From Arenibacter amylolyticus (GTDB lineage: Bacteria > Bacteroidota > Bacteroidia > Flavobacteriales > Flavobacteriaceae): a DNA stretch of 64,000 nt. Below are positions 1 through 64,000 of the stretch, in pieces. Made by a program: the position numbers and the translations under genes. Below the pieces are notes generated by a model that saw only the letters and a list, made by a program, of their open reading frames with translations, searched no databases and was not told where the DNA came from. The stretch spans positions 186,001-250,000 of the forward strand of contig NZ_MTAZ01000004.1 in NCBI RefSeq assembly GCF_002150785.1. Reading direction: 5' to 3'. Every line of letters begins with the position of its first letter. Within the stretch, counting starts at the first letter, position 1.

Positions 1-675
1 CTGACCGCCTTTTCCAAAATGTTCCATAAGGAATTCCAAGGATTTTTGTTTTAGGTCCAAGCCGGTAAATATTCCCAATTGATACATCTTGTCTGCGGTT
101 ACCTTCCCTACCCCGTGGAATTTTCGAATTTCCAGTTTTTCCAAAAAAGGTAGTACCTCTTCGGGGTTTACCGTTTTCTGTCCGTTGGGCTTGTTGTAAT
201 CACTGGCTATTTTGGCAATAAACTTATTTATGGAAATTCCTGCCGATGCGGTTAACCCTACCTCCTCCAAAATCCGTTTTCGTATTTCTGTCGCAATTAG
301 GGAGGCAGATGGATTTCCTTTTTTATTGTTGGTAACGTCTAAATAAGCCTCATCCAAGGAGAGGGGTTCTACTAAATCCGTATATTCCAGAAAAATATGC
401 CGTATATGGAGTGATATTTCCTTGTACCTATCAAACCTGGGAGGCACAAAAATAAGATCGGGGCAGTTTTTTTTGGCGAGATACCCGCTCATGGCGCTGC
501 GCACCCCAAATTTTCTTGCCTCATAACTAGCCGCGGCTACCACCCCTCTTTTTTCGGCCCCGCCAACGGCAAGGGGTTTCCCTTTTAAGGTAGGATCATC
601 CATTTGTTCTACGGAAGCGTAAAACGCATCCATATCCACATGGATTATTTTTCGTAGCGGAAAATCCATTTTCAT
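1..675 (-). CDS. dinB: DNA polymerase IV, N-terminal part (cut by window edge)
   Basis: This is a Y-family translesion DNA polymerase; 225 codons are present and the C-terminal part lies beyond the left edge. The start is taken at the ATG at 675, although ATG at 669 is also possible. The translated N-terminus carries the palm motif with D14-M-D16-A-F-Y, and the second catalytic pair S-L-D108-E109-A-Y is visible, followed by a helix-hairpin-helix-like segment (KFHGVGKVTADKM). Both metal-binding carboxylate positions are intact, so the enzyme should be active. The gene diverges from the NAD(P)-binding protein at 753. The frame stays open to base 1. Confidence 0.95.
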   Translation of the reverse strand, partial: MKMDFPLRKIIHVDMDAFYASVEQMDDPTLKGKPLAVGGAEKRGVVAAASYEARKFGVRSAMSGYLAKKNCPDLIFVPPRFDRYKEISLHIRHIFLEYTDLVEPLSLDEAYLDVTNNKKGNPSASLIATEIRKRILEEVGLTASAGISINKFIAKIASDYNKPNGQKTVNPEEVLPFLEKLEIRKFHGVGKVTADKMYQLGIFTGLDLKQKSLEFLMEHFGKGGQ

Positions 676-752
676 ACTGTAAATTTATAACAACTATAGG
701 GGAGTGGACCTATTTATTGGTTAAACTCGCACTGGATAAAAATAATAAGTCT

Positions 753-1430
753 ATGGATGCAGAATCAAAATCTGCCATTATATTGGGAGCCACCGGGTTA
801 ACAGGTGGTGTTTTGCTGAAGATGCTCTTGAAAGATGATCGCTATGCTAAAATAAAACTCTTTTCTAGATCTTCAGTAGGATTTACCCACCCCAAATTGG
901 AGGAGCATCTTGGGGATTTGAGGAAATTGGAAGAATTTAAATCTCTTTTTACTGCAGATGAGGTGTATTGCTGTATAGGAACCACCAAGGCCAAAACGCC
1001 GGACGCATCCATGTATAGGGAAATAGATCTTGGGATTCCGGAAGCAACGGCAAAACTTTGTAGTGCAAACAACATCCATACCCTATTGGTTATTTCGGCT
1101 TTGGGAGCCAATGCCAACAGTAGGGTTGGTTATAACAGGCTAAAAGGTGAAATGGAAGAGGCTGTAATGGATTATCATATTCCCAAAACACATTTTTTAC
1201 GTCCTTCCCTAATATCGGGCAAACGAGCAGAAAAAAGACCAGGGGAATGGTGGGCCAATCAGCTTATGAAGGTGTTGAATCTGGTGTTGGTAGGGCCTTT
1301 GGAAAAGTATAAGTCCATAAGACCGGAAGCCATTGCTGCGGCGATGGTCTGGTTGGCCAATAATAAATGCGAACAGCTGTATTTGGAATCGGATCAGCTT
1401 AGAAAGATAGCCAAGGACGAATTGGGGTAG
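753..1430 (+). CDS. NAD(P)-binding Rossmann protein, atypical SDR (HTATIP2-like)
   Basis: A 225-residue protein with an N-terminal dinucleotide-binding loop (ILGATGLTGG) right after the start, an internal SALGANANS segment and a Y-N-R-L-K-G-E motif that match the atypical short-chain dehydrogenase family related to HTATIP2/oxidoreductases. The frame is open to a TTG at 717, but the ATG at 753 puts the glycine-rich loop at the usual distance from the N-terminus and is preferred. The substrate is unknown. It lies 34 bases upstream of the CYTH gene on the same strand and could be co-transcribed with it. Confidence 0.8.
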   Translation: MDAESKSAIILGATGLTGGVLLKMLLKDDRYAKIKLFSRSSVGFTHPKLEEHLGDLRKLEEFKSLFTADEVYCCIGTTKAKTPDASMYREIDLGIPEATAKLCSANNIHTLLVISALGANANSRVGYNRLKGEMEEAVMDYHIPKTHFLRPSLISGKRAEKRPGEWWANQLMKVLNLVLVGPLEKYKSIRPEAIAAAMVWLANNKCEQLYLESDQLRKIAKDELG

Positions 1431-1464
1431 AAGTGGGTGGATTAAAATAAAACAAATCAACAAA

Positions 1465-1938
1465 GTGATAGAGATAGAACGTAAGTTTTTAGTGAATTCG
1501 GAGGCGTTTAAAGAAGATTCGGTGAATGCCAACAGGATTGTACAAGGTTTTCTCAATACCGATCCCCTGCGTACGGTAAGGGTGCGCATAAAGGGCGATA
1601 CTGGGTTTTTAACCGTTAAGGGAAAGGGGAATGACCAGGGTACTACCCGTTTTGAATGGGAGACCGTACTCCCTCTAAAAGAGGCGGAAGCCTTGTTGAA
1701 ACTGGCCGAGCCAGGAGTTATAGAGAAGATTAGGTATGAGGTTCCTAGGGGGAAACACCTATTTGAAATAGATGAATTCTTTGGCGATAATAGCGGACTT
1801 ATTGTTGCCGAAGTTGAATTGGAGCGGGAAGACGAGCCGTTTGAAATCCCGGATTGGTTGGGGAAAGAGGTCACCGGAAACCCCAAGTATTACAATTCGC
1901 AATTGAGTAAGCAACCTTTTAAAACATGGGAAAAATGA
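1465..1938 (+). CDS. CYTH domain protein (triphosphate tunnel metalloenzyme)
   Basis: 157 residues beginning with GTG. The second to seventh residues read I-E-I-E-R-K, the EXEXK signature of CYTH/triphosphate tunnel enzymes, which sits at the extreme N-terminus in this family and so fixes the GTG start. Alternating basic and acidic strands (RTVRVRIKG, FLTVKGKG, RFEWE, RYEV, FEIDEF, IVAEVELE) are the expected tunnel strands. Members hydrolyse inorganic tripolyphosphate or thiamine triphosphate, or act as class IV adenylate cyclases; the sequence alone does not decide which. It overlaps the next gene by ATGA, suggesting translational coupling. Confidence 0.9.
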   Translation: MIEIERKFLVNSEAFKEDSVNANRIVQGFLNTDPLRTVRVRIKGDTGFLTVKGKGNDQGTTRFEWETVLPLKEAEALLKLAEPGVIEKIRYEVPRGKHLFEIDEFFGDNSGLIVAEVELEREDEPFEIPDWLGKEVTGNPKYYNSQLSKQPFKTWEK

Positions 1939-2426
1939 AGTATTTAGGCTATTTGTTTCTTTTTGTATTGGTAATTGGCTGTAAGGAAACACCCGAAAAA
2001 GCGGTGGATGCCAAAGCGGAATTCCCCGCGGAAAAGGTATCTGTGTTAGAGACAAAACGGGAGTTGGAAGCAAGGGGATTTAAGATCTTCGACTATGTAG
2101 ACCAGAAAACCAAGGATACTATCTTGATGCAGCAATATTTTATGGCTTTTTTAAAAAGAGGCACAAATACCTCCCAATCCAAGGAGGAGCTAGATAGTCT
2201 ACAGGCACTCCACCTGGCCCATTTGGGAAACATGTACGAATTGGGCTATGCAGATATCTCCGGCCCCTTCGGCGACGATGGGGAGATCCGTGGGATCACC
2301 ATTTACAATGTACCTACCCTAAAGATGGCCGATAGCTTGGCTAATTTGGATCCCATGGTAGCAGCGGGTAGGCTCGCTATTGAAATACACCCATGGTGGG
2401 CTGCTAAGGGCTTTTCGCTACGTTAG
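1935..2426 (+). CDS. YCII-type domain lipoprotein
   Basis: 163-residue lipoprotein. The signal peptide ends in L-V-I-G-C, a lipobox, so the mature protein should be anchored by Cys16. The mature part ends in a YCII-related (dimeric alpha/beta barrel) domain: a central FLKRG strand, the helix around LQALHLAHLGNM, the GPFGDDGEIRGITIY turn and strand, and a final IEIHPWW strand. The ATG at 1935 gives the common 4-base ATGA overlap with the CYTH stop; the alternative ATG at 1926 adds only three residues. Function is unknown; YCII proteins are generally small dimers with a His/Asp pair. Confidence 0.8.
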   Translation: MKYLGYLFLFVLVIGCKETPEKAVDAKAEFPAEKVSVLETKRELEARGFKIFDYVDQKTKDTILMQQYFMAFLKRGTNTSQSKEELDSLQALHLAHLGNMYELGYADISGPFGDDGEIRGITIYNVPTLKMADSLANLDPMVAAGRLAIEIHPWWAAKGFSLR

Positions 2427-2459
2427 CGTCTTTCCCTATCCTTCTGGCCAGCGAGGGCC

Positions 2460-3107
2460 TTAAACCGCCATTAGAATGGCTACGTAGTGACAAACTGCGG
2501 CTGCCAGTACAAAAAAGTGCCAGATGGCATGATTAAAGGGATATTTTCTCCACAGATAAAAAATAACCCCAATAAGATAAAGGGCGCCCCCGATGAGAAT
2601 CATCGTCATTATTCCGGAAGGAATGGTCTCAAAAAAAGTGCGGCCCCCTACGATCATAATGCAGCCCATGGCAATGTAGATAAGGGTGGAAACAAGGTTC
2701 CATTTCCCGGTGAAAAAGATCTTGAAAATAATCCCTACAGCCGTTAGCCCCCACAACACGGATAAAAGGGTGATGCCAAAGGGGGTATTTAAATAAATCA
2801 ATAGAAATGGGGTATAGGTGCCAGAGATGAGGAAATAAATACTGATGTGATCCAGAATTTGAAAGATTCGTTTGGCCTGCGGGTGTTGAAACCCGTGATA
2901 AAGTGTAGAGAAAGTAAAAAGCTGCAGGAAACAGAATCCATAAATGGCCGCTCCAATAACTCCTGGAGTGTTATTGCTGGATATGGCAAAGGCTATTAAA
3001 ACGGGAATGCTTACAATCCCGAATATAATTCCAAATCCATGGATGATGCTGTTGACGAGCTCTTGCTGAATTTGGGCGTTGGAGTTGGTGGTTGGCATAA
3101 TCTTCAA
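2460..3107 (-). CDS. Hemolysin III family (PAQR-type) membrane protein
   Basis: 215 residues with seven predicted transmembrane segments. Conserved residues of the hemolysin III/TrhA/PAQR superfamily are present: N-S-I-I-H-G near the N-terminus, S-T-L-Y-H-G after the second helix, L-D-H-I-S-I-Y in the third, and H-A-I-W-H-F with a later C-H-Y at the C-terminus; the histidines and aspartate bind a metal in this superfamily. Bacterial members have been linked to membrane-fluidity homeostasis, and the original haemolysin name is misleading. It converges with the YCII lipoprotein with 33 bases between stops. Confidence 0.9.
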   Translation of the reverse strand: MKIMPTTNSNAQIQQELVNSIIHGFGIIFGIVSIPVLIAFAISSNNTPGVIGAAIYGFCFLQLFTFSTLYHGFQHPQAKRIFQILDHISIYFLISGTYTPFLLIYLNTPFGITLLSVLWGLTAVGIIFKIFFTGKWNLVSTLIYIAMGCIMIVGGRTFFETIPSGIMTMILIGGALYLIGVIFYLWRKYPFNHAIWHFFVLAAAVCHYVAILMAV

Positions 3108-3268
3108 TTAAAGCTATGGTATCTAAAGTATTCCCTTTGTTCAAATTTACAAAATTGGTTTCTCGATAAATACAAAGGATGCCCCTTGTCCCATATAACC
3201 GTCCCAACTTGTTCCCGGCTCAGGGGCGCACCGTACCTATACGTTGGCCCCCCGGAAAAAGCGCCAGC

Positions 3269-4669
3269 CTATCGCCAGCCTCCACCAAGGGCCTCATACA
3301 GGGTCACAATGGCGTTTAGCCTACCAAATTGGGAGTCTATTAATCTCAGTTCGGAATTAAGCGCATTTTGTCTGGCGGTCAATACTTCCAAGTAATTGGC
3401 AAATCCGTTGTTCAATAGTTCTTCAGAATAGGTCTCTGCTAGTGTATAAGAGGCAAGTTCCTTTTTTCGGGCTTCAATTTTCTGGCTTTCGGCCTCATAG
3501 GTGTACAAAGCGTCCGAAACTTCTTTTCCCGCAATTAAGAGCGTTTTTTTAAAGTTTAGCAGGGCTTGTTCCTGTTGGGCCTGTGATACCTCGTACTGTG
3601 TTCTTATTCTTCTTCCGTTCAATAGCGGCTGTGCTAGGGATCCCGCTAAATTGGAGAATAGGGAGCTGGCACTGAATAAATTATCCAATTCAAGGCTTTG
3701 AAATCCTCCCGAAGCAGTGAGTCGCAAGGAAGGGAAAAATTGGCTCCTTGCCACATTGGTTAGTTCAAAAGCATTGATCAAGCTGTACTCGGCCGCCATA
3801 ACATCGGGTCTGTTAACCAATAGGTCTGCTGGGACGCCCGTGGTTAATGCCGTATTTATTTGCTGGTCTTCCAGGGTGCTTCTTACGACCGTTTGCCCCG
3901 CTTCGCCTAGGAGGATGGAGAAGGTATTCTCTAATAGTTTTATATCCTTTTCTAGGTCTATCAACAAAATCTCGGTAGTGTACAATTGCGCCTCCGTCTG
4001 TTTTACCGCCACTTCCGTTACCTGTCCGGCATCCTTAAGGGCTTGTGTAGTAGTAAGGCTACTTTTTCTAGACGCTATGGTTTCTTTTAGGAGGTCTTTT
4101 TGCCTATCCAAGGCCAAGAGTCTAAAGTAAGTGCTGCCAATGGCGGCTATCAGGTGTGTTTTTACTGCCTGGTGGGCTGCCACAGTTTGTAGGTAGGAGG
4201 CCTGGGCAGCTCTGTCCATACTTCTGATTTTACCCCAGATATCGGCTTCCCAAGAAAGAGAAGCAGCAAGCTGATACTGTTCCGAGGCAGATCCGCCATT
4301 CAATCCCATCGGCCCGTTTTCTGAAAAAGTAGATCGGCCATAGCTAGCGGAGGCATCCAGGGTAGGATAATAACCCGATTTTCCTTGTTTTAAATAAGCC
4401 TGTGCCGCCTGTATGTTCTGAAGTGCAACCCTAATATCCAGGTTGTTTTCTAACCCTTGGTGGATATAATCCGTTAAAATGGGATCGGTGAACAATTCGG
4501 TCCATGATACCGTGGCCATGCTGAGGCTATCGGTCATCACATAATCGGTACGGTACAATGCCTCGTTTTCCAAAGAAGGTCTAACATAATCCTTGGCAGA
4601 GAAACAAGATTGCATCAATATCGGAATTATGGTCAATAAGATCAGTCGGTACAAAGTGTTGTTTTGCAT
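3269..4669 (-). CDS. RND efflux outer-membrane channel (OprM/NodT family)
   Basis: 466-residue TolC-like lipoprotein. The signal peptide ends L-M-Q-S-C with Cys22 as the likely lipidated residue. The body shows the two homologous halves of outer-membrane efflux proteins: long alternating helices (DIRVALQNIQAAQAYLKQ, VTEVAVKQTEAQLYTTE) and the signature turn VPADLLVNRPDV, which is diagnostic of NodT/OprM-type lipoproteins. It is the last gene of the efflux operon, 11 bases after the RND pump, and would form the exit duct through the outer membrane. Confidence 0.95.
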   Translation of the reverse strand: MQNNTLYRLILLTIIPILMQSCFSAKDYVRPSLENEALYRTDYVMTDSLSMATVSWTELFTDPILTDYIHQGLENNLDIRVALQNIQAAQAYLKQGKSGYYPTLDASASYGRSTFSENGPMGLNGGSASEQYQLAASLSWEADIWGKIRSMDRAAQASYLQTVAAHQAVKTHLIAAIGSTYFRLLALDRQKDLLKETIASRKSSLTTTQALKDAGQVTEVAVKQTEAQLYTTEILLIDLEKDIKLLENTFSILLGEAGQTVVRSTLEDQQINTALTTGVPADLLVNRPDVMAAEYSLINAFELTNVARSQFFPSLRLTASGGFQSLELDNLFSASSLFSNLAGSLAQPLLNGRRIRTQYEVSQAQQEQALLNFKKTLLIAGKEVSDALYTYEAESQKIEARKKELASYTLAETYSEELLNNGFANYLEVLTARQNALNSELRLIDSQFGRLNAIVTLYEALGGGWR

Positions 4670-4680
4670 AATATCTTCTA

Positions 4681-7600
4681 CTAATTTTCTTCAATGGTTT
4701 CTTCTGTGGGAACTCCAGTAACTTTTTCTTGAAGCCACTGGAAAAGGATAAATAAGACGGGTATAATAAAAACCCCGACTACTGTTCCTACTAACATACC
4801 GCCAACGGCACCTGTACCAATGGCATTGTTACCTGCGGCCCCTACACCCCTTGCTACTACCAATGGCATAAGCCCAAGGATAAATGCAAAGGAGGTCATT
4901 AAAATAGGTCTTAATCGAGCTCTAGCTCCCTCTAAGGCCGCCTCGGTAATAGAGAGGCCCTGCCTTCTTCGTTGAATAGCAAATTCCACAATAAGAATGG
5001 CGTTTTTTGCCAATAGTCCTATCAGCATAATCAAGGCAATCTGGAAATAAATATTGTTTTCCAAACCAAGGAATTTGGTCGATAAATAGGCGCCCGCTAC
5101 CCCAACGGGGAGTGAGAATAAAACCGCAAATGGCAGTAGATAACTTTCGTATTGGGCAGATAAAAAGAAATACACGAATACAATACTGAGCAAAAAGATG
5201 ACTCCAGACTGGCCGGCCGAAGCTATTTCTTCCCGTGTAATTCCGGAAAACGCAATCTCGTAGTTTTGAGGTAGATTTTGTTCTGCCACCTCTGTCACGG
5301 CCTTAATTGCATCCCCCGAACTATATCCTGCTGCTGCTGATCCATTTATAGTTACAGAATTAAATAGGTTAAATCTACTCACCGTCTGTGGACCATAGAC
5401 CCTGCTCAGGGTTACAAATTGGGAGACCGGGGCCATTTCGCCATTGTTATTCCTAACAAACATGCTATTTAGGCTGTTTTCGTCTCTGCGGTCATCGGGT
5501 TTTGCTTGTACCATCACCCTAAACTGTTTTCCAAACCTACTAAAGTCGGCCGTGTACAAGCCACCTATATACCCTTGTAAGGTCCGCAGTATACTGCTTA
5601 TCTCTACCCCAGCTTCTTTGGCTTTCGGAATGTTGATATCCATCTGCAGCTGAGGAAAATCCGTACTAAAGGAATTAGAGGCATAGCCAATTTCCGAACG
5701 TTGGGTAAGGGCTGCGGCAAAATTGTTTGCTATAGTGTCCATGGACCTAAGGCTTCCTGCGGAGCGGTCCAAAATCTGTACCTCAAATCCGTCCGAAGCT
5801 CCAAAACCCGGGATGCTAGGAGGGGTGAAAAATATAATATTAGCATCTGTGATATGCCCTGTCTTGGCAAATAACTGTTGGATAATGGTTTCTATGGAGG
5901 TTTCATCAGTGGTTCGCTTATCAAAATCTTCTAGAAGGATAAAACCCATACCATAGGAGCTACCCGCTCCGGAGAAAAAGTTTCTTCCTCCTTGTATGGA
6001 AGCGGTTCTTACCCCTTCTATGCTTTCAATAGACTTATAGATTTCCTCGGTAATACTAAAGGTTCGGTCTAAGGAAGCGCCTTTAGGAAGCTCCATATTC
6101 ATAAAGATCACACCCCTGTCCTCAGAGGGTACAAAACCTGTAGGGGTAGTGTTGTTCGCCCACCATATGCCCGCTACAGATACAAGTAATATCACTACTG
6201 TAACCCAGCTGTTCTTTACTAAAAACCTTAGGGATTTAACGTATTTGTGCGTGGTGGCTTCAAAACCAGCGTTAAAGGCCGTATAAAATCTATTGATGAC
6301 GGTCTTTTTCTTTTCCCCTTCCTTTTTGGTGGGTTTAAGGAAGATGGCACATAGTGCCGGACTCAGGGTTAAGGCGTTCACCGCAGAAATAAGAATGGCG
6401 ATTAAAAGGGTAACCCCAAATTGTTCATAGAAAACCCCAGACGGTCCTTGGATAAAGGTAATGGGGATAAAAACCGCTGCCATTACCAAGGTAATAGAAA
6501 CAATGGCCCCGCTAATTTCGTTCATGGCGCTTAAGGAGGCCTTCTTTGCCGAGGTGTATCCATCCTCCAGTTTTGCATGTACCGCTTCTACAACCACAAT
6601 GGCATCATCCACAACAATCCCAATTGCCAAAAGAAGGGCAAATAGGGTAAGGAGGTTCAGGGAATAGCCTAAAAGGTTTAGGAAGAAAAACGTTCCTATA
6701 ATGGATACCGGCACCGCAATAGCGGGAATTAAGGTCGATTTAAAATCTTGAAGGAAGAGGAATACCACAAGGAAAACCAATAAAAACGCCTCAATTAAGG
6801 TTATCTGCACCTTAGTCATGGACGCTGTGAGGAATTTATTGGTATCGAAATTTACAATATAGTCCACCCCAGGAGGGAACCCCTCTTTTAGCTCATCCAT
6901 TTTCTCATAGATCTGCTCTATGATCTGTTGTGCATTGGAGCCTGGAGTTTGAAAAACCCCAAAGCCGACTCCGGGATAGCCCCTTGCGCGACCAATAGAG
7001 GTGTAGGAAAACGCATCTAATTCTACTTCGGCAACGTCACTTAGCTTTAGAAACTGACCATTTCCCAGCGATTTAATAATAATGTTCTGATATTCTTCGG
7101 CAGTCTTATAGCGCCCCTTGTACTTTATAACATACTCAAAGGATTCCCCAGAGTTTTGACCAAGGGATCCGGCAGCAGCTTCCAAACTTTGCTCTCCAAT
7201 GGCTTGGGTAACATCCGTTACGGTTAAATTATAAGAGGTTAGCTTTACGGGGTCTAACCATACGCGCATGGCATAGTCCTTTCCTCCAAAAACATTTACA
7301 TCCCCAACCCCTTTAATACGTTGTAACTCTGGCTTAACGTTAATATTGAGGTAGTTCTGTACAAAGGTATCGTCATAATCTGGATTGGTAGAGTATAGGG
7401 AGGCGTACATAAGCGCCGAGCTTTGTCGCTTTTGGGTAATCACTCCAGATCGGATTACTTCTGCAGGCAACAATGCATTGGCACGTGCAACCCGGTTTTG
7501 TACGTTCACCGCAGCAATATCGGGATCTACCCCTTGCTCAAAATACACGGTAATACTAGCACTACCGGTGTTACTGGCAGTAGAGGTAATATAGGTCATG

Positions 7601-7821
7601 TCCTCTACCCCGTTAATTTGCTCCTCAATGGGGACTATTACACTTTCCAGAATGGTTTCGGCATTGGCCCCTGGGTAACTAGCGGATACCTGTACGGTAG
7701 GTGGGGCAATATCCGGGTATTGGGTTACCGGTAAGGTAAGGAACCCCAATCCGCCTAGTAATAACAGAATAATGGATATAACGGTGGAAAGTACGGGCCT
7801 TTCTATGAATGTCTTTAGCAT
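4681..7821 (-). CDS. RND multidrug efflux transporter (HAE1/AcrB-like)
   Basis: 1046 residues, the normal length for AcrB/MexB. Twelve transmembrane helices are apparent: one at residues 10-30, two clusters of five or six after the porter loops. The proton-relay residues are present: the adjacent aspartates in the fourth helix (GIVVDDAIVVVEAV) and the lysine in the tenth (GLLAKNAILIVEFA). The N-terminus MLKTFIERPVLSTVIS is typical of HAE1 pumps, which export hydrophobic and amphiphilic compounds from the periplasm using proton import. It sits between adaptor and channel genes with gaps of 6 and 11 bases, so the tripartite pump is made from one transcript. Confidence 0.97.
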   Translation of the reverse strand: MLKTFIERPVLSTVISIILLLLGGLGFLTLPVTQYPDIAPPTVQVSASYPGANAETILESVIVPIEEQINGVEDMTYITSTASNTGSASITVYFEQGVDPDIAAVNVQNRVARANALLPAEVIRSGVITQKRQSSALMYASLYSTNPDYDDTFVQNYLNINVKPELQRIKGVGDVNVFGGKDYAMRVWLDPVKLTSYNLTVTDVTQAIGEQSLEAAAGSLGQNSGESFEYVIKYKGRYKTAEEYQNIIIKSLGNGQFLKLSDVAEVELDAFSYTSIGRARGYPGVGFGVFQTPGSNAQQIIEQIYEKMDELKEGFPPGVDYIVNFDTNKFLTASMTKVQITLIEAFLLVFLVVFLFLQDFKSTLIPAIAVPVSIIGTFFFLNLLGYSLNLLTLFALLLAIGIVVDDAIVVVEAVHAKLEDGYTSAKKASLSAMNEISGAIVSITLVMAAVFIPITFIQGPSGVFYEQFGVTLLIAILISAVNALTLSPALCAIFLKPTKKEGEKKKTVINRFYTAFNAGFEATTHKYVKSLRFLVKNSWVTVVILLVSVAGIWWANNTTPTGFVPSEDRGVIFMNMELPKGASLDRTFSITEEIYKSIESIEGVRTASIQGGRNFFSGAGSSYGMGFILLEDFDKRTTDETSIETIIQQLFAKTGHITDANIIFFTPPSIPGFGASDGFEVQILDRSAGSLRSMDTIANNFAAALTQRSEIGYASNSFSTDFPQLQMDINIPKAKEAGVEISSILRTLQGYIGGLYTADFSRFGKQFRVMVQAKPDDRRDENSLNSMFVRNNNGEMAPVSQFVTLSRVYGPQTVSRFNLFNSVTINGSAAAGYSSGDAIKAVTEVAEQNLPQNYEIAFSGITREEIASAGQSGVIFLLSIVFVYFFLSAQYESYLLPFAVLFSLPVGVAGAYLSTKFLGLENNIYFQIALIMLIGLLAKNAILIVEFAIQRRRQGLSITEAALEGARARLRPILMTSFAFILGLMPLVVARGVGAAGNNAIGTGAVGGMLVGTVVGVFIIPVLFILFQWLQEKVTGVPTEETIEEN

Positions 7822-7827
7822 ACTGAT

Positions 7828-8937
7828 TTATTTAAAAACAGGATTGTAAGAGTTTATAATGCTATCCAAACTGGTAGGTTGTGGAATAATCGGCAGTCCT
7901 GGTCTTACTTTGCCAAGTCCGTTCGCCAGTATCTGTACGCCTTCTTCCAATCCCTCAATAACCGATAAGCCATTAACGGCAGCCTTAACGGTCACCGATT
8001 TAGAGACCAGGGTATCGCCTTGAACCAGGTATACAAACTTTTTTCCCTGCTGTTCGTAGGTGGAAAGGGTGGGGATCACCAATACATCGTCCATTTTATT
8101 GGGTAGAATAATGCTACCGCTGTTACCGTTTCTTAAAAGACCTTGGGGGTTGGGAAAGGTGGCTCTAAAAGTAACCGTCCCGGTTTTAACATTGATCTCT
8201 CCGCTTATTGTTTCTACTTTTCCGGGATGTTCGTACAAAGAACCATCGGCGAGGATTAATTGCACTGGGGGTATGTTTTGTACTTTTTCTTCCATGGAAT
8301 TGCCTTCCAATTCCCGTAGGAAGCCTAATAGATCCCTTTCATTCATCGAGAAAAAGGCATATACGTTCTCTATACTGGATATAGTGGTCAAGGGCACGGC
8401 ATCTTGGGCACTTACCAAGTTTCCTTTCCTAAAGGGTATGGAGCCTACTACGCCGTTAACCGGACTTTTTATCTGTGCGTAATCTATGGACGCGGCTATG
8501 CTCTGATAATTGCTCTTGGCCTGCTCCAGATTGGCTATGGCCGTTTCTAGCTGTACTTTGCTTATTATATTCTTTTCTACCAAAGGACGTAATTTATCTA
8601 CTTCCACTTGGGCAGAATGTACCCTGGCTTGTGCCGCGGCGGCATCCTGGGTAAGGGTTTGGGTTTCCAAGGTAAACAGTAATTGTCCTTTTTTTACCCG
8701 CTCACCCTCATCTACCAATACATCTTGGATATAGCCAGCTACCTTTGCGCGTACCTTACTATTAATGGTACCCTCTATACTGGTGGGGTATTTGGTAAAA
8801 TTATCCACGGATCTTTTCGCTACCTTAATTGTAGGGTAGGGAGCTGCTTCTTGCGAGCGAACCGAAGGTGCCTTTTCTCCACAGCCGCTGAACAAGGTGA
8901 TGCTGAGGACTAGGGTTGCAATTAGTGATCTTTTCAT
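7828..8937 (-). CDS. RND efflux periplasmic adaptor (membrane fusion protein)
   Basis: 369-residue lipoprotein with lipobox L-F-S-G-C (Cys19). The order is that of AcrA-type adaptors: a lipoyl half-domain (VRAKVAGYIQDVLVDEGERVKKGQ), a short coiled-coil hairpin with DAAAAQARVHSAQVEVDKL and QLETAIANLEQAKSNY arms, the second lipoyl half (IKSPVNGVVG), a beta-barrel domain, and a membrane-proximal domain. It links the inner-membrane pump to the outer channel. Its ATG overlaps the stop of the upstream regulator by four bases. Confidence 0.96.
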   Translation of the reverse strand: MKRSLIATLVLSITLFSGCGEKAPSVRSQEAAPYPTIKVAKRSVDNFTKYPTSIEGTINSKVRAKVAGYIQDVLVDEGERVKKGQLLFTLETQTLTQDAAAAQARVHSAQVEVDKLRPLVEKNIISKVQLETAIANLEQAKSNYQSIAASIDYAQIKSPVNGVVGSIPFRKGNLVSAQDAVPLTTISSIENVYAFFSMNERDLLGFLRELEGNSMEEKVQNIPPVQLILADGSLYEHPGKVETISGEINVKTGTVTFRATFPNPQGLLRNGNSGSIILPNKMDDVLVIPTLSTYEQQGKKFVYLVQGDTLVSKSVTVKAAVNGLSVIEGLEEGVQILANGLGKVRPGLPIIPQPTSLDSIINSYNPVFK

Positions 8938-9461
8938 TTGGAATTGGTGTTAGGGGTGTTTTCTAATTTTTCTTTGAGTTGCTTCAGATGGTCAATAAAA
9001 TAGTCTGCAAGCTTGGTATAGGTTTGTATGTATTGTAAGCCGGGCATTTGATCTAAGGAGGGGACGCCATCCTTAAACATGTTCTTTTTAAAACGATAGA
9101 CTTTTAAGTGCATTTCCTTTTCCATCTCCCACTGGGCTATTTTTTTATCCAATTGCTCCGTTAAATCGTTGGGAGCTATTTTAAAATAGCGTTTACGTTC
9201 CCCAGGCTTGGTAAAATAAACAATACGCCCAGCAGCCTGTAGTAGTTGTAAATTGGTGGAAATGGAACTTTTGCTGGCTTTTAGGCCCTCAACAAAGCTA
9301 TCAAAGGAAATGCCTTCTTCATCGGTAAGGATTAACATGGCAAAAATCCGTGCAGCAAGGGGAGACAATATTTTGTTGTTTTCAAAATATACCCCTAGCT
9401 CTTCAATCAGCTTATTTTTTTCCAGATCGTTTGTCAACGCTACCAAGTTTCTGCTAAACAT
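8934..9461 (-). CDS. GbsR/MarR-type transcriptional regulator of the efflux operon
   Basis: 175 residues with a winged helix-turn-helix at about residues 30-100 (ISFDSFVEGLKASKSSISTNLQLL, then a wing with GERKRYF), followed by a helical C-terminal dimerisation region. This arrangement fits the GbsR-like branch of MarR regulators that often precede RND operons in Bacteroidota. It is the first gene of the operon and overlaps the adaptor start by ATGA, which strongly suggests it represses or otherwise controls the pump in response to a ligand. The ligand cannot be read from sequence. Confidence 0.88.
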   Translation of the reverse strand: MFSRNLVALTNDLEKNKLIEELGVYFENNKILSPLAARIFAMLILTDEEGISFDSFVEGLKASKSSISTNLQLLQAAGRIVYFTKPGERKRYFKIAPNDLTEQLDKKIAQWEMEKEMHLKVYRFKKNMFKDGVPSLDQMPGLQYIQTYTKLADYFIDHLKQLKEKLENTPNTNSK

Positions 9462-9551
9462 ACAAACTTAGTATTGGTTCAGAAGAAAGCGAACCGAGAA
9501 CGCGTTAATTTTAAGTTAAAAATGAATGCCTTAAGGTGGGGGATCAGTGGA

Positions 9552-9947
9552 TTAGTTGGCAATTACCCCCTCTATCTCCATTACGGGGAGGGTGCTATAG
9601 TTGGCTTCCTTAATGGTGTCCTGTGCCAAGACAAACCTTTTTTCATAGAGCTTGTTATCTGCAAAATAGGTGACAAAAAACTCGTTGTTGAAAGAAAGTA
9701 CCCCCTCTTGCAGCAACTCTATTTTTCTGTAGGACTTTGCAGGGATATCCCCCAGGCCGTGTCTCATGGTAGAGGTTTTTTGGTCTCCTTTATAGCCTGT
9801 AGAAACGGCAATTACCCCTTCTATGGAGCTTTCCCGATCGTTTATGATATAGGCATTCCATGTTTTTTCTAGGAATTCGTCGTTCCATTCATGGACAACG
9901 CCTATGTAGACATTCTTTGAAACAGGTATTTCTATGTCCTTCTTCAC
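9552..9947 (-). CDS. Conserved hypothetical protein, 131 aa
   Basis: A soluble, beta-rich protein without signal peptide or membrane segment. I do not recognise a named family. It begins with MKKDIEIPVSKNVYIGVVHE, has a central GYKGDQKTSTMRHGLGDIPAKS stretch and ends with a strand-rich FFVTYFADNKLYEKRF segment. Coding is supported by normal composition, an open frame filling the gap exactly, and position 57 bases downstream of pheS on the same strand, so it may be carried on the pheS message. A link to translation is guilt by association only. Confidence 0.75.
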   Translation of the reverse strand: MKKDIEIPVSKNVYIGVVHEWNDEFLEKTWNAYIINDRESSIEGVIAVSTGYKGDQKTSTMRHGLGDIPAKSYRKIELLQEGVLSFNNEFFVTYFADNKLYEKRFVLAQDTIKEANYSTLPVMEIEGVIAN

Positions 9948-10004
9948 TATACAGTGTATCTAAAGATGATTGTATTCTGGATGTGTAAATTGACGGTTAT
10001 GTCA

Positions 10005-11024
10005 TTAAAGGGCGCTTTTAAATTGCTCCAAGAAACGCATATCATTTTCACTCAGTAATCTAATATCGGAAATTTGGTGTAATAACAGTGCAATACGGTC
10101 TATTCCCATCCCGAAGGCAAATCCTGAATACTCATTGGGATCTATCCCGCAATTGGTAAGGACATTAGGGTCTACCATACCACATCCCATAATTTCTAAC
10201 CAGCCGGTACCCTTGGTCATTTTATAATCTGCTTCCGACTCTAATCCCCAATAAACATCCACCTCTGCACTCGGTTCCGTAAAAGGAAAGTAAGATGGGC
10301 GTAAGCGTATTTCAGATTTTCCAAAGAGTTCCGTAGTGAAAAACTGTAGGGTCTGCTTTAAATCTGCAAAAGAGACGTCCTTGTCTATATAAAGTCCCTC
10401 TACTTGGTGGAAGAAACAGTGGGAGCGGGCAGAAATGGCCTCATTCCTATATACTCTTCCTGGGGAAATGGTCCTGATAGGGGGTTTGTTGTTCTCCATA
10501 TATCTTACCTGTACGGAGGAGGTATGCGTACGCAACAGAATATCTGGATCGGTCTGGATAAAAAAGGTATCCTGCATATCCCTTGCCGGATGGTATTCCG
10601 GAAGGTTTAAGGCGGTAAAGTTATGCCAGTCGTCTTCTATTTCTGGACCTTCGGATACATTGAAGCCGATTCTAGAAAATATGTCGATTATCTGATTCTT
10701 AACAATGGAGATAGGATGTCTAGATCCCAATTTTATAGGTTCTCCAGGGCGAGTAAGGTCGCCATAGATTCCGTGGGCCAGCTTTTCGTTCTCCAGTGCT
10801 TGTTTTAAGGTGTTTACCTTTTCGGTAACTACGGTTTTTAGTTGGTTAACCGTTTGTCCAAACTCTTTCTTCTGTTCGTTGGGAACGTTTTTAAAATCTG
10901 AGAAAAAATGATTAAACAATCCCTTTTTTCCCAAGTATTTTATTCTAAATGCCTCAATGGCGTCCTTGTCTGAGGAAGTAAATTTTTCTACTTCCAAAAT
11001 ATGTTCCTTTATCTGATCTATCAT
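10005..11024 (-). CDS. pheS: Phenylalanine--tRNA ligase alpha subunit
   Basis: 339 residues, the usual length. It is the catalytic subunit of the alpha2-beta2 class II enzyme that charges tRNA-Phe. Visible are the N-terminal coiled-coil (about residues 1-85), motif 2 (SPGRVYRNEAIS) and motif 3 (FGMGIDRIALLLHQI), plus the HPL/HPISIVKNQI linker typical of PheS. The phenylalanine pocket region FAFGMG is conventional. pheT is not in the window, so the two subunits are encoded apart, as is common in this phylum. Confidence 0.98.
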   Translation of the reverse strand: MIDQIKEHILEVEKFTSSDKDAIEAFRIKYLGKKGLFNHFFSDFKNVPNEQKKEFGQTVNQLKTVVTEKVNTLKQALENEKLAHGIYGDLTRPGEPIKLGSRHPISIVKNQIIDIFSRIGFNVSEGPEIEDDWHNFTALNLPEYHPARDMQDTFFIQTDPDILLRTHTSSVQVRYMENNKPPIRTISPGRVYRNEAISARSHCFFHQVEGLYIDKDVSFADLKQTLQFFTTELFGKSEIRLRPSYFPFTEPSAEVDVYWGLESEADYKMTKGTGWLEIMGCGMVDPNVLTNCGIDPNEYSGFAFGMGIDRIALLLHQISDIRLLSENDMRFLEQFKSAL

Positions 11025-11259
11025 TACAATGGGTTAGCTTGGATTCTCATCAAGAATTGATCCGCAAATTTAAAACTTTTATGGCAAGCCACGAATAGAT
11101 TTTATCTAAATCTATTTTGCCGAAGCCTTCTCCGGCTCCTAGGGGCTAATGTAATGATGTTTTTATGGGGGATGCTATATAAGGATGTTGCCGCTAAATA
11201 GTGTTGGCAGACACTATATAACGGCATTTTACTACCACAAGCCCGGAATACCGTAAAGA

Positions 11260-11901
11260 CTATAGGTCTTTGTAATCCAAGCGATAGATTTCCATAATGT
11301 TGTTGAGGATTCCCTTGAAATCTATTTTTAGGTCTATTAACTTCCCTGTCTTTATGTCGAAAACCCAACCGTGAACAATTAGGTTTCTTTCCCGATAGGC
11401 GCGTTGTACCGCGGCTGTTTTAATAAGGTTGATACATTGTTCCTGTACATTTAACTCTACCAGACGATTGTATTTTTGCTCTTCGTCTTCAATGGCATTC
11501 AGCTCATTCCTATGTTGTCTGTACACATCCCTGATGTTCCGTAACCATGGGTTTAAGATCCCGAGGTCTGCAGATTGCATGGCGGCTTTAACGCCTCCAC
11601 AGGAATAATGCCCACAGACGACAATGTTTTTTACCTTCAGGTGGTCTACCGCGTAGTTTACAACGGACATAACGTTGAGGTCTATACTTATTACCATATT
11701 GGCAATATTGCGGTGTACGAAGACTTCCCCTGGGCCAAGGCCCATCAGTTCTTCGGTGGTGACCCTGCTGTCCGAACACCCAATATATAGAAGGTCCGGT
11801 TTCTGACCCTTGTCGAGATTCTTGAAAAACTCAGGGTCATTGGCCAGTTTATCTTGTATCCATTGCTCGTTGTTCTTGAAGACGTCGTTTAGGCTATCCA
11901 T
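11260..11901 (-). CDS. can: Beta-class carbonic anhydrase
   Basis: 213 residues, close to E. coli Can. It interconverts CO2 and bicarbonate using zinc. The metal ligands and catalytic dyad are all present: C42-S-D44-S-R, H98 and C101 in G-H98-Y-S-C101-G-G. The length and the ILNPWLRNIRDVYRQH region agree with the plant/bacterial beta class. It stands alone on the minus strand with a 235-base gap before pheS and a 251-base gap to batE. A run of about ten T lies just upstream of the start on the plus strand (11907-11921). Confidence 0.97.
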   Translation of the reverse strand: MDSLNDVFKNNEQWIQDKLANDPEFFKNLDKGQKPDLLYIGCSDSRVTTEELMGLGPGEVFVHRNIANMVISIDLNVMSVVNYAVDHLKVKNIVVCGHYSCGGVKAAMQSADLGILNPWLRNIRDVYRQHRNELNAIEDEEQKYNRLVELNVQEQCINLIKTAAVQRAYRERNLIVHGWVFDIKTGKLIDLKIDFKGILNNIMEIYRLDYKDL

Positions 11902-12152
11902 CTGAATTGTTTTTTTTTTTTAAAGTTGGGAAAGGTCCAGCTAGAATTGCTTCCAAAGGGACGCTGTGTTCCCAATTTCTATTAATCGGGGGCAAGATAA
12001 TTATAAAATTAAAGGGAAATATATCGTGGCGTTGCTTTTTTTTAAGCCGAACGCTTAAAATAGTGCCCTAATCCGAAGCGGATAAAAAAGCGGTTTTCTT
12101 GCTGTAGGCGATGGCTACCAGAAATGGGACTGGTTTTCAGCAGGTATCCTAT

Positions 12153-12911
12153 TTAGAATTCCTTTAGTTCCCGAATCTCATCGGATACCAGCCAGCCAGT
12201 TTTTCCATCTGCGATTTCAATCTTTTTCCATCCCTGCATTTCCTCAACCACCTGTACTTTGGTGCCGGCGTGTAGATTAAAGATAGCCTGACTCCTGTTG
12301 TTGGGTTCAGATTTTATTGGCGCTTGCTCCACAAAAATGATGGCAGGCCTATCTGCGTGGTAATTATTGTACTGTAGGTAGGCTAAGGTGGCAGAGCTGA
12401 GCGTTAAAACCAGAAAAGAAAGGCTGGTGATAAATGCGATGCGTTTTTGAGATGAAAATCTGAAGAAATAAAACGCGATGTAAAACCCAACAAATAAAAA
12501 CATAAATGCCACTGCCGTATAGGCCCATTGGTCATAGGTTAGGTAGCTGGTCACCGTATCGTAAAATTTGGCGAGGGTTGTTTTGGGTAAGGGTTCTATG
12601 GCGTCCATGGTCATATTTCTGGCAAATGACAGATTGTTCAATATGTCCTGGTCCCCAGGTTTTAGTAACAACGCCTTCTCGTAATAATAGATGCTGGGGG
12701 CAATATCGTTTAGTTTATAGTAGGTATTGCCAAGATTAAAATATAGGGCTGCAGAGTGCTCACCGTTCTCCAAGATCTGAAGATAGTTATCTGCTGCCTT
12801 TTGGTACTCTCCCTCATTATAGAAAGAGGTGGCCTTTTCAAATAATTCTTGGTTCTGGGAATATCCCAGGGTTCCAAGCAGAAAGAAAAGAACTGTTAAT
12901 ACACGTATCAT
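12153..12911 (-). CDS. batE: BatE: TPR and SH3-like membrane protein
   Basis: 252 residues. A cleavable signal peptide (to about residue 19) is followed by tandem TPR motifs (YNEGEYQKAADNYLQIL; ALYFNLGNTYYKLNDIAPSIYYYEKALLLKPG), two transmembrane helices around residues 130-185, and a C-terminal bacterial SH3 domain (KVQVVEEMQGWKKIEI ... GWLVSDEI). This order is that of BatE, the last gene of Bacteroides aerotolerance operons. It starts three bases after the BatD stop. It is probably a periplasmic or membrane scaffold for the BatA-D complex; the biochemical role is not established. Confidence 0.9.
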   Translation of the reverse strand: MIRVLTVLFFLLGTLGYSQNQELFEKATSFYNEGEYQKAADNYLQILENGEHSAALYFNLGNTYYKLNDIAPSIYYYEKALLLKPGDQDILNNLSFARNMTMDAIEPLPKTTLAKFYDTVTSYLTYDQWAYTAVAFMFLFVGFYIAFYFFRFSSQKRIAFITSLSFLVLTLSSATLAYLQYNNYHADRPAIIFVEQAPIKSEPNNRSQAIFNLHAGTKVQVVEEMQGWKKIEIADGKTGWLVSDEIRELKEF

Positions 12912-12914
12912 GAC

Positions 12915-14696
12915 TTAAATTTGTTTGTCTAATTGTGAAATAACCTCGCTGGCTTTGTCGTAGTCTTGTTGCATTTGCACTTCGGTAGATGGGCTGTACC
13001 TAGCCATTTCACAGCTTTTCAACAGTCCGATAAATCCGTCCTTAGTAAGCTCGTCTACCTTCTTCTCTTCTAATAAGGTGGCAATTTTCTCCTTACTGAA
13101 CTCCGAGGTTTCTATCTTTAATTTCGCCTTTAAATAATTATGTAGCGCTTTTTCTAAGGCAACATAGAACGACTCCTTGGAGCCTTGGGCTTTTTTGGCG
13201 GCAGAAAGATACTTTCTGGCAAGTCTGTTTGCTCTTTTAATTTTATTGCCTTCCACGTCACTAGTGATGGCCTCCCGTCTTTTTCCAAAAATGATGGCCA
13301 ACGGTATAAGGGATAAGGGGAGCAGCCACCACATAAAAAAGGCGGTAGATCCAAAGAAGGAGCGGGTGCTTATAGCGGTTAGATTGGGGGTTAATTTGTT
13401 AAAGACAAATTGATCAGATGCTGCTACCACAAGCTGTCTGCTTCCAATACTAGGTGCCTCTGCAGTGATGGCTCCGCTAGTGGGGCCCTCCAGCACATTA
13501 ATCATGGCCTCTTCTGAATTTAAGGTGTAGTATCTTTCGGTCTTGGGGTTAAAATAACTGAAGGAGATACTCGGAATGGGGTATTTACCCCTATAGGTAG
13601 GTACCACCGTATAGCTGTTTACTACCTCTCCTTCCATGCCAGATAATCTAGTGCGTATATTCTCAGTGTATTCCGGATCGTATACCTCCAGAGAGCTGGG
13701 GAGGTTTAATTGGGGAATTTCAAAGAGTTTTAAATTTCCCTTTCCTTTTATAGTGACTGTCGTTTGTAGGGATTCTGAGGCGTTTAAATGGGTTTTGCTC
13801 GGGGTCACAAAAAAATCGAACTCTCCTACAGCACCACTGAAACCTGCTGGTTTGCCTTCTGTTGGAAGCGGTTTTACCTGCAGGGTTCTTCTTCCAGCAG
13901 AGACCGTTTTGTTGGCTTGTGCCATTACCCTTCCTCCAAAAAAATCGCGTTTATTGGTAGGTACCTGTAGACTAACGTCTAGGGAAAGAGGCTCTAACTC
14001 CAATTCCCCTTCTCGTTGGGGATAGAGTACTACTCTTTTTAGGATTACGGACCTATAGGGCTTTCCATCGTAGGTGGTGTTTTCTATGGTGTATTTAGTA
14101 ACGGGGATATCCTGACTCCAAAAGTTATTGTACCTCGGATTGTCCAAAGCCCTAAAGTTGGTTACGTCTACATGTGGGCTGGCGTAAAGCTTGTAAACCA
14201 CGGTAACAGCCTCATTGAGATAGGGGTTGGTTTTAGAGATTTCTGCAACTAAATGCAAGCTCTCATCCGCTACGTCGTCTATGGTTTTTTCTCCGGATGG
14301 CCGGTCTACAGCTGCGGTTACCTCTACCTCCTTAGGCAAGGATTTGTAAGTAGTGCCATCTATGTCTATGGTGGCCTGGGAGATAGTGAATTTTCCCCTG
14401 GCCGTTGGGGCCAAGGTATAGCTGTAGGTTTTGGAAAAACTTCTTACCCCGTTCACCCATGAAGAGCTAATAGATTGAGAAGGTCCCATGACAATTCTGA
14501 AGCCGTTAAAATCTGGCGGACTAAAATTATCGCCGTCCTTGTTCATAGTAAAATCTACCCGAAGCCTTTCGTTAATGCCCAGCTTATCCTTGCTGAGTTC
14601 CATTTTAAAAGTAACCGAATCATCATCGTTCTGGGCATTAAGCGTACTGGCCAGGAACAATATTGCTATAATCGATATGTATCTTTTTAGTTCCAC
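12915..14696 (-). CDS. batD: BatD: oxygen-tolerance membrane protein
   Basis: 593 residues: signal peptide (to about residue 21), several immunoglobulin-like beta domains in the periplasm, a single transmembrane helix near residues 445-465, then a basic cytoplasmic helical region ending in the LLKSCEMARYSP and YDKASEVISQL segments. This is the BatD layout. It lies between batC (4-base gap) and batE (3-base gap). In Bacteroides the bat cluster affects survival in air, and in other bacteria stress tolerance; the molecular job of BatD is unknown. Confidence 0.93.
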   Translation of the reverse strand: MELKRYISIIAILFLASTLNAQNDDDSVTFKMELSKDKLGINERLRVDFTMNKDGDNFSPPDFNGFRIVMGPSQSISSSWVNGVRSFSKTYSYTLAPTARGKFTISQATIDIDGTTYKSLPKEVEVTAAVDRPSGEKTIDDVADESLHLVAEISKTNPYLNEAVTVVYKLYASPHVDVTNFRALDNPRYNNFWSQDIPVTKYTIENTTYDGKPYRSVILKRVVLYPQREGELELEPLSLDVSLQVPTNKRDFFGGRVMAQANKTVSAGRRTLQVKPLPTEGKPAGFSGAVGEFDFFVTPSKTHLNASESLQTTVTIKGKGNLKLFEIPQLNLPSSLEVYDPEYTENIRTRLSGMEGEVVNSYTVVPTYRGKYPIPSISFSYFNPKTERYYTLNSEEAMINVLEGPTSGAITAEAPSIGSRQLVVAASDQFVFNKLTPNLTAISTRSFFGSTAFFMWWLLPLSLIPLAIIFGKRREAITSDVEGNKIKRANRLARKYLSAAKKAQGSKESFYVALEKALHNYLKAKLKIETSEFSKEKIATLLEEKKVDELTKDGFIGLLKSCEMARYSPSTEVQMQQDYDKASEVISQLDKQI

Positions 14697-14700
14697 TGTT

Positions 14701-15555
14701 CTACCAATCTTTTTCGTTCTTAATTTTAGGTCCTTTTATTTTTTTGGCATCTATCTTTTCCTGAACTTTCTTTTCTTCGTTCTGCATGGCCTCCAACAAG
14801 CTTCTTACCTGCTGTTGAGATAATTGGTTGGGTCTTGGTTGAGGTTGCTCCTGCTGATCTCCGTCTTTGGGCTGCTGATCCTCTTGTTCCTTTTCATTAC
14901 CATCCCCATCTTTCTCATCTTTGTTTCCTTCATCGCCCTGCTCCCCATCTTCCTTGTTCTGATCCTGATTGTCTTGTTGATCGTTCTTATCCTCTTGGTC
15001 TTGCTCTCCCTCTTGCTTATCCTGATTCTGATCTTGTTGGTCCTTGTTGTCTTCCTGGTCCTGATCGTCCTGATCTGGATTGTTTTTCTGCTCTTCCTGT
15101 TGCTTTTTCAGCATCTCCTTAGCCAGCGCAAAATTATATCGGGTCTCCTCATCGGTAGGATCGTTGCGCAACGCCTCCTTGTAGGCTTCTACCGCTTTCT
15201 GGTATTCCTTGTTCTTCATAAACACGTTCCCCATATTGTGGAATGCCCTATGCTTATCTGCCTTGCTGGAGGCATTTTCGGCGGCTTGCTTAAACCTGCC
15301 AAAGGCTTCCGTGAAGGTTTCGTTCTGGTAATAGGCATTACCCAGGTTGTACGGGGCTACACTGTTGTTAGCATTTTCGGAAATAGCTTTTCTGTAATTT
15401 GCCTCCGCGTTTACAAAATCCTCCTCCTCCAAATGCTGATTGCCCAACCAGGTATAGTTGGTTGCTTTGTTGATGGATTTTAGGGTTTCCTTATCCACCT
15501 CCTGTGCATGGCCAAGAAACCCGAACAATATAATAAGAGCTACTATCCTTTTCAT
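14701..15555 (-). CDS. batC: BatC: TPR protein with very acidic Gln/Asp tail
   Basis: 284 residues from the ATG at 15555, which opens a proper signal peptide (MKRIVALIILFGFLGHAQ); the frame runs nine codons further up, into the end of batB, but that would bury the signal. Three TPR motifs lie at about residues 35-145 (YNLGNAYYQNETFTEAFGRF; HNMGNVFMKNKEYQKAVEAYKEAL). A low-complexity region of about 85 residues rich in D, Q, E, N and K follows, with repeated DQ(D/E/N) units, then a short basic C-terminal helix. The tail probably is disordered and extends into the periplasm. Confidence 0.92.
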   Translation of the reverse strand: MKRIVALIILFGFLGHAQEVDKETLKSINKATNYTWLGNQHLEEEDFVNAEANYRKAISENANNSVAPYNLGNAYYQNETFTEAFGRFKQAAENASSKADKHRAFHNMGNVFMKNKEYQKAVEAYKEALRNDPTDEETRYNFALAKEMLKKQQEEQKNNPDQDDQDQEDNKDQQDQNQDKQEGEQDQEDKNDQQDNQDQNKEDGEQGDEGNKDEKDGDGNEKEQEDQQPKDGDQQEQPQPRPNQLSQQQVRSLLEAMQNEEKKVQEKIDAKKIKGPKIKNEKDW

Positions 15556-15565
15556 ATTCCTTGGT

Positions 15566-16609
15566 TTATACTTCCTTCTCATTAAATAGGTTCAACTTTT
15601 TTAGCCACTTGGTTTTTCTATCCAATACAAAGATGTCTAAAAATAGAAATAAAAGCCCTGCTCCCAAAAACCATTGAAATTGATCTTGGTATTCGGCAAA
15701 CTGCTTGGCTTCAAATTCTGTCTTATCTATGCGGTCTAATTGATCTTTTATGAAGGTAACAGCTTCCTTGGTGTTTTCTCCGTTGATATATGATCCGTTG
15801 CCTTGCTCGGCAATATCCTGCAAAGTCTGTTCATTCATTTTGGTAATGACCACTTCTCCTTCTCGGTCTCTTAAAAAACGTTCTACAACCCCGTTTTTCT
15901 TAATGGGGATTGGGCTTCCTTTGGTGCTTCCTACGCCAATTGTAAAAATCCGAATGTTCTCTTTCTCTGCATCGGCTACACTGTTAGAAATATTCCCTTC
16001 GGAATGATCCTCCCCATCAGAAATTATAAATAGCACCCTATTGGTCTCTTCCCCATCATCGTAATAGGTAGTGGCCAAATTAACGGCTTGGTCAATGGCG
16101 GTCCCTTGGGAAGAAAGCATGTTGGTGTTCATGTTTTGTAGGAACATTTTTGCTGCCCCATAATCCGTGGTAAGGGGTAATTGCGGATATGCCTGTCCTG
16201 CATAGGCTATAATCCCGATACGATCACCTGCCAATTGATTGATGATTTCGGACACCAAGCGTTTTGCCTTGTCCAATCTATTGGGAGCAATGTCCTCGGC
16301 TAGCATACTTTTAGAAACATCTACTGCAAAGACTATATCTAGGCCCTCCCTTTTTACGGTTTCCAATTTGGTGCCCATTTTGGGGTTCACCAGTGCTAGC
16401 GTTAAAAAAGCAATTCCAAGTAGGAGGAGAATCAGTTTTAATGTGGCCTTAAAATTGGATTTGTCCGGCGTTAATCGTCTTAGAAGGGAAAGGTCTGCAA
16501 ATTTTCTTTGCGTCCTTCTTTTCCAAATTTGCAACAATACAAATAGTACGATCATCACCGGGATGATGAACAACAGGTATAAATATGTTTTTTCGTCTAA
16601 TTGAATCAT
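15566..16609 (-). CDS. batB: BatB: von Willebrand factor A domain membrane protein
   Basis: 347 residues with two N-terminal transmembrane helices (about 8-28 and 57-76), a VWA domain and a C-terminal transmembrane helix. The metal-ion-dependent adhesion site is intact: D-V-S-K-S-M-L near residue 95 with the later T-A-I-D and S-D-G-E-D motifs. BatA and BatB are paralogous and are thought to form a membrane complex acted on by the MoxR ATPase at the head of the operon. Spacing to batC is 10 bases and to batA 54 bases. Confidence 0.94.
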   Translation of the reverse strand: MIQLDEKTYLYLLFIIPVMIVLFVLLQIWKRRTQRKFADLSLLRRLTPDKSNFKATLKLILLLLGIAFLTLALVNPKMGTKLETVKREGLDIVFAVDVSKSMLAEDIAPNRLDKAKRLVSEIINQLAGDRIGIIAYAGQAYPQLPLTTDYGAAKMFLQNMNTNMLSSQGTAIDQAVNLATTYYDDGEETNRVLFIISDGEDHSEGNISNSVADAEKENIRIFTIGVGSTKGSPIPIKKNGVVERFLRDREGEVVITKMNEQTLQDIAEQGNGSYINGENTKEAVTFIKDQLDRIDKTEFEAKQFAEYQDQFQWFLGAGLLFLFLDIFVLDRKTKWLKKLNLFNEKEV

Positions 16610-16663
16610 TTTTCTTTCTTCATTTCTAAGGATTAAGGTAGAGGGGGTTGCTTAGGCCAATGG

Positions 16664-17662
16664 CTAAATAAAACTCCTGAACAAGGTAATCCTTGTCAGC
16701 CACTCCAATAAAAGCAACGCTCCTGCCAAATATACCCAAGGTCTAAATTTCTCCTCGTATTTATAGTAGGTAAACTCCTCTATATCCGTTTTTTCCAACT
16801 TGTTTATTTCATCGTAAATGGCCTCCAACTTCTTATTGTCCGTCGCCCTAAAGTATTTCCCCCCGGTAGTCTCGGCAATGGATTGTAAAAGGGCCTCGTC
16901 TATTTCCACGGCTTCCATGGCATATCTAAAAGTGCCATCGGCATTGTAGGCCACGGGGGATAGGGCATTGCCGTTGGTCCCTATGGCTATGGTATAGGTT
17001 TTTATTCCAAATTCTACTGCAAGGTCGGCCGCCGTTTGTGGTTCAATAAAACCAGTATTATTTACTCCGTCGGTAAGTAGTATAATTACCTTGCTTAAGG
17101 CCTTGCTGTCTTTAAGTCTGTTTACTGCGGTTGCTAGGCCTAGGCCAATAGCGGTACCGTCATCTACTTGCCCGTAGGTGATTTCCTTTAATGCCTTTTG
17201 TACAATGGCCTTGTCACTTGTGATAGGGGTCTTGGTATAGCTTTCCCCAGCATATACCACCAATCCAATTCGGTCATTGGGCCGTTTGTCAATAAATTCT
17301 GCCGCTACCTTTTTTAGGGCTACCAACCTGTTGGGTTTTAGATCTTGTGCCAACATACTGGACGATACGTCTATAGACATTACTATGTCTATCCCTTGGG
17401 TGGTCTTGGTCCTAGTAGAGATATCCTCGGTCTGTGGTCTGGCCATGGCCACGATAATCGCGGCTAGGGCCAATAAGCGCATTGCAAACAAGAGGGGCTT
17501 TAATTTTGGCAGCAGGCTCGATTTAGGGAAACCCTCTATGCTCGATATTTTAAGGGAGGCGGTTTGCTCCTTTCGTTTTAGAAAATACCATAGCACCGCC
17601 ACTGGCAGCAAAAGTAAGAGCCAGAAAAACTGTGGGTTTGCAAAGTAGATATTCTCAAACAT
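16664..17662 (-). CDS. batA: BatA: von Willebrand factor A domain membrane protein
   Basis: 332 residues, N-terminal hydrophobic helices at about 10-28 and 58-75, VWA domain with an intact MIDAS (I-D-V-S-S-S-M-L), the T-A-I-G-L-G loop and the L-L-T-D-G-V-N-N strand, and a last transmembrane helix (WVYLAGALLLLEWL). The paralogue of BatB next door. It begins one base before the stop of the preceding gene, so coupling is likely. The domain is exposed to the periplasm by topology. Confidence 0.94.
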   Translation of the reverse strand: MFENIYFANPQFFWLLLLLPVAVLWYFLKRKEQTASLKISSIEGFPKSSLLPKLKPLLFAMRLLALAAIIVAMARPQTEDISTRTKTTQGIDIVMSIDVSSSMLAQDLKPNRLVALKKVAAEFIDKRPNDRIGLVVYAGESYTKTPITSDKAIVQKALKEITYGQVDDGTAIGLGLATAVNRLKDSKALSKVIILLTDGVNNTGFIEPQTAADLAVEFGIKTYTIAIGTNGNALSPVAYNADGTFRYAMEAVEIDEALLQSIAETTGGKYFRATDNKKLEAIYDEINKLEKTDIEEFTYYKYEEKFRPWVYLAGALLLLEWLTRITLFRSFI

Positions 17663-19321
17663 TTATAAGGTTGTTTTTACTTCAACTGAATTTAAAATCC
17701 TCTCTACAATTTGTTCGGCATAAGGGTCGTCTGCCTGCCAGCTAAGGATCAGGTTTTGTTGAAAACCCTTGCCGCCAAAAAATAGCACGGCATACTTTCC
17801 GTTTACCAATTGCTCCGAATCCGGAACCGCAAACTTTCCGCTTCCATAAAGTTTTACTCCTCTTACGCCCGTACGAGTGGTAAACTCCTCTTGTTTGGTA
17901 ATAATGTTTCTAGCTCCCTGTGCTTCAAAATTCTGCAATATCTGTTCCGAAGATTTTTCATAATCAGGTTCTTCAGACTGAGCAAGAAGGATAGAAGTGG
18001 TGGCTACGGTAAACAAGGCCGAAGGGTTTCTATAGGCAAAGGCTTGCATTTCCTTGATGGTAGCCTGCGATTCTGCCGGTAACTTTACCGCCTGGCGCAA
18101 TAGCACCTTAGGGGTTTCTACGCTCACTGGAGGGAAACCGTAATCGCTCTGTACCCAATCCCCTTCCAGTAATTCTTTGGTGGGATGGCCCAATACAGTA
18201 TCTTTAACATAGTCGAATCCGTAATAGCCTACGGCGGCAACCCCAGTAAATACCAATAATAAAACGGCGGCCAGGGAGGTGTAAACCAGTTTTTTTCGTT
18301 GGCTCTTTTGCCTAATTTCTTCCTGGTATTCTTCCTGCTGCATTAGCTCTTCGGGAGTAGGCTCTGGAATGGCTTCCTTTGTTTTGATAACAATCAATTC
18401 TACCGATTTTCTATCGGCTTCGGCTACGGATGTGTCGGGTTTGGACTTGGCAAATTTTACCAGGTCCGAAGTTTGCAACACTTTTTTGAATTGTTGGATG
18501 GTTTCTTGCTCCAGTTTCAATTTCCCCGCATCCTTCATCATTTCCAGCTTGTCTATCAACTGGTCCGTGGTGCTTTCCATGGCGGCTACATGAACGTCTT
18601 CCTCCAAATAGGAGCGTACAATGTTCGTTAGTTCGGAGTAGTATGTTTTATAGTCGTCCTGAATCAGATATTTGGAGTTTTCCAATTGTTTTAAACCCAG
18701 GATAGCCCTATCAAAAGGAGGTAGTAATGCTACTTTCTCCTCTTCACTGAGGGGTTTTTTTCTAAAAACAAACCAGTAAAGAAGTCCGCCTAAAACAAGG
18801 AGAATGCCCAAAATCCAAAGAATTAAGCCCCACGGAATAGAGCGACTCTTTTCTACCGCGATCAGGGGTTTTATGTCGTACATCTTTTGTACCGTGGTGT
18901 CCACGGCCACGTTGGCTACATTTATTACGAGCGAATCCGTGAAAAAGTGCTTCCCATTAATTTCAATCATCTGTGCGGGTAGGGTGTAGGTGCCAGAATC
19001 AAATTGGGTAAGGGCATAAGTTTTTTGAAGGGTTAGTCGATCTGTTTTTCGTATAGTATCGGTCATTATTGCTTCCACGGTCTCTAAAGGCGAAAAGGTT
19101 TGGCCCTCTGGAAAAACCACATGGGATAAGGTGTCGGTTTCTACGGTTACCTTCCAATGTAGCTGTTCCCCAATTTTAATGGCCGTCGTATCTACCGAAG
19201 AGGTAATAGTGGGGGCTGATTGGGAAAAACCGGGTGTTGCTACCAAAAACAGGCATACGGCCAAGGCGCGCAATAAATGCGAAGCATATTTATCTCTAAT
19301 TAAAAACACAGAATCCTTCAT
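17663..19321 (-). CDS. Bat-operon membrane protein with BatD-like N-terminus, 552 aa
   Basis: Not one of the standard BatA-E proteins. A long N-terminal signal sequence (to about residue 34) is followed by a beta-sandwich domain of BatD type (about 38-140), a first transmembrane helix (163-186), a cytoplasmic helical domain of about 155 residues that resembles the cytosolic ends of BatD (YKTYYSELTNIVRSYLEEDV), a second transmembrane helix (345-367) and a further domain of about 180 residues of unknown fold. Its position between DUF58 and batA, with 5- and 0-base gaps, makes it part of the complex. Function unknown. Confidence 0.85.
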   Translation of the reverse strand: MKDSVFLIRDKYASHLLRALAVCLFLVATPGFSQSAPTITSSVDTTAIKIGEQLHWKVTVETDTLSHVVFPEGQTFSPLETVEAIMTDTIRKTDRLTLQKTYALTQFDSGTYTLPAQMIEINGKHFFTDSLVINVANVAVDTTVQKMYDIKPLIAVEKSRSIPWGLILWILGILLVLGGLLYWFVFRKKPLSEEEKVALLPPFDRAILGLKQLENSKYLIQDDYKTYYSELTNIVRSYLEEDVHVAAMESTTDQLIDKLEMMKDAGKLKLEQETIQQFKKVLQTSDLVKFAKSKPDTSVAEADRKSVELIVIKTKEAIPEPTPEELMQQEEYQEEIRQKSQRKKLVYTSLAAVLLLVFTGVAAVGYYGFDYVKDTVLGHPTKELLEGDWVQSDYGFPPVSVETPKVLLRQAVKLPAESQATIKEMQAFAYRNPSALFTVATTSILLAQSEEPDYEKSSEQILQNFEAQGARNIITKQEEFTTRTGVRGVKLYGSGKFAVPDSEQLVNGKYAVLFFGGKGFQQNLILSWQADDPYAEQIVERILNSVEVKTTL

Positions 19322-19326
19322 TTGTA

Positions 19327-20193
19327 TTAACCTCGTCGCTTAAAATAGCCTAACAATTTTTTCACATAACTTTCATCTACCCTACAGCTTAATACTCCGC
19401 AACCCGCTTTGGTAAAGGAGTCTTTAAAATATGCCACCTTATCGTGGTAGTATTTCCCATAGGCGCTCCTTACTTGTTTAGATTGGGTGTTTACCAATTG
19501 TAGGGTCCCTGTCTCTGCATCCTGCATTTGTACCACTCCCAAATTGGGAATTTGTTCTTCCCTTTCGTCAAAAATCCGAATACCGGTCAGGTCGTGCTTT
19601 TTGCCCGTAATCCGTAAGGTCTGGAGGTAATCATCCGCAATAAAATCGGAGAGTACAAAAACAATGGCCTTTTTCTTCATCACGTTCGTGAGGAATTTTA
19701 AAGCTTTGCCCACATCGGTTTTTGTACTTTTTGGAGAAAACTCCAGCAATTCCCGGATTATTCGCAGGGCATGACTTCTTCCCTTTTTAGGGGGAATGTA
19801 CAGCTCCACTTCATCGGTAAATAAAATTAAACCTACCTTATCGTTGTTCTGAAGGGCGGAAAAGGCCAAGGTGGCCGAAATTTCCGTGATGACTTCTTTC
19901 TTAAATTGATTGTTGGTACCAAAGAGTTGGGAGCCACTCACATCTACCATAAGCATCATGGTTAGCTCTCGCTCTTCCTCAAAAACTTTTACATAGGGTT
20001 CGTTGTAGCGTGCAGTTACATTCCAATCTATAGACCGTACGTCGTCCCCAAATTGGTATTGGCGAACCTCGCTAAACGTCATCCCCCTGCCTTTAAAGGT
20101 AGAGTGGTACTCCCCACCAAAAATATGGTCGGAAAGACGCCTGGTCTTTATCTCAATCTTACGTACTTTTTTTAGTAATTCCTTGGTATCCAT
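19327..20193 (-). CDS. DUF58 (VWA-like) protein of the MoxR/Bat system
   Basis: 288 residues, cytosolic. The family signature is clear: the G-D-D-V-R-S-I-D-W-N-V-T-A-R block at about residue 48-62, followed by the VWA-like strand with M-V-D-V-S-G-S. DUF58 proteins regularly follow a moxR gene and precede VWA proteins, and probably relay between the ATPase and the membrane complex. The next gene starts five bases after the stop. Upstream is a 92-base gap to moxR containing short direct and inverted repeats. Confidence 0.92.
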   Translation of the reverse strand: MDTKELLKKVRKIEIKTRRLSDHIFGGEYHSTFKGRGMTFSEVRQYQFGDDVRSIDWNVTARYNEPYVKVFEEERELTMMLMVDVSGSQLFGTNNQFKKEVITEISATLAFSALQNNDKVGLILFTDEVELYIPPKKGRSHALRIIRELLEFSPKSTKTDVGKALKFLTNVMKKKAIVFVLSDFIADDYLQTLRITGKKHDLTGIRIFDEREEQIPNLGVVQMQDAETGTLQLVNTQSKQVRSAYGKYYHDKVAYFKDSFTKAGCGVLSCRVDESYVKKLLGYFKRRG

Positions 20194-20285
20194 TTTACAG
20201 TTTGCAGTTTACATTGATAAGTATTCAGCCATAGCCGAGGCTGTTGTGCTGGGCTGTTGCTTATGGACTGATAACTGTAGACTGA
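20194..20285. repeat. Short repeat-like spacer between moxR and DUF58 genes
   Basis: The gap starts with a tract containing CAGTTTGCAGTTTAC and ends with ACTGATAACTGTAGACTGAT. The two ends are roughly complementary and consist of short CAGTTT/AACTG units, separated by an imperfect hairpin AGCCATAGCCGAGGCTGT. Such degenerate units could be a processing or attenuation site within the operon, or a leftover of a dispersed repeat. I cannot tell which from one copy. Confidence 0.3.
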
Positions 20286-21287
20286 TTAAGGTACTTCGAT
20301 CTCGTTAATGATCTTGTTTATGATTTCCTCCGAAGTGGTGTTTTCTGCCTCTGCCTCATAGGTAATGCCTACTCTGTGACGAAGAACATCTAAGGCAACC
20401 GCCCGTACATCTTCGGGGACCACATACCCTCTTCTTTTTATAAAAGCATAACATTTGGCTGCAGTAGCCAAATTAATACTACCCCTTGGAGAGGCACCAA
20501 AGCTTATTAAAGGCTTAAGGCTTTCCAAGTTATATTTCTCTGGGTATCTAGTGGCAAAAACGATGTCTAGGATATATTTTTCAATTTTCTCATCCATATA
20601 GACTTCCCTGACCGCCTTTTGCGCCCGCAATATCTGATCTACCGTTGCTACTCGCTGTACTTGATCAAAAGAGCCGTTGAGGTTTTGACGGATTATCAAC
20701 TGTTCCTCGTTAAGCTTAGGGTAGTCTATCACCGTCTTTAGCATAAAACGGTCTACCTGGGCTTCCGGTAAGGGGTAGGTCCCTTCCTGCTCTATAGGGT
20801 TCTGGGTGGCCATTACCAAGAAAGGCTTGTCCAAAATAAAGGTCTCATCCCCAATAGTTACCTGCTTTTCCTGCATGGCTTCCAAGAGGGCCGATTGTAC
20901 CTTTGCGGGGGCTCGGTTTATCTCATCCGCCAAAACGAAATTGGCGAAAATGGGACCTTTCTTTATGGAAAAGTCGTTTTCTTTCATGTTATAGATCATG
21001 GTCCCTACCACATCGGCCGGTAAGAGGTCTGGGGTAAATTGAATTCTACTAAAGCTGCCGTGCACCGCCTTGGCCAAGGTGTTAATCGCCAAGGTTTTTG
21101 CTAAGCCCGGAACCCCTTCCAAAAGGATGTGACCCTGACCCAAAAGACCTATGAGTAATCGTTCTACCATGTGCTTTTGCCCAACGATCACCTTGTTCAT
21201 TTCTAAAATAAGTAGGTCGATAAAAGCACTCTCCTGTGCAATTTTCTCGTTTACAGCGCTGATATCCACCGAAGTATTTTGTTCCAT
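20286..21287 (-). CDS. MoxR-family AAA+ ATPase
   Basis: 333 residues. Walker A is G-V-P-G-L-A-K-T near residue 58-65, Walker B is V-L-A-D-E-I-N-R-A-P, and sensor 1 lies in M-A-T-Q-N-P-I-E-Q-E-G-T-Y-P-L-P-E-A-Q, all typical of the MoxR proper subfamily. MoxR ATPases act as chaperone-like remodelers on VWA proteins encoded beside them. As first gene of the Bat cluster it probably sets transcription of all eight genes; the 374-base upstream spacer would hold the promoter. Confidence 0.95.
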   Translation of the reverse strand: MEQNTSVDISAVNEKIAQESAFIDLLILEMNKVIVGQKHMVERLLIGLLGQGHILLEGVPGLAKTLAINTLAKAVHGSFSRIQFTPDLLPADVVGTMIYNMKENDFSIKKGPIFANFVLADEINRAPAKVQSALLEAMQEKQVTIGDETFILDKPFLVMATQNPIEQEGTYPLPEAQVDRFMLKTVIDYPKLNEEQLIIRQNLNGSFDQVQRVATVDQILRAQKAVREVYMDEKIEKYILDIVFATRYPEKYNLESLKPLISFGASPRGSINLATAAKCYAFIKRRGYVVPEDVRAVALDVLRHRVGITYEAEAENTTSEEIINKIINEIEVP

Positions 21288-21661
21288 ATAGCCCTTTGTT
21301 TGTTTTTTGAGTTAGTTTGTAAGATCCAAAAGAGGATGCAAAATGAAAATTTATTTAGTTATCGGCTGTTAATGTATGGTTAAATATTGTTGAATGACCT
21401 ATAATTTATGAAGTATTTAAGGGATTTATTCATATTTTCACAAACATATGTAAAATAAATCGACCAATCCAAAAAACGAATATTGCATTGAAATTTATAG
21501 CCTGCTTTATCCGCGGATAGTACCTTCAATAATCAGGGCGGATCTAAGCCTTCCAACAGTCGTTTTTTCTGGAATTATTTTACTCCCTTTCTAAGTTGTT
21601 GGGAGTAATTCCTAGACGCTATTACGGAAATAGTTTTATGCAAAATTTAAAATACAAAACC
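21288..21661. other. Divergent intergenic region, moxR / SDR gene
   Basis: AT-rich 374-base spacer between divergent genes. It must contain the promoters of the Bat operon and of the SDR-AlbA_2 pair. I could not pick a convincing full TTG-N19-TAnnTTTG match for either. A short open stretch from TTG at 21596 is only the upstream extension of the SDR frame. Confidence 0.5.
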
Positions 21662-22432
21662 ATGCACTCATCAAATAAAAAACCAGTAGCATTTATAACA
21701 GGGGCCACCAGTGGTATAGGGCTGGAAACGGCCAAGCTGTTTGCTTTAAATAAAATAGATCTTATCCTCTGTGGAAGAAGACAGGATGCTTTGGATGCCT
21801 TAACAAAGGAGCTATCGCGCTATGCCAAGGTGCATACCCTAACTTTTGACGTCCGTGATAAAAAGGCTGTTTTTAAGGCGATTAACTCCCTTCCTGTTGA
21901 TTTTTCAGATGTGGATATCCTTGTGAATAATGCGGGCAATGCACACGGTTTGGATGGGTTTGATACGGCTAGTATAGATGATTGGGATGCCATGCTAGAT
22001 ATTAACGTTAAAGGGCTGCTGTATGTTTCCAAAGCAATAATTCCCAAAATGGTGAAAAAAAGGTCGGGACATATCATCAATATTGGTTCCATTGCCGCTA
22101 AGGAAGTGTATCCTAAGGGGAATGTTTATTGCGCCAGTAAGTACGCAGTAGATGCCATAAACCAGGGTATGAGGATAGATCTCAACGAGTATAATATTCG
22201 GGTAGGGGCCATTCATCCGGGGAAGGTAGAAACGGGATTCAGTAACGTCCGTTTTAAGGGCGATGTGGAAAAAGCCGCCAAGACCTATGAAGGCTATGAG
22301 CCCTTGCAGGCTAAGGATATTGCAGATATTATCCATTTTGTAGTTACCAGGCCCTATCATGTGAATATCGCCGATTTAATGGTGTTGCCAACCGCGCAGG
22401 CTTCTGCTACTATTGTGAATAAAGAACCATGA
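21662..22432 (+). CDS. Short-chain dehydrogenase/reductase (YdfG-like)
   Basis: 256 residues from the ATG at 21662; upstream in-frame starts at 21638 and 21596 (TTG) are less likely because the cofactor loop T-G-A-T-S-G-I-G should be near residue 13. Classical SDR motifs follow: N-N-A-G (NNAGNAHG), the catalytic serine in I-N-I-G-S-I-A, and Y-C-A-S-K. The pattern after the active site (IHPGKVETGFSNVRFKGD) resembles NADP-dependent serine/3-hydroxy acid dehydrogenases such as YdfG. The stop overlaps the next ATG by four bases. Confidence 0.9.
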   Translation: MHSSNKKPVAFITGATSGIGLETAKLFALNKIDLILCGRRQDALDALTKELSRYAKVHTLTFDVRDKKAVFKAINSLPVDFSDVDILVNNAGNAHGLDGFDTASIDDWDAMLDINVKGLLYVSKAIIPKMVKKRSGHIINIGSIAAKEVYPKGNVYCASKYAVDAINQGMRIDLNEYNIRVGAIHPGKVETGFSNVRFKGDVEKAAKTYEGYEPLQAKDIADIIHFVVTRPYHVNIADLMVLPTAQASATIVNKEP

Positions 22433-23565
22433 TTAATAAGCGACTACTTGTAAAAAATCTGTTGGCCCATAACGATGAAAATAGTTTTTACGATAAAAAA
22501 CAATCTATAAATATTGGGCAGAAGGAGGGAAAGGCAAAATTCTTAAAACATGTTTGTGCCTTGGCAAATAGCAATCCCAATAACAACTCTTTTATTGTCA
22601 TTGGCGTAGGGGATGAGAAAAATGACATTATGGGGGTCGATTTTTTCGATGATAGCAAAATCCAGAATCTTGTAAATGCCTATTTGGAGAATCCGCCTCG
22701 GATCGCTTATGAGAATATTCCTTTCCCGCATCTTCCTTCGGGGAAGGTAGTAGGGCTGGTGACCATTAGGTCTAACGGAAAGGTCTGTTCGCTACGAAAG
22801 AATATATGGAAGTATTACGGGGGAACCGTTTTTTTTAGGGAGGGCAGTATTAGCTTGCCTAAGGCTTATGGGGTGGAGTTGGTGGATTTAAATTCCCAAG
22901 CCGTAGCCACTATTGAGCAACACGCCAAAAACAATATTGAGCTTACCCTAGACGGGGTGGTCAACTTCCTGATGGAGAGGCACAAAGACCTTAGTAGTTC
23001 CTATAAGGTTTTTAAAGAACAATTTGTGGTCTGCTGGGCAGGAAATGAGAAAAAAGTGAATGGAGAGATCTACTACTCGCGGGTAGATATAGAACTGATT
23101 ACCGAACAAGTAAAACTCTTCTATTCGGAATTTGATGAGATTACCATTGCCTATGACGAGGATTCCTTTACTACTATAGAATATGTGCAATTGGGACTGA
23201 GCGATCAACAAAAGTATTACCCCCTAGAAAAAGTAGTGCTCACCTTTTTTGAAAATGGCACCTATACCATTCTAAGTGATTTAATTTTTGAGCCTCCCCG
23301 TTACGATAAAAAAACACTATATCATATCTACAATGCCAATTTGGCCCTTTTAAAAAAGATAGAGGCAAATAGGAAGTTAACCCCTAATGAAAAACGGGAT
23401 CTCTCCTTATTGTCCGATACCATGTTGATCTGTTATGTAAATGGGTTTGAAGAGGCAAAAGAGGTCATGGAAGAGGCCAAGCCTATGATTAAGAAGTACG
23501 ACCTTCCTACGTATCAATCCATAAAAGAATCGCTCCGCATCATTAGAAAGGTGAATTATAGTTAA
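22429..23565 (+). CDS. AlbA_2 (Schlafen-type) ATP-binding domain protein
   Basis: 378 residues, soluble. The N-terminal half carries the AlbA_2/divergent AAA-4 signature: N-I-G-Q-K-E-G, L-A-N-S-N-P-N-N-N-S-F-I-V-I-G-V-G-D, the P-P-R-I strand and G-K-V-V-G-L-V-T-I. The second half has no domain I can name and ends with helices of TPR-like character. Members are usually called predicted transcriptional regulators or ATP-binding proteins, and the family also occurs in Schlafen-type nucleases and phage-defence proteins. Here it is translationally coupled to an SDR gene and ends 13 bases from the convergent sugar kinase. Role unknown. Confidence 0.8.
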   Translation: MINKRLLVKNLLAHNDENSFYDKKQSINIGQKEGKAKFLKHVCALANSNPNNNSFIVIGVGDEKNDIMGVDFFDDSKIQNLVNAYLENPPRIAYENIPFPHLPSGKVVGLVTIRSNGKVCSLRKNIWKYYGGTVFFREGSISLPKAYGVELVDLNSQAVATIEQHAKNNIELTLDGVVNFLMERHKDLSSSYKVFKEQFVVCWAGNEKKVNGEIYYSRVDIELITEQVKLFYSEFDEITIAYDEDSFTTIEYVQLGLSDQQKYYPLEKVVLTFFENGTYTILSDLIFEPPRYDKKTLYHIYNANLALLKKIEANRKLTPNEKRDLSLLSDTMLICYVNGFEEAKEVMEEAKPMIKKYDLPTYQSIKESLRIIRKVNYS

Positions 23566-23578
23566 TAAAGTATAGGGG

Positions 23579-24529
23579 TTAAAGCCGGTCTAGTTGATTT
23601 TGGGTTGGTAGGGATTCTATGGCTCCGTAGTTGGTAGTGGTAATGGCCCCAGCCTTATTTGCGATTAAAACCATTTCTTCTAAGGTGCTAAATGGCAATG
23701 CTCTGTGGTTTGAGGTGTTTTCTAGCTTGGAGATTTGATACAATAGGCATCCTATAAAAGCATCGCCTGCTCCTGTAGTGTCTACAGGGTTTACGGAAAT
23801 ACTCGGAATTGTCTTTTGGGTAGTGGCCGTGCTAAGGTAGGTGCCTTCCTTGCCTAGGGTGATGGTAATGGTTTCTGCTCCTAAGCGATGCAAAAAGGCA
23901 CAGGCTTCTTGTAGGTCTTGTTTTCCGGAAATTAACTGGGCTTCTTCCAGGCTGAATTTTGCCAGGTGGGCTTTCTCAATAAAGGGGAGGCATTTCTCCA
24001 CAAAAGTAGCTTCCTTGCCTTTCCATAAATCGGTTCTAAAGTTGGGGTCAAAGCTTATAAACGCATCTACCAGTACCGCATCTTGTAAATAGCGGGTATA
24101 GGTGTCTTCCAATTCACCGCCCAAAAACGCAGTGGCGGCCCCAAAGTGGATAATTTGGTTTTTAAAGTGGTTTATTAAGCTGGGATCATGCCGCAACTTC
24201 TGGTCGGCACCTCTGCTAAAAACAAAATCGCGTTCCCCATCTTCTGCTAAGGAAACAAAAGCCAAGGTGGTAAAGGTGGTAGCTAGTTGTGTTAGGGAGG
24301 TGTTTACCTTGCCTTGCTCCAAGGTGTGTAAAAGAAAGGTGCCAAAGGGGTCCTTTCCAACGCATCCCACAAAATAACCGCTCCCATTTAATTTGGCTAT
24401 GGCGGCCGCAACATTGGCGGGTGCGCCCCCAGCCTTTTTGGAGAAGTCGGTAGCCTTGCTAAGATCGTTACCTTGTTGAGTAGCAACAAAATCGATCAAT
24501 AATTCCCCGATGCAGTATACGTTTTTCAT
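23579..24529 (-). CDS. PfkB-family carbohydrate kinase, probably fructokinase
   Basis: 316 residues of the ribokinase/PfkB fold. The N-terminal G-E-L-L-I-D-F motif, the K-K-A-G-G-A-P-A-N-V-A substrate loop and the C-terminal D-T-T-G-A-G-D-A-F anion hole with the catalytic aspartate are present. The GELLIDF start and F-S-R-G-A-D segment are closest to fructokinases. It phosphorylates a sugar with ATP in the cytosol. No transporter or glycosidase lies next to it, so the physiological substrate stays open. Confidence 0.9.
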   Translation of the reverse strand: MKNVYCIGELLIDFVATQQGNDLSKATDFSKKAGGAPANVAAAIAKLNGSGYFVGCVGKDPFGTFLLHTLEQGKVNTSLTQLATTFTTLAFVSLAEDGERDFVFSRGADQKLRHDPSLINHFKNQIIHFGAATAFLGGELEDTYTRYLQDAVLVDAFISFDPNFRTDLWKGKEATFVEKCLPFIEKAHLAKFSLEEAQLISGKQDLQEACAFLHRLGAETITITLGKEGTYLSTATTQKTIPSISVNPVDTTGAGDAFIGCLLYQISKLENTSNHRALPFSTLEEMVLIANKAGAITTTNYGAIESLPTQNQLDRL

Positions 24530-24584
24530 CCACTTGGTTTTAGAGGGTTGGGTGTTTTACAATGGATGTTAAGGTAATAAAAAT

Positions 24585-24634
24585 ATTGCCATCAACTACC
24601 CCTACTGCTTAAGTGGGGGATGGTTGATGGCAAT
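24585..24634 (-). terminator. Hairpin terminator after ribonucleotide reductase
   Basis: Perfect 12-bp outer stem (ATTGCCATCAAC with GTTGATGGCAAT) plus an inner C/G pairing (ACCCC with GGGGA). On the minus strand it is followed by ATTTTTATT. It begins about 10 bases beyond the reductase stop, where an intrinsic terminator is expected. Confidence 0.75.
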
Positions 24635-24644
24635 TAGTTGTGGG

Positions 24645-27197
24645 TTATCCACATTTAGAAGATCCGCAATTCTTACAGGTAAGGCATCCCTCCTGATAAA
24701 TTAGATTGTTGGATTTACAGCTATCACATTTTTGGCCCTTAACCTCAGTGCCATCCGCTACATAGCGTTTTAAGGCTCTGGCCACCCCATTTTTCCAGGT
24801 GTTTATAGACTCGCTGTCTAGTTGTAGGCTATTGATAAGGTCTACTACCTTTTCAATGGGCATTCCGTGGCGAAGGGTGCTCGAAATTAGTTTGGCATAG
24901 TTCCAGTACTCTGGATCAAACTTATGGCTAAGCCCTTCAATAGTGGTTTTGTAGCCTCTTTTGTTTTTGTATTGAAAGTCGTATCTGGAAGATCCATCTT
25001 CATTTCTGTTCTTTAAGATCAGTCCGCTATTAACCCAACGTGGGATCAGGATACCATCTTCGTCGTCAGACATTCCAGTAAAGATCTCATAAGGTTTTCC
25101 ATCGATCAGGCCAATAAAGGCGATCCATTTTTCCTTGTTATTTTGAAGTCTTACTACGTCTGCTTCCAATACTTGAGGACGTTTAATTGGGAAGGGAGTA
25201 AGTGCTTCTTCGCTCTCTTCTTTTTTGGCATCATTGCTAATTAGTACCCCAGATCTAGATCCGTCTCGATATACAGTAACACCTTTGCATCCTGCCTTCC
25301 ATGCTTCTAGGTATAATTTACCTACCAATTCCTCGGTAGCGTCATTAGGGAGGTTAATAGTAACGCTAATGGAGTGGTCTACCCATTTTTGTACGGCCCC
25401 CTGTAAGCGTACCTTGCTTAGCCAATCTACATCGTTGGAGGTGGCTTGGTAGTAAGGAGATTTTTTAACGATGGTATTTAGCTCTTCTTGGCTGTAGTTT
25501 TTATCGGTATCTATGCCATTAACGGACATCCACTGCTTAAAGCGGTGGTGAAATACCGTGTACTCTTCCCAAGAATCTCCTACCTCGTCTACAAAGTCTA
25601 CACGAACGTCCTTGTCGTTAGGGTTTACCTTACGTCTACGTTTGTAAACAGGTAGAAAGACAGGTTCTATCCCAGAAGTGGTCTGGGTCATAAGGCTGGT
25701 AGTTCCGGTAGGTGCGATGGTTAAAAGGGCAATGTTCCTGCGTCCATACTCTAGCATCTCATAATACAGCTTTTCATCTGCCTCCTTGATGCGTAGAATA
25801 AACGGATTGTTCTTTTCGCGCTCTGCATCAAATATGCCAAAGGCTCCTCTTTCCTTGGCGGTGTAAACGGAGGCTCTGTACGCTTCTAAAGCGATGGTTT
25901 TATGAACTTCAACAGAGAATTCGTTGGCTTCTTCACTACCGTAGCGCATACCTAGCGCCGCTAACATATCGCCTTCCGCGGTGATACCGATACCTGTTCT
26001 TCTTCCTTCCTTGGCCTTTTCCTTGATTTTTTCCCATAGCCTAAGCTCTACCGCTTTAATCTCGTCTAGTTCGGGATCCGATTGTATCTTTGCTAAGATC
26101 ACATCGATTTTCTCCAATTCTAGATCAATAATATCATCCATAATGCGCTGGGCGGCAGCGATATGTTGTTTAAACAGTTCAAAATTAAAGCTTGCTTCCT
26201 CGGTAAAAGGCTGATCTACATAAGAGAATAGATTAATCGCCAAAAGTCGGCACGAGTCATAGGGACATAATGGAATTTCTCCACATGGATTGGTAGAAAC
26301 GGTTTCATACCCAAGATCTGCATAGCAATCTGGAACAGATTCCTTGGTAATTGTGTCCCAGAACAGGATGCCCGGCTCTGCTGACTGCCAAGCATTGTGG
26401 ACAATCTTGCCCCACAGCTTTTTGGCGTCTATGGATTTGGTTACTTTAGGGTCTGCACTGTGGATAGGGAATTTTTGGATGTAAGGCTGGTCTGTTTCCA
26501 CAGATTTCATAAAAGCATCGTCCATTCTAACAGAAACATTGGCTCCCGTTACCTTCCCTTGCTCCATTTTGGCGTCTATAAAGTCTTCCGTATCCGGATG
26601 GTTAATGGAGACTGAAAGCATCAAGGCTCCTCTTCTCCCATCTTGGGCCACTTCTCTAGTGGTGTTAGAGTAACGCTCCATAAATGGTACCAGTCCAGTG
26701 GAGGTAAGGGCAGAGTTTTTTACCGCAGATCCTTTGGGACGTATATGGGAAAGGTCGTGGCCTACCCCACCACGTCTCTTCATAAGCTGTACTTGCTCTT
26801 GGTCTATTTTTAAAATACCTCCATAAGAATCGGACACACCTTCATTGCCAATCACAAAGCAATTAGAAAGTGAGGCAATTTGATAGGGGTTTCCAATACC
26901 TGCCATAGGGCTTCCTTGGGGTACTATATATTTGAAATCCTTGATGAGGTCAAATACCTGTTCCTCACTTAACGGATTGGGGTATTTTTTTTCAACCCTT
27001 GCTATTTCCCGTGCAATGCGACGGTGCATATCATTTGGGGTCTGTTCGTAAATGTTACCGTCAGAATCTTTTAGGGCGTATTTATTTACCCAAACCCTAG
27101 CGGCTAAATCGTCTCCTTTGAAGTATTCAAGGGAGGCGTTGAACGCTTCTTCCTGGGTATAGGTCTTTTTGGTGTCTGGAGCTAATTTTGTCGACAT
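24645..27197 (-). CDS. nrdJ: Adenosylcobalamin-dependent (class II) ribonucleotide reductase
   Basis: 850 residues. Reduces ribonucleotides to deoxyribonucleotides with B12 as radical source, independent of oxygen. The active-site region reads N-P-C-G-E-I-P-L-C, the barrel loop P-T-G-T-T-S-L-M and M-K-R-R-G-G-V-G-H-D-L-S-H are present, and the C-terminus is a cysteine cluster (C-D-S-C, C-L-T-C-K-N-C-G) of zinc-ribbon type that re-reduces the active site. No NrdB-like radical subunit is nearby, as expected for class II. No cobalamin riboswitch was seen upstream. The organism must obtain B12. Confidence 0.95.
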   Translation of the reverse strand: MSTKLAPDTKKTYTQEEAFNASLEYFKGDDLAARVWVNKYALKDSDGNIYEQTPNDMHRRIAREIARVEKKYPNPLSEEQVFDLIKDFKYIVPQGSPMAGIGNPYQIASLSNCFVIGNEGVSDSYGGILKIDQEQVQLMKRRGGVGHDLSHIRPKGSAVKNSALTSTGLVPFMERYSNTTREVAQDGRRGALMLSVSINHPDTEDFIDAKMEQGKVTGANVSVRMDDAFMKSVETDQPYIQKFPIHSADPKVTKSIDAKKLWGKIVHNAWQSAEPGILFWDTITKESVPDCYADLGYETVSTNPCGEIPLCPYDSCRLLAINLFSYVDQPFTEEASFNFELFKQHIAAAQRIMDDIIDLELEKIDVILAKIQSDPELDEIKAVELRLWEKIKEKAKEGRRTGIGITAEGDMLAALGMRYGSEEANEFSVEVHKTIALEAYRASVYTAKERGAFGIFDAEREKNNPFILRIKEADEKLYYEMLEYGRRNIALLTIAPTGTTSLMTQTTSGIEPVFLPVYKRRRKVNPNDKDVRVDFVDEVGDSWEEYTVFHHRFKQWMSVNGIDTDKNYSQEELNTIVKKSPYYQATSNDVDWLSKVRLQGAVQKWVDHSISVTINLPNDATEELVGKLYLEAWKAGCKGVTVYRDGSRSGVLISNDAKKEESEEALTPFPIKRPQVLEADVVRLQNNKEKWIAFIGLIDGKPYEIFTGMSDDEDGILIPRWVNSGLILKNRNEDGSSRYDFQYKNKRGYKTTIEGLSHKFDPEYWNYAKLISSTLRHGMPIEKVVDLINSLQLDSESINTWKNGVARALKRYVADGTEVKGQKCDSCKSNNLIYQEGCLTCKNCGSSKCG

Positions 27198-27732
27198 GGA
27201 ATGATATTAAAATGTTAATGGAGTTGTTCCTTAGAAAGTGTAAAAGTATTAAATTTTTTGGCATAAACAACTATGTGTCATTTCATAAAGTTTACAAGAA
27301 AAAACACGTAAAAAGCTGATAATGAGTAAGTTGATATTTTATTAACATTCAGAAGTTAACAAATAAAATTAATTGTAATTGTTTTGTCTTTCGATTAATT
27401 ACTTGTATATTAAAGGGGTTTTCTACCGTGTTTTTGGGGTTAAATGCTAGTGATTTAATGGATTACGACTCATTTAATACCCTCTTTTTTACATCGTATT
27501 TAAGCTTTTATACCCGCTTTCCAATTTTGCTATGGGATGGTAATTCCCATTTAAATTTTACCTGAAAATAAGTTCGTGCCGTTTTAAAGGTGTCAGAAAT
27601 AAGAACTACCTAGGTGTTTTAAAGGGGTGCTATGGGGTAAATAGAGCGTCTCTTTTCCTAGAGCGGCCGTATTGCCTTTTTTTTAGCGGCTTTTCTCCTT
27701 GTTATAATGGTGCTAATTGCGATTTTTGCAAT
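27198..27732. other. Divergent intergenic region, nrdJ / phosphatase
   Basis: 535 bases, very AT-rich close to nrdJ. It contains the putative nrdJ promoter and, at the other side, the leader of the phosphatase gene. No open frame of interest, no riboswitch-like conserved core and no direct repeats were seen. Confidence 0.5.
27241..27270 (-). promoter_or_regulatory. Probable Bacteroidota promoter for nrdJ
   Basis: Read on the minus strand: TTG, a 19-base spacer, then TACTTTTA, one mismatch from TAnnTTTG. The -7 box lies 43 bases upstream of the nrdJ ATG, giving a short leader. The location and spacing fit the phylum's primary sigma factor, but in such AT-rich DNA a chance match is possible. 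Confidence 0.4.
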
Positions 27733-28458
27733 ATGAGAACATTGGTAATAGGAGATGTACATGCCGGATTAAAGGCTTTAAAACAGTTGCTAGAGAGGGC
27801 AAGGGTCACTTTGGACGATCATCTAATCTTTTTAGGGGACTATGTGGATGGATGGAGTGAGGCAGTGGACACCATAAATTTTTTACAGGACTTAGAAACC
27901 AGGCAAAGGTGTACCTTTATAAGGGGTAATCACGATGCGCTTTGTAATCATTGGTTAAAAACCGGCGAACACAATGAGCTTTGGGTGCAGCACGGAGGAA
28001 GTGCTACCCTAGCTTCTTATAAGGGAGTATCCGAAAAGGTGAAACAAGCTCATATTCAATTCTATGATAATTTGCGAAATTATTATATTGATGATGGAAA
28101 TCGCTTGTTTATTCATGCAGGTTTTACTAATTTAAAAGGGGTGGAGCAAGAATATGACTCCAAAAACTTTTATTGGGATAGAACGCTTTGGGAAATGGCC
28201 TTGTCCATGGATCCTTCGCTTGCTCCTAATGATAAATTGTATCCCAAGAGATTGACCCATTATAAGGAAATATTTATAGGTCATACCCCGGTTACCAGAA
28301 TTGGAATGACCACTCCTAAAAAAGCGGCCAATATTTGGAATGTAGATACAGGTGCGGCCTTTAAGGGACCGCTTACAGTGATGGATATCGCTTCCAAGGA
28401 ATTTTGGCAGAGCGATCCGGTGCATTTATGGTATCCAAATGAAAACGGTAGAAACTAA
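27733..28458 (+). CDS. PPP-type metallophosphatase (serine/threonine phosphatase-like)
   Basis: 241 residues. The PPP metal-binding motifs occur in order: G-D-V-H-A-G near the N-terminus, G-D-Y-V-D-G, R-G-N-H-D, then H-A-G-F and G-H-T-P. The YVDGW variant is typical of bacterial PrpA/bis(5'-nucleosyl)-tetraphosphatase-like members, so the substrate may be phosphoprotein or a dinucleotide. It precedes the acyl-ACP desaturase by 66 bases on the same strand, which suggests but does not prove co-transcription. Confidence 0.9.
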   Translation: MRTLVIGDVHAGLKALKQLLERARVTLDDHLIFLGDYVDGWSEAVDTINFLQDLETRQRCTFIRGNHDALCNHWLKTGEHNELWVQHGGSATLASYKGVSEKVKQAHIQFYDNLRNYYIDDGNRLFIHAGFTNLKGVEQEYDSKNFYWDRTLWEMALSMDPSLAPNDKLYPKRLTHYKEIFIGHTPVTRIGMTTPKKAANIWNVDTGAAFKGPLTVMDIASKEFWQSDPVHLWYPNENGRN

Positions 28459-28524
28459 AATTTACTGTAAAATGGGGTGCCTTTTTAAAGAGATTATTAG
28501 GATATTTACATAAAAATAGGAACG

Positions 28525-29535
28525 ATGTCTACTATTGATAAGAAAAAAAATATAAGGTTGGAAGTAATGAAGGCCATTGAGAGTAAGGTCGAAGGTTTTA
28601 TTGACTCCTATCTTATCCCGATCGAAGAAATTTGGCAGCCTACAGACTTTCTTCCCGATTCACAGAGCGAGGGCTTCATGGATCATGTGGCTCAGATTAG
28701 GGAGGAAGCAAAAGAGCTTGGATATGACCTATGGGTTACGCTGGTTGCAGATACTATTACCGAGGAAGCGCTACCCACTTACGAATCCTGGTTAATGGAC
28801 GTGGAGGGTATAGATCAGCATGGGGAGAATAAAAACGGCTGGTCTAAATGGGTACGCCATTGGACGGCCGAAGAGAATAGGCATGGTGATGTGTTGAATA
28901 AATATCTTTATCTGTCAGGAAGGGTGAATATGAGGGAAATGGAAATTACTACCCAGCATTTGCTTGCAGATGGGTTTGATATAGGTACCGATAGGGATCC
29001 CTATAAAAACTTTGTGTATACCTCCTTCCAAGAATTGGCTACCAACATCTCCCATAAGCGGGTGGGGCAAATGTGTAGAAAAGGTGGTAATACCCTGCTA
29101 GGGAAGATGTGTAATATCATTGCTGGTGATGAAATGCGCCACCACTTGGCTTATAGGGAGTTTGTAAAGGTCATTTTTGAGCAGGATCCCAGCCAGATGA
29201 TGATGGCTTTTGCCGATATGATGAAAAAGAAAATTGTTATGCCGGCCCACTTCTTAAGGGAGTCTGGAGGAACCATTGGTGAGGCGTTTGAAAACTTCTC
29301 TAACTGTGCACAGCGGTTGGGGGTGTATACCGCCCATGATTATATAGATATCTTGAGGAAATTGAATGCCTATTGGGATCTTGGTAATATTAGGGCGTTG
29401 GATGATGATGCTGAAAGGGCCAGGGATTACTTAATGAAACTCCCAGAACGTTTGGAGCGCATTGCCAGTAGAATGAAATTTCCTGAAGACCAATATACCT
29501 TTAAGTGGGTAGAGGCCAACGGAAGAATGCGATAG
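28525..29535 (+). CDS. Acyl-[acyl-carrier-protein] desaturase
   Basis: 336 residues of the soluble diiron stearoyl-ACP 9-desaturase family. Both diiron motifs are present: E-E-N-R-H at residues 116-120 and D-E-M-R-H at 202-206, each in a long helix. It would introduce a double bond into acyl-ACP using O2 and ferredoxin. Followed by a strong terminator. The enzyme supports membrane-lipid adjustment; its oxygen need agrees with an aerobic organism. Confidence 0.94.
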   Translation: MSTIDKKKNIRLEVMKAIESKVEGFIDSYLIPIEEIWQPTDFLPDSQSEGFMDHVAQIREEAKELGYDLWVTLVADTITEEALPTYESWLMDVEGIDQHGENKNGWSKWVRHWTAEENRHGDVLNKYLYLSGRVNMREMEITTQHLLADGFDIGTDRDPYKNFVYTSFQELATNISHKRVGQMCRKGGNTLLGKMCNIIAGDEMRHHLAYREFVKVIFEQDPSQMMMAFADMMKKKIVMPAHFLRESGGTIGEAFENFSNCAQRLGVYTAHDYIDILRKLNAYWDLGNIRALDDDAERARDYLMKLPERLERIASRMKFPEDQYTFKWVEANGRMR

Positions 29536-29586
29536 GTCTTTAATCCTTGTCTTCCTCCTGAGGGTGGACTCGTGAAAATAGCAAGC

Positions 29587-29643
29587 CGATTCGGGTTTCG
29601 GTTTTACACAAACTGAAACTCGAATCGCTTTTTTTTTTTTTTT
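29587..29643 (+). terminator. Strong rho-independent terminator after desaturase
   Basis: An 18-bp stem with two G-U pairs (CGATTCGGGTTTCGGTTT against AAACTGAAACTCGAATCG) and a short ACAC loop region, followed by an uninterrupted run of about 15 T. It lies about 50 bases after the stop codon. Confidence 0.9.
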
Positions 29644-29764
29644 GAGGAAAAAGACAAATGCTTCCGCTTTCATTTCTAATTAATTTAGGTGGGCCATATA
29701 AAACCATCCTCTATTATCTAACTATAAAATGGAGTAGGATTATAGGGGTGTTCTCTTGCTTTAG

Positions 29765-29979
29765 ATGGAAATTATAGACGCTCCATGGATTGAATCACAA
29801 GAGATTAGTAAACTTTTATCGGGAAATTTACCAACTACACACGTTTTAAGACCATCCATATAAATTTTGGTGCAGACTTCAATAAAAAACACAATATTGG
29901 GGCATCATTTGAAACCTGTAAGACCTATTTTTCACGAACTCAGTTCGATGTAAAATGGGGTTTTGTAGATTTAAGTTAG
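29765..29979 (+). pseudogene. Possible remnant of an outer-membrane beta-barrel protein
   Basis: From 29812 to the TAG at 29979 one frame is open for 55 codons without a start. Its translation looks coding: alternating strands INFGADFNKKHNIGASFE and FSRTQFDVKWGFVDLS, similar to the last strands of a barrel with a near-terminal aromatic residue. A neighbouring frame from ATG 29765 (MEIIDAPWIESQEISKLLSG) leads into it, so a frameshift could join them. No signal peptide or full gene is present. I infer a decayed 3' end; an accidental open frame remains possible. Confidence 0.3.
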
Positions 29980-30173
29980 TTTGAGTTAGTTTGGTTAAAC
30001 CCGCAGCTATTGCGAATTTGCCTATTCGGGGGGAGGGGAAATTTATAGTGGCTTCGGGTTTTAGCATGTTATATACCGAGCAGTGATGAATTTGCGAGGA
30101 TGGTGTAGAGGACTAGTGGGTCTATAGGGATTCGTCTCATTGGGTTATCCCTAAAACGAGTAACATAAATTAA

Positions 30174-30209
30174 AAAAGCCGTTCTTTCCATAAGAGAAGA
30201 ACGGCTTTT
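30174..30209 (-). terminator. Terminator after aldehyde dehydrogenase
   Basis: Perfect 13-bp stem AAAAGCCGTTCTT / AAGAACGGCTTTT with a 10-base loop. On the minus strand the stem runs into a T tract, 22 bases after the ALDH stop. The A/T flanks are symmetrical, so it could act in both directions. Confidence 0.85.
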
Positions 30210-30231
30210 GAACTTTGATAGGGTCTTGGGC

Positions 30232-31785
30232 TTATAAGTCAAATTTAATTCCCTGCGCCAAGGGAAGTTCGGTGGTGTAATTAATGGTATTGGTTTGTCT
30301 TCTCATATAGATTTTCCAGGCGTCGGAACCAGACTCACGTCCGCCTCCAGTTTCCTTTTCGCCACCAAATGCCCCTCCAATTTCGGCACCTGATGTACCG
30401 ATATTCACATTGGCAATACCACAGTCGCTCCCATAAGTAGATAAAAAGCGCTCTGCCTCTCTAAGGTTATTGGTCATTATGGCCGAGGATAATCCTTGTA
30501 CCACTCCGTTTTGAATGGCAATGGCATTCTCTACATCCCCAGAATATTTTAGGAGATAAAGAACTGGGCCAAAGGTTTCGTGCTGAACAATATCGTAACT
30601 GTTATCCGCCTCGGCAATGGCAGGTTTAACATAGCATCCGCTCTCATAACCTTCACCTTCCAAAACTCCGCCTTCCACAACTATTTTTCCACCTTCTTCC
30701 ACTACCTTTTTCAGGGCTTCTTGGTAGTTTTTCACAGCGTCCGCATCAATCAAAGGACCTACATGATTGTTTTCGTCTAAGGGGTTCCCTATCCTTAGCT
30801 GATGGTATGCGGCCACTATGGCGTCTTTTACCTGATTGTAAATGGACTCGTGGATGATGAGTCTTCTGGTGGAAGTACAGCGTTGTCCTGCGGTACCTAC
30901 CGCGCCAAAGACAGCCCCAATCACGGTCATTTTAATATCGGCATCAGGGGTTACTATAATAGCATTGTTTCCGCCTAGCTCTAAAAGGGATTTCCCTAAC
31001 CTTGCCGCTACTGCCTGGGCAACAATTTTCCCCATCCGTATAGAGCCTGTGGCTGCCACCAATGGGATGCGGCCATCGTGGGATAAAAATTCCCCTACCT
31101 TGTAATCTCCATTGATTAAGCAGGAAATACCCTCTGGCAAATTATTTTCCTTAAAAACCGCTGCAGCAATATTTTGGCAAGCAATTCCGCAAAGCGGTGT
31201 TTTTTCACTTGGTTTCCAAATACAAACATCCCCGCATACCCATGCTAATGCCGTATTCCATGCCCAAACGGCGACCGGAAAATTAAAGGCCGAAATAATT
31301 CCTACCGGACCCAGTGGGTGGTATTGTTCGTACATTCTATGTCCTGGTCGCTCAGAATGCATAGTGAATCCGTGTAGCTGTCTAGATAAACCTACCGCAA
31401 AATCACAGATGTCTATCATTTCTTGTACTTCTCCCAATCCCTCCTGGTAACTTTTTCCCATCTCGTAGGAAACCAATTTCCCAAGGGGCTCCTTTAATTC
31501 CCGAAGCTTATTCCCAAACTGCCTAACGATCTCGCCTCGCTCTGGAGCTGGTTTTGTTCGCCATTCCTTAAAAGCGGTGGTAGCCGTTTCCATCACCTGT
31601 TCGTAATCTGCTTTGGTGGTGGTTTTAACTTTTGCTATTAAAGCACCATCTACGGGAGAGTGGGATTCTATAGTTGGTCCCGATGAAAAATTGTTAGAAC
31701 CCGTAGAAGTTCCTTCATTAATATCTTTGATCCCCAAGGCAATGAGGGCATCTTTTATTCCAAATTCTTGCGCTATTTTTGACAT
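30232..31785 (-). CDS. ALDH7-family semialdehyde dehydrogenase
   Basis: 517 residues. The catalytic cysteine is in G-T-A-G-Q-R-C-T-S-T-R-R and the general base glutamate in L-L-E-L-G-G-N-N-A; S-A-F-N-F-P-V-A-V and W-K-P-S-E-K-T-P-L form the NAD pocket. The wording of these blocks and the C-terminal tail (GGEKETGGGRESGSDAWKIYMRR) is that of the ALDH7/antiquitin group, which oxidises L-aminoadipate semialdehyde from lysine breakdown. It lies 98 bases after 3-hydroxyanthranilate dioxygenase on the same strand, so a role in tryptophan-derived semialdehyde oxidation is also thinkable. Confidence 0.9.
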   Translation of the reverse strand: MSKIAQEFGIKDALIALGIKDINEGTSTGSNNFSSGPTIESHSPVDGALIAKVKTTTKADYEQVMETATTAFKEWRTKPAPERGEIVRQFGNKLRELKEPLGKLVSYEMGKSYQEGLGEVQEMIDICDFAVGLSRQLHGFTMHSERPGHRMYEQYHPLGPVGIISAFNFPVAVWAWNTALAWVCGDVCIWKPSEKTPLCGIACQNIAAAVFKENNLPEGISCLINGDYKVGEFLSHDGRIPLVAATGSIRMGKIVAQAVAARLGKSLLELGGNNAIIVTPDADIKMTVIGAVFGAVGTAGQRCTSTRRLIIHESIYNQVKDAIVAAYHQLRIGNPLDENNHVGPLIDADAVKNYQEALKKVVEEGGKIVVEGGVLEGEGYESGCYVKPAIAEADNSYDIVQHETFGPVLYLLKYSGDVENAIAIQNGVVQGLSSAIMTNNLREAERFLSTYGSDCGIANVNIGTSGAEIGGAFGGEKETGGGRESGSDAWKIYMRRQTNTINYTTELPLAQGIKFDL

Positions 31786-31883
31786 TTATAACTTTTTAAG
31801 CGTTAATTGTGATATTTATCAAATCTACAAATTTATAAGAGCATTTTTGCAATGCGAAACAATTTTGTTGGGTCAGAGTTCGC

Positions 31884-32429
31884 TTAATGCTCCCCGTCCG
31901 TTACAAATCGCGGGTCTACCGGCATTACCGTTCCGCAGTTATTACAGGTGCGTAGCTCCTTGGAGCCGTAAAAAATATTGAAATGAGCTAGAAAATCCTT
32001 TTCTATATCATTTAAGGTGAAATACACTTCGTATAGTTTGTGGTTGCAATTATCGCAAAACCAAAGTAGTCCATCCTCTACGTTCATATCTGCCCGTTTG
32101 CGTTCTATTACCAGCCCTATGGAACCCTCATGTCTAACCGGGCTATGGGGAACCTTGGCGGGGTGAAGGTACATGTCGCCGGGACCCAAATGCATGGTTT
32201 TCTTTTCTCCGTCTTCCTGAACATACACCTCTATATGCCCTTCTAGTTGATAAAAGAGTTCCTCGGTTTCATTGTAATGATAATCTTTTCTAGCGTTGGG
32301 GCCGGCCACTATCATCACAATATAATCTCCAGATTCCGTATATAGGTTTTTGTTCCCCACTGGGGGTTTTAGGACGTCACGATTTTCGGAGATCCATTTA
32401 CCTAAATTAAAAGGTTTCGATATAGCCAT
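31884..32429 (-). CDS. nbaC: 3-hydroxyanthranilate 3,4-dioxygenase
   Basis: 181 residues of the cupin-type ring-cleaving dioxygenase. The iron ligands H51, E57 and H95 are present in DYH-Y-N-E-T-E-E and V-P-H-S-P. The C-terminal rubredoxin-like metal site is complete (C125-D-N-C128 and C162-N-N-C165), which marks the bacterial two-metal form. It converts 3-hydroxyanthranilate to 2-amino-3-carboxymuconate semialdehyde, the precursor of quinolinate and NAD, or an intermediate of tryptophan breakdown. No other kynurenine gene is in the window. Confidence 0.95.
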   Translation of the reverse strand: MAISKPFNLGKWISENRDVLKPPVGNKNLYTESGDYIVMIVAGPNARKDYHYNETEELFYQLEGHIEVYVQEDGEKKTMHLGPGDMYLHPAKVPHSPVRHEGSIGLVIERKRADMNVEDGLLWFCDNCNHKLYEVYFTLNDIEKDFLAHFNIFYGSKELRTCNNCGTVMPVDPRFVTDGEH

Positions 32430-32746
32430 GTGCTTTAATATTTGTTGCGAATCATTGTGTGCGGGTGTGGGGAATGGTTAATCCTTCAATGAAAGCTATC
32501 CTATTACCCATTTCAGTCTCAAAAATAAGAAAAGTAAGGCCATTCTAGGGATGCAATCGGGAATTTTAGGCCTTGGCAGTAATAAATGGGCTCTGTTAAT
32601 CCTTCCTAGCAAGGGTGTGGGTTCTTATGGATTGGCATTAGAAGGGACGGACTTAATGAAATTAGGTGAAAAAAAGTTTTTGCGGTTTTGCACGCAACCA
32701 TTTATGAAGTTTTGCATTTTAAAGGTTGATGACAAAATATTTATCT
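32430..32746. other. Intergenic region upstream of lipoprotein gene
   Basis: 317 bases between the divergent dioxygenase and lipoprotein genes. An 84-codon frame at 32551-32805 crosses it but runs into the lipoprotein gene in another phase and has no protein-like features. Promoters must lie here; I see no clear match. Confidence 0.45.
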
Positions 32747-33295
32747 ATGAAATTAAGAAATGCATTAATGGGTTTGGGGACCGTAGTCCTTGCAATGGGT
32801 TTTAATAGTTGTGATATATCCAATGATTCGGATTTTCAATGTCCTGAAGACTTTACCGGGGCCCTCTTGGAAAACGAAAATGGCTTGGTTGGGAAATGGG
32901 AATTAACCGGTATTATGGCAGACAAGGAGGTAGACCTTACCAGTGATGGGGAGGATAATCCCACCAAGGATATTTATGCTCAATATTCGGAATGTGAGAA
33001 AGACACCGATTTTGTTTTTTCCTCGAATAGAGGGTATACCAACTCCCAAGGACAGAATGCCGATAATTGTACCAATAAAGTAACGTTCTCTGGAACCTGG
33101 CGATTAACCAATCAGGCATTGAGTCTTGTAAGGGACTGTTCCATGGAAAACTTACCGCTAGAATTCAATGAGGAGAAATCTACTTTTTCCTATAAAGGGG
33201 ATTATACGGTAACGGATGTCCATGGGATGAAGATTAGAACGGAAGTTACCTTTACCTATTCCAAAGCGCCAAACGATCTTGAGTCGGCAAAATAA
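32747..33295 (+). CDS. Lipoprotein with lipocalin-like beta domain
   Basis: 182 residues. The start at 32747 (MKLRNALMGLG) gives a normal signal peptide ending G-F-N-S-C; the frame opens seven codons earlier. The mature part has an N-terminal GALLENENGLVGKWEL block and a series of beta strands ending TYSKAP, reminiscent of the lipocalin-like/DUF5004 lipoproteins common in this phylum. Four further cysteines (in FQCPED, YSECEK, DNCTNK, RDCSME) may pair as disulfides. A strong terminator follows. Function unknown. Confidence 0.75.
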   Translation: MKLRNALMGLGTVVLAMGFNSCDISNDSDFQCPEDFTGALLENENGLVGKWELTGIMADKEVDLTSDGEDNPTKDIYAQYSECEKDTDFVFSSNRGYTNSQGQNADNCTNKVTFSGTWRLTNQALSLVRDCSMENLPLEFNEEKSTFSYKGDYTVTDVHGMKIRTEVTFTYSKAPNDLESAK

Positions 33296-33321
33296 TATGT
33301 TGGGCTCTTTGTACTAGAACG

Positions 33322-33347
33322 GCCAGACTTACTAGTCTGGCTTTTTT
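33322..33347 (+). terminator. Terminator after lipoprotein gene
   Basis: Perfect 8-bp stem GCCAGACT / AGTCTGGC with a 4-base loop, followed by TTTTTT. It lies 26 bases after the stop. Confidence 0.9.
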
Positions 33348-33384
33348 GTGAAATTACTTTTGTGAAGGGGCAGGTATTAATAGC

Positions 33385-33921
33385 CTAAAATCCCATAAAG
33401 TTTTCCTCTTCGTCCTCCTGGTTGTCATTAAATAAAGGGGCTTCCTTTAGTACTTTGCTAAAAACAAAGGCCCCTATTTCCTTCACGGGGGTGTATAACT
33501 TGGATTCCGCTATATACTCGGGTTTAACAACACCTAGTTGATTGTTGCCCTTGTCAAAAAATACCAGCAATGCCCCAAGTATTACCGCAACTTTTAAGGT
33601 GCCAAACACCGCTCCGGCCAGTTTGTTTAAAAGCCCTAACATGGCAAAGTCGGCAATTTTCGTCAGTATTTTTCCAATGAGAACAATTAAGATTACAATG
33701 AGGATAAAGGTAATCGTAAAGGCAATTGTATTCATATATTTCTCATCCCAGTCCATATTTTCGGACAGATATTCCCCTACGATATAAGAAAAATGGATGG
33801 CCCCGTAAAGACCGGCGATAACGGCAATCAGGGAGGCTAACTCTACTAAAAGGCCATTTTTAATGCCTTTGTATAGACCATATAGTAATAATAGGCCTAA
33901 AATGATGTCCAAAATCTCCAT
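33385..33921 (-). CDS. CvpA-family membrane protein
   Basis: 178 residues with four transmembrane helices at about 2-20, 25-45, 65-88 and 103-122. The start MEILDIILGLLLLYGLYKGIKNGLLVEL and the G-L-Y-G-A-I-H segment follow the CvpA/colicin V production family pattern, followed by a soluble C-terminal tail. In E. coli CvpA affects colicin V export and envelope stress; the role here is unknown. It is alone on the minus strand. Confidence 0.88.
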   Translation of the reverse strand: MEILDIILGLLLLYGLYKGIKNGLLVELASLIAVIAGLYGAIHFSYIVGEYLSENMDWDEKYMNTIAFTITFILIVILIVLIGKILTKIADFAMLGLLNKLAGAVFGTLKVAVILGALLVFFDKGNNQLGVVKPEYIAESKLYTPVKEIGAFVFSKVLKEAPLFNDNQEDEEENFMGF

Positions 33922-34029
33922 TCTTAATTACGCTTTTGACAAATATAGAACTTTGATTTGTACCTTTGGTAATTCTTTGTGTTCCTAATTGGGAATGTAA
34001 GCAAAGAGCAATTTTCAGTTAAAATTATC

Positions 34030-34386
34030 ATGTCTAGAGATATACAGTTAAAAGAAAGATGGCGGGTTTTGGTAGAAAAACTTTCTGCCCAATTTGCGGA
34101 TAATGACCCGTTAGATTTGGATGCAATCATCTATTTAGTAGGACTTCAGGAATTAGGTCAGATCCATAGGAAATTTAAAAAGGATGAAAAGCTAAACCTC
34201 ATGCATATCGCCATTTGTAGGGTGTTGGAGCCTTATGGGTATTATGAATTCGATTATTTTGATGAAGATGGCTGGCCGCATTATACCATTAAAGAAGAAT
34301 TGCCTGCCTTAAAAGCTGGGGAGCAATCTATTTTGATGAAAGAGGCCTTGGTGAGTTACTTCGTAGAAAAGGAATATATAACCTAA
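34030..34386 (+). CDS. Conserved hypothetical cytosolic protein, 118 aa
   Basis: Start at ATG 34030 (MSRDIQLKERW); 17 further codons upstream are open but look non-coding. A first half of amphipathic helices (LKERWRVLVEKLSAQF, DLDAIIYLVGLQELGQIHRKF) leads to a small beta segment GYYEFDYFDEDGWPHYTIKEELP. No family recognised, no signal peptide, no membrane helix. It diverges from cvpA across about 108 bases. Confidence 0.75.
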   Translation: MSRDIQLKERWRVLVEKLSAQFADNDPLDLDAIIYLVGLQELGQIHRKFKKDEKLNLMHIAICRVLEPYGYYEFDYFDEDGWPHYTIKEELPALKAGEQSILMKEALVSYFVEKEYIT

Positions 34387-34730
34387 GCCCCATAAGGGTG
34401 TTTTTTAACACCTTTCTTCCTAGCTTTTTCCACTTGTCCATTTGTTGTTTTCAAGGATAGCGAGGGCAATCTGCAAGCTTATGGGTGCTTTTATGACCTC
34501 CTATGAAAAGAAGTTACCTATAGGTTTGTTATTTATCTATGGCCATTCCATTCATAGGACAGAGTTTTTGGACAACTATACGGACGCTCCCTACCGTAAG
34601 TAATCACATTGTCCTTTGGAGCTTGCACTTTTTCTTTTTTGTTTTGATATGGGAAGCCAATCTTTTATCTTTAAAGGAGAGTGGTTCTTACAAAAATGTT
34701 TTTGGGCCAGCTATTTAACCCGAAAGAACT
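34387..34730. other. Intergenic region upstream of glpD
   Basis: 344 bases. Apart from the weak hairpin it shows no gene, repeat or convincing promoter. The last 60 bases are the likely glpD leader. Confidence 0.4.
34394..34415 (+). terminator. Weak hairpin terminator
   Basis: Nine-bp stem AAGGGTGTT / AACACCTTT with one G-U pair and a TTTT loop, followed by a modest pyrimidine tract, just after the stop of the 118-aa gene. The absence of a clean T-run lowers confidence. Confidence 0.35.
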
Positions 34731-36398
34731 ATGAAAAACAATCTTCCCTTCACTAACTTGGACAGAGCCGACACGGTTGGTAAATTAACAGAAACAACTT
34801 TTGATCTCGTCATTATTGGGGGAGGTATAACCGGAGCAGGTATTGCCCTGGATGCCGCCGCTAGAGGAATGAAAGTGGCCCTGGTAGATAAGGGAGATTT
34901 TGCCTCCGGAACCAGTAGTAAATCCACTAAATTAATACATGGAGGGCTGCGTTATCTAAAGCAGTTCGATTTTTGGTTGGTGAAGGAAGTGGGGTCAGAA
35001 AGGGCCATTGTACATAAACTAGCGCCGCATTTGGTGGTGCCAGAGAAAATGTTGCTGCCCTTAATAGAAAACGGTTCCTATGGTAAGTGGCTCACCTCTA
35101 TCGGACTAAAAGTATACGATATTCTAGCACAGGTGACCGGGGACGATAAGCGACAAATGCTGGAAAAGAAGCAAGCCCTAAAACTGGAACCGCTCTTGCC
35201 TAAAAAGATCCTTAAGGGGGCCGGCTATTATGCGGAATACCGTACCGATGATGCGCGACTAACTTTGGAGGTCATAAAAACCAGCCTAACATATGGGGCT
35301 ATCGCCCTAAACTATGCCGAGGTACGCCAGTTTGATTATAAAAATGGAAAGGTAACTGGAGTAAGGGTAACGGATCATTTGGGGGGAAGTGGGTTTACCA
35401 TACAATCCAAATACGTGGTAAGCGCCGCTGGGCCATGGGTAGATGAGGTAAGAGCACTGGATGATGAGATAAAAGGGAAGCGGCTACACCTTACTAAAGG
35501 GGTGCACCTAGTTTTTCCTTATAGTAAGCTGCCTCTAAAACAATCGGTCTATTTTGATATTCCGGATGGGAGGATGATGTTTGCCATCCCAAGAGGGAAA
35601 ATTACGTATATAGGTACTACGGACACCAATTACAAGGAGGATAAAGATGAGGTGCGGGTAGGTATGGCCGATGCCCTTTATTTAATATCCGCGGTGAACA
35701 ATATGTTTCCTAAAATCAACTTAGAGTTGGGGGATATCATTTCTTCCTGGGCGGGTCTGCGGCCCTTAATCCACGAAGAGGGGAAATCTGCAACAGAACT
35801 CTCCCGAAAGGATGAAATCTTCACTTCCAAATCCGGTTTAATCAGTATTGCGGGAGGGAAACTCACCGGTTATCGGAAAATGGCCGAACGGGTGGTGGAT
35901 AAGGTGGCAGAAAAGTTGGAGGAGGAATACAGCACAAAAACTAAGGATTGCACCACAGATAAAATAGCGCTCTGTGGGAACGATTTTAAAAAGTACAAAC
36001 ACGTTAAAAAATATATCTCCAAAATTTATGAGCGATTGGCCCCCGAGGGTTTTTCAGAATACCATGCCTGGTTCTTGGTAACCACTTACGGGAAGCAGAC
36101 AGAAACAATCTTGGCGGAATACGCCAAGTTAAAAGAAAAAGATCCTAACGTTCGTATGGCTAAGGCCGAGTTGAGATTTGCCGTTGATTATGAAATGGTA
36201 GCAAATCCTATGGATTTTTTCATCAGAAGAACAGGCCGACTCTATTTCGATATTGATAGCGTTAAAGAACTGATGGAACCCCTTTTAAAGGAATTTCAAA
36301 AGATCTATAAATTGGACGACACTATAGTGGACGGCTATAGAAAAACCCTGCAGGCAGATATCTCGGAACATTCGCGTTTTACGCTAGACAGGCCGTAA
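34731..36398 (+). CDS. glpD: Aerobic glycerol-3-phosphate dehydrogenase/oxidase
   Basis: 555 residues. The FAD-binding loop I-G-G-G-I-T-G-A-G is at residues 29-37, followed by F-A-S-G-T-S-S-K-S-T-K-L-I-H-G-G-L-R-Y, diagnostic of GlpD. The substrate-side motif S-W-A-G-L-R-P-L and the helical C-terminal domain are complete. It oxidises glycerol-3-phosphate to dihydroxyacetone phosphate and gives electrons to quinone at the inner membrane (or to O2 in oxidase forms). The gene converges with gpsA, which runs the opposite reaction; glpK and glpF are absent here. Confidence 0.95.
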   Translation: MKNNLPFTNLDRADTVGKLTETTFDLVIIGGGITGAGIALDAAARGMKVALVDKGDFASGTSSKSTKLIHGGLRYLKQFDFWLVKEVGSERAIVHKLAPHLVVPEKMLLPLIENGSYGKWLTSIGLKVYDILAQVTGDDKRQMLEKKQALKLEPLLPKKILKGAGYYAEYRTDDARLTLEVIKTSLTYGAIALNYAEVRQFDYKNGKVTGVRVTDHLGGSGFTIQSKYVVSAAGPWVDEVRALDDEIKGKRLHLTKGVHLVFPYSKLPLKQSVYFDIPDGRMMFAIPRGKITYIGTTDTNYKEDKDEVRVGMADALYLISAVNNMFPKINLELGDIISSWAGLRPLIHEEGKSATELSRKDEIFTSKSGLISIAGGKLTGYRKMAERVVDKVAEKLEEEYSTKTKDCTTDKIALCGNDFKKYKHVKKYISKIYERLAPEGFSEYHAWFLVTTYGKQTETILAEYAKLKEKDPNVRMAKAELRFAVDYEMVANPMDFFIRRTGRLYFDIDSVKELMEPLLKEFQKIYKLDDTIVDGYRKTLQADISEHSRFTLDRP

Positions 36399-36437
36399 GC
36401 AGTGCCTTTGCGGTGCCTGTTAGGAAAACCGCCGTGG

Positions 36438-37439
36438 TTAATCTAGCTTCTCAGTGAGCTCCATAAAGACCTGTTTAGGGTTTTCGTGCTTGTACAAAAC
36501 TTGGTAAACCGCATTTAAAATGGGGGTCTTCTCCTCTTTTTTTCGGTCGCTTATAATTAAATAGGCACTATTGGTGGCGTAATATCCCTCGGCAACCATT
36601 TTCATTTCCATCATAGCACTCTTTACCGTATACCCCTTGCCAATCATATTGCCAAACATACGATTGCGACTAAAAACAGAATATCCGGTAACCAAAAGGT
36701 CTCCCAAATAGGCCGAATTGTTGATGTTACGTTTCATCTTATGTACCTGTTTAATAAAGCGCTTCATTTCCCGAATAGCGTTGCTCATCAGTACACTCTG
36801 AAAATTATCGCCATAACCAAGTCCATGCGCAATTCCGGCTGCTATAGCATATATGTTTTTCAGCATGGCAGCATATTCGGTGCCTATGATGTCATCAGAA
36901 ATTTTACACTTTATAAATTCACTGCTGAGGTGCTTGGCCACTAATTCTGCCTTTTCCGTATCTGCACAGGCAATGGTTAAATAAGAAAGTCGCTCCAAGG
37001 CCACCTCTTCTGCATGGCAAGGACCAGTGATTACTCCTATGTATTTAAAGGGGACCTCGTAGTTTACATTAAAATGTTCCCCAACAATCAGGCTCGATTC
37101 CGGGACAATTCCCTTAATAGCAGAGAAAATAATCTTGTCTTTTAAGGATACGGTCAATGGCTCTAATTCTGAATGCAAAAACGCCGATGGAATGGCAAAA
37201 ATAAGGACATCTGCATTGGAGACAGCTACATTTATATCATCGGTGAGTCGTAATTGCTCCGTTTTAAACTCTACAGAGCTTAGGTAATTAGGGTTATGCC
37301 TATGAAGCTCAATATGGGCTATGGCATCCTTATTCCGCATATACCATTGTACGGTATCAGCATTTTCTGTTAACATCTTTACAATGGCGGTAGCCCAGCT
37401 TCCTCCTCCTAAAACGGCGATATTCATATCGTTTTTCAT
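36438..37439 (-). CDS. gpsA: NAD(P)-dependent glycerol-3-phosphate dehydrogenase
   Basis: 333 residues from ATG 37439; the frame is open 33 codons further but the Rossmann loop (A-V-L-G-G-G-S-W-A-T-A) belongs near the N-terminus, so the shorter start is chosen. Family blocks present include F-A-I-P-S-A-F, S-A-I-K-G-I-V, I-T-G-P-C-H-A-E-E-V and E-Y-A-A-M-L-K-N-I-Y-A-I-A-A-G with the catalytic lysine. It makes sn-glycerol-3-phosphate for phospholipids. The convergent gap to glpD is 39 bases. Confidence 0.95.
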   Translation of the reverse strand: MKNDMNIAVLGGGSWATAIVKMLTENADTVQWYMRNKDAIAHIELHRHNPNYLSSVEFKTEQLRLTDDINVAVSNADVLIFAIPSAFLHSELEPLTVSLKDKIIFSAIKGIVPESSLIVGEHFNVNYEVPFKYIGVITGPCHAEEVALERLSYLTIACADTEKAELVAKHLSSEFIKCKISDDIIGTEYAAMLKNIYAIAAGIAHGLGYGDNFQSVLMSNAIREMKRFIKQVHKMKRNINNSAYLGDLLVTGYSVFSRNRMFGNMIGKGYTVKSAMMEMKMVAEGYYATNSAYLIISDRKKEEKTPILNAVYQVLYKHENPKQVFMELTEKLD

Positions 37440-37834
37440 CAGCACAAAGGTATCAATTTTTACTTCCTCTCTATAGGGGTCCCATTTCTCTATCCAAAAT
37501 CCCAGACAATAACTAGTCCCATAATCTGGAACAACCACTTTGGAAGATTACATATTTTAAGGTTTCCCATGAAATAAGAAACCTATGGTGAACATGGGGA
37601 GCACTCCCTAAGCCACCTTCTTACGGGGCGACAATGTAGGGCGGTTTTCTGAAGTTTCAAAACACCCTTAGGGTAGAAAAACAATAGGGCTAGTATCACG
37701 GTTAATGGGCCTGTGGTTGGCAAAATGCTCCTCTAAGTAAATTGAGAAATCCTAATTGCTTGATGATCAGGCGCGAGGAAAAGCGGCATGAAGATTGATT
37801 AAAGCGATTTGAGTAACCGATTAAAAGAAAGCTT
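37440..37834. other. Divergent intergenic region, gpsA / repeat lipoprotein
   Basis: 395 bases. The only structure noted is a 6-bp stem GGTTTC / GAAACC near 37561. No frame or terminator stands out; promoters for both genes are presumably here. Confidence 0.4.
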
Positions 37835-38761
37835 ATGAGAGCTGTTAAATTATGGAGCCTTTTAATATTAATGGGACCCTTGGTCGCAAGTTGTTATGTG
37901 GAAAATGTAGAGGAAGAGGATTATTTACAACAAGCTGGTTCCAATCTTAGGGAATTACTGCATTCCTACGAATTGTGGTATGTAGATATAGACGCTAGCA
38001 TGGGAACGGGGGAGGTGCCCTTTCTACAGCGAGCATTTACGGTATCCTTTAAAGGGGGAGCCCTGTATGCCAACAATAATTTGGTAGGGTTTGGAAAAAC
38101 AGGCAATGGTTATGGAATTCCAGTGGGATTATTTAACACCGAAAAAGGTTGGTTAAATATAGATCATGATGTAGATGGCCTTTGGGGCTTGGAAGTTTTT
38201 GTGGTAAACGATAATACCATAGAACTCTATGACGGTCAAACAGATACCTCTTACTTTTTAAAGGGTTACCAAAGAGCCAATTTTAATTACGATCGAATTT
38301 TCTATGACAATCTCCAATATTTTCTTCAGGAATATGACCTATGGGAGAAAGTATATACTAGTGAGGAGGGGGAGATTAATGCGTTTGATGAAGAAAACTT
38401 TTTGCAGTTCTACGAAGATGGGAACGGTGGTGGTTTTCGTTCTTCTTTGGATGCCAGTGGAACTAATTTAAATGAGGTGAGCTGGGATTATATGGGGCGT
38501 TATCAGGTTTTTAACCTGCTCAATGAAGAGCTGGTAAAGGCCGTAACATTGGATTATGACTTTATGGACAACGATTATTTTGAACTTTATGTTATTAACG
38601 ATCGTACGTTAGAACTTTACCATACTGGTAGTGGCACTGTCTATACTTTTAAAGGACGCGGTTTTATTACCTACCTTAAATCAGATGGCTCACAAAGAGA
38701 CAAAAAGAGGATAAAATCTTCCAATGCCGTTATGGAAGAGTCCGTGAAAAGGAAAAGATAA
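37835..38761 (+). CDS. Lipoprotein made of two tandem repeats, 308 aa
   Basis: Signal peptide ends L-V-A-S-C (Cys20). The mature protein consists of two related halves of about 115 residues. Half one (about 38-148) and half two (about 160-277) share the opening pattern L..LL..YELW / L..FLQEYDLW, a central G-x-G strand cluster, the (V/L)(F/Y)V(V/I)ND(N/R)T(I/L)ELY block and a closing SYFLKGY / VYTFKGR. This shows internal duplication of a beta-rich unit. A basic tail ends the protein. Family unknown to me; likely surface or periplasmic binding role by analogy only. Confidence 0.8.
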   Translation: MRAVKLWSLLILMGPLVASCYVENVEEEDYLQQAGSNLRELLHSYELWYVDIDASMGTGEVPFLQRAFTVSFKGGALYANNNLVGFGKTGNGYGIPVGLFNTEKGWLNIDHDVDGLWGLEVFVVNDNTIELYDGQTDTSYFLKGYQRANFNYDRIFYDNLQYFLQEYDLWEKVYTSEEGEINAFDEENFLQFYEDGNGGGFRSSLDASGTNLNEVSWDYMGRYQVFNLLNEELVKAVTLDYDFMDNDYFELYVINDRTLELYHTGSGTVYTFKGRGFITYLKSDGSQRDKKRIKSSNAVMEESVKRKR

Positions 38762-38812
38762 CTGCATTTTAAGGTAAGCAAGGAAATATTGAAGGTTTAG
38801 GTTGGTTGGTTA

Positions 38813-38848
38813 AAGCCGTCCCTGCGTAGTGGTAGGGGCGGTTTTTTA
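38813..38848 (+). terminator. Terminator after repeat lipoprotein
   Basis: Stem AAGCCGTCCCT / AGGGGCGGTTT with G-U pairs and a 12-base loop, followed by TTTT. It sits about 50 bases after the stop. Confidence 0.75.
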
Positions 38849-38903
38849 TTAGGGAGCCGCTGTGTTTTAACGATATCATGGAATCATTCTTTGTGGACGA
38901 TAG

Positions 38904-39773
38904 TTAAAATCTTCTGGGCTGGTCTGTATATTTATGGTGCTCCTTCTTAAAATCGGAAGGATTCTGCTGGTTTAACCTTTTAAATATCTTGTTAAAGTAA
39001 GACAGACTTTCAAAGCCGCAATCAAAACAGGCTTCACTTACGTTTTTGCCCTTGAGTAATAAGCGCTTGGCCTGACTTATTCGATATTGGTTTAAAAATT
39101 GGATAAAGGTATTGCCAGTGGCTTTTTTAAAATACCTGCAAAAGGCCGCCTTCTCCAGACTACAAAGATCGGCTACCTCGTCTAAAGTTATTTTGTGCTG
39201 ATAGTGGGCATCTACATATTCGTATACCTTCTTTAATCGCTGTTGTTCCTTTTTGGAATATTGATTAACTACGGGATGGGGGTGTAAGAGTTCATATTCC
39301 TGGCTGTTGGCCAATAGGTGTAATATATGGAGCACTTCCAAAAATTGCTCAAAGGGAGGCATACCGTATAGGGTCTTCATTTTTTTTCCAATGATAGCCT
39401 TGGTCTTACCGTAAAAGACGATGCCGTGCTGCGATCGTTCCAAAAGGGTATAGAGGTTAGAGAACTCCGGCATTTCCTTAAATACCTTGTTTTTAAAATG
39501 AGGTTTTAAATGCAGTACTTCTTTCTCATAAGCGGTCTTCACCCCGTAATCAAAATTTAAATGGGGAATGTTAGACCCAATCAGGACTAGATCGCTTTCC
39601 AAATAGGAGGAAATATGTGTTCCTACATGTCTGGTGCCACTTGCACCCTCTATGTAAACTAGTTCGTATTCTGGGTGAAAATGCCAATAGAACAAATCGT
39701 TTAATCTGGGATGGTGCAAGAGATAAAAGGACTTTTCCGCATCCGAACCTATTTTTTCGAGTTGAATCTTCAT
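38904..39773 (-). CDS. AraC-family transcriptional regulator with cupin domain
   Basis: 289 residues. An N-terminal cupin-like sensing domain (HFHPEYELVYIEGASGTRHVG) is followed by the double helix-turn-helix of AraC proteins at about 185-283, with KITLDEVADLCSLEKAAFCRYFKKATG and the second helix ending SEACFDCGFESLSYFNKIFKR. It is divergent from the PhyH-type dioxygenase across about 158 bases, so that gene is the most likely target. The effector is unknown. Confidence 0.92.
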   Translation of the reverse strand: MKIQLEKIGSDAEKSFYLLHHPRLNDLFYWHFHPEYELVYIEGASGTRHVGTHISSYLESDLVLIGSNIPHLNFDYGVKTAYEKEVLHLKPHFKNKVFKEMPEFSNLYTLLERSQHGIVFYGKTKAIIGKKMKTLYGMPPFEQFLEVLHILHLLANSQEYELLHPHPVVNQYSKKEQQRLKKVYEYVDAHYQHKITLDEVADLCSLEKAAFCRYFKKATGNTFIQFLNQYRISQAKRLLLKGKNVSEACFDCGFESLSYFNKIFKRLNQQNPSDFKKEHHKYTDQPRRF

Positions 39774-39931
39774 GCACTATATAACAATATTGTTCAGTGT
39801 ATTGCCCTGTCACTTCATTAAATGTCAATATAGTTCAAATTACGGTCAATATCAAGGTGGTTTCAGTTTTTGTTGATGGCTACATTTACTATTAGCTAAT
39901 TAGACAAATTGTTAACTTAAAACTAGTGGTT

Positions 39932-40894
39932 ATGCAAAAAATGGAAATGGGGAATAAGTACCATGAGGAAATTCCTGGAAACCCGTCTACGGCAACTTCC
40001 AGCAAGATGAAACTGAACGATCGGACAAAAGACCAGAGCCTACGGGTGCTCAGTGAAGCCGATTGGGATTTTTGGGTGCACAACGGTTATATTGTGATCA
40101 AAAATGCCATTACAAAGGCCCAGGCCGATGAAACCGCCCAATTCTTATGGGAATTTGATGAAAAAGACCCCAAGGATCAGGAGAGTTGGTATGCGCCGCC
40201 AAGGGCAGAAATGAAGATGAAAGAGCTAGCAGGAACGGGAATGGTGGAGGTGTACAACAATCAATTGTTATGGAACAATAGGCAACAACAGCGTATCTAC
40301 GATGCTTTTGTAGATATCTGGGGCACGGAAAAATTATGGGTCACCATTGATAGGGCCAATCTAAATCTACCCAATCGGCCAGGTTATGAACAGAAAGGTT
40401 TTATCCACTGGGATTATGATCCGGAGACCAAACCCCAAAATGTTCAAGGTGTTTTAGCGCTATCCGATCAAACCGATGAGAATGTAGGCGGTTTTCAATG
40501 CATCCCTTGGTTGTATCGCAATTATGACAGCTGGAAACGTACCCAGCCAGAGGATCGGGATCGATTTCAGCCAGATGTAAGCAATTTGCAGGATAAAATT
40601 GTGAAGGTAAAAATGGAAGCTGGAGACCTGTTGATCTTTAATAGCACCCAACCCCATGGTATAAGACCTAATCTTAGTAAAGACAAAGTGCGCATTGCGC
40701 AGTATATATCCATGATGCCCGCCGAAGAAGATAATACTGCCTTACGCGATTGGCGGGTGAATTCTTGGAAGAATAGAGTGGCTCCAGAAGGCTATGCTTT
40801 TCCAGGGGATCCCAGAAATTGGGAGCAATTAAAATACCCGCAAGCAACATTAAGTGAGTTGGGGGAGAAGCTTTTAGGGTTAAAAAGGTGGTAA
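39932..40894 (+). CDS. Phytanoyl-CoA dioxygenase (PhyH) family protein
   Basis: 320 residues from ATG 39932 (a GTG two codons up is possible). The fold is that of Fe(II)/2-oxoglutarate dioxygenases: H159-W-D161 in the FIHWDYD strand, the distal H242 in T-Q-P-H-G and R254 in D-K-V-R-I-A for 2-oxoglutarate. The iron triad is complete, so it should be an active hydroxylase. PhyH relatives act on many small molecules; the substrate cannot be told. An AraC gene divergent from it suggests inducible catabolism. Confidence 0.88.
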   Translation: MQKMEMGNKYHEEIPGNPSTATSSKMKLNDRTKDQSLRVLSEADWDFWVHNGYIVIKNAITKAQADETAQFLWEFDEKDPKDQESWYAPPRAEMKMKELAGTGMVEVYNNQLLWNNRQQQRIYDAFVDIWGTEKLWVTIDRANLNLPNRPGYEQKGFIHWDYDPETKPQNVQGVLALSDQTDENVGGFQCIPWLYRNYDSWKRTQPEDRDRFQPDVSNLQDKIVKVKMEAGDLLIFNSTQPHGIRPNLSKDKVRIAQYISMMPAEEDNTALRDWRVNSWKNRVAPEGYAFPGDPRNWEQLKYPQATLSELGEKLLGLKRW

Positions 40895-40977
40895 AGAAGG
40901 AGCGTTCTCATTTTTTGCGGTATAATGCCTCATTAAAGAATAAAAACCAGTATTTTTGCCTCCCTTAAAACGCAAAT

Positions 40978-42516
40978 GTGAAAAAGTATTTAAATCTATT
41001 CGATTTTAGGCAAAAAGTAAATTACAGAACAGAGGTGTTCGCGGGGCTTACGGTGGCTATGACCATGATACCAGAATCGCTCTCGTTCGCAATTTTAGCA
41101 GGACTTACCCCCCTAACCGGGCTTTATGCTGCTTTCATTATGGGGATTGTTACGGCAATCTTCGGAGGAAGACCAGGAATGGTCTCCGGAGGAGCAGGGG
41201 CTACTGTAGTAGTGTTAATCGCATTGATATCTTCTCACGGAGTGGAATACCTTTTCGCGGCCGTGGCTTTGGCCGGACTATTACAATTAATGGTTGGCGT
41301 ATTCCGGTTTGGGAAATTTGTTAGACTTATCCCCCAACCAGTAATGTTCGGATTTTTAAACGGACTGGCGGTGATTATTTTTATGTCGCAGGTAGACCAG
41401 TTTAAATCCATGGGAGGTGGGGAAAATTCATGGATGGAAGGGACAGCACTGTATACTATGCTGGGCTTAACACTTTTGACTATTCTAATTGTATCGGTAT
41501 TGCCCAAGATTACGAAAGCGGTTCCTGCTTCCTTGGTAGCGATATTAGTGGTCTTTGGCGTAGTGTATTTTCTAGGTATAGAAACGAAAAAAGTAGTTGA
41601 TATTGCCTCTGTAAGTGGCTCCTTACCGTCGTTCCATATCCCGAATATCCCCTTTACTTGGGAGACGCTAAAAATTATTTTTCCCTATGCTATGGTGATG
41701 GCTGGGGTTGGACTTATAGAATCGCTACTAACCCTTAATATGGTAGATGAGATCACCAATACCAGAGGGAAATCCAATAGGGAGGCTGCTGCACAAGGTG
41801 TTGCTAATATTGCTAATGGATTCTTTGGTGGTATGGGCGGATGTGCCATGGTTGCCCAAACCTTGGTGAACGTTGGTTCTGGAGCAAGAGCAAGGCTGTC
41901 TGCAATTATTGGGGCTTTGACCATCCTGCTGATTATCCTTGTAGGAGGGCCGGTGATAGAGCAAATCCCGATGGCCGCCCTAGTAGGGGTGATGATGGTA
42001 GTTGCCATTGGAACCTTCGAATGGGTGAGTTTTAAAATACTCAATAAAATGCCGAAGCACGATATCTTTGTTTTGATATTGGTAGCTGCGGTGACGGTTG
42101 TGCTTCACAACTTGGCCCTAGCGGTACTCATCGGGGTAATTATATCGTCTTTAGTATTTGCTTGGGAAAGCGCCAAGCGAATTAGAGCAAGAAAACGTGT
42201 AGACGAGGATGGTGTTAAATACTATGAAATATATGGTCCCTTATTCTTTGGTTCTACCACTACCTTTTTAGAAAAATTTGATGTGGATAACGACCCGGAA
42301 GAGGTGGTGATAGACTTTAAAGAGAGTAAGGTGGTAGACATGTCTGCCATAGATGCCCTTAACAAAATTACGGCTCGGTACCAGAAACAAGGGAAGAAAT
42401 TACGACTGAGACATTTAAGCAGTGATTGCTTAAGATTGTTGTCCAATGCCGAAAGTGTGATAGAGGTAGACATTATTAAAGATCCAACGTATAAGGTGAT
42501 GGCAGATAGGGTGTAA
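40978..42516 (+). CDS. SulP-family inorganic anion transporter with STAS domain
   Basis: 512 residues, GTG start. About twelve transmembrane segments fill the first 400 residues, with the SulP signature region after the start (AGLTVAMTMIPESLSFAILAGLTPLTGLYAAF). A cytoplasmic STAS domain at about 415-510 closes the protein (VVIDFKESKVVDMSAIDALNKI). Substrate could be sulfate, bicarbonate or other anions. A good -7 box (TATTTTTG at 40951-40958) lies just upstream. Confidence 0.93.
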   Translation: MKKYLNLFDFRQKVNYRTEVFAGLTVAMTMIPESLSFAILAGLTPLTGLYAAFIMGIVTAIFGGRPGMVSGGAGATVVVLIALISSHGVEYLFAAVALAGLLQLMVGVFRFGKFVRLIPQPVMFGFLNGLAVIIFMSQVDQFKSMGGGENSWMEGTALYTMLGLTLLTILIVSVLPKITKAVPASLVAILVVFGVVYFLGIETKKVVDIASVSGSLPSFHIPNIPFTWETLKIIFPYAMVMAGVGLIESLLTLNMVDEITNTRGKSNREAAAQGVANIANGFFGGMGGCAMVAQTLVNVGSGARARLSAIIGALTILLIILVGGPVIEQIPMAALVGVMMVVAIGTFEWVSFKILNKMPKHDIFVLILVAAVTVVLHNLALAVLIGVIISSLVFAWESAKRIRARKRVDEDGVKYYEIYGPLFFGSTTTFLEKFDVDNDPEEVVIDFKESKVVDMSAIDALNKITARYQKQGKKLRLRHLSSDCLRLLSNAESVIEVDIIKDPTYKVMADRV

Positions 42517-42543
42517 CCTACGTGCAGTTCCTGAAAAATAGCT

Positions 42544-42576
42544 AGCCCCGTATCCAAAAAGATAGGGGGCTTTTTT
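42544..42576 (+). terminator. Terminator after SulP gene
   Basis: Eleven-bp stem AGCCCCGTATC / GATAGGGGGCT with one mismatch, a 6-base loop of A-rich sequence and six T after it, 27 bases after the stop. Confidence 0.85.
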
Positions 42577-42880
42577 ATGGGTCATTATGGAGGCATTAGA
42601 GTTTCTTATTTAATAGCCTACAAGCTATTTGTTCTCTAGCTTTAAGTTGTATAGGCTTGCCTAGTAAAAGTCCGCTGTTCCTTTCTTAAGGGAGCTGAAA
42701 GGTCTAGGTCAGGGAATGGATACAAAACAAAGCTAAGGATAAGAGAAGAGGTACAGGAGGGGTAAGATGTAATCTAGAAATGAGTCCCTAAACTCAATTG
42801 GGTGAGCGCCGATTTAGTTTTGGGAGCCTCACTAAAGAATACACACAATCCTTACTGTAGTGTGTAAAAACAAAAAAACG
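42577..42880. other. Unexplained gene-free stretch
   Basis: About 300 bases between the two convergent terminators with no promoter need, no open frame and no repeat that I can see. It contains a short inverted repeat CACACAATCC..GTAGTGTG near 42843. Convergent transcription means it is not expected to be regulatory for its neighbours, so it may be a small RNA locus or relic. Confidence 0.35.
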
Positions 42881-42916
42881 CCAACCAAGGCCATAGGCCA
42901 TTGATCAGCGTTTTTC
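42881..42916 (-). terminator. Terminator after cytochrome gene
   Basis: Imperfect 15-bp stem (ACGCTGATCAATGGCC with GGCCTTGGTTGGCGT) and a loop of three bases. Read on the minus strand it is followed by seven T. It lies 22 bases after the cytochrome stop. Confidence 0.8.
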
Positions 42917-42937
42917 TATTTAATAAGGTTTCCTAGC

Positions 42938-43417
42938 CTACAGGGTTCTGAAATATTCAGCAACCGCTCTTGCATCCTCTTCTGATAAATTCTGATTCAG
43001 CATAACGGCATTGTTGTATTCTTTAAGTAGCGCCTTGGCAATTGGATCTTCCTTAAGCATTCCGTCAGGGTTTAAGATCATATTCATAACCCATTCTGGA
43101 CTTCTTCTTTCATAGATTCCTTTTATTGCAGGTCCAATCATTCGCTGGTCTACCATATGGCATGCCACACATAGGGAGCTAAAAATCTTCTCGCCCTTAG
43201 CGGCCATATCTTTATCTATATTGTCGCCGAAAGTAACGGATTTAATGGGACCAACCCCTTTGTTGTCCATGTCAATCGGCACTCCTTCACTTTTCGTAAC
43301 CGCTTTTACTTCCTTCTTTGTGCGGTTCATTTCAAAACCGGATTTTTTCTCTTCTTTTTTCTCACCACAGCTTATCATTAAGCCCAAAATGGCGATAGGG
43401 ATCAGTAGTTTTTTCAT
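42938..43417 (-). CDS. c-type cytochrome lipoprotein
   Basis: 159 residues from ATG 43417; the open frame reaches 19 codons upstream but the start chosen opens the signal peptide (MKKLLIPIAILG) with lipobox L-M-I-S-C (Cys17). One heme-binding C-V-A-C-H (residues 83-87) is followed by a Met-containing region (HMVDQRMIGPAIKG) and the terminal ARAVAEYF helix of class I cytochromes. It would carry electrons at the periplasmic face. It is the third gene after nitronate monooxygenase and YheT. Confidence 0.9.
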   Translation of the reverse strand: MKKLLIPIAILGLMISCGEKKEEKKSGFEMNRTKKEVKAVTKSEGVPIDMDNKGVGPIKSVTFGDNIDKDMAAKGEKIFSSLCVACHMVDQRMIGPAIKGIYERRSPEWVMNMILNPDGMLKEDPIAKALLKEYNNAVMLNQNLSEEDARAVAEYFRTL

Positions 43418-43457
43418 TTTTTTTTTAATTAAAGCACTAAGATAGGAAATAGATTTT

Positions 43458-44420
43458 TTATTGCTGCTCTTCAATGAAATTTAATGCCCTTTTTTCCGTA
43501 TAGCTAATATTATTATGCTCATAGAAACCAACATGTCCGCCGTAGGTGGGCGACTCAAAAAAAACCGAGCGGCTATTCTGCGCCTCTCGGTAGGGATAGC
43601 ATTGTTTGCCTAGGAACGAATCGTTTTTGGCATTGATGATTAGGGTGGGAATGTTTATAGACTCCAAGAATTGCAGGGAGCTGCATTGCTCGTAATAATC
43701 CATGGCATCCAAAAAACCATGGGCCTTACTGGTATATAAGTCGTCAAAATCCTTCAGGGTTTGGATACTGGCAATTTCATGGTCGCTTATTTTCTGGGGG
43801 AAAAGCGCTTGTTTGGCACGGAGTTTTTCTACCAAACGTTTTTTAAACCGATGGGCGTACAAACGGTTTTTGGGCTTTAATAACTGCTCTAGGGAGCTGT
43901 GAAGGTGGCAGGGTACCGATACGGCAATGGCACTTTTTATTTCCTTAGGGAGGCTGCGTTCCTCGCCCAGATATTTTAAGGCCAGATTACCGCCAAGGCT
44001 AAATCCCTTAAGGTGAATTTCATTATAACGGTCCTTTTCTAAAACATGCCGTACCACTTGCTCCAGGTCTTCCGTGGCCCCAGAATGGTAAGATTTAAAG
44101 AGATGGTTATTGGTTCCGCTACAACCTCTATAGTTAACCGCACAAACATCTATTCCCGCTCCAACAAATTCCTTGGCTGCTCCGGTGATATAAGGGCGTT
44201 TCGAATTTCCTTCTAAGCCGTGCAATAGAATTGCTACCTTGGAAGTGCTCCCACTGGTAAAGCTCCAGTCTAGATCCATAAAGTCTCCATCCGGGAGATG
44301 GAGTCGCTCCCTCTGCTGAGGTGGCTCGCTTACCCTTCTTAGCAGGCCAGCATAAATGGTGGCAATATGGCCATTTCTAAAAGGAAATGGCGGATGGTAT
44401 TCGGAAGTGATTATAGGCAT
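43458..44420 (-). CDS. YheT-family alpha/beta hydrolase
   Basis: 320 residues. The alpha/beta hydrolase elements are visible: oxyanion strand L-L-H-G-L-E-G near residue 65, the nucleophile elbow G-F-S-L-G-G-N-L (serine in G-x-S-x-G), the aspartate in I-N-A-K-N-D-S and the final histidine in Y-G-G-H-V-G-F. The N-terminal HPPFPFRNGHIATIYA and length match the YheT (esterase) group. It starts 11 bases after nitronate monooxygenase. Its natural ester is unknown. Confidence 0.9.
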   Translation of the reverse strand: MPIITSEYHPPFPFRNGHIATIYAGLLRRVSEPPQQRERLHLPDGDFMDLDWSFTSGSTSKVAILLHGLEGNSKRPYITGAAKEFVGAGIDVCAVNYRGCSGTNNHLFKSYHSGATEDLEQVVRHVLEKDRYNEIHLKGFSLGGNLALKYLGEERSLPKEIKSAIAVSVPCHLHSSLEQLLKPKNRLYAHRFKKRLVEKLRAKQALFPQKISDHEIASIQTLKDFDDLYTSKAHGFLDAMDYYEQCSSLQFLESINIPTLIINAKNDSFLGKQCYPYREAQNSRSVFFESPTYGGHVGFYEHNNISYTEKRALNFIEEQQ

Positions 44421-44431
44421 AAAAGTTTGCT

Positions 44432-45406
44432 TTACTTTGGGTAGATTTCCAACCGCTTTGCCTGTTCCTCAATGGATGACTTGAATTCAGATTTTAAAGT
44501 GGTTATCAGTTCGGAAACGGTGGGCACATTGTCTATAGAGGTGACTCCTTGCCCTGCAGACCAAATAGTTTTCCATGCCTTGGCCTCAGTATCCAATTCT
44601 TTTCCAAAGTCTATTTTGGTATCTTTTTTTAAATCGGCCTCAGTAATCCCTGTTGCTTTTAAACTGTCATACAAAAAGTTGGCGTGTACCCCGGAAACGG
44701 CTGCGGTATATACTACGTCGTCCGCGTCCGAATCGATGATCATTTTTTGGTATTCTTCAGGGGCCTTGCTCTCCTTGGTGTTTATAAAGCGGGTGCCCAT
44801 ATAGGCCAAATCGGCCCCCATTTGAAGGGCGGTGGCAATATCCCTACCGGTACTGAGGCAGCCAGAGAGGATGATAGTCTTATGAAAGAATTTCTTTATC
44901 TCTGCCACTAGGGAAATGGGGTTAATGGTTCCTGCGTGGCCTCCGGCCCCAGCAGATACTAGAATCAATCCGTCTACGCCTGCCTCTGCCGCTTTTTCGG
45001 CATGGCGCTTCTTTATGATATCGTGAAATACGAGTCCGCCATAACTATGAACGGCATTCACCAGTTGAGAGACGGCACCCAAAGAGGTGATAATTAGAGG
45101 TACTTGATGTTTAATGCAAACTTGTAAATCGGCCTCCAACCTTGGGTTGGTAGGGTGTACAATCAAGTTTACTCCAAAAGGGGCCGCTTTCTTGCCGGTT
45201 TCCGCCTCAAATGCTTTTAATTGAGATTTAATCTCTACCACCCATTCCTCAAAACCTTCAGTGGTACGTTGGTTAAGAGCCGGAAAGGTCCCTACAATCC
45301 CATTTTTACAACATTCTATGACCAATTGAGGCCCGGATATCAAAAACATAGGGGCTGCTATGGCAGGGAGGGAGAGGTCTTTTATAAAAGCTGCTTTTTC
45401 ATTCAT
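44432..45406 (-). CDS. Nitronate monooxygenase (2-nitropropane dioxygenase-like)
   Basis: 324 residues of FMN-dependent TIM barrel type. Family blocks are A-P-M-F-L-I-S-G-P near the N-terminus, G-V-N-L-I-V-H-P-T-N, the S-A-G-A-G-G-H-A-G phosphate loop with histidine, G-C-L-S-T-G-R-D-I-A and G-A-D-L-A-Y-M-G-T-R-F. It oxidises nitronates such as propionate 3-nitronate, or belongs to a broader set of FMN oxidoreductases with this fold. Its promoter region holds the perfect palindrome shared with the divergent thioesterase. Confidence 0.9.
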   Translation of the reverse strand: MNEKAAFIKDLSLPAIAAPMFLISGPQLVIECCKNGIVGTFPALNQRTTEGFEEWVVEIKSQLKAFEAETGKKAAPFGVNLIVHPTNPRLEADLQVCIKHQVPLIITSLGAVSQLVNAVHSYGGLVFHDIIKKRHAEKAAEAGVDGLILVSAGAGGHAGTINPISLVAEIKKFFHKTIILSGCLSTGRDIATALQMGADLAYMGTRFINTKESKAPEEYQKMIIDSDADDVVYTAAVSGVHANFLYDSLKATGITEADLKKDTKIDFGKELDTEAKAWKTIWSAGQGVTSIDNVPTVSELITTLKSEFKSSIEEQAKRLEIYPK

Positions 45407-45489
45407 TTGGATGGGTGTTTTAATTAGTTAAACCTTGTGGGTAACACAAGAATTGTAAGGTATAAATTTATTCTCTCACAAAACTGTGC

Positions 45490-45497
45490 TACATTTG
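45490..45497 (+). promoter_or_regulatory. -7 promoter element of thioesterase gene
   Basis: TACATTTG matches TAnnTTTG exactly. A weak TTTA lies 20 bases upstream in place of TTG. The element is 49 bases before the ATG and directly precedes the palindrome. Confidence 0.55.
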
Positions 45498-45498
45498 A

Positions 45499-45524
45499 AA
45501 AATGTTATGCATGCATAACATTTT
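45499..45524. promoter_or_regulatory. Perfect 26-bp palindrome, probable operator
   Basis: The sequence reads AAAATGTTATGCA followed by its exact complement TGCATAACATTTT. It starts one base after the -7-like TACATTTG (45490-45497) of the thioesterase and lies in the divergent spacer to nitronate monooxygenase. A dimeric winged-helix or TetR-type repressor bound here would cover the transcription start. No regulator gene is adjacent. Confidence 0.75.
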
Positions 45525-45546
45525 CAAAAATACTAAATAAATAAGG

Positions 45547-46023
45547 ATGTATATAAAAGAATTTGAAATTCGCTGGAGTGATGTGGATGCCAATGGGCAT
45601 ATGGCCAATGCTGCCTATCTCAATTTTATGAGCCACACACGAATGGCTTTTTTAATGGAGTTGGGATTTAATCAACAATCAATGGTTACCCATAATATTG
45701 GGCCGGTGGTTTTTCATGAACACGTCTACTATTTTAAGGAGGCTTTTATAGGCACCCCGGTTAGGGTGAGCTTGGAATTGAACGGACTTAGTGAAGACGG
45801 AATGTTTTTTGAATTTCACCACAACTTTTACGACGAAAAGGGGAGAAACTTTGCTCATTGTGAGGTGATGGGTGCCTGGATAGATTTAACTACTAGAAGT
45901 CTTACCGGATTGGCCCGGCCTTTATTGAACTCGTTTAACAAGGTACCCAAATCAGGGACCTTTAAGGTGCTTACCAGGGAGGATACCCGTAAGTTTTCCG
46001 TGCGTCCCAAGGACTTGGTATAA
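45547..46023 (+). CDS. Acyl-CoA thioesterase (YbgC-like hotdog fold)
   Basis: 158 residues. The hotdog active-site pattern D-V-D-A-N-G-H-M-A-N-A-A-Y is at residues 12-24, the aspartate acting as the catalytic base. The remaining strands agree with 4-hydroxybenzoyl-CoA/YbgC thioesterases. It hydrolyses an acyl-CoA in the cytosol; chain length cannot be read. The palindrome overlapping its transcription start suggests tight control. Confidence 0.9.
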   Translation: MYIKEFEIRWSDVDANGHMANAAYLNFMSHTRMAFLMELGFNQQSMVTHNIGPVVFHEHVYYFKEAFIGTPVRVSLELNGLSEDGMFFEFHHNFYDEKGRNFAHCEVMGAWIDLTTRSLTGLARPLLNSFNKVPKSGTFKVLTREDTRKFSVRPKDLV

Positions 46024-46053
46024 GTTTATTTCAGGAAAAATTATTTACAAAAT

Positions 46054-46099
46054 ACCCTGGAGCAACGCAATAGCAGTTACCTTGGTCCAGGGTTGCTTT
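46054..46099. terminator. Hairpin between convergent genes
   Basis: Eight-bp stem ACCCTGGA / TCCAGGGT closes a 24-base loop, with TTGCTTTTA after the plus-strand arm. It lies midway between the stops of the thioesterase and the ArsC-like gene and could serve both. Confidence 0.5.
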
Positions 46100-46105
46100 T
46101 ATGTG

Positions 46106-46465
46106 TTATGCTGTGGGCTTTATGAGCGTTTTAGCAGCGGCAACCGCTGCTTTGCTATTGCCTACAAAAATTTGATTGTCAACAATAATTACGGGGCGTT
46201 TTAAAAAGGTGTAATGCTCTAGGATTAACTCCTTGTAATCGGATTCGGAAAGGTTTTGTTCCTTTAAATTCCGCTCCTTGTAAAGACGGGCCCGCCTACT
46301 GAACAGTTTCTCATAGCTTCCTGCCATTTCGGCCATTTGTGAGAGTTGCTCCGGGCTAATACTAGTTGTTTTTATATCCTGAAGTTCAAATTCCGCTCCA
46401 GGATTTAATTCTTTTAAAATGCGCTTACAGGTATCACAGCTGCTTAGGTGATATATCTTCTTCAT
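46106..46465 (-). CDS. ArsC/Spx-type thioredoxin-fold protein
   Basis: 119 residues from ATG 46465 (another ATG nine bases up). The N-terminus MKKIYHLSSCDTCKRIL carries the C-x-x-C site (Cys10, Cys13) in the ArsC-like thioredoxin fold, and the C-terminal F-L-K-R-P-V-I-I-V-D motif holds the substrate-binding arginine of the arsenate reductase family. Many such proteins do not reduce arsenate but act as glutaredoxin-like or Spx-like factors; no ars genes are adjacent. Confidence 0.85.
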   Translation of the reverse strand: MKKIYHLSSCDTCKRILKELNPGAEFELQDIKTTSISPEQLSQMAEMAGSYEKLFSRRARLYKERNLKEQNLSESDYKELILEHYTFLKRPVIIVDNQIFVGNSKAAVAAAKTLIKPTA

Positions 46466-46559
46466 TATTTTCATTTTACGGTTGTTGATAAGACATGCAA
46501 AGAAACCCAATTTCCTTGAAAAACACTACATTTATAGCTAATTGGTAATACGTGTACAT

Positions 46560-47036
46560 ATGGAAGTTTTGGAACATGCATTTGTTATTAGCCTTCAAAA
46601 TAGGAAAATACTAAACAAGTTTTTGGAGGAGACCCCAAGGGATCAGTTGTTGCAGATTCCGGAGGGATTTAGGAACAATATTTGGTGGAATATTGCCCAT
46701 GTGGTGGTAACCCAGCAATTATTGATCTATAAACTTAGTGGCCAGCCCATGCGGGTAGATACCGCATTGGTAGAAAAATTTCAAAAGGGCACGGTTCCCG
46801 ATGGTACGGCTACGGAAGAGGAGATCAATAAAATAAAAGAGCTCTTATTCGCAACGGTAGAATGGGCACAACAAGATTATGCTAGCGGGCTATTCTCAGA
46901 TTTTCAGGAGTATACCGCAAGTGTAAACGTGACGCTTTCATCTGTGGAAGATGCCATTGTGTTCAACGTGTTTCACGAAGGGCTGCATACGGGGGCTGTT
47001 CTATCCTTGTTAAAAGCGCTAAAGAGAAATGGTTAA
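46560..47036 (+). CDS. DinB-like four-helix protein
   Basis: 158 residues from ATG 46560; the frame opens at a TTG 18 bases earlier. Four helices with a metal-site histidine triad: N-I-A-H-V in the second helix and V-F-H-E-G-L-H near the end, the standard pattern of DinB/YfiT metal-dependent enzymes. Members often transfer low-molecular-weight thiols, e.g. bacillithiol. It overlaps the convergent DUF3298 lipoprotein gene by four bases. Confidence 0.85.
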   Translation: MEVLEHAFVISLQNRKILNKFLEETPRDQLLQIPEGFRNNIWWNIAHVVVTQQLLIYKLSGQPMRVDTALVEKFQKGTVPDGTATEEEINKIKELLFATVEWAQQDYASGLFSDFQEYTASVNVTLSSVEDAIVFNVFHEGLHTGAVLSLLKALKRNG

Positions 47037-47776
47037 GAGCCCAGCTCATAATTTAAATAGGGTTGCACTTCCTTAAAAGGTAAGATCAGCCTAATGGGAC
47101 CATCTGCATAGGAGGCTATTTCATAGGGGGCGTAGATCATCTCCAGACCTTCGGTAGTTAATCCTATGGTATCGGGCAGGTAAAAAGAATCTCCATAAAA
47201 CATAAATCCAGTAGCGTTAATACTGTCGGTTTCTGGAATCTGCTCTTGCTTTCTAAACTGCCTTTCCGCATAGAGGGCTAAGGCTTCTTGATTGGAAAAC
47301 AGTTGGGTATTGTCTAGTTCTACCGCCTTCTTTTTATCAAAGTTTAAAAATCGGATGGACGAAAATCCATGGGCACCCCCCGTAAAGGTATAGGTGTTAA
47401 TTTGAAGCGTAATTAAGTGGGGGTCTTCGTAGGTGACCTTACCTTCTATAATGGCTTCCCATCCTATTGCCTCATCCTGGAAATGTTGTTTAATATCTAA
47501 GTATCCGTTTTTAAAGGATTGCATGGCTTCCGTTATGGTGCTGGCCTCTAAGGTGTCGTCATAATCTAGCATGGAAATTACCTCTTCCCTTACCGCGGTA
47601 TTAATTGCTTCGCTTAAGGCATCCTTGGGAAGCGCCTTGGGAATGGAAATGGTAATCTCAGGGCAGTCCGCACATTTTTCCGAGGTGAATTCTAGGGGTT
47701 CAAACGCAAGTTGCCCGTCGTCCTTGCAACCCAAGATCAAAATTAAAACCAAGAAACACAAGACACTATTTTTCAT
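47033..47776 (-). CDS. DUF4163/DUF3298 lipoprotein (RsiV-like)
   Basis: 247 residues from ATG 47776 (MKNSVLCFLVLILILGC), signal ending L-I-L-G-C. The PEITISIPKALP block begins an N-terminal DUF4163-like domain, and the C-terminal domain with INTYTFTGGAHG and YEIASYADGPIRLILPF is DUF3298. This is the extracytoplasmic pair seen in RsiV and PdaC. No sigma factor is beside it, so an anti-sigma role is unlikely; it may bind peptidoglycan or lysozyme-like ligands. Confidence 0.85.
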   Translation of the reverse strand: MKNSVLCFLVLILILGCKDDGQLAFEPLEFTSEKCADCPEITISIPKALPKDALSEAINTAVREEVISMLDYDDTLEASTITEAMQSFKNGYLDIKQHFQDEAIGWEAIIEGKVTYEDPHLITLQINTYTFTGGAHGFSSIRFLNFDKKKAVELDNTQLFSNQEALALYAERQFRKQEQIPETDSINATGFMFYGDSFYLPDTIGLTTEGLEMIYAPYEIASYADGPIRLILPFKEVQPYLNYELGS

Positions 47777-47817
47777 CGTAGATAGCAATTTTAGAGTATT
47801 GCAAAGCTACAATTTCA

Positions 47818-47848
47818 TTGGTTTCCCGGAAAGATAAAGGTACATTTG
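47818..47848 (+). promoter_or_regulatory. Bacteroidota-type promoter of trans-sulfuration gene
   Basis: TTG (47818-47820), 20-base spacer, TACATTTG (47841-47848). Both boxes agree exactly with the phylum consensus. The -7 box is 17 bases before the ATG, so the leader is very short. Confidence 0.65.
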
Positions 47849-47865
47849 TGATATAACTTATTATT

Positions 47866-49017
47866 ATGGGCAAGAAAACCTTGAGATTCAATAGTAAAAC
47901 CATTCACGGAGGGCAGTTTCCAGATAAGGCTTATGGAGCGGTAATGCCTCCTATTTACCAGACTTCCACCTATGCACAGACCACCCCGGGCGGCCATAAG
48001 GGGTACGAGTACTCTAGAAGTGCCAACCCAACCAGAACCGCCCTGGAGAATGCGCTGGCAAGTATAGAAAACGGAAATTACGGACTTGCTTTTGGGAGTG
48101 GACTGGCCGCTATGGATGCGGTGATGAAACTCTTGAAACCTGGGGATGAGGTAATTTCTACTAATGATCTGTACGGAGGTAGTTATCGAATCTTTAAAAA
48201 GATATTTGAGCAGTATGGTATTGTGTTTCACTTCGTAGGAATGCAAGATGCTAGTGCTATTGAAGCGCATATCAACAAGAAGACCAAATTAATTTGGGTA
48301 GAGACACCTACCAATCCCATGATGAACATTATAGACATTAAAGCGGTGGCGCAATTGGCAAAACAGCATAATGTTCTCTTGGCGGTAGACAATACTTTTG
48401 CTACTCCCTATCTGCAGTTACCCCTAGATCTGGGGGCCGATATTGTAATGCATTCTGCTACCAAGTACTTGGGCGGTCACAGTGATGTTGTGCTGGGAGG
48501 TTTGGTAGTGAAGGACAAGGAATTAGCAGATAGACTTTATTTTATTCAAAATGCCAGTGGGGCAGTTTGCGGACCCATGGATAGCTTTTTGGTGCTGAGA
48601 GGTATAAAGACCCTGCATGTGCGAATGCAGAGACACTGTGAGAACGGGAGGGCTGTGGCCCAATACCTCGCCAACCACCCAGGCGTAGAAAAAGTGTATT
48701 GGCCCGGATTTGCCAGTCATCCCAATCATCAGGTGGCAAAAGATCAGATGAAAGATTTTGGCGGTATGATTTCTTTTGTTCCCAAGGGGGCAGATTATGC
48801 CACGGCGATAAAAATTGTGGAAAGGCTAAAGGTGTTTACCCTGGCAGAATCGCTAGGGGGCGTAGAGAGTTTGGCCGGACACCCTGCAAGTATGACGCAT
48901 GCTAGTATTCCCAAGGAAGAACGGGAGAAAAGCGGCGTGGTAGATTCATTAATAAGGCTGAGTGTGGGAATAGAGGATGTGGACGATTTAATTGAGGACT
49001 TGGAACAGGCTTTTTAG
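47866..49017 (+). CDS. PLP-dependent trans-sulfuration enzyme (cystathionine gamma-synthase/lyase)
   Basis: 383 residues. The PLP lysine is K200 in M-H-S-A-T-K200-Y-L-G-G-H; Y48 and R51 in Y-E-Y-S-R are the phosphate ligands from the partner subunit, and the SLGGVESL segment is present. Gamma-synthase, gamma-lyase and methionine gamma-lyase are very similar and cannot be separated with certainty; the SANPTRTALE and SLGGVESLAGHPASMTHAS wording suits both synthase and lyase. It works in methionine/cysteine metabolism in the cytosol. Confidence 0.93.
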   Translation: MGKKTLRFNSKTIHGGQFPDKAYGAVMPPIYQTSTYAQTTPGGHKGYEYSRSANPTRTALENALASIENGNYGLAFGSGLAAMDAVMKLLKPGDEVISTNDLYGGSYRIFKKIFEQYGIVFHFVGMQDASAIEAHINKKTKLIWVETPTNPMMNIIDIKAVAQLAKQHNVLLAVDNTFATPYLQLPLDLGADIVMHSATKYLGGHSDVVLGGLVVKDKELADRLYFIQNASGAVCGPMDSFLVLRGIKTLHVRMQRHCENGRAVAQYLANHPGVEKVYWPGFASHPNHQVAKDQMKDFGGMISFVPKGADYATAIKIVERLKVFTLAESLGGVESLAGHPASMTHASIPKEEREKSGVVDSLIRLSVGIEDVDDLIEDLEQAF

Positions 49018-49048
49018 CAGTGAAAACAACAAAATTCAATAAAATTGA

Positions 49049-49078
49049 TTGAGAAACACCATAAAAGCCATATTTTTG
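49049..49078 (+). promoter_or_regulatory. Bacteroidota-type promoter of gdhA
   Basis: TTG (49049-49051), 19-base spacer, TATTTTTG (49071-49078), an exact match to the consensus with canonical spacing. It is 49 bases before the gdhA ATG, giving a separate transcript from the upstream gene. Confidence 0.75.
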
Positions 49079-49097
49079 TCATCAAAATCAATATTAA

Positions 49098-50477
<1,380 letters not shown>

Positions 50478-50506
50478 TATTTGCAGAAAATACTCAGTAA
50501 AAAGTA

Positions 50507-50546
50507 GGACCGGAATGGCGATTTAAGGCATTTCCGGTCCTTTTTT
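50507..50546 (+). terminator. Terminator after gdhA
   Basis: Stem GGACCGGAATG / CATTTCCGGTCC with a single bulge and an 11-base loop, followed by six T, 29 bases after the gdhA stop. Confidence 0.9.
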
Positions 50547-50653
50547 ATGAATGGTACTATGCGTGTAGGGCTAATATCCTGAGCTTTACGGTACCGGGAA
50601 GTAAGAGTTCATTTGGTAATAGTGTTCAATTTTTAACCCTAAATACATTCACT

Positions 50654-51373
50654 ATGCAGGTCACTACGAAGGCCATTGTGCTGAAAGCCATAAAATATGG
50701 GGAAACCAGCCTGATAGTTACCATGTACACCCTTTCTAGCGGAATACGGACCTATATGTTAAAAGGGGTGCTGGCGGCAAAGAAAGGCAAGCTAAAGGCA
50801 GCGTACTTTCAACCCTTGGCGCAGCTAGAAATTGTTGCGGTTCACAAGGATAAAGGCACTTTAGAACATTTAAAAGAAGTGAGGGTGAGCTATCACTTTC
50901 AGAGTCTCCATACTCAAATTGCCAAAAATGCCATTACCTTCTTCTTAGCCGAAATGATTGCGAATAGTATTCATGAGGAAGAGCCCAATACAGAGCTTTT
51001 TCATTTTATGGAAGCCTCTTTTCAATGGCTAGATACCCATAGCGATTATGCTAATTTTCACCTGCATTTTCTTTTGATGCTTAGTAAGTACCTAGGCTTT
51101 TTCCCCGATATGGAAAATAAAGACTACCCCTGTTTCGATCTTTTGGAGGGAGAATTTGTAAAAGAACCTTCCCTAAACCCTATTCTAGAGGGGAGGGAAC
51201 TATTTTGTTTTAAAAGCATTTTGGGCATAGGTTTTGATGGCATAGAAGGGATTAAGTTGAATAAAAATGACAGGAAGAACCTGTTGAAAAACCTGGTGCT
51301 TTTTTATGAGTTGCATCTACAGGGGTTTAGAAAACCGAAAACGTTGGCAGTGTTAAATGAGGTGTTTAGTTAA
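50654..51373 (+). CDS. recO: DNA repair protein RecO
   Basis: 239 residues. An N-terminal OB fold (KAIVLKAIKYGETSLIVTMYT, then RTYMLKGVLAAKKGKLKAAYFQPLAQLEI) is followed by the all-helical RecO domain with A-E-M-I-A-N-S-I-H-E-E-E-P-N and a C-terminal LQGFRKPKTLAVLNEVF tail. The zinc cysteines of many RecO proteins are absent. RecO loads RecA and anneals single strands in recombinational repair. It abuts the TonB receptor gene. Confidence 0.94.
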   Translation: MQVTTKAIVLKAIKYGETSLIVTMYTLSSGIRTYMLKGVLAAKKGKLKAAYFQPLAQLEIVAVHKDKGTLEHLKEVRVSYHFQSLHTQIAKNAITFFLAEMIANSIHEEEPNTELFHFMEASFQWLDTHSDYANFHLHFLLMLSKYLGFFPDMENKDYPCFDLLEGEFVKEPSLNPILEGRELFCFKSILGIGFDGIEGIKLNKNDRKNLLKNLVLFYELHLQGFRKPKTLAVLNEVFS

Positions 51374-51374
51374 T

Positions 51375-53786
51375 ATGAAAAGGACCGTATTTGTACTTGT
51401 CCTTTTGCTTTTTTATGGGGTTAGAGGTCAGGAAATTATTGTGTTGGATGCAGATGATCGGCAGCCGATCTCCAATGTGGTTGTTTATAACGCCGATAAG
51501 TCTAAAACAGCGCTATCAGATTTTGATGGGGTGTGCAACCTCTCCCAGTTCCAGGAGGGAGAGCGTATTACCCTGAGACATATCGGGTATCAGATGGTGA
51601 AGGCTACCAAAGAAAATCTGTTGAAGAGGGGAAAGGTGTATATGACCTTAGATGCCGAACAATTGGATGAGGTGGTTATGTCCATTTCCAAATGGGAACA
51701 ACAACGAAAAGATATTCCTCAGAAAATTGAAGTGATCAATGCCCAAAACATCGCGTTTACCGCGCCTCAAACCTCGGCTGATCTCCTTAGTAATAGCGGA
51801 AAGGTCTTTGTGCAAAAAAGTCAGTTAGGGGGAGGGAGCCCAATGATACGTGGTTTTGCAACCAATAGATTGTTGATTTCCGTAGATGGGGTACGCATGA
51901 ACAATGCGATCTTTAGAAGTGGTAATATCCAAAATATCATCTCATTAGATCCCTTTACCGTGAGGAGTACCGAAATTATTTTTGGACCCGGTTCCGTTAT
52001 CTATGGCTCAGATGCTATTGGAGGGGTAATGAATTTTTACACTAAAAAACCGCAGTTTTCTTCCCAGGATAGCCTTTTGGTTACCGGTACTGGAGGTTAC
52101 AGGTATGCTACGGCCAATAGTGAAAATAGCTTTCATGTAGATCTTAATTTAGGTAAAAAGGAATGGGCCTTTTTATCCAGTTTTTCATACAATGATTTTG
52201 GCGACCTGAGGATGGGGTCGCACGGTCCGCAATCTTACCTGCGTACGCAGTATGTGGTAAATGGTATGGGAGAAGGAGATGTAATTAAGCAAAACAAGAA
52301 TTCTAAATTGCAGCGCCCAACTGGCTATGATCAGCTAAACCTGATGCAGAAAGTGGCCTATAAACCTAATAATAATTGGAATATAGACCTAGGACTGTTT
52401 TATTCGGAAACCTCCGATTTTGATAGGTACGACAGGCTGATTAGGCCTTCCAAGGATGGGGACGGACTCCGATCTGCAGAGTGGTACTACGGTCCGCAAA
52501 AGTGGTTTATGGGGAATCTTCAGTTTTATCAAGACGGACTTAGAAAATTCTATGATGGGTTAAAAATAACTGCAGCTTATCAAAACTTTAAGGAGAGTAG
52601 AAATGAGCGTGGTTTCCAGGAGGACTACCTATACAGTACCCAAGAAAATGTGGATGCACTTAGCCTAAATGTGGATCTTGAAAATAAGAGAATGGGCAAC
52701 TTCAGGCTTTATTATGGGAGTGAGTATGTGTACAATAAGATTGGATCCCATGGTCATAGGCTGCACCTAGGGGACAATACCAATCAGCCATCCGCTTCCC
52801 GTTATCCCGATGGGTCTAGTTGGCAAACGCTGGCCGCTTATATAAGTGGGGAGCTCAAAGCAAAACCCAATTTCACCCTCTCATCCGGCCTGCGCTATAG
52901 CCATGTGTGGATAAATGCAGATTTTGATCATAGCTTTTACCCGTTTCCTTTTAAAAATGCCGATCTAAGTACTGGCGCTTTAACGGGGAGTGTGGGATTT
53001 AGTTGGTTCCCTAGAACGGATTTGCAGCTCACGCTAAACGGTTCTACAGGCTTTAGAGCACCTAATATAGATGATATAGGAAAAGTCTTTGATTCCGAGC
53101 CAGGGGCTGTAGTAGTCCCCAATGCGGATTTGGAACCAGAATATGCCTATAATATGGAAATAGGGGTTCGGAAGAATTTTAAGGACCGGTCTACCATTAA
53201 AGCAGCAGCCTTTTATACGTATTTGGTAGATGCATTGGTACGTCGCGATTATCAATTTAATGGGCAGGGTGAAATTGATTATCATGGAGAAATGAGCAGG
53301 GTGCAGGCCGTGCAAAATGCTGCAATGGCCTATGTGCATGGATTTGAGATTGGAGTGGATGTTTATATGACCGAAAACCTATCCTTGGTTTCCAACTTAA
53401 CCGTAACCAAGGGGGAGGAAGAAGAGGATGATGGGTCGCATTCTCCAGGTAGACACGTGGCGCCGACTTTTGGGGATGTTCACCTTGTTTGGAAGAACCA
53501 CAGGCTAAAGACCGATCTTTTTGTTAACTATAACGGTGAGATTTCCCATAGCGATATGGCTCTTTCCGAAAGGAAGAAAAGCTATATATATGCGCAAGAT
53601 GCCAATGGAGACACCTATTCTCCTTCTTGGTATACCCTAAACCTACGTTCCCAATACCAGGTTTCCTCGCCATGGACCCTGCACCTGCACTTAGAAAATA
53701 TAACGGATCAACGCTACCGTTCCTATTCTTCAGGGATTGTAGCCCCTGGAATTAATTTAATACTCGGTGCGCGCTATTTGTTCTAA
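51375..53786 (+). CDS. TonB-dependent outer-membrane receptor
   Basis: 803 residues from ATG 51375, one base after the recO stop; an in-frame start inside recO is less likely because the chosen one opens the signal peptide (MKRTVFVLVLLLFYGVRGQE). A carboxypeptidase-regulatory-like domain (about 20-105) precedes the plug (about 115-230, with GSPMIRGFATNRLLISVDGV) and a 22-strand barrel ending in ILGARYLF. The plug wording resembles the heme/hemoglobin receptor group, so iron or heme uptake is plausible, not proven. Confidence 0.93.
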   Translation: MKRTVFVLVLLLFYGVRGQEIIVLDADDRQPISNVVVYNADKSKTALSDFDGVCNLSQFQEGERITLRHIGYQMVKATKENLLKRGKVYMTLDAEQLDEVVMSISKWEQQRKDIPQKIEVINAQNIAFTAPQTSADLLSNSGKVFVQKSQLGGGSPMIRGFATNRLLISVDGVRMNNAIFRSGNIQNIISLDPFTVRSTEIIFGPGSVIYGSDAIGGVMNFYTKKPQFSSQDSLLVTGTGGYRYATANSENSFHVDLNLGKKEWAFLSSFSYNDFGDLRMGSHGPQSYLRTQYVVNGMGEGDVIKQNKNSKLQRPTGYDQLNLMQKVAYKPNNNWNIDLGLFYSETSDFDRYDRLIRPSKDGDGLRSAEWYYGPQKWFMGNLQFYQDGLRKFYDGLKITAAYQNFKESRNERGFQEDYLYSTQENVDALSLNVDLENKRMGNFRLYYGSEYVYNKIGSHGHRLHLGDNTNQPSASRYPDGSSWQTLAAYISGELKAKPNFTLSSGLRYSHVWINADFDHSFYPFPFKNADLSTGALTGSVGFSWFPRTDLQLTLNGSTGFRAPNIDDIGKVFDSEPGAVVVPNADLEPEYAYNMEIGVRKNFKDRSTIKAAAFYTYLVDALVRRDYQFNGQGEIDYHGEMSRVQAVQNAAMAYVHGFEIGVDVYMTENLSLVSNLTVTKGEEEEDDGSHSPGRHVAPTFGDVHLVWKNHRLKTDLFVNYNGEISHSDMALSERKKSYIYAQDANGDTYSPSWYTLNLRSQYQVSSPWTLHLHLENITDQRYRSYSSGIVAPGINLILGARYLF

Positions 53787-54173
53787 ATGCTACACTGCAG
53801 GGGGAAGAACAACATAGGGGTGGCCTTAACCATGTAAGGTTCAATCCCGCTACAGTAGATTGGTTCCTTTAAGGTTTTTGGTGCTTATTATATCCCTTCA
53901 CAGGGATGTGGTAGGCCGTATTCATTGGGGGCAATAGAAATTTCTGTCCGCTGAGTTTGGCATGTAGTATTGGCTATTTATATTTTAGCATCGCTCAGTT
54001 GGGCCACTAAAATGTGCATCCCTGTCCCAGAGGGCAATGCGCACCTAGTTAATTAGCATTTTAATCCGCTGGGAGTCAAAAGGGTAGTGTTTGCTTGTGT
54101 ACTTTTAACATTTTTGGGGTAGGGATAAGTTAGATTGAGTTGTTTTATTAGTAACTATTCAAATTAAATTATT
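53787..54173. other. Intergenic region upstream of DUF4382 lipoprotein
   Basis: 387 bases with G-rich patches and several short inverted repeats, for example CCCTGTCCCAGAGGG near 54022, but no frame longer than a few dozen codons. A GGTTCAATCCC string at 53841 is not part of a tRNA. No clear terminator follows the receptor gene. Confidence 0.4.
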
Positions 54174-55133
54174 ATGAAGTCTATGAAAAATTATTTAAAG
54201 AATGCAGGATTGATGTTATTTGCTGTAATGGCAATGGTATCATGTGAAAAAAGTGATGATTCTTCCATGGAAGGTGAGTCGTATAATACTAGTTTTGAAA
54301 TTACTGATGCCCCCGTTGATAATGCCGATGTAAAGGCTGTTTTTGTTACCATAGCCAATGTGTCTGTAGACGGAAAAGCACTGGAAGGCTTTAGCGCTAC
54401 TACGGTAAACCTAGCCGCTTTAGTAAATGGTAAAACCAAGGCTTTGGGTAATTTGGATCTGCAGGCAAAATCGTATTCAAACATTGTTTTTGAATTGGAT
54501 TTTGATAAGGATGTCCAAGGTAACTCCCCTGGTTGCTACGTAGAAAGAGCAGACGGAACAAAAGACGCCATAGCAGCCTCTTCCAACAAGATTAAAGTGA
54601 CCGATACTTTTGAGATCCTTGCACAGGCTAACAATAAAATTGTGGTGGATTTTGATCTTAGGAAAATTATCAAGGAAGAGAAAAGCACCTTGTCTAGCGA
54701 CTACGATTTTGTAACGATGGCCGAGCTTTCTGCTGGTATTAGAACGGTAAACGCCGCGGTGACCGGAAAAATTTCCGGAATGGTAAACGATTCTAAAAAC
54801 ACTTCGGATAAGATTATTGTGTATGCTTATGAGAAAGGTAAATTCAATGCCGATGTGGAGACTAAAGGGAAAGGTGAGAGTAATGTAACCTTTGCCAACG
54901 CAGTAACCAGTTCTGAGGCCAAAGGCCTAAATGGATCCTATAGCTTGGAATTTTTGAAAGAAGGAGAGTACGAGCTTGTTTTTGCCTCTTATAAGGAGGA
55001 TGCACAAGGTGAATTGTCTTTTAATTCCATGTTGGAAGTAGAGTCTACCACCGGACTTAACCTAGGTGCAATCAATATAACCTCTGCTTTAAATATTACT
55101 GCTTCCGTTAGCGTTACGGGGACTGTACAGTAA
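54174..55133 (+). CDS. DUF4382 lipoprotein
   Basis: 319 residues. The signal peptide ends A-M-V-S-C (Cys24). The domain begins with ITDAPVDNADVKAVFVTIANVSVDG, the hallmark of DUF4382, with a TAEL-like strand end at about 188 (VTMAELSAGIRTV). A second beta domain of about 120 residues (from GKISGMVNDSKNTSDKIIVYAY) resembles a carboxypeptidase-regulatory-like or Ig fold. Surface-anchored; function unknown. It is followed by a terminator. Confidence 0.85.
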   Translation: MKSMKNYLKNAGLMLFAVMAMVSCEKSDDSSMEGESYNTSFEITDAPVDNADVKAVFVTIANVSVDGKALEGFSATTVNLAALVNGKTKALGNLDLQAKSYSNIVFELDFDKDVQGNSPGCYVERADGTKDAIAASSNKIKVTDTFEILAQANNKIVVDFDLRKIIKEEKSTLSSDYDFVTMAELSAGIRTVNAAVTGKISGMVNDSKNTSDKIIVYAYEKGKFNADVETKGKGESNVTFANAVTSSEAKGLNGSYSLEFLKEGEYELVFASYKEDAQGELSFNSMLEVESTTGLNLGAINITSALNITASVSVTGTVQ

Positions 55134-55160
55134 GAAATCACAAAGGTTTAATAATTTTAA

Positions 55161-55194
55161 AAGGGGCTGTCCGTTTGGACGGTCCCTTTTTTTT
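55161..55194 (+). terminator. Terminator after DUF4382 gene
   Basis: Stem AAGGGGCTGTCC / GGACGGTCCCTTT with a GTTT loop and G-U pairs, followed by eight T, 27 bases after the stop. Confidence 0.9.
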
Positions 55195-55340
55195 ATTCGC
55201 ATCAGATTGAAGGCGATAAGAATTGGATTTTTAATAAAACGACCAGAAAGGAGGTTCATTTAGTTTGATGAAAAACCAAGTGGAATGATAAAAGATTTTT
55301 TTACCGGGGCTAAGATGGGTAAAAATTTGTATAGATTTAG

Positions 55341-55348
55341 TAGTTTTG
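55341..55348 (+). promoter_or_regulatory. -7 promoter element of ileS
   Basis: TAGTTTTG matches TAnnTTTG exactly, 33 bases before the ileS ATG. No TTG is present at the expected 19-base distance, so only the -7 half is supported. Confidence 0.4.
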
Positions 55349-55381
55349 CAAACTTAAAATGAAGCATTAGAAGCTGTTATT

Positions 55382-58300
55382 ATGAAGTTTGCAGAATATA
55401 AGGGATTGGATTTGCCCAAAGTGGCAGAAGAGATATTGAACTACTGGAAAGAGAACGCCATTTTTGAAAAAAGTGTTTCCTCTCGGGAAGGTAAAGAGAG
55501 CTTTGTCTTTTACGAAGGTCCCCCGTCTGCCAACGGTTTGCCAGGGATACACCATGTAATGGCCCGTACCATAAAAGATATCTTCCCAAGATATAAGACC
55601 ATGAAAGGCTTCCAGGTAAAGCGAAAAGCTGGTTGGGATACCCACGGTTTGCCTATAGAATTGGGTGTTGAAAAGGAATTAGGGATTACCAAGGAGGATA
55701 TTGGGACCAAGATTTCGGTGGCAGAATATAACGCAGCTTGTAAGAAGGCCGTAATGCGCTATACGGATGTATGGAATTCCATGACCGAAAAAGTAGGGTA
55801 TTGGGTAGATATGGAGGATCCTTATGTTACCTATAAATCCAAATACATGGAGTCTGTTTGGTGGTTGCTTAAGCAGATTTACGATAAAGGGCTTATTTAC
55901 AAAGGATATACCATTCAGCCCTATTCCCCCAAAGCAGGGACCGGCTTAAGTTCGCACGAGCTCAATCAGCCTGGAACCTACCAAGATGTTACTGATACTA
56001 CAGTAGTGGCCCAGTTTAAGGTGAAAAAAGACTCCTTGAACGGTGTTTTTAAAGGTTTGGAGAACGAGATATTTTTTTTGGCGTGGACTACCACTCCATG
56101 GACCTTACCTTCTAATACGGCGCTTACCGTAGGTCCCAAGATAGATTATGTGGCGGTTAAAACTTTTAACCAATACACTTTTGAGCCTATGACGGTGGTT
56201 TTGGCCAAATCCTTGATAGGAAAACAGTTTACCGGTAAGTACTACCTTGCGGAAAGTGAGGCAGACCTGGCCAACTATACTTCCAAGGACAAGAAAATTC
56301 CGTATCAGATCGTTGATGAGGTGAAAGGAGCCGATTTAGTAGGGATTCGATATGAGCAGCTATTAGACTACGCGCAGCCCTATCAGCATCCGGAAAATGC
56401 CTTTAGGGTAATTTCGGGCGATTTTGTTACTACGGAAGACGGTACCGGAATTGTGCATACCGCACCTACCTTTGGTGCAGATGATGCCCTTGTAGCCAAG
56501 CAGGCAGAACCAGAGGTGCCACCTATGTTGGTGTTAGATGAGAATAACAATCCTGTGCCCCTGGTAGATCTACAAGGAAAATTCCGCCCAGAACTTCAAG
56601 AGCTGGCCGGAAAATATGTGAAGAACGAATATTATGAGGATGGTGAGGCGCCCGAAAGGTCTGTAGACGTGGAGATCGCCATCAAACTAAAAGAAGATAA
56701 CAGGGCATTTAAGGTAGAGAAATATGTGCATAGCTACCCCAACTGCTGGCGTACCGATAAGCCTATTCTGTATTACCCATTAGATTCTTGGTTCATAAAA
56801 ATTACCGAGGTAAAAGATAAAATGTTCAGCCTTAACCAGACTATTAATTGGAAGCCTAAGGCTACCGGAGAAGGCAGGTTTGGAAATTGGTTGGCAAATG
56901 CAAATGATTGGAACCTTTCTCGTTCGAGGTATTGGGGGATTCCCCTGCCTATTTGGCGTACCGAGGATGGCTCGGAGCAACGCATCGTTGGTTCTGTGGC
57001 AGAGCTTAAGGAAGAAATGCAGAAAGCGGTGAAAGCCGGATTCCTAGAGGAAGATATCTTTAAGGACTTTGTAGTTGGGGATATGTCCGAGGAGAACTAC
57101 GAAAAAATAGATCTACATAAAAACATTGTGGATGGGATTACCCTAGTTTCCGATTCTGGAAAACCTATGAAACGCGAAAGTGACCTTATAGATGTGTGGT
57201 TCGATAGTGGATCCATGCCCTATGCACAATGGCATTACCCCTTCGAAAATAAGGAATTGATAGATCAAGGGACTACATTTCCTGCCGATTTTATTGCTGA
57301 GGGAGTAGACCAGACCAGAGGGTGGTTCTATACCCTGCACGCCATTGCTGCAATGGTGTTCGACTCCGTGGCCTACAAAAACGTGGTTTCTAACGGGCTG
57401 GTGCTAGATAAAGAGGGAAAGAAAATGTCTAAGCGTCTTGGGAATGCAGTAGACCCATTTGAGACGATGGACGAGTTTGGACCCGATGCCACTCGTTGGT
57501 ATATGATCTCCAATGCCAATCCGTGGGATAACTTAAAATTTGATGTGGAAGGGATTGCGGAAGTGAAAAGAAAGTTCTTTGGAACACTCTACAATACCTA
57601 CTCCTTCTTTGCTTTATACACCAATATTGACCAATTTGATTATTCGGAAGACGATGTGCCGTTGGAAGAGCGACCAGAGATAGATCAGTGGATTTTGTCC
57701 GAATTGCATTCGCTGATCAAGACCGTAGACGAGGCGTATGGCGATTATGAGCCTACAAGGGCAACAAGGGCCATTTCCAATTATGTGCAGGAACACCTCA
57801 GTAACTGGTATGTTCGCCTAAGTAGAAGACGTTTCTGGAAAGGGGATTATCAGCGCGATAAAATATCCGCTTATCAAACCCTGTATACCTGTTTGGAAAC
57901 AGTGGCAAAATTGTCTGCACCTGTAGCGCCATTTTATATGGACCGACTCTATAAGGATTTGACCAATACCACCAAAAAGGAACCTTTTGAAAGCGTTCAT
58001 TTGGCCGATTTTCCAAAGTACGATCCAGCAATGGTGAATAAAGAGTTGGAGAGCAAGATGGATAAAGCCCAAGTAATCTCCTCTTTGGTATTGTCTATTA
58101 GGCAAAGAGAGAAAATTAAGGTGCGTCAACCCCTGCAAAAAATTATGATTCCTGTGCTGGACGAAAACCAGAGAAGGGAAGTGGAAGCAGTGGCAGAGTT
58201 GATTAAATCTGAGGTTAATGTTAAGGAAATAGAGCTGTTGGACGATGCTTCCGGAATTTTGGTGAAGCAAATAAAACCCAATTTTAAAACTTTGGGGCCA

Positions 58301-58783
58301 AGGTATGGCAAGGATATGAAGCAAATAGCTGCGGAGGTTGCCAAGCTAGATCAAGAAGATATCTTGAAAATTGAACAAGAAGGCGAAATTAATCTGCAGA
58401 TTAATAATAAAAGTGTTACTTTACAGCTTGAGGATGTAGAAATATCCTCTCAAGATATTGAAGGTTGGTTAGTGGCAAGTTCAGGCTCCATCACAGTAGC
58501 TTTGGACGTATCCATTAATGAGAACCTTAAAAAGGAAGGTATCGCTAGAGAACTGGTGAATAGGATTCAGAACCTTAGAAAGGATTCTGGATTTGAGGTA
58601 ACGGATAAAATAAATGTTACCCTGTTAAAAAATGGTTTTGTTGAGGAGGCTGTGGATAGTAATATGGCCTATATTAAGTCCGAGACCTTAACAGCAGAGC
58701 TAAATTTTGTAGAAAGCTTGGAGAACGGTGTAGAGATAGCTTTCGATGAAATAAATACGAGATTATTCATTGTAAAACATTAG
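55382..58783 (+). CDS. ileS: Isoleucine--tRNA ligase, eukaryote-like type with GIHH signature
   Basis: 1133 residues, longer than E. coli IleRS (938) and matching the IleRS2 (eukaryote-like) class. The Rossmann signature is G55-I56-H57-H58 in NGLPGIHHVMA, where H-x-G-H is usual. The second signature is K-M-S-K-R in EGKKMSKRLGNAVDP, with Arg in place of Ser, known in IleRS2. The editing (CP1) domain around 190-400 includes W-T-T-T-P-W-T-L-P-S-N. The C-terminal half has the anticodon-binding helices. First gene of ileS-dksA-like-lspA. Confidence 0.97.
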   Translation: MKFAEYKGLDLPKVAEEILNYWKENAIFEKSVSSREGKESFVFYEGPPSANGLPGIHHVMARTIKDIFPRYKTMKGFQVKRKAGWDTHGLPIELGVEKELGITKEDIGTKISVAEYNAACKKAVMRYTDVWNSMTEKVGYWVDMEDPYVTYKSKYMESVWWLLKQIYDKGLIYKGYTIQPYSPKAGTGLSSHELNQPGTYQDVTDTTVVAQFKVKKDSLNGVFKGLENEIFFLAWTTTPWTLPSNTALTVGPKIDYVAVKTFNQYTFEPMTVVLAKSLIGKQFTGKYYLAESEADLANYTSKDKKIPYQIVDEVKGADLVGIRYEQLLDYAQPYQHPENAFRVISGDFVTTEDGTGIVHTAPTFGADDALVAKQAEPEVPPMLVLDENNNPVPLVDLQGKFRPELQELAGKYVKNEYYEDGEAPERSVDVEIAIKLKEDNRAFKVEKYVHSYPNCWRTDKPILYYPLDSWFIKITEVKDKMFSLNQTINWKPKATGEGRFGNWLANANDWNLSRSRYWGIPLPIWRTEDGSEQRIVGSVAELKEEMQKAVKAGFLEEDIFKDFVVGDMSEENYEKIDLHKNIVDGITLVSDSGKPMKRESDLIDVWFDSGSMPYAQWHYPFENKELIDQGTTFPADFIAEGVDQTRGWFYTLHAIAAMVFDSVAYKNVVSNGLVLDKEGKKMSKRLGNAVDPFETMDEFGPDATRWYMISNANPWDNLKFDVEGIAEVKRKFFGTLYNTYSFFALYTNIDQFDYSEDDVPLEERPEIDQWILSELHSLIKTVDEAYGDYEPTRATRAISNYVQEHLSNWYVRLSRRRFWKGDYQRDKISAYQTLYTCLETVAKLSAPVAPFYMDRLYKDLTNTTKKEPFESVHLADFPKYDPAMVNKELESKMDKAQVISSLVLSIRQREKIKVRQPLQKIMIPVLDENQRREVEAVAELIKSEVNVKEIELLDDASGILVKQIKPNFKTLGPRYGKDMKQIAAEVAKLDQEDILKIEQEGEINLQINNKSVTLQLEDVEISSQDIEGWLVASSGSITVALDVSINENLKKEGIARELVNRIQNLRKDSGFEVTDKINVTLLKNGFVEEAVDSNMAYIKSETLTAELNFVESLENGVEIAFDEINTRLFIVKH

Positions 58784-58787
58784 TATT

Positions 58788-59171
58788 ATGGCCGAAGATT
58801 TAAAAGTAAGATACTCAGATAAGGATTTAAGCGAATTTAAAGCCTTGATAGAGGAGAAGATCGAAAAAGCAAAAAGTCACCTAGAGCTTCTTAAAAGTTC
58901 ATATATGAATGATGGGAATAATGGTACGGATGATACCTCGCCCACCTTCAAAGCTTTTGAGGAAGGTTCGGAGACCATGAGTAAAGAAGCAAATACCCAA
59001 TTGGCAATCCGTCAGGAGAAGTTTATTAGGGATTTGAAGAACGCCTTACTGCGTATAGAAAACAAAACCTATGGCGTATGTCGTGTTACAGGGAAATTAA
59101 TTAATAAGGAGCGACTAAAGCTTGTGCCGCATGCCACCCTGAGCATCGAGGCAAAAAACATGCAAACCTAA
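58788..59171 (+). CDS. DksA/TraR-family protein lacking most zinc cysteines
   Basis: 127 residues. The long helical hairpin at about 12-95 and the C-terminal YGVCRVTGKLINKERL / VPHATLSIEAK ending are those of DksA/TraR proteins, but of the four zinc-binding cysteines only Cys98 remains. The coiled-coil tip includes D-D at 48-49. DksA binds RNA polymerase through its secondary channel and acts with ppGpp; whether this zinc-free variant does so is unknown. It begins four bases after ileS and ends in a strong terminator. Confidence 0.88.
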   Translation: MAEDLKVRYSDKDLSEFKALIEEKIEKAKSHLELLKSSYMNDGNNGTDDTSPTFKAFEEGSETMSKEANTQLAIRQEKFIRDLKNALLRIENKTYGVCRVTGKLINKERLKLVPHATLSIEAKNMQT

Positions 59172-59179
59172 CAAATGAA

Positions 59180-59208
59180 AAAAACGCCTGAAAAGGCGTT
59201 TTTTTTTA
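59180..59208 (+). terminator. Terminator after DksA-like gene
   Basis: Perfect 10-bp stem AAAAACGCCT / AGGCGTTTTT with a GAAA tetraloop, followed by T residues. It separates the ileS unit from lspA. Confidence 0.92.
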
Positions 59209-59307
59209 ATGCGATTTTTTTGTGTCCATGTTTTTTGTTAGCACAAACAATTGCTTTCTAATTCCATAACCGGTAAGTACCTCCAGGGGAAAATCGAAAA
59301 ATATGTC

Positions 59308-59315
59308 TATTTTTG
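59308..59315 (+). promoter_or_regulatory. -7 promoter element of lspA
   Basis: TATTTTTG matches TAnnTTTG, 20 bases before the lspA ATG. The upstream TTG is not obvious. It follows the terminator, so lspA needs its own start site. Confidence 0.4.
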
Positions 59316-59335
59316 CCGCATCTATTTTTTAAGTA

Positions 59336-59986
59336 ATGAATTTAAAAAAATCGCTTATCATTATTCTCCTGATCCTCTTGGTAGACCAGGTGAGTAAATT
59401 CTATATTAAAACCAGCTTTATGTTGGGAGAATCGGTAGAAGTTTTTAGCTGGTTCAAAATTTTGTTCATAGAGAATGAAGGGGCCGCTTGGGGCACCAAG
59501 CTAAGCGATATCCTGCCTATTTCCGATAGGGCAGGGAAACTAGTACTCACAATTTTCAGGCTTTTTGCAATTGTAGGGATTGGCTATTGGTTGTTAGATA
59601 CCATTAAGAAACACGCCTCCAAAACCCTAATCATAGCAGTATCCTTAATATTTGCCGGAGCGTTGGGGAATATCATAGATTCCGTATTTTACGGAGTAAT
59701 CTTTGATCATAGTTATTCTCAGGTGGCTACTGCCTTTGCAGCAGAGCCCTATGGGAGTATTTTTCACGGGAAGGTGGTAGATATGCTATACTTTCCAATG
59801 ATAGACACGGTGTGGCCATCCTGGGTCCCTGTAATTGGAGGGAATACCTTCCGCTTCTTTGAGCCGGTGTTTAACATTGCGGATATGGCTATTAGTACTG
59901 GAGTCGGAATTCTGATCGTCTTCAATAAAAAAGCCTTCGGACCCTCTCCGGAAGAGGCTAAAACGAATAAATCCGCTCAGGAGTAA
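59336..59986 (+). CDS. lspA: Lipoprotein signal peptidase (signal peptidase II)
   Basis: 216 residues, about 50 longer than E. coli LspA. The aspartyl dyad is D115 in G-N-I-I-D and D183 in F-N-I-A-D; N-E-G-A-A-W-G is the conserved third block. The extra residues form a periplasmic insertion at about 118-175 between the catalytic aspartates (VIFDHSYSQV ... PSWVPVIGGN). Four transmembrane helices are present. It cleaves prolipoproteins, of which this window encodes many. Its 3' end overlaps the convergent gene by 29 bases. Confidence 0.95.
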   Translation: MNLKKSLIIILLILLVDQVSKFYIKTSFMLGESVEVFSWFKILFIENEGAAWGTKLSDILPISDRAGKLVLTIFRLFAIVGIGYWLLDTIKKHASKTLIIAVSLIFAGALGNIIDSVFYGVIFDHSYSQVATAFAAEPYGSIFHGKVVDMLYFPMIDTVWPSWVPVIGGNTFRFFEPVFNIADMAISTGVGILIVFNKKAFGPSPEEAKTNKSAQE

Positions 59987-60518
59987 CGCAATAGTCCATA
60001 GGGACATCGTGGGGTTCGCTGTCAGATATCTCATCCTCAGCCGGGAAAAATGAAAGGCCTACCTTTATAAGGTCTGGCCTGCAGTCTTTAAGCAAGCTGT
60101 CATAAAATCCCTTGCCATATCCTACCCTATTGCCTTTAAGGTCAAATGCCAGTAAGGGCATAAATACCACATCTAGCTTATTAGGGGGAATCTCTATTCC
60201 ATCTACGGGTTCTGGAATGTTCCAATGATTTTTCTTGATAATACTGCTGTCGGTAAGTAGGTAGTTAACCAATTGTTGATTGTCGGCCATTTTTGGAAGC
60301 ACCACATTTTTATCCTTGCCTTGCAAAATGGATAAGAGCATGCTGGTGTCTACCTCTTTTTGTTCGGTAATGCTTAAAAATAAGTGGTAAAAGGAATAAT
60401 CCCAGATAGGGACTTTTAAAAGTTGATTGGCAATAGCTAAACTGAAATCATCAACTTGCTGATTGCTAAGATCTTTTCGGCGATTTTTGTAGCGCAACCG
60501 CAAATCCTTCTTCAGCAT
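59958..60518 (-). CDS. 5-formyltetrahydrofolate cyclo-ligase
   Basis: 186 residues. The N-terminal K-x-x-L-R-x-x-Y-K/R pattern (MLKKDLRLRYKNRRKDL), D-V-V-F-M-P-L-L-A-F-D, and G-N-R-V-G-Y-G-K-G-F-Y-D (the ATP/Mg loop) are family hallmarks. It converts 5-formyl-THF to methenyl-THF with ATP. The last residues are encoded inside the end of lspA on the other strand. Confidence 0.95.
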   Translation of the reverse strand: MLKKDLRLRYKNRRKDLSNQQVDDFSLAIANQLLKVPIWDYSFYHLFLSITEQKEVDTSMLLSILQGKDKNVVLPKMADNQQLVNYLLTDSSIIKKNHWNIPEPVDGIEIPPNKLDVVFMPLLAFDLKGNRVGYGKGFYDSLLKDCRPDLIKVGLSFFPAEDEISDSEPHDVPMDYCVTPERIYSF

Positions 60519-60586
60519 ACGTAAAAGTTATGAGTAGGGGGCGTGATTCCTTTTTGGGGAATAGTGGATTAAATTTATTGGGAAAG

Positions 60587-60679
60587 CTATTCTTTGGTGG
60601 ATACCTTTAATTTGTAATAGACCTTAAAAATGCCCATTATAATTAAGTATGTTCCGAGCGTAATGATGTAATTGTCCAT
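60587..60679 (-). CDS. Possible 30-residue membrane microprotein
   Basis: Open frame of 31 codons, ATG at 60679 to TAG. The product starts MDNYIITLGTYLIIMGIFKV, then continues YYKLKVSTKE: one transmembrane helix with a charged, lysine-rich C-terminal tail, the pattern of genuine single-pass small proteins. It is 68 bases upstream of the 5-formyl-THF cyclo-ligase start on the same strand. No homology search was possible. Confidence 0.4.
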   Translation of the reverse strand: MDNYIITLGTYLIIMGIFKVYYKLKVSTKE

Positions 60680-61100
60680 TGTTTTGTCGCCTTATTTTTT
60701 TTAAATATAGCAAAAAAAGAGGTAGATTATCCGTAAAAAGCACTATTTAATCGATGAAATGCACTGTTTTTAACGTTTCATTATGGTTTGGAGGGGTTTT
60801 TCAGGCCAAAAACCTTGTTTTCTGGTCCGAGTAGCCAAAAGCTATACCCCTAAAACTGGAGGCTATTTATTGTATTAGTAGCTGGTTTCTAGAGTGCTAT
60901 GTCTAAGTGGTTAGCTATAGGAAAATGACCTTCCCGTGGTGGGAGGGAAAAAATAAAAGCCTTTTGGGATGGTCTAAGGATTAAGCTTTCTAGCTCAGGG
61001 TATTTTGTAGTGTCCATTAAAAACTGGGATTTCCTATGAGCTCTAATAAAATCGCAGTAATTTTCGTTACTAATTAATAAAGGAGAAACCTTAAATAATA
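60680..61100. other. Intergenic region upstream of uvrC
   Basis: 421 bases. Apart from the likely leader for the microprotein frame and the uvrC promoter, I see no gene, strong hairpin or repeat. Confidence 0.4.
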
Positions 61101-62888
61101 ATGCCTTATATACCTCTTGAAGTTCAATTGAGATCGCTGCCCGAAAATCCGGGAGTTTATCAATTTTATGATGCCGAAGAAAAGATACTCTATGTGGGGA
61201 AAGCCAAAAACCTTAAAAAAAGGGTGGGTTCCTATTTTAATAAAAAGCACGAGTACGGAAAGACTCGGGTCCTTGTAAAAAAAATTAAACAGATAAGGCA
61301 TATTGTGGTTCCAACAGAATCGGACGCGCTGCTGTTAGAGAACAACCTAATAAAAAAATATAGGCCTCGGTACAACGTGCTGTTGAAAGACGATAAGACC
61401 TATCCGTGGATCTGTATAAAAAACGAACGGTTTCCCAGAATTTTTCCCACCAGAAGATTTATCAAAGATGGGTCTGAGTATTATGGGCCCTATACCAGTA
61501 TGAAGACCGTACACACCTTGTTAGATCTTATAAAAAGTGTGTATCCGTTGCGTACCTGCAATTATGACCTTTCCCCAGATAAAATTGCGGGAGATAGGTA
61601 TAAGGTCTGTCTAGAATATCATTTGGGAAATTGTAAGGGGCCTTGTGAGGGATTGCAATCCGAAGAAAACTACAACCGTCAAATAGCGGATATCCGAGAG
61701 ATTATAAAAGGCAACTTTAAATCGTCCTTACACTACTTTAGAAACCAGATGAAAACCTTGGCCGAGGAAATGAAATTTGAGGAGGCCCAGAAGATCAAGG
61801 AAAAGATAGAAGTGCTAGAAAACTACCAGGTGAAATCAACCATCGTAAACCCCAACATCAATAATGTGGATGTGTTTACCATTGTCTCGGATGATGCCTA
61901 TGCCTATATTAACTTTCTTCAACTTTCGCATGGATCCATTATCCGGTCTCATACCATGGAAATAAAGAAAAAGTTGGATGAAACGGATGAGGAGTTACTG
62001 CAATTGGCGGTGGTAGAGATTAGGCAGCGATTTAACTCCCAGTCTAAGGAAATTTACCTACCATACCGCATAGAGCTAGAAAAGCATCTGAAAATTGTGG
62101 TACCCAAATTGGGGGATAAAAAGAAGATTATGGAACTCTCGGAGCGGAATGCCAAATTTTTCCGTCAGGAGCGATTTAAACAGATAAAAATAATTGACCC
62201 AGATAGGCATACCAATCGCCTAATGGCGCAGATGAAGACCGATCTCCGATTGTCTAAAGAACCCCGGCATATAGAGTGTTTTGATAACTCCAATATTCAG
62301 GGGACCCACCCGGTTGCGGCCTGTGTAGTGTTCAGGGATGGTAAGCCCTCCAAAAAAGAATACAGGCACTACAATATTAAAACCGTGACGGGGCCAGATG
62401 ATTTTGCCTCCATGGAAGAGGTGGTCTTTAGGCGATATAAGCGGTTAATGGAAGAGGAAGAGTCCCTACCAGAGCTTATCATTATAGACGGGGGAAAGGG
62501 GCAGTTGTCCGCAGCACTTAAAAGCTTGGATGCCTTGGGACTTAGGGGTAAGATAGCTATTGTGGGCATCGCCAAAAGATTGGAGGAAATATTTTTCCCG
62601 GAAGATCCCATCCCGCTGTATTTGGATAAAAAATCTGAATCCCTTAAAACAATACAGCAACTACGGAATGAAGCACACCGGTTTGGGATTACCTTCCATA
62701 GAAACAAAAGAAGCAAGGCGGCTATTAATTCGGAGCTAGAGTCTATAAAGGGGATTGGGGGTAAGACCGTGGAAACCTTGCTTAAAAAATTTAAATCGGT
62801 AAAAAGGGTCAAGGAAGCCAGCTTAGAGCAGCTGGCAGAAACCGTGGGAAGCGCCAAAGCAAAAATAATTTATGAAACCTTTCATTAA
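61101..62888 (+). CDS. uvrC: Excinuclease ABC subunit C
   Basis: 595 residues. GIY-YIG nuclease at about 14-95 (PGVYQFYDAEEKILYVGKA), the UVR motif near 215 (QMKTLAEEMKFEEAQKIKEKIE), the RNase H-like half with D-G-G-K-G-Q-L and C-terminal double helix-hairpin-helix (SIKGIGGKTVETLLKKF). A conserved cysteine set that binds an Fe-S cluster in UvrC appears as Cys154, Cys168, Cys174 and Cys178 by position (RTCNY, KVCLEYHLGNCKGPC). It makes the two incisions in nucleotide excision repair. Confidence 0.96.
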   Translation: MPYIPLEVQLRSLPENPGVYQFYDAEEKILYVGKAKNLKKRVGSYFNKKHEYGKTRVLVKKIKQIRHIVVPTESDALLLENNLIKKYRPRYNVLLKDDKTYPWICIKNERFPRIFPTRRFIKDGSEYYGPYTSMKTVHTLLDLIKSVYPLRTCNYDLSPDKIAGDRYKVCLEYHLGNCKGPCEGLQSEENYNRQIADIREIIKGNFKSSLHYFRNQMKTLAEEMKFEEAQKIKEKIEVLENYQVKSTIVNPNINNVDVFTIVSDDAYAYINFLQLSHGSIIRSHTMEIKKKLDETDEELLQLAVVEIRQRFNSQSKEIYLPYRIELEKHLKIVVPKLGDKKKIMELSERNAKFFRQERFKQIKIIDPDRHTNRLMAQMKTDLRLSKEPRHIECFDNSNIQGTHPVAACVVFRDGKPSKKEYRHYNIKTVTGPDDFASMEEVVFRRYKRLMEEEESLPELIIIDGGKGQLSAALKSLDALGLRGKIAIVGIAKRLEEIFFPEDPIPLYLDKKSESLKTIQQLRNEAHRFGITFHRNKRSKAAINSELESIKGIGGKTVETLLKKFKSVKRVKEASLEQLAETVGSAKAKIIYETFH

Positions 62889-62905
62889 TCCCCTATTTTA
62901 GTACT

Positions 62906-64000
62906 ATGCCTAAATTTTTATTCCCCTTGCTGTTTCTTGGTTTTTCCGCGCTGCTGTGCGGGCAGGACACTACTGGGAATAAAGATTTAAAAGTAGGGCT
63001 GGTGCTTAGTGGCGGCGGAGCCAAAGGCCTTGCCCATATTGGGGCGTTAAAAGTAATTGAGGAGGCCGGGGTCACTATAGATTATATCGGTGGTACCAGT
63101 ATGGGGGCTATTGTAGGGGCCCTCTATGCATCGGGATATACCGCTTCCCAGCTAGATTCTATCTTTAAAAGCACTGATTTCACCGCACTTATACAGGATA
63201 ATGTACCAAGAGGGGCCAAGACCTTCTATGAAAAGGAAGACTCGGAAAGGTATGCCATTACCCTTCCCTTCAATAAATTTAAAATAACCATTCCACAAGG
63301 TATCTCTGGGGGGCAGAGTATTTACAATGAATTTGTGAGGCTGCTCTACCATGTAAAAGATGTGAGTAACTTTAATAAGCTTCAAATTCCATTTGTCTGC
63401 ATCGCAACCGATGTGGAAACGGGGGATGAGGTGCGTTTAGAGGGGGGGTATTTACCTCAGGCTATCTTGGCCAGCGGTACCTTTCCTTCGCTTTTTAGAC
63501 CGGTAGAAATTGATGACAAAGTGCTGATAGATGGTGGGGTGGTTAATAATTACCCCCTAGAGGAGGTGAAAAAAATGGGTGCCGATGTGATCATTGGTGT
63601 AGATGTGCAGCACGGACTTTCCGATAGGGAGTCCTTGAAATCTGCAACAGGTATCCTTTTGCAGATCAATAATTATAGAACGGTGAAGGCTATGGAACGC
63701 AAAGCAGAACAGACCGATATCTATATTACACCCAATATTAAGGGGTACTCGGTCATCGATTTTGGTTTTGGTGGTGCTATAATAGATGAAGGGGAAAGGG
63801 CAGCCCGACTTAAAATTAAGGAGTTGGAAGGGTTGGCCAAGAAGCCTATAACTAAAAAGAAGGGGGTAGTGCCAGCGAAACTTAAGGATACCATTCATGT
63901 GAATGAATTAATGATACAGGGGAACCATAATTATTCCAGGGCCTATATTATGGGGAAGTTGCGATTTAATGAGGATGATGAGATCACCTTTGCAAAGCTA
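62906..64000 (+). CDS. Patatin-like phospholipase with POTRA region (cut by window edge)
   Basis: 365 codons present, the rest is beyond the right edge. A signal peptide (to about residue 21, MPKFLFPLLFLGFSALLCGQ) is followed by a patatin domain: oxyanion loop G-G-G-A-K-G, nucleophile serine in G-T-S-M-G and the aspartate of D-G-G. From about residue 325 a POTRA-like segment starts (TIHVNELMIQGNHNYSRAYI), as in PlpD/patatin-barrel fusions where a barrel follows. Probably a surface-tethered or secreted lipase; begins 17 bases after uvrC. Confidence 0.92.
   Translation, partial: MPKFLFPLLFLGFSALLCGQDTTGNKDLKVGLVLSGGGAKGLAHIGALKVIEEAGVTIDYIGGTSMGAIVGALYASGYTASQLDSIFKSTDFTALIQDNVPRGAKTFYEKEDSERYAITLPFNKFKITIPQGISGGQSIYNEFVRLLYHVKDVSNFNKLQIPFVCIATDVETGDEVRLEGGYLPQAILASGTFPSLFRPVEIDDKVLIDGGVVNNYPLEEVKKMGADVIIGVDVQHGLSDRESLKSATGILLQINNYRTVKAMERKAEQTDIYITPNIKGYSVIDFGFGGAIIDEGERAARLKIKELEGLAKKPITKKKGVVPAKLKDTIHVNELMIQGNHNYSRAYIMGKLRFNEDDEITFAKL

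What the first reader, a model, noticed from the sequence alone, without database searches (positions are those of the whole stretch)
55544..55555. IleRS with a rearranged class I signature, GIHH instead of HXGH
The residues at 55-58 of the synthetase are G-I-H-H, while class I enzymes carry H-x-G-H. Established knowledge: in some eukaryote-like bacterial IleRS2 enzymes the first and third positions are exchanged (GXHH), and this is reported to give extreme resistance to mupirocin without loss of catalysis. The rest of the enzyme (KMSKR, extended C-terminus) is IleRS2. I infer that this organism's only IleRS seen here would be naturally insensitive to mupirocin.
Basis: partly seen in the sequence, partly recalled or inferred. 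Interest (0 to 1): 0.75.

Follow-up and report, generated by a model that had tools for sequence, protein, structure and literature searches.

The report
Isoleucyl-tRNA synthetase with swapped signature motif
This bacterium's only isoleucine-charging enzyme carries a known swapped active-site motif (GIHH instead of HxGH) that in related enzymes keeps out the antibiotic mupirocin; the swap is not a local oddity but was found in every relative read from the same phylum.

Summary
ORF 55382-58783 (+) encodes a 1133-aa isoleucyl-tRNA synthetase. Residues 55-58 (nt 55544-55555) are GIHH and align without a gap with the HVGH of crystallised Priestia megaterium IleRS2 and with a GVHH form of it (8c8w). 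No HxGH occurs in the protein. It is an IleRS2 (HYPFE present, NKIL absent, 799.6 bits against solved IleRS2 versus 318.8 against solved IleRS1) and the only IleRS found in a 99.96%-complete genome, whose ValRS, LeuRS and MetRS keep canonical motifs.

The exchanged G/AxHH motif and the mM-range mupirocin Ki it brings are published (PMC10485003). What I add is distribution: 158 of 158 sampled genomes of the phylum, and 76 of 76 further genomes of the class in which the motif could be read, have G(I/V/M)HH and none HxGH. So the motif is the ordinary, probably inherited state of the phylum, and the gene stands in the usual ileS-traR/dksA-lspA order; it is not an acquired resistance gene. The text of two key IleRS papers contains no word beginning 'Bacteroid'.

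Mupirocin insensitivity of this enzyme is a strong inference, not a measurement. New member of a known kind; low interest apart from the phylum-wide fixation.

The parts
55382..58783 (+). ileS, isoleucyl-tRNA synthetase type 2, 1133 aa
   Evidence: ORF; TIGR00392 1004.4 bits against cut-off 621.4; best PDB relatives 8c8w, 8c8u, 8c8v, 8c9d
55544..55555 (+). class I signature in exchanged form, GIHH (residues 55-58)
57233..57247 (+). HYPFE, mark of eukaryote-like IleRS (residues 618-622)
   Evidence: the mark is described in PMC4861432 (passages)
57422..57436 (+). second class I signature, KMSKR (residues 681-685)
57683..58141 (+). anticodon-binding domain, PF08264 (residues 768-920)
58196..58777 (+). 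C-terminal domain PF19302/DUF5915 (residues 939-1132)
   Evidence: no cysteine in the last 60 residues
58788..59171 (+). TraR/DksA-type protein downstream of ileS, 127 aa
   Evidence: PF01258; same gene order in other Bacteroidota
59336..59986 (+). lspA, signal peptidase II
   Evidence: PF01252

Best explanation
This is the housekeeping and only IleRS found in a Bacteroidota bacterium, of type 2, with the class I signature in the exchanged form G-x-H-H. Shown here: sequence, alignment, type, single copy, and the same motif in every relative read of the phylum. Inferred from the published work on other IleRS2: the third-position histidine (His57) does the job of the usual first histidine in stabilising the transition state of isoleucine activation, because in IleRS2 the tip of the motif helix is shifted and leaves room for it beside the adenine. 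The same side chain clashes with bound mupirocin, so the enzyme should have a Ki of tenths of mM or more and the organism should be insensitive to mupirocin at the target. Also inferred: the motif was fixed before the phylum diversified and has been inherited vertically, not acquired lately as a resistance gene.
For: Motif and register. IleRS2 type: 799.6 bits for IleRS2 8c8w against 318.8 for the best-scoring chain of the IleRS1 kind, 1ffy (that 1ffy is S. aureus IleRS1 is recalled); HYPFE present, NKIL absent; DUF5915 C-terminus. Single copy. Canonical motifs in ValRS, LeuRS and MetRS of the same genome. Phylum sample: 158 of 158 genomes GxHH (114 GIHH, 43 GVHH, 1 GMHH); class: 76 further genomes read, all GIHH. 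Named Bacteroidota (7) and Ignavibacteriota (4) loci all GxHH, as are the ileS of Parabacteroides, Bacteroides, Riemerella and Prevotella records. Tree made without the motif residues: window inside a starred branch of 45 rows, all GxHH. Mechanism and Ki: PMC10485003.
Against: No kinetic or MIC value for this enzyme or for any Bacteroidota IleRS was found. Engineered GVHH forms of P. megaterium and T. thermophilus IleRS2 reached only 460 and 35 uM, not mM, and lost activity, so the backbone matters and the exact Ki here cannot be predicted. I did not model the structure. A culture study (passages) predicted from a model that mupirocin (5 ug/ml in its media) increased the diversity of Bacteroidaceae recovered; that fits but is indirect.
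Confidence: 0.9

Rival explanations
1. The exchange has nothing to do with antibiotics: it is a neutral or catalytic alternative of IleRS2 that was fixed early and kept because going back is hard, and insensitivity to mupirocin is a by-product. (A rival about origin, not about present mechanism.)
For: Found in 234 of 234 genomes read across the phylum, with no intermediate; a direct change needs at least four nucleotide changes (inference from the codons). The natural ALHH enzyme of D. radiodurans is as efficient as canonical IleRS2.
Against: The published authors presume selection by environmental antibiotic, though they show resistance, not selection. A reversion in Deinococcus-Thermus is reported, so going back is possible. 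Sequence data here cannot tell the two apart.
Confidence: 0.45
2. The gene is an acquired, plasmid-type mupirocin resistance gene (mupA/mupB-like).
For: It scores against the NCBIfam MupA and MupB models (744.5 and 767.4 bits), and plasmid records hold ileS genes.
Against: Far below those models' cut-offs of 1900 bits. Housekeeping neighbours, the same gene order in other Bacteroidota, GC of the gene 43.0% against 42.4% of the window, no other IleRS found in the genome, placement among Bacteroidota in the tree.
Confidence: 0.01
3. GIHH is an error of sequencing or assembly, or the gene is dead.
For: It departs from the textbook class I signature.
Against: Full-length open frame, only IleRS of a nearly complete genome; the same motif class in every relative read.
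Confidence: 0.002

Closest known systems
G/AxHH IleRS2 of Streptomyces griseus and Deinococcus radiodurans (PMC10485003)
   Same: IleRS2 with first and third positions of the signature exchanged; mupirocin Ki in the mM range for those two
   Different: Bacteroidota enzyme; GIHH rather than ALHH (Dr); no kinetics known
Priestia megaterium IleRS2 (PDB 8c8u, 8c8v, 8c8w, 8c9d)
   Same: Same type, best PDB matches over nearly the full length; 8c8w carries GVHH at the same place
   Different: The natural Pm enzyme is HVGH and stands beside an IleRS1 in its host
MupA/MupB, acquired mupirocin-resistant IleRS of staphylococci
   Same: IleRS2 type
   Different: Acquired on plasmids; the window gene is the sole housekeeping copy and scores far under their cut-offs
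IleRS1, as of E. coli and Staphylococcus aureus
   Same: Same reaction and class I fold
   Different: Canonical HxGH, zinc-binding C-terminus, sensitive to mupirocin; the GxHH change abolishes activity in E. coli and P. megaterium IleRS1

Membership tests
Isoleucine--tRNA ligase (TIGR00392) | Score over the curated cut-off | tested here: met
   1004.4 bits against 621.4
IleRS type 2 (eukaryote-like) | HYPFE present; IleRS1 mark NKIL absent (marks from PMC4861432) | tested here: met
   HYPFE at 618, no NKIL anywhere. Control: the exact string HYPFE was found in the fetched stretches of 175 of 214 genomes, not in 39; some stretches are partial, so the mark may vary or be unread there
IleRS type 2 (eukaryote-like) | IleRS1 mark Tyr59 absent | tested here: met
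   Ser49 in GPPS; placed by the GPPx context, the E. coli context being recalled
IleRS type 2 (eukaryote-like) | IleRS1 mark SSL (E. coli 572) absent | not tested
   The place of SSL was not located by an alignment
IleRS type 2 (eukaryote-like) | No Cys4 zinc cluster at the C-terminus | tested here: met
   0 Cys in the last 60 residues; no zinc-finger family among the four Pfam matches; PF19302 at 939-1132
IleRS type 2 (eukaryote-like) | Closer to solved IleRS2 than to IleRS1 | tested here: met
   799.6 against 318.8 bits
G/AxHH ('non-canonical') IleRS2 | Gly or Ala at position 1 and His at positions 3 and 4 of the class I signature | tested here: met
   GIHH, gapless alignment to HVGH and GVHH of PmIleRS2
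G/AxHH ('non-canonical') IleRS2 | Mupirocin Ki in the mM range | not testable with these tools
   Needs the purified enzyme
Target-based intrinsic resistance through a sole IleRS2 | No other IleRS in the genome | tested here: met
   One match over the cut-off in a 99.96%-complete genome
MupA/MupB | Score over the curated cut-off of 1900 bits | tested here: not met
   744.5 and 767.4 bits

The most novel reading that the evidence does not exclude
The exchanged signature is fixed in the whole phylum Bacteroidota as the tool's GTDB groups define it (Ignavibacteria-type kin included), in single-copy housekeeping IleRS. A whole phylum, gut Bacteroidales and Prevotella-type bacteria included, would then be hyper-resistant to mupirocin at the target by descent.
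Probability: 0.78. Interest if true: 0.4.

Novelty: new member of a known kind. Interest (0 to 1): 0.27.

Why it matters
The class I signature HxGH is one of the most conserved motifs of its enzyme class, and the authors of PMC10485003 say that its exchanged form in IleRS2 was not recognised before their 2023 study. If the exchange is the fixed state of a large phylum, it can be a stable housekeeping solution over deep time. It also predicts which bacteria mupirocin-type drugs cannot hit at the target, and warns that resistome surveys which call such ileS genes 'mupirocin resistance genes' may be counting ordinary housekeeping genes (inference).

Tried and rejected
A GLHH seemed to show in the genome's LeuRS when I read motifs through alignment columns. 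Reading the raw protein gave PYPSGAGLHVGH, a canonical motif: an artefact of dropped insert residues.

Plasmid-database ileS in Bacteroidota looked like second copies. In the four records I opened (of nine Bacteroidota rows listed) the neighbours are housekeeping genes in the usual order, so the smaller ones are probably chromosome pieces labelled as plasmids; whether those strains hold another ileS was not checked.

Two matches in one genome: 11 of 296 in the class sample resolved to pieces of one gene, split by the search, by a contig end or by a frame break. In the phylum sample 22 of 158 had two matches; 8 were followed and resolved the same way. For the other 14 I have only the full-length open frame round the listed piece and the motif read in the same stretch. 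Not all first-look candidates were scored, so a remote second copy is not excluded by them.

Six class genomes had no match at the limit. With a looser limit G374 has a 900-aa frame over the cut-off, G213 a 166-aa piece, G194 and G233 only ValRS-like matches, and G223 and G302 none: most likely assembly gaps.

Number of origins: parsimony needs 3 changes on the 99-row tree and starred branches force only 1. The AU test on 99 rows did not finish. On 43 hand-picked rows with a simpler model the tree needs 2 changes and a single GxHH side is not rejected (p 0.214). So I cannot confirm the published 'at least twice'.

Rfam gathering search of the window: 0 matches, so no T-box was seen. Literature searches for mupirocin susceptibility of Bacteroidota or for IleRS inhibitors in marine settings gave no direct value in what I looked at; these were listings, and I saw passages of only two of the papers. 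No structure was predicted: solved homologues settle the register and a model would not give a Ki.

Full report
What was checked. The ORF at 55382-58783 on the + strand is 1133 aa long. Window 55544-55555 translates to GIHH, residues 55-58. A phmmer search of the PDB puts P. megaterium IleRS2 first (8c8w 799.6 bits, 8c8u 794.8, 8c8v 793.1, 8c9d 788.1). In the three alignments printed the motif lines up without gaps with HVGH in 8c8u and 8c8v and with GVHH in 8c8w. The listing says only 'Isoleucine--tRNA ligase'; that these chains are the P. megaterium enzymes of PMC10485003, and 8c8w its exchanged mutant, I take from the sequences shown and the paper's description. The window protein holds no H-x-G-H anywhere.

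Type of enzyme. TIGR00392 scores 1004.4 bits against a cut-off of 621.4. It is IleRS2: HYPFE at residue 618, no NKIL, Ser49 where E. coli IleRS1 has Tyr59 (placed by the GPPx context), no cysteine in the last 60 residues (the marks are those named in PMC4861432, passages seen), and a C-terminal PF19302 domain with no zinc-finger family reported. A further IleRS1 mark, SSL, was not tested. As a control, the exact string HYPFE turned up in the fetched stretches of 175 of 214 genomes and not in 39; some stretches are partial and some relatives may vary. The residue at the place of the mupirocin-stacking Phe586 of P. megaterium IleRS1 (His582 in its IleRS2) is Leu673; I placed it by counting back from KMSKS, not from a structure. 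The second signature is KMSKR (nt 57422-57436), which does not define IleRS2: among 175 loci of the phylum (some genomes counted more than once) KMSKS was seen in 116, KMSKR in 40, KMSKT in 9, KMAKS in 2, and 8 were not read.

Only copy. The window lies in a genome of 3,985,366 bases in 101 contigs, 99.96% complete. TIGR00392 finds one match over the cut-off, the window gene; the other eight listed places score 20.8-220.3 bits. Seven of them lie in three genes that NCBIfam names ValRS, LeuRS and MetRS, each over its cut-off, and I read their motifs as VLHMGH, GLHVGH and PIHIGH, all canonical. The eighth, on contig C69, was not identified. Within this genome the exchange is thus absent from the three other class I synthetases that I read.

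Distribution in the phylum. A protein search of 158 genomes of the phylum, at least 90% complete, found a match to the window enzyme at E <= 1e-60 in 158 of 158. I fetched the gene and read the motif in all 158: 114 GIHH, 43 GVHH, 1 GMHH. In the class, a TIGR00392 search of 296 genomes found a match at E <= 1e-100 in 290. 262 of these 296 were not in the phylum sample, and I looked at 80 of the 262: 25 from the best-scoring loci, 17 odd cases, and 37 picked by me across families (20, 17 of 18 chosen likewise; the eighteenth brings the sum to 80). In 76 the motif was read, all GIHH; in four (G194, G233, G223, G302) no ileS was found in the assembly. In total 234 of 234 genomes in which the motif could be read have GxHH and none has HxGH; 182 of the 262 class genomes were not read.

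Beyond the phylum. Three lack the N-terminus. Of the 77 readable, 36 have GxHH and 41 HxGH (counted). GxHH: 7 Bacteroidota, 4 Ignavibacteriota, and members of Cloacimonadota, Acidobacteriota, Caldisericota, Chloroflexota, Actinomycetota, Poribacteria, some Clostridia and Bacilli, and one MAG labelled Oceanococcus. HxGH: Lachnospiraceae, Oscillospiraceae and other Clostridia, Paenibacillus, one Neomarinimicrobiota, and two MAGs labelled only 'bacterium'. On a 99-row tree built without the four motif residues the label is strongly clustered: 3 changes against a mean of 32.3 in shuffles. The window sits in a starred branch of 45 rows that are all GxHH. Only one change is forced by starred branches, and a one-side test on 43 hand-picked rows does not reject a single origin (p 0.214). 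PMC10485003 reports GxHH at two distant nodes, hence at least two acquisitions, and a reversion in Deinococcus-Thermus. My layout resembles theirs but cannot settle the number, and as the root is not inferred it does not show direction.

Setting. ileS is followed by a TraR/DksA-type gene and lspA. Annotated records of Parabacteroides, Bacteroides and Riemerella show the same order, and Prevotella the same with a gene annotated as hypothetical in the middle; their ileS all read GIHH. GC of the gene is near that of the window (43.0% and 42.4%). Nothing seen points to recent transfer.

How it most likely works. Shown here: sequence, register, type, single copy, and the same motif in all relatives read. 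Inferred from PMC10485003 (abstract; passages; Results parts 1 and 2 of 3; Discussion; figures and supplements not seen): His57 replaces the first His in catalysis, the shifted helix tip of IleRS2 makes room for it, and it clashes with mupirocin. Published Ki values are 6.6 mM for natural ALHH of D. radiodurans, 8.1 uM after change to HVGH in that enzyme, 0.20 and 1.08 uM for natural HVGH IleRS2, 35 and 460 uM for engineered GVHH, and 0.29 nM for P. megaterium IleRS1. For the window enzyme I expect tenths of mM or more. At the level of the cell, uptake and efflux (an RND-type system lies in this window at 3269-8937) may add to it, so an MIC alone would not prove the target effect.

What is known and what is new. 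The exchanged motif, its effect and its restriction to IleRS2 are known since 2023. A whole-word search for GXHH in the held library gives 3 papers, of which only that one is on this subject. The main text of PMC10485003 and of PMC4861432 holds no word beginning 'Bacteroid'; figures and supplements may name the phylum. The phylum-wide state is therefore, as far as these searches show, not spelled out in the text of those two papers, but it is a modest extension. One resistome paper counts a 'Bifidobacteria intrinsic ileS' as a mupirocin resistance gene (PMC7877042, passages); ordinary Bacteroidota ileS genes may be drawn into such counts (inference, not tested).

Reading the last two genomes of the phylum sample and 18 more of the class raised the count from 214 to 234 without an exception; I raised the probability of the phylum-wide reading from 0.75 to 0.78 for that reason. 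I withdrew the statement that SSL is absent, which had not been tested at its proper place.

Noticed in passing
58788-59171 (+): The TraR/DksA-type protein after ileS has a single cysteine in its whole sequence, so it cannot form the C4 zinc finger of the family it matches (PF01258).
   Followed up: no
L188, L189, L190, L191: Plasmid-database records of Parabacteroides, Bacteroides, Riemerella and Prevotella hold the housekeeping ileS-lspA stretch; the smaller ones look like chromosome pieces labelled as plasmids.
   Followed up: partly
3269-8937 (-): RND-type efflux set: outer membrane factor, AcrB-type pump, membrane-fusion protein.
   Followed up: no
12915-17662 (-): Neighbouring genes with BatA/VWA, VWA, TPR and BatD domains, like the Bat (aerotolerance) operon of Bacteroidota (operon name recalled).
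   Followed up: no
55160-55199: Inverted repeat followed by a run of T between the upstream gene and ileS, seen by eye: looks like an intrinsic terminator.
   Followed up: no
L306/L326 (G246), L307/L319 (G206), L352 (G067): IleRS frames broken by stop codons or a frame break in three surveyed genomes, each the only copy seen there; probably sequencing errors, but recoding was not excluded.
   Followed up: no
L256: A MAG contig labelled Oceanococcus (Pseudomonadota) carries a GVHH IleRS2 that falls among Bacteroidota-type rows in the tree: binning error or gene transfer.
   Followed up: no
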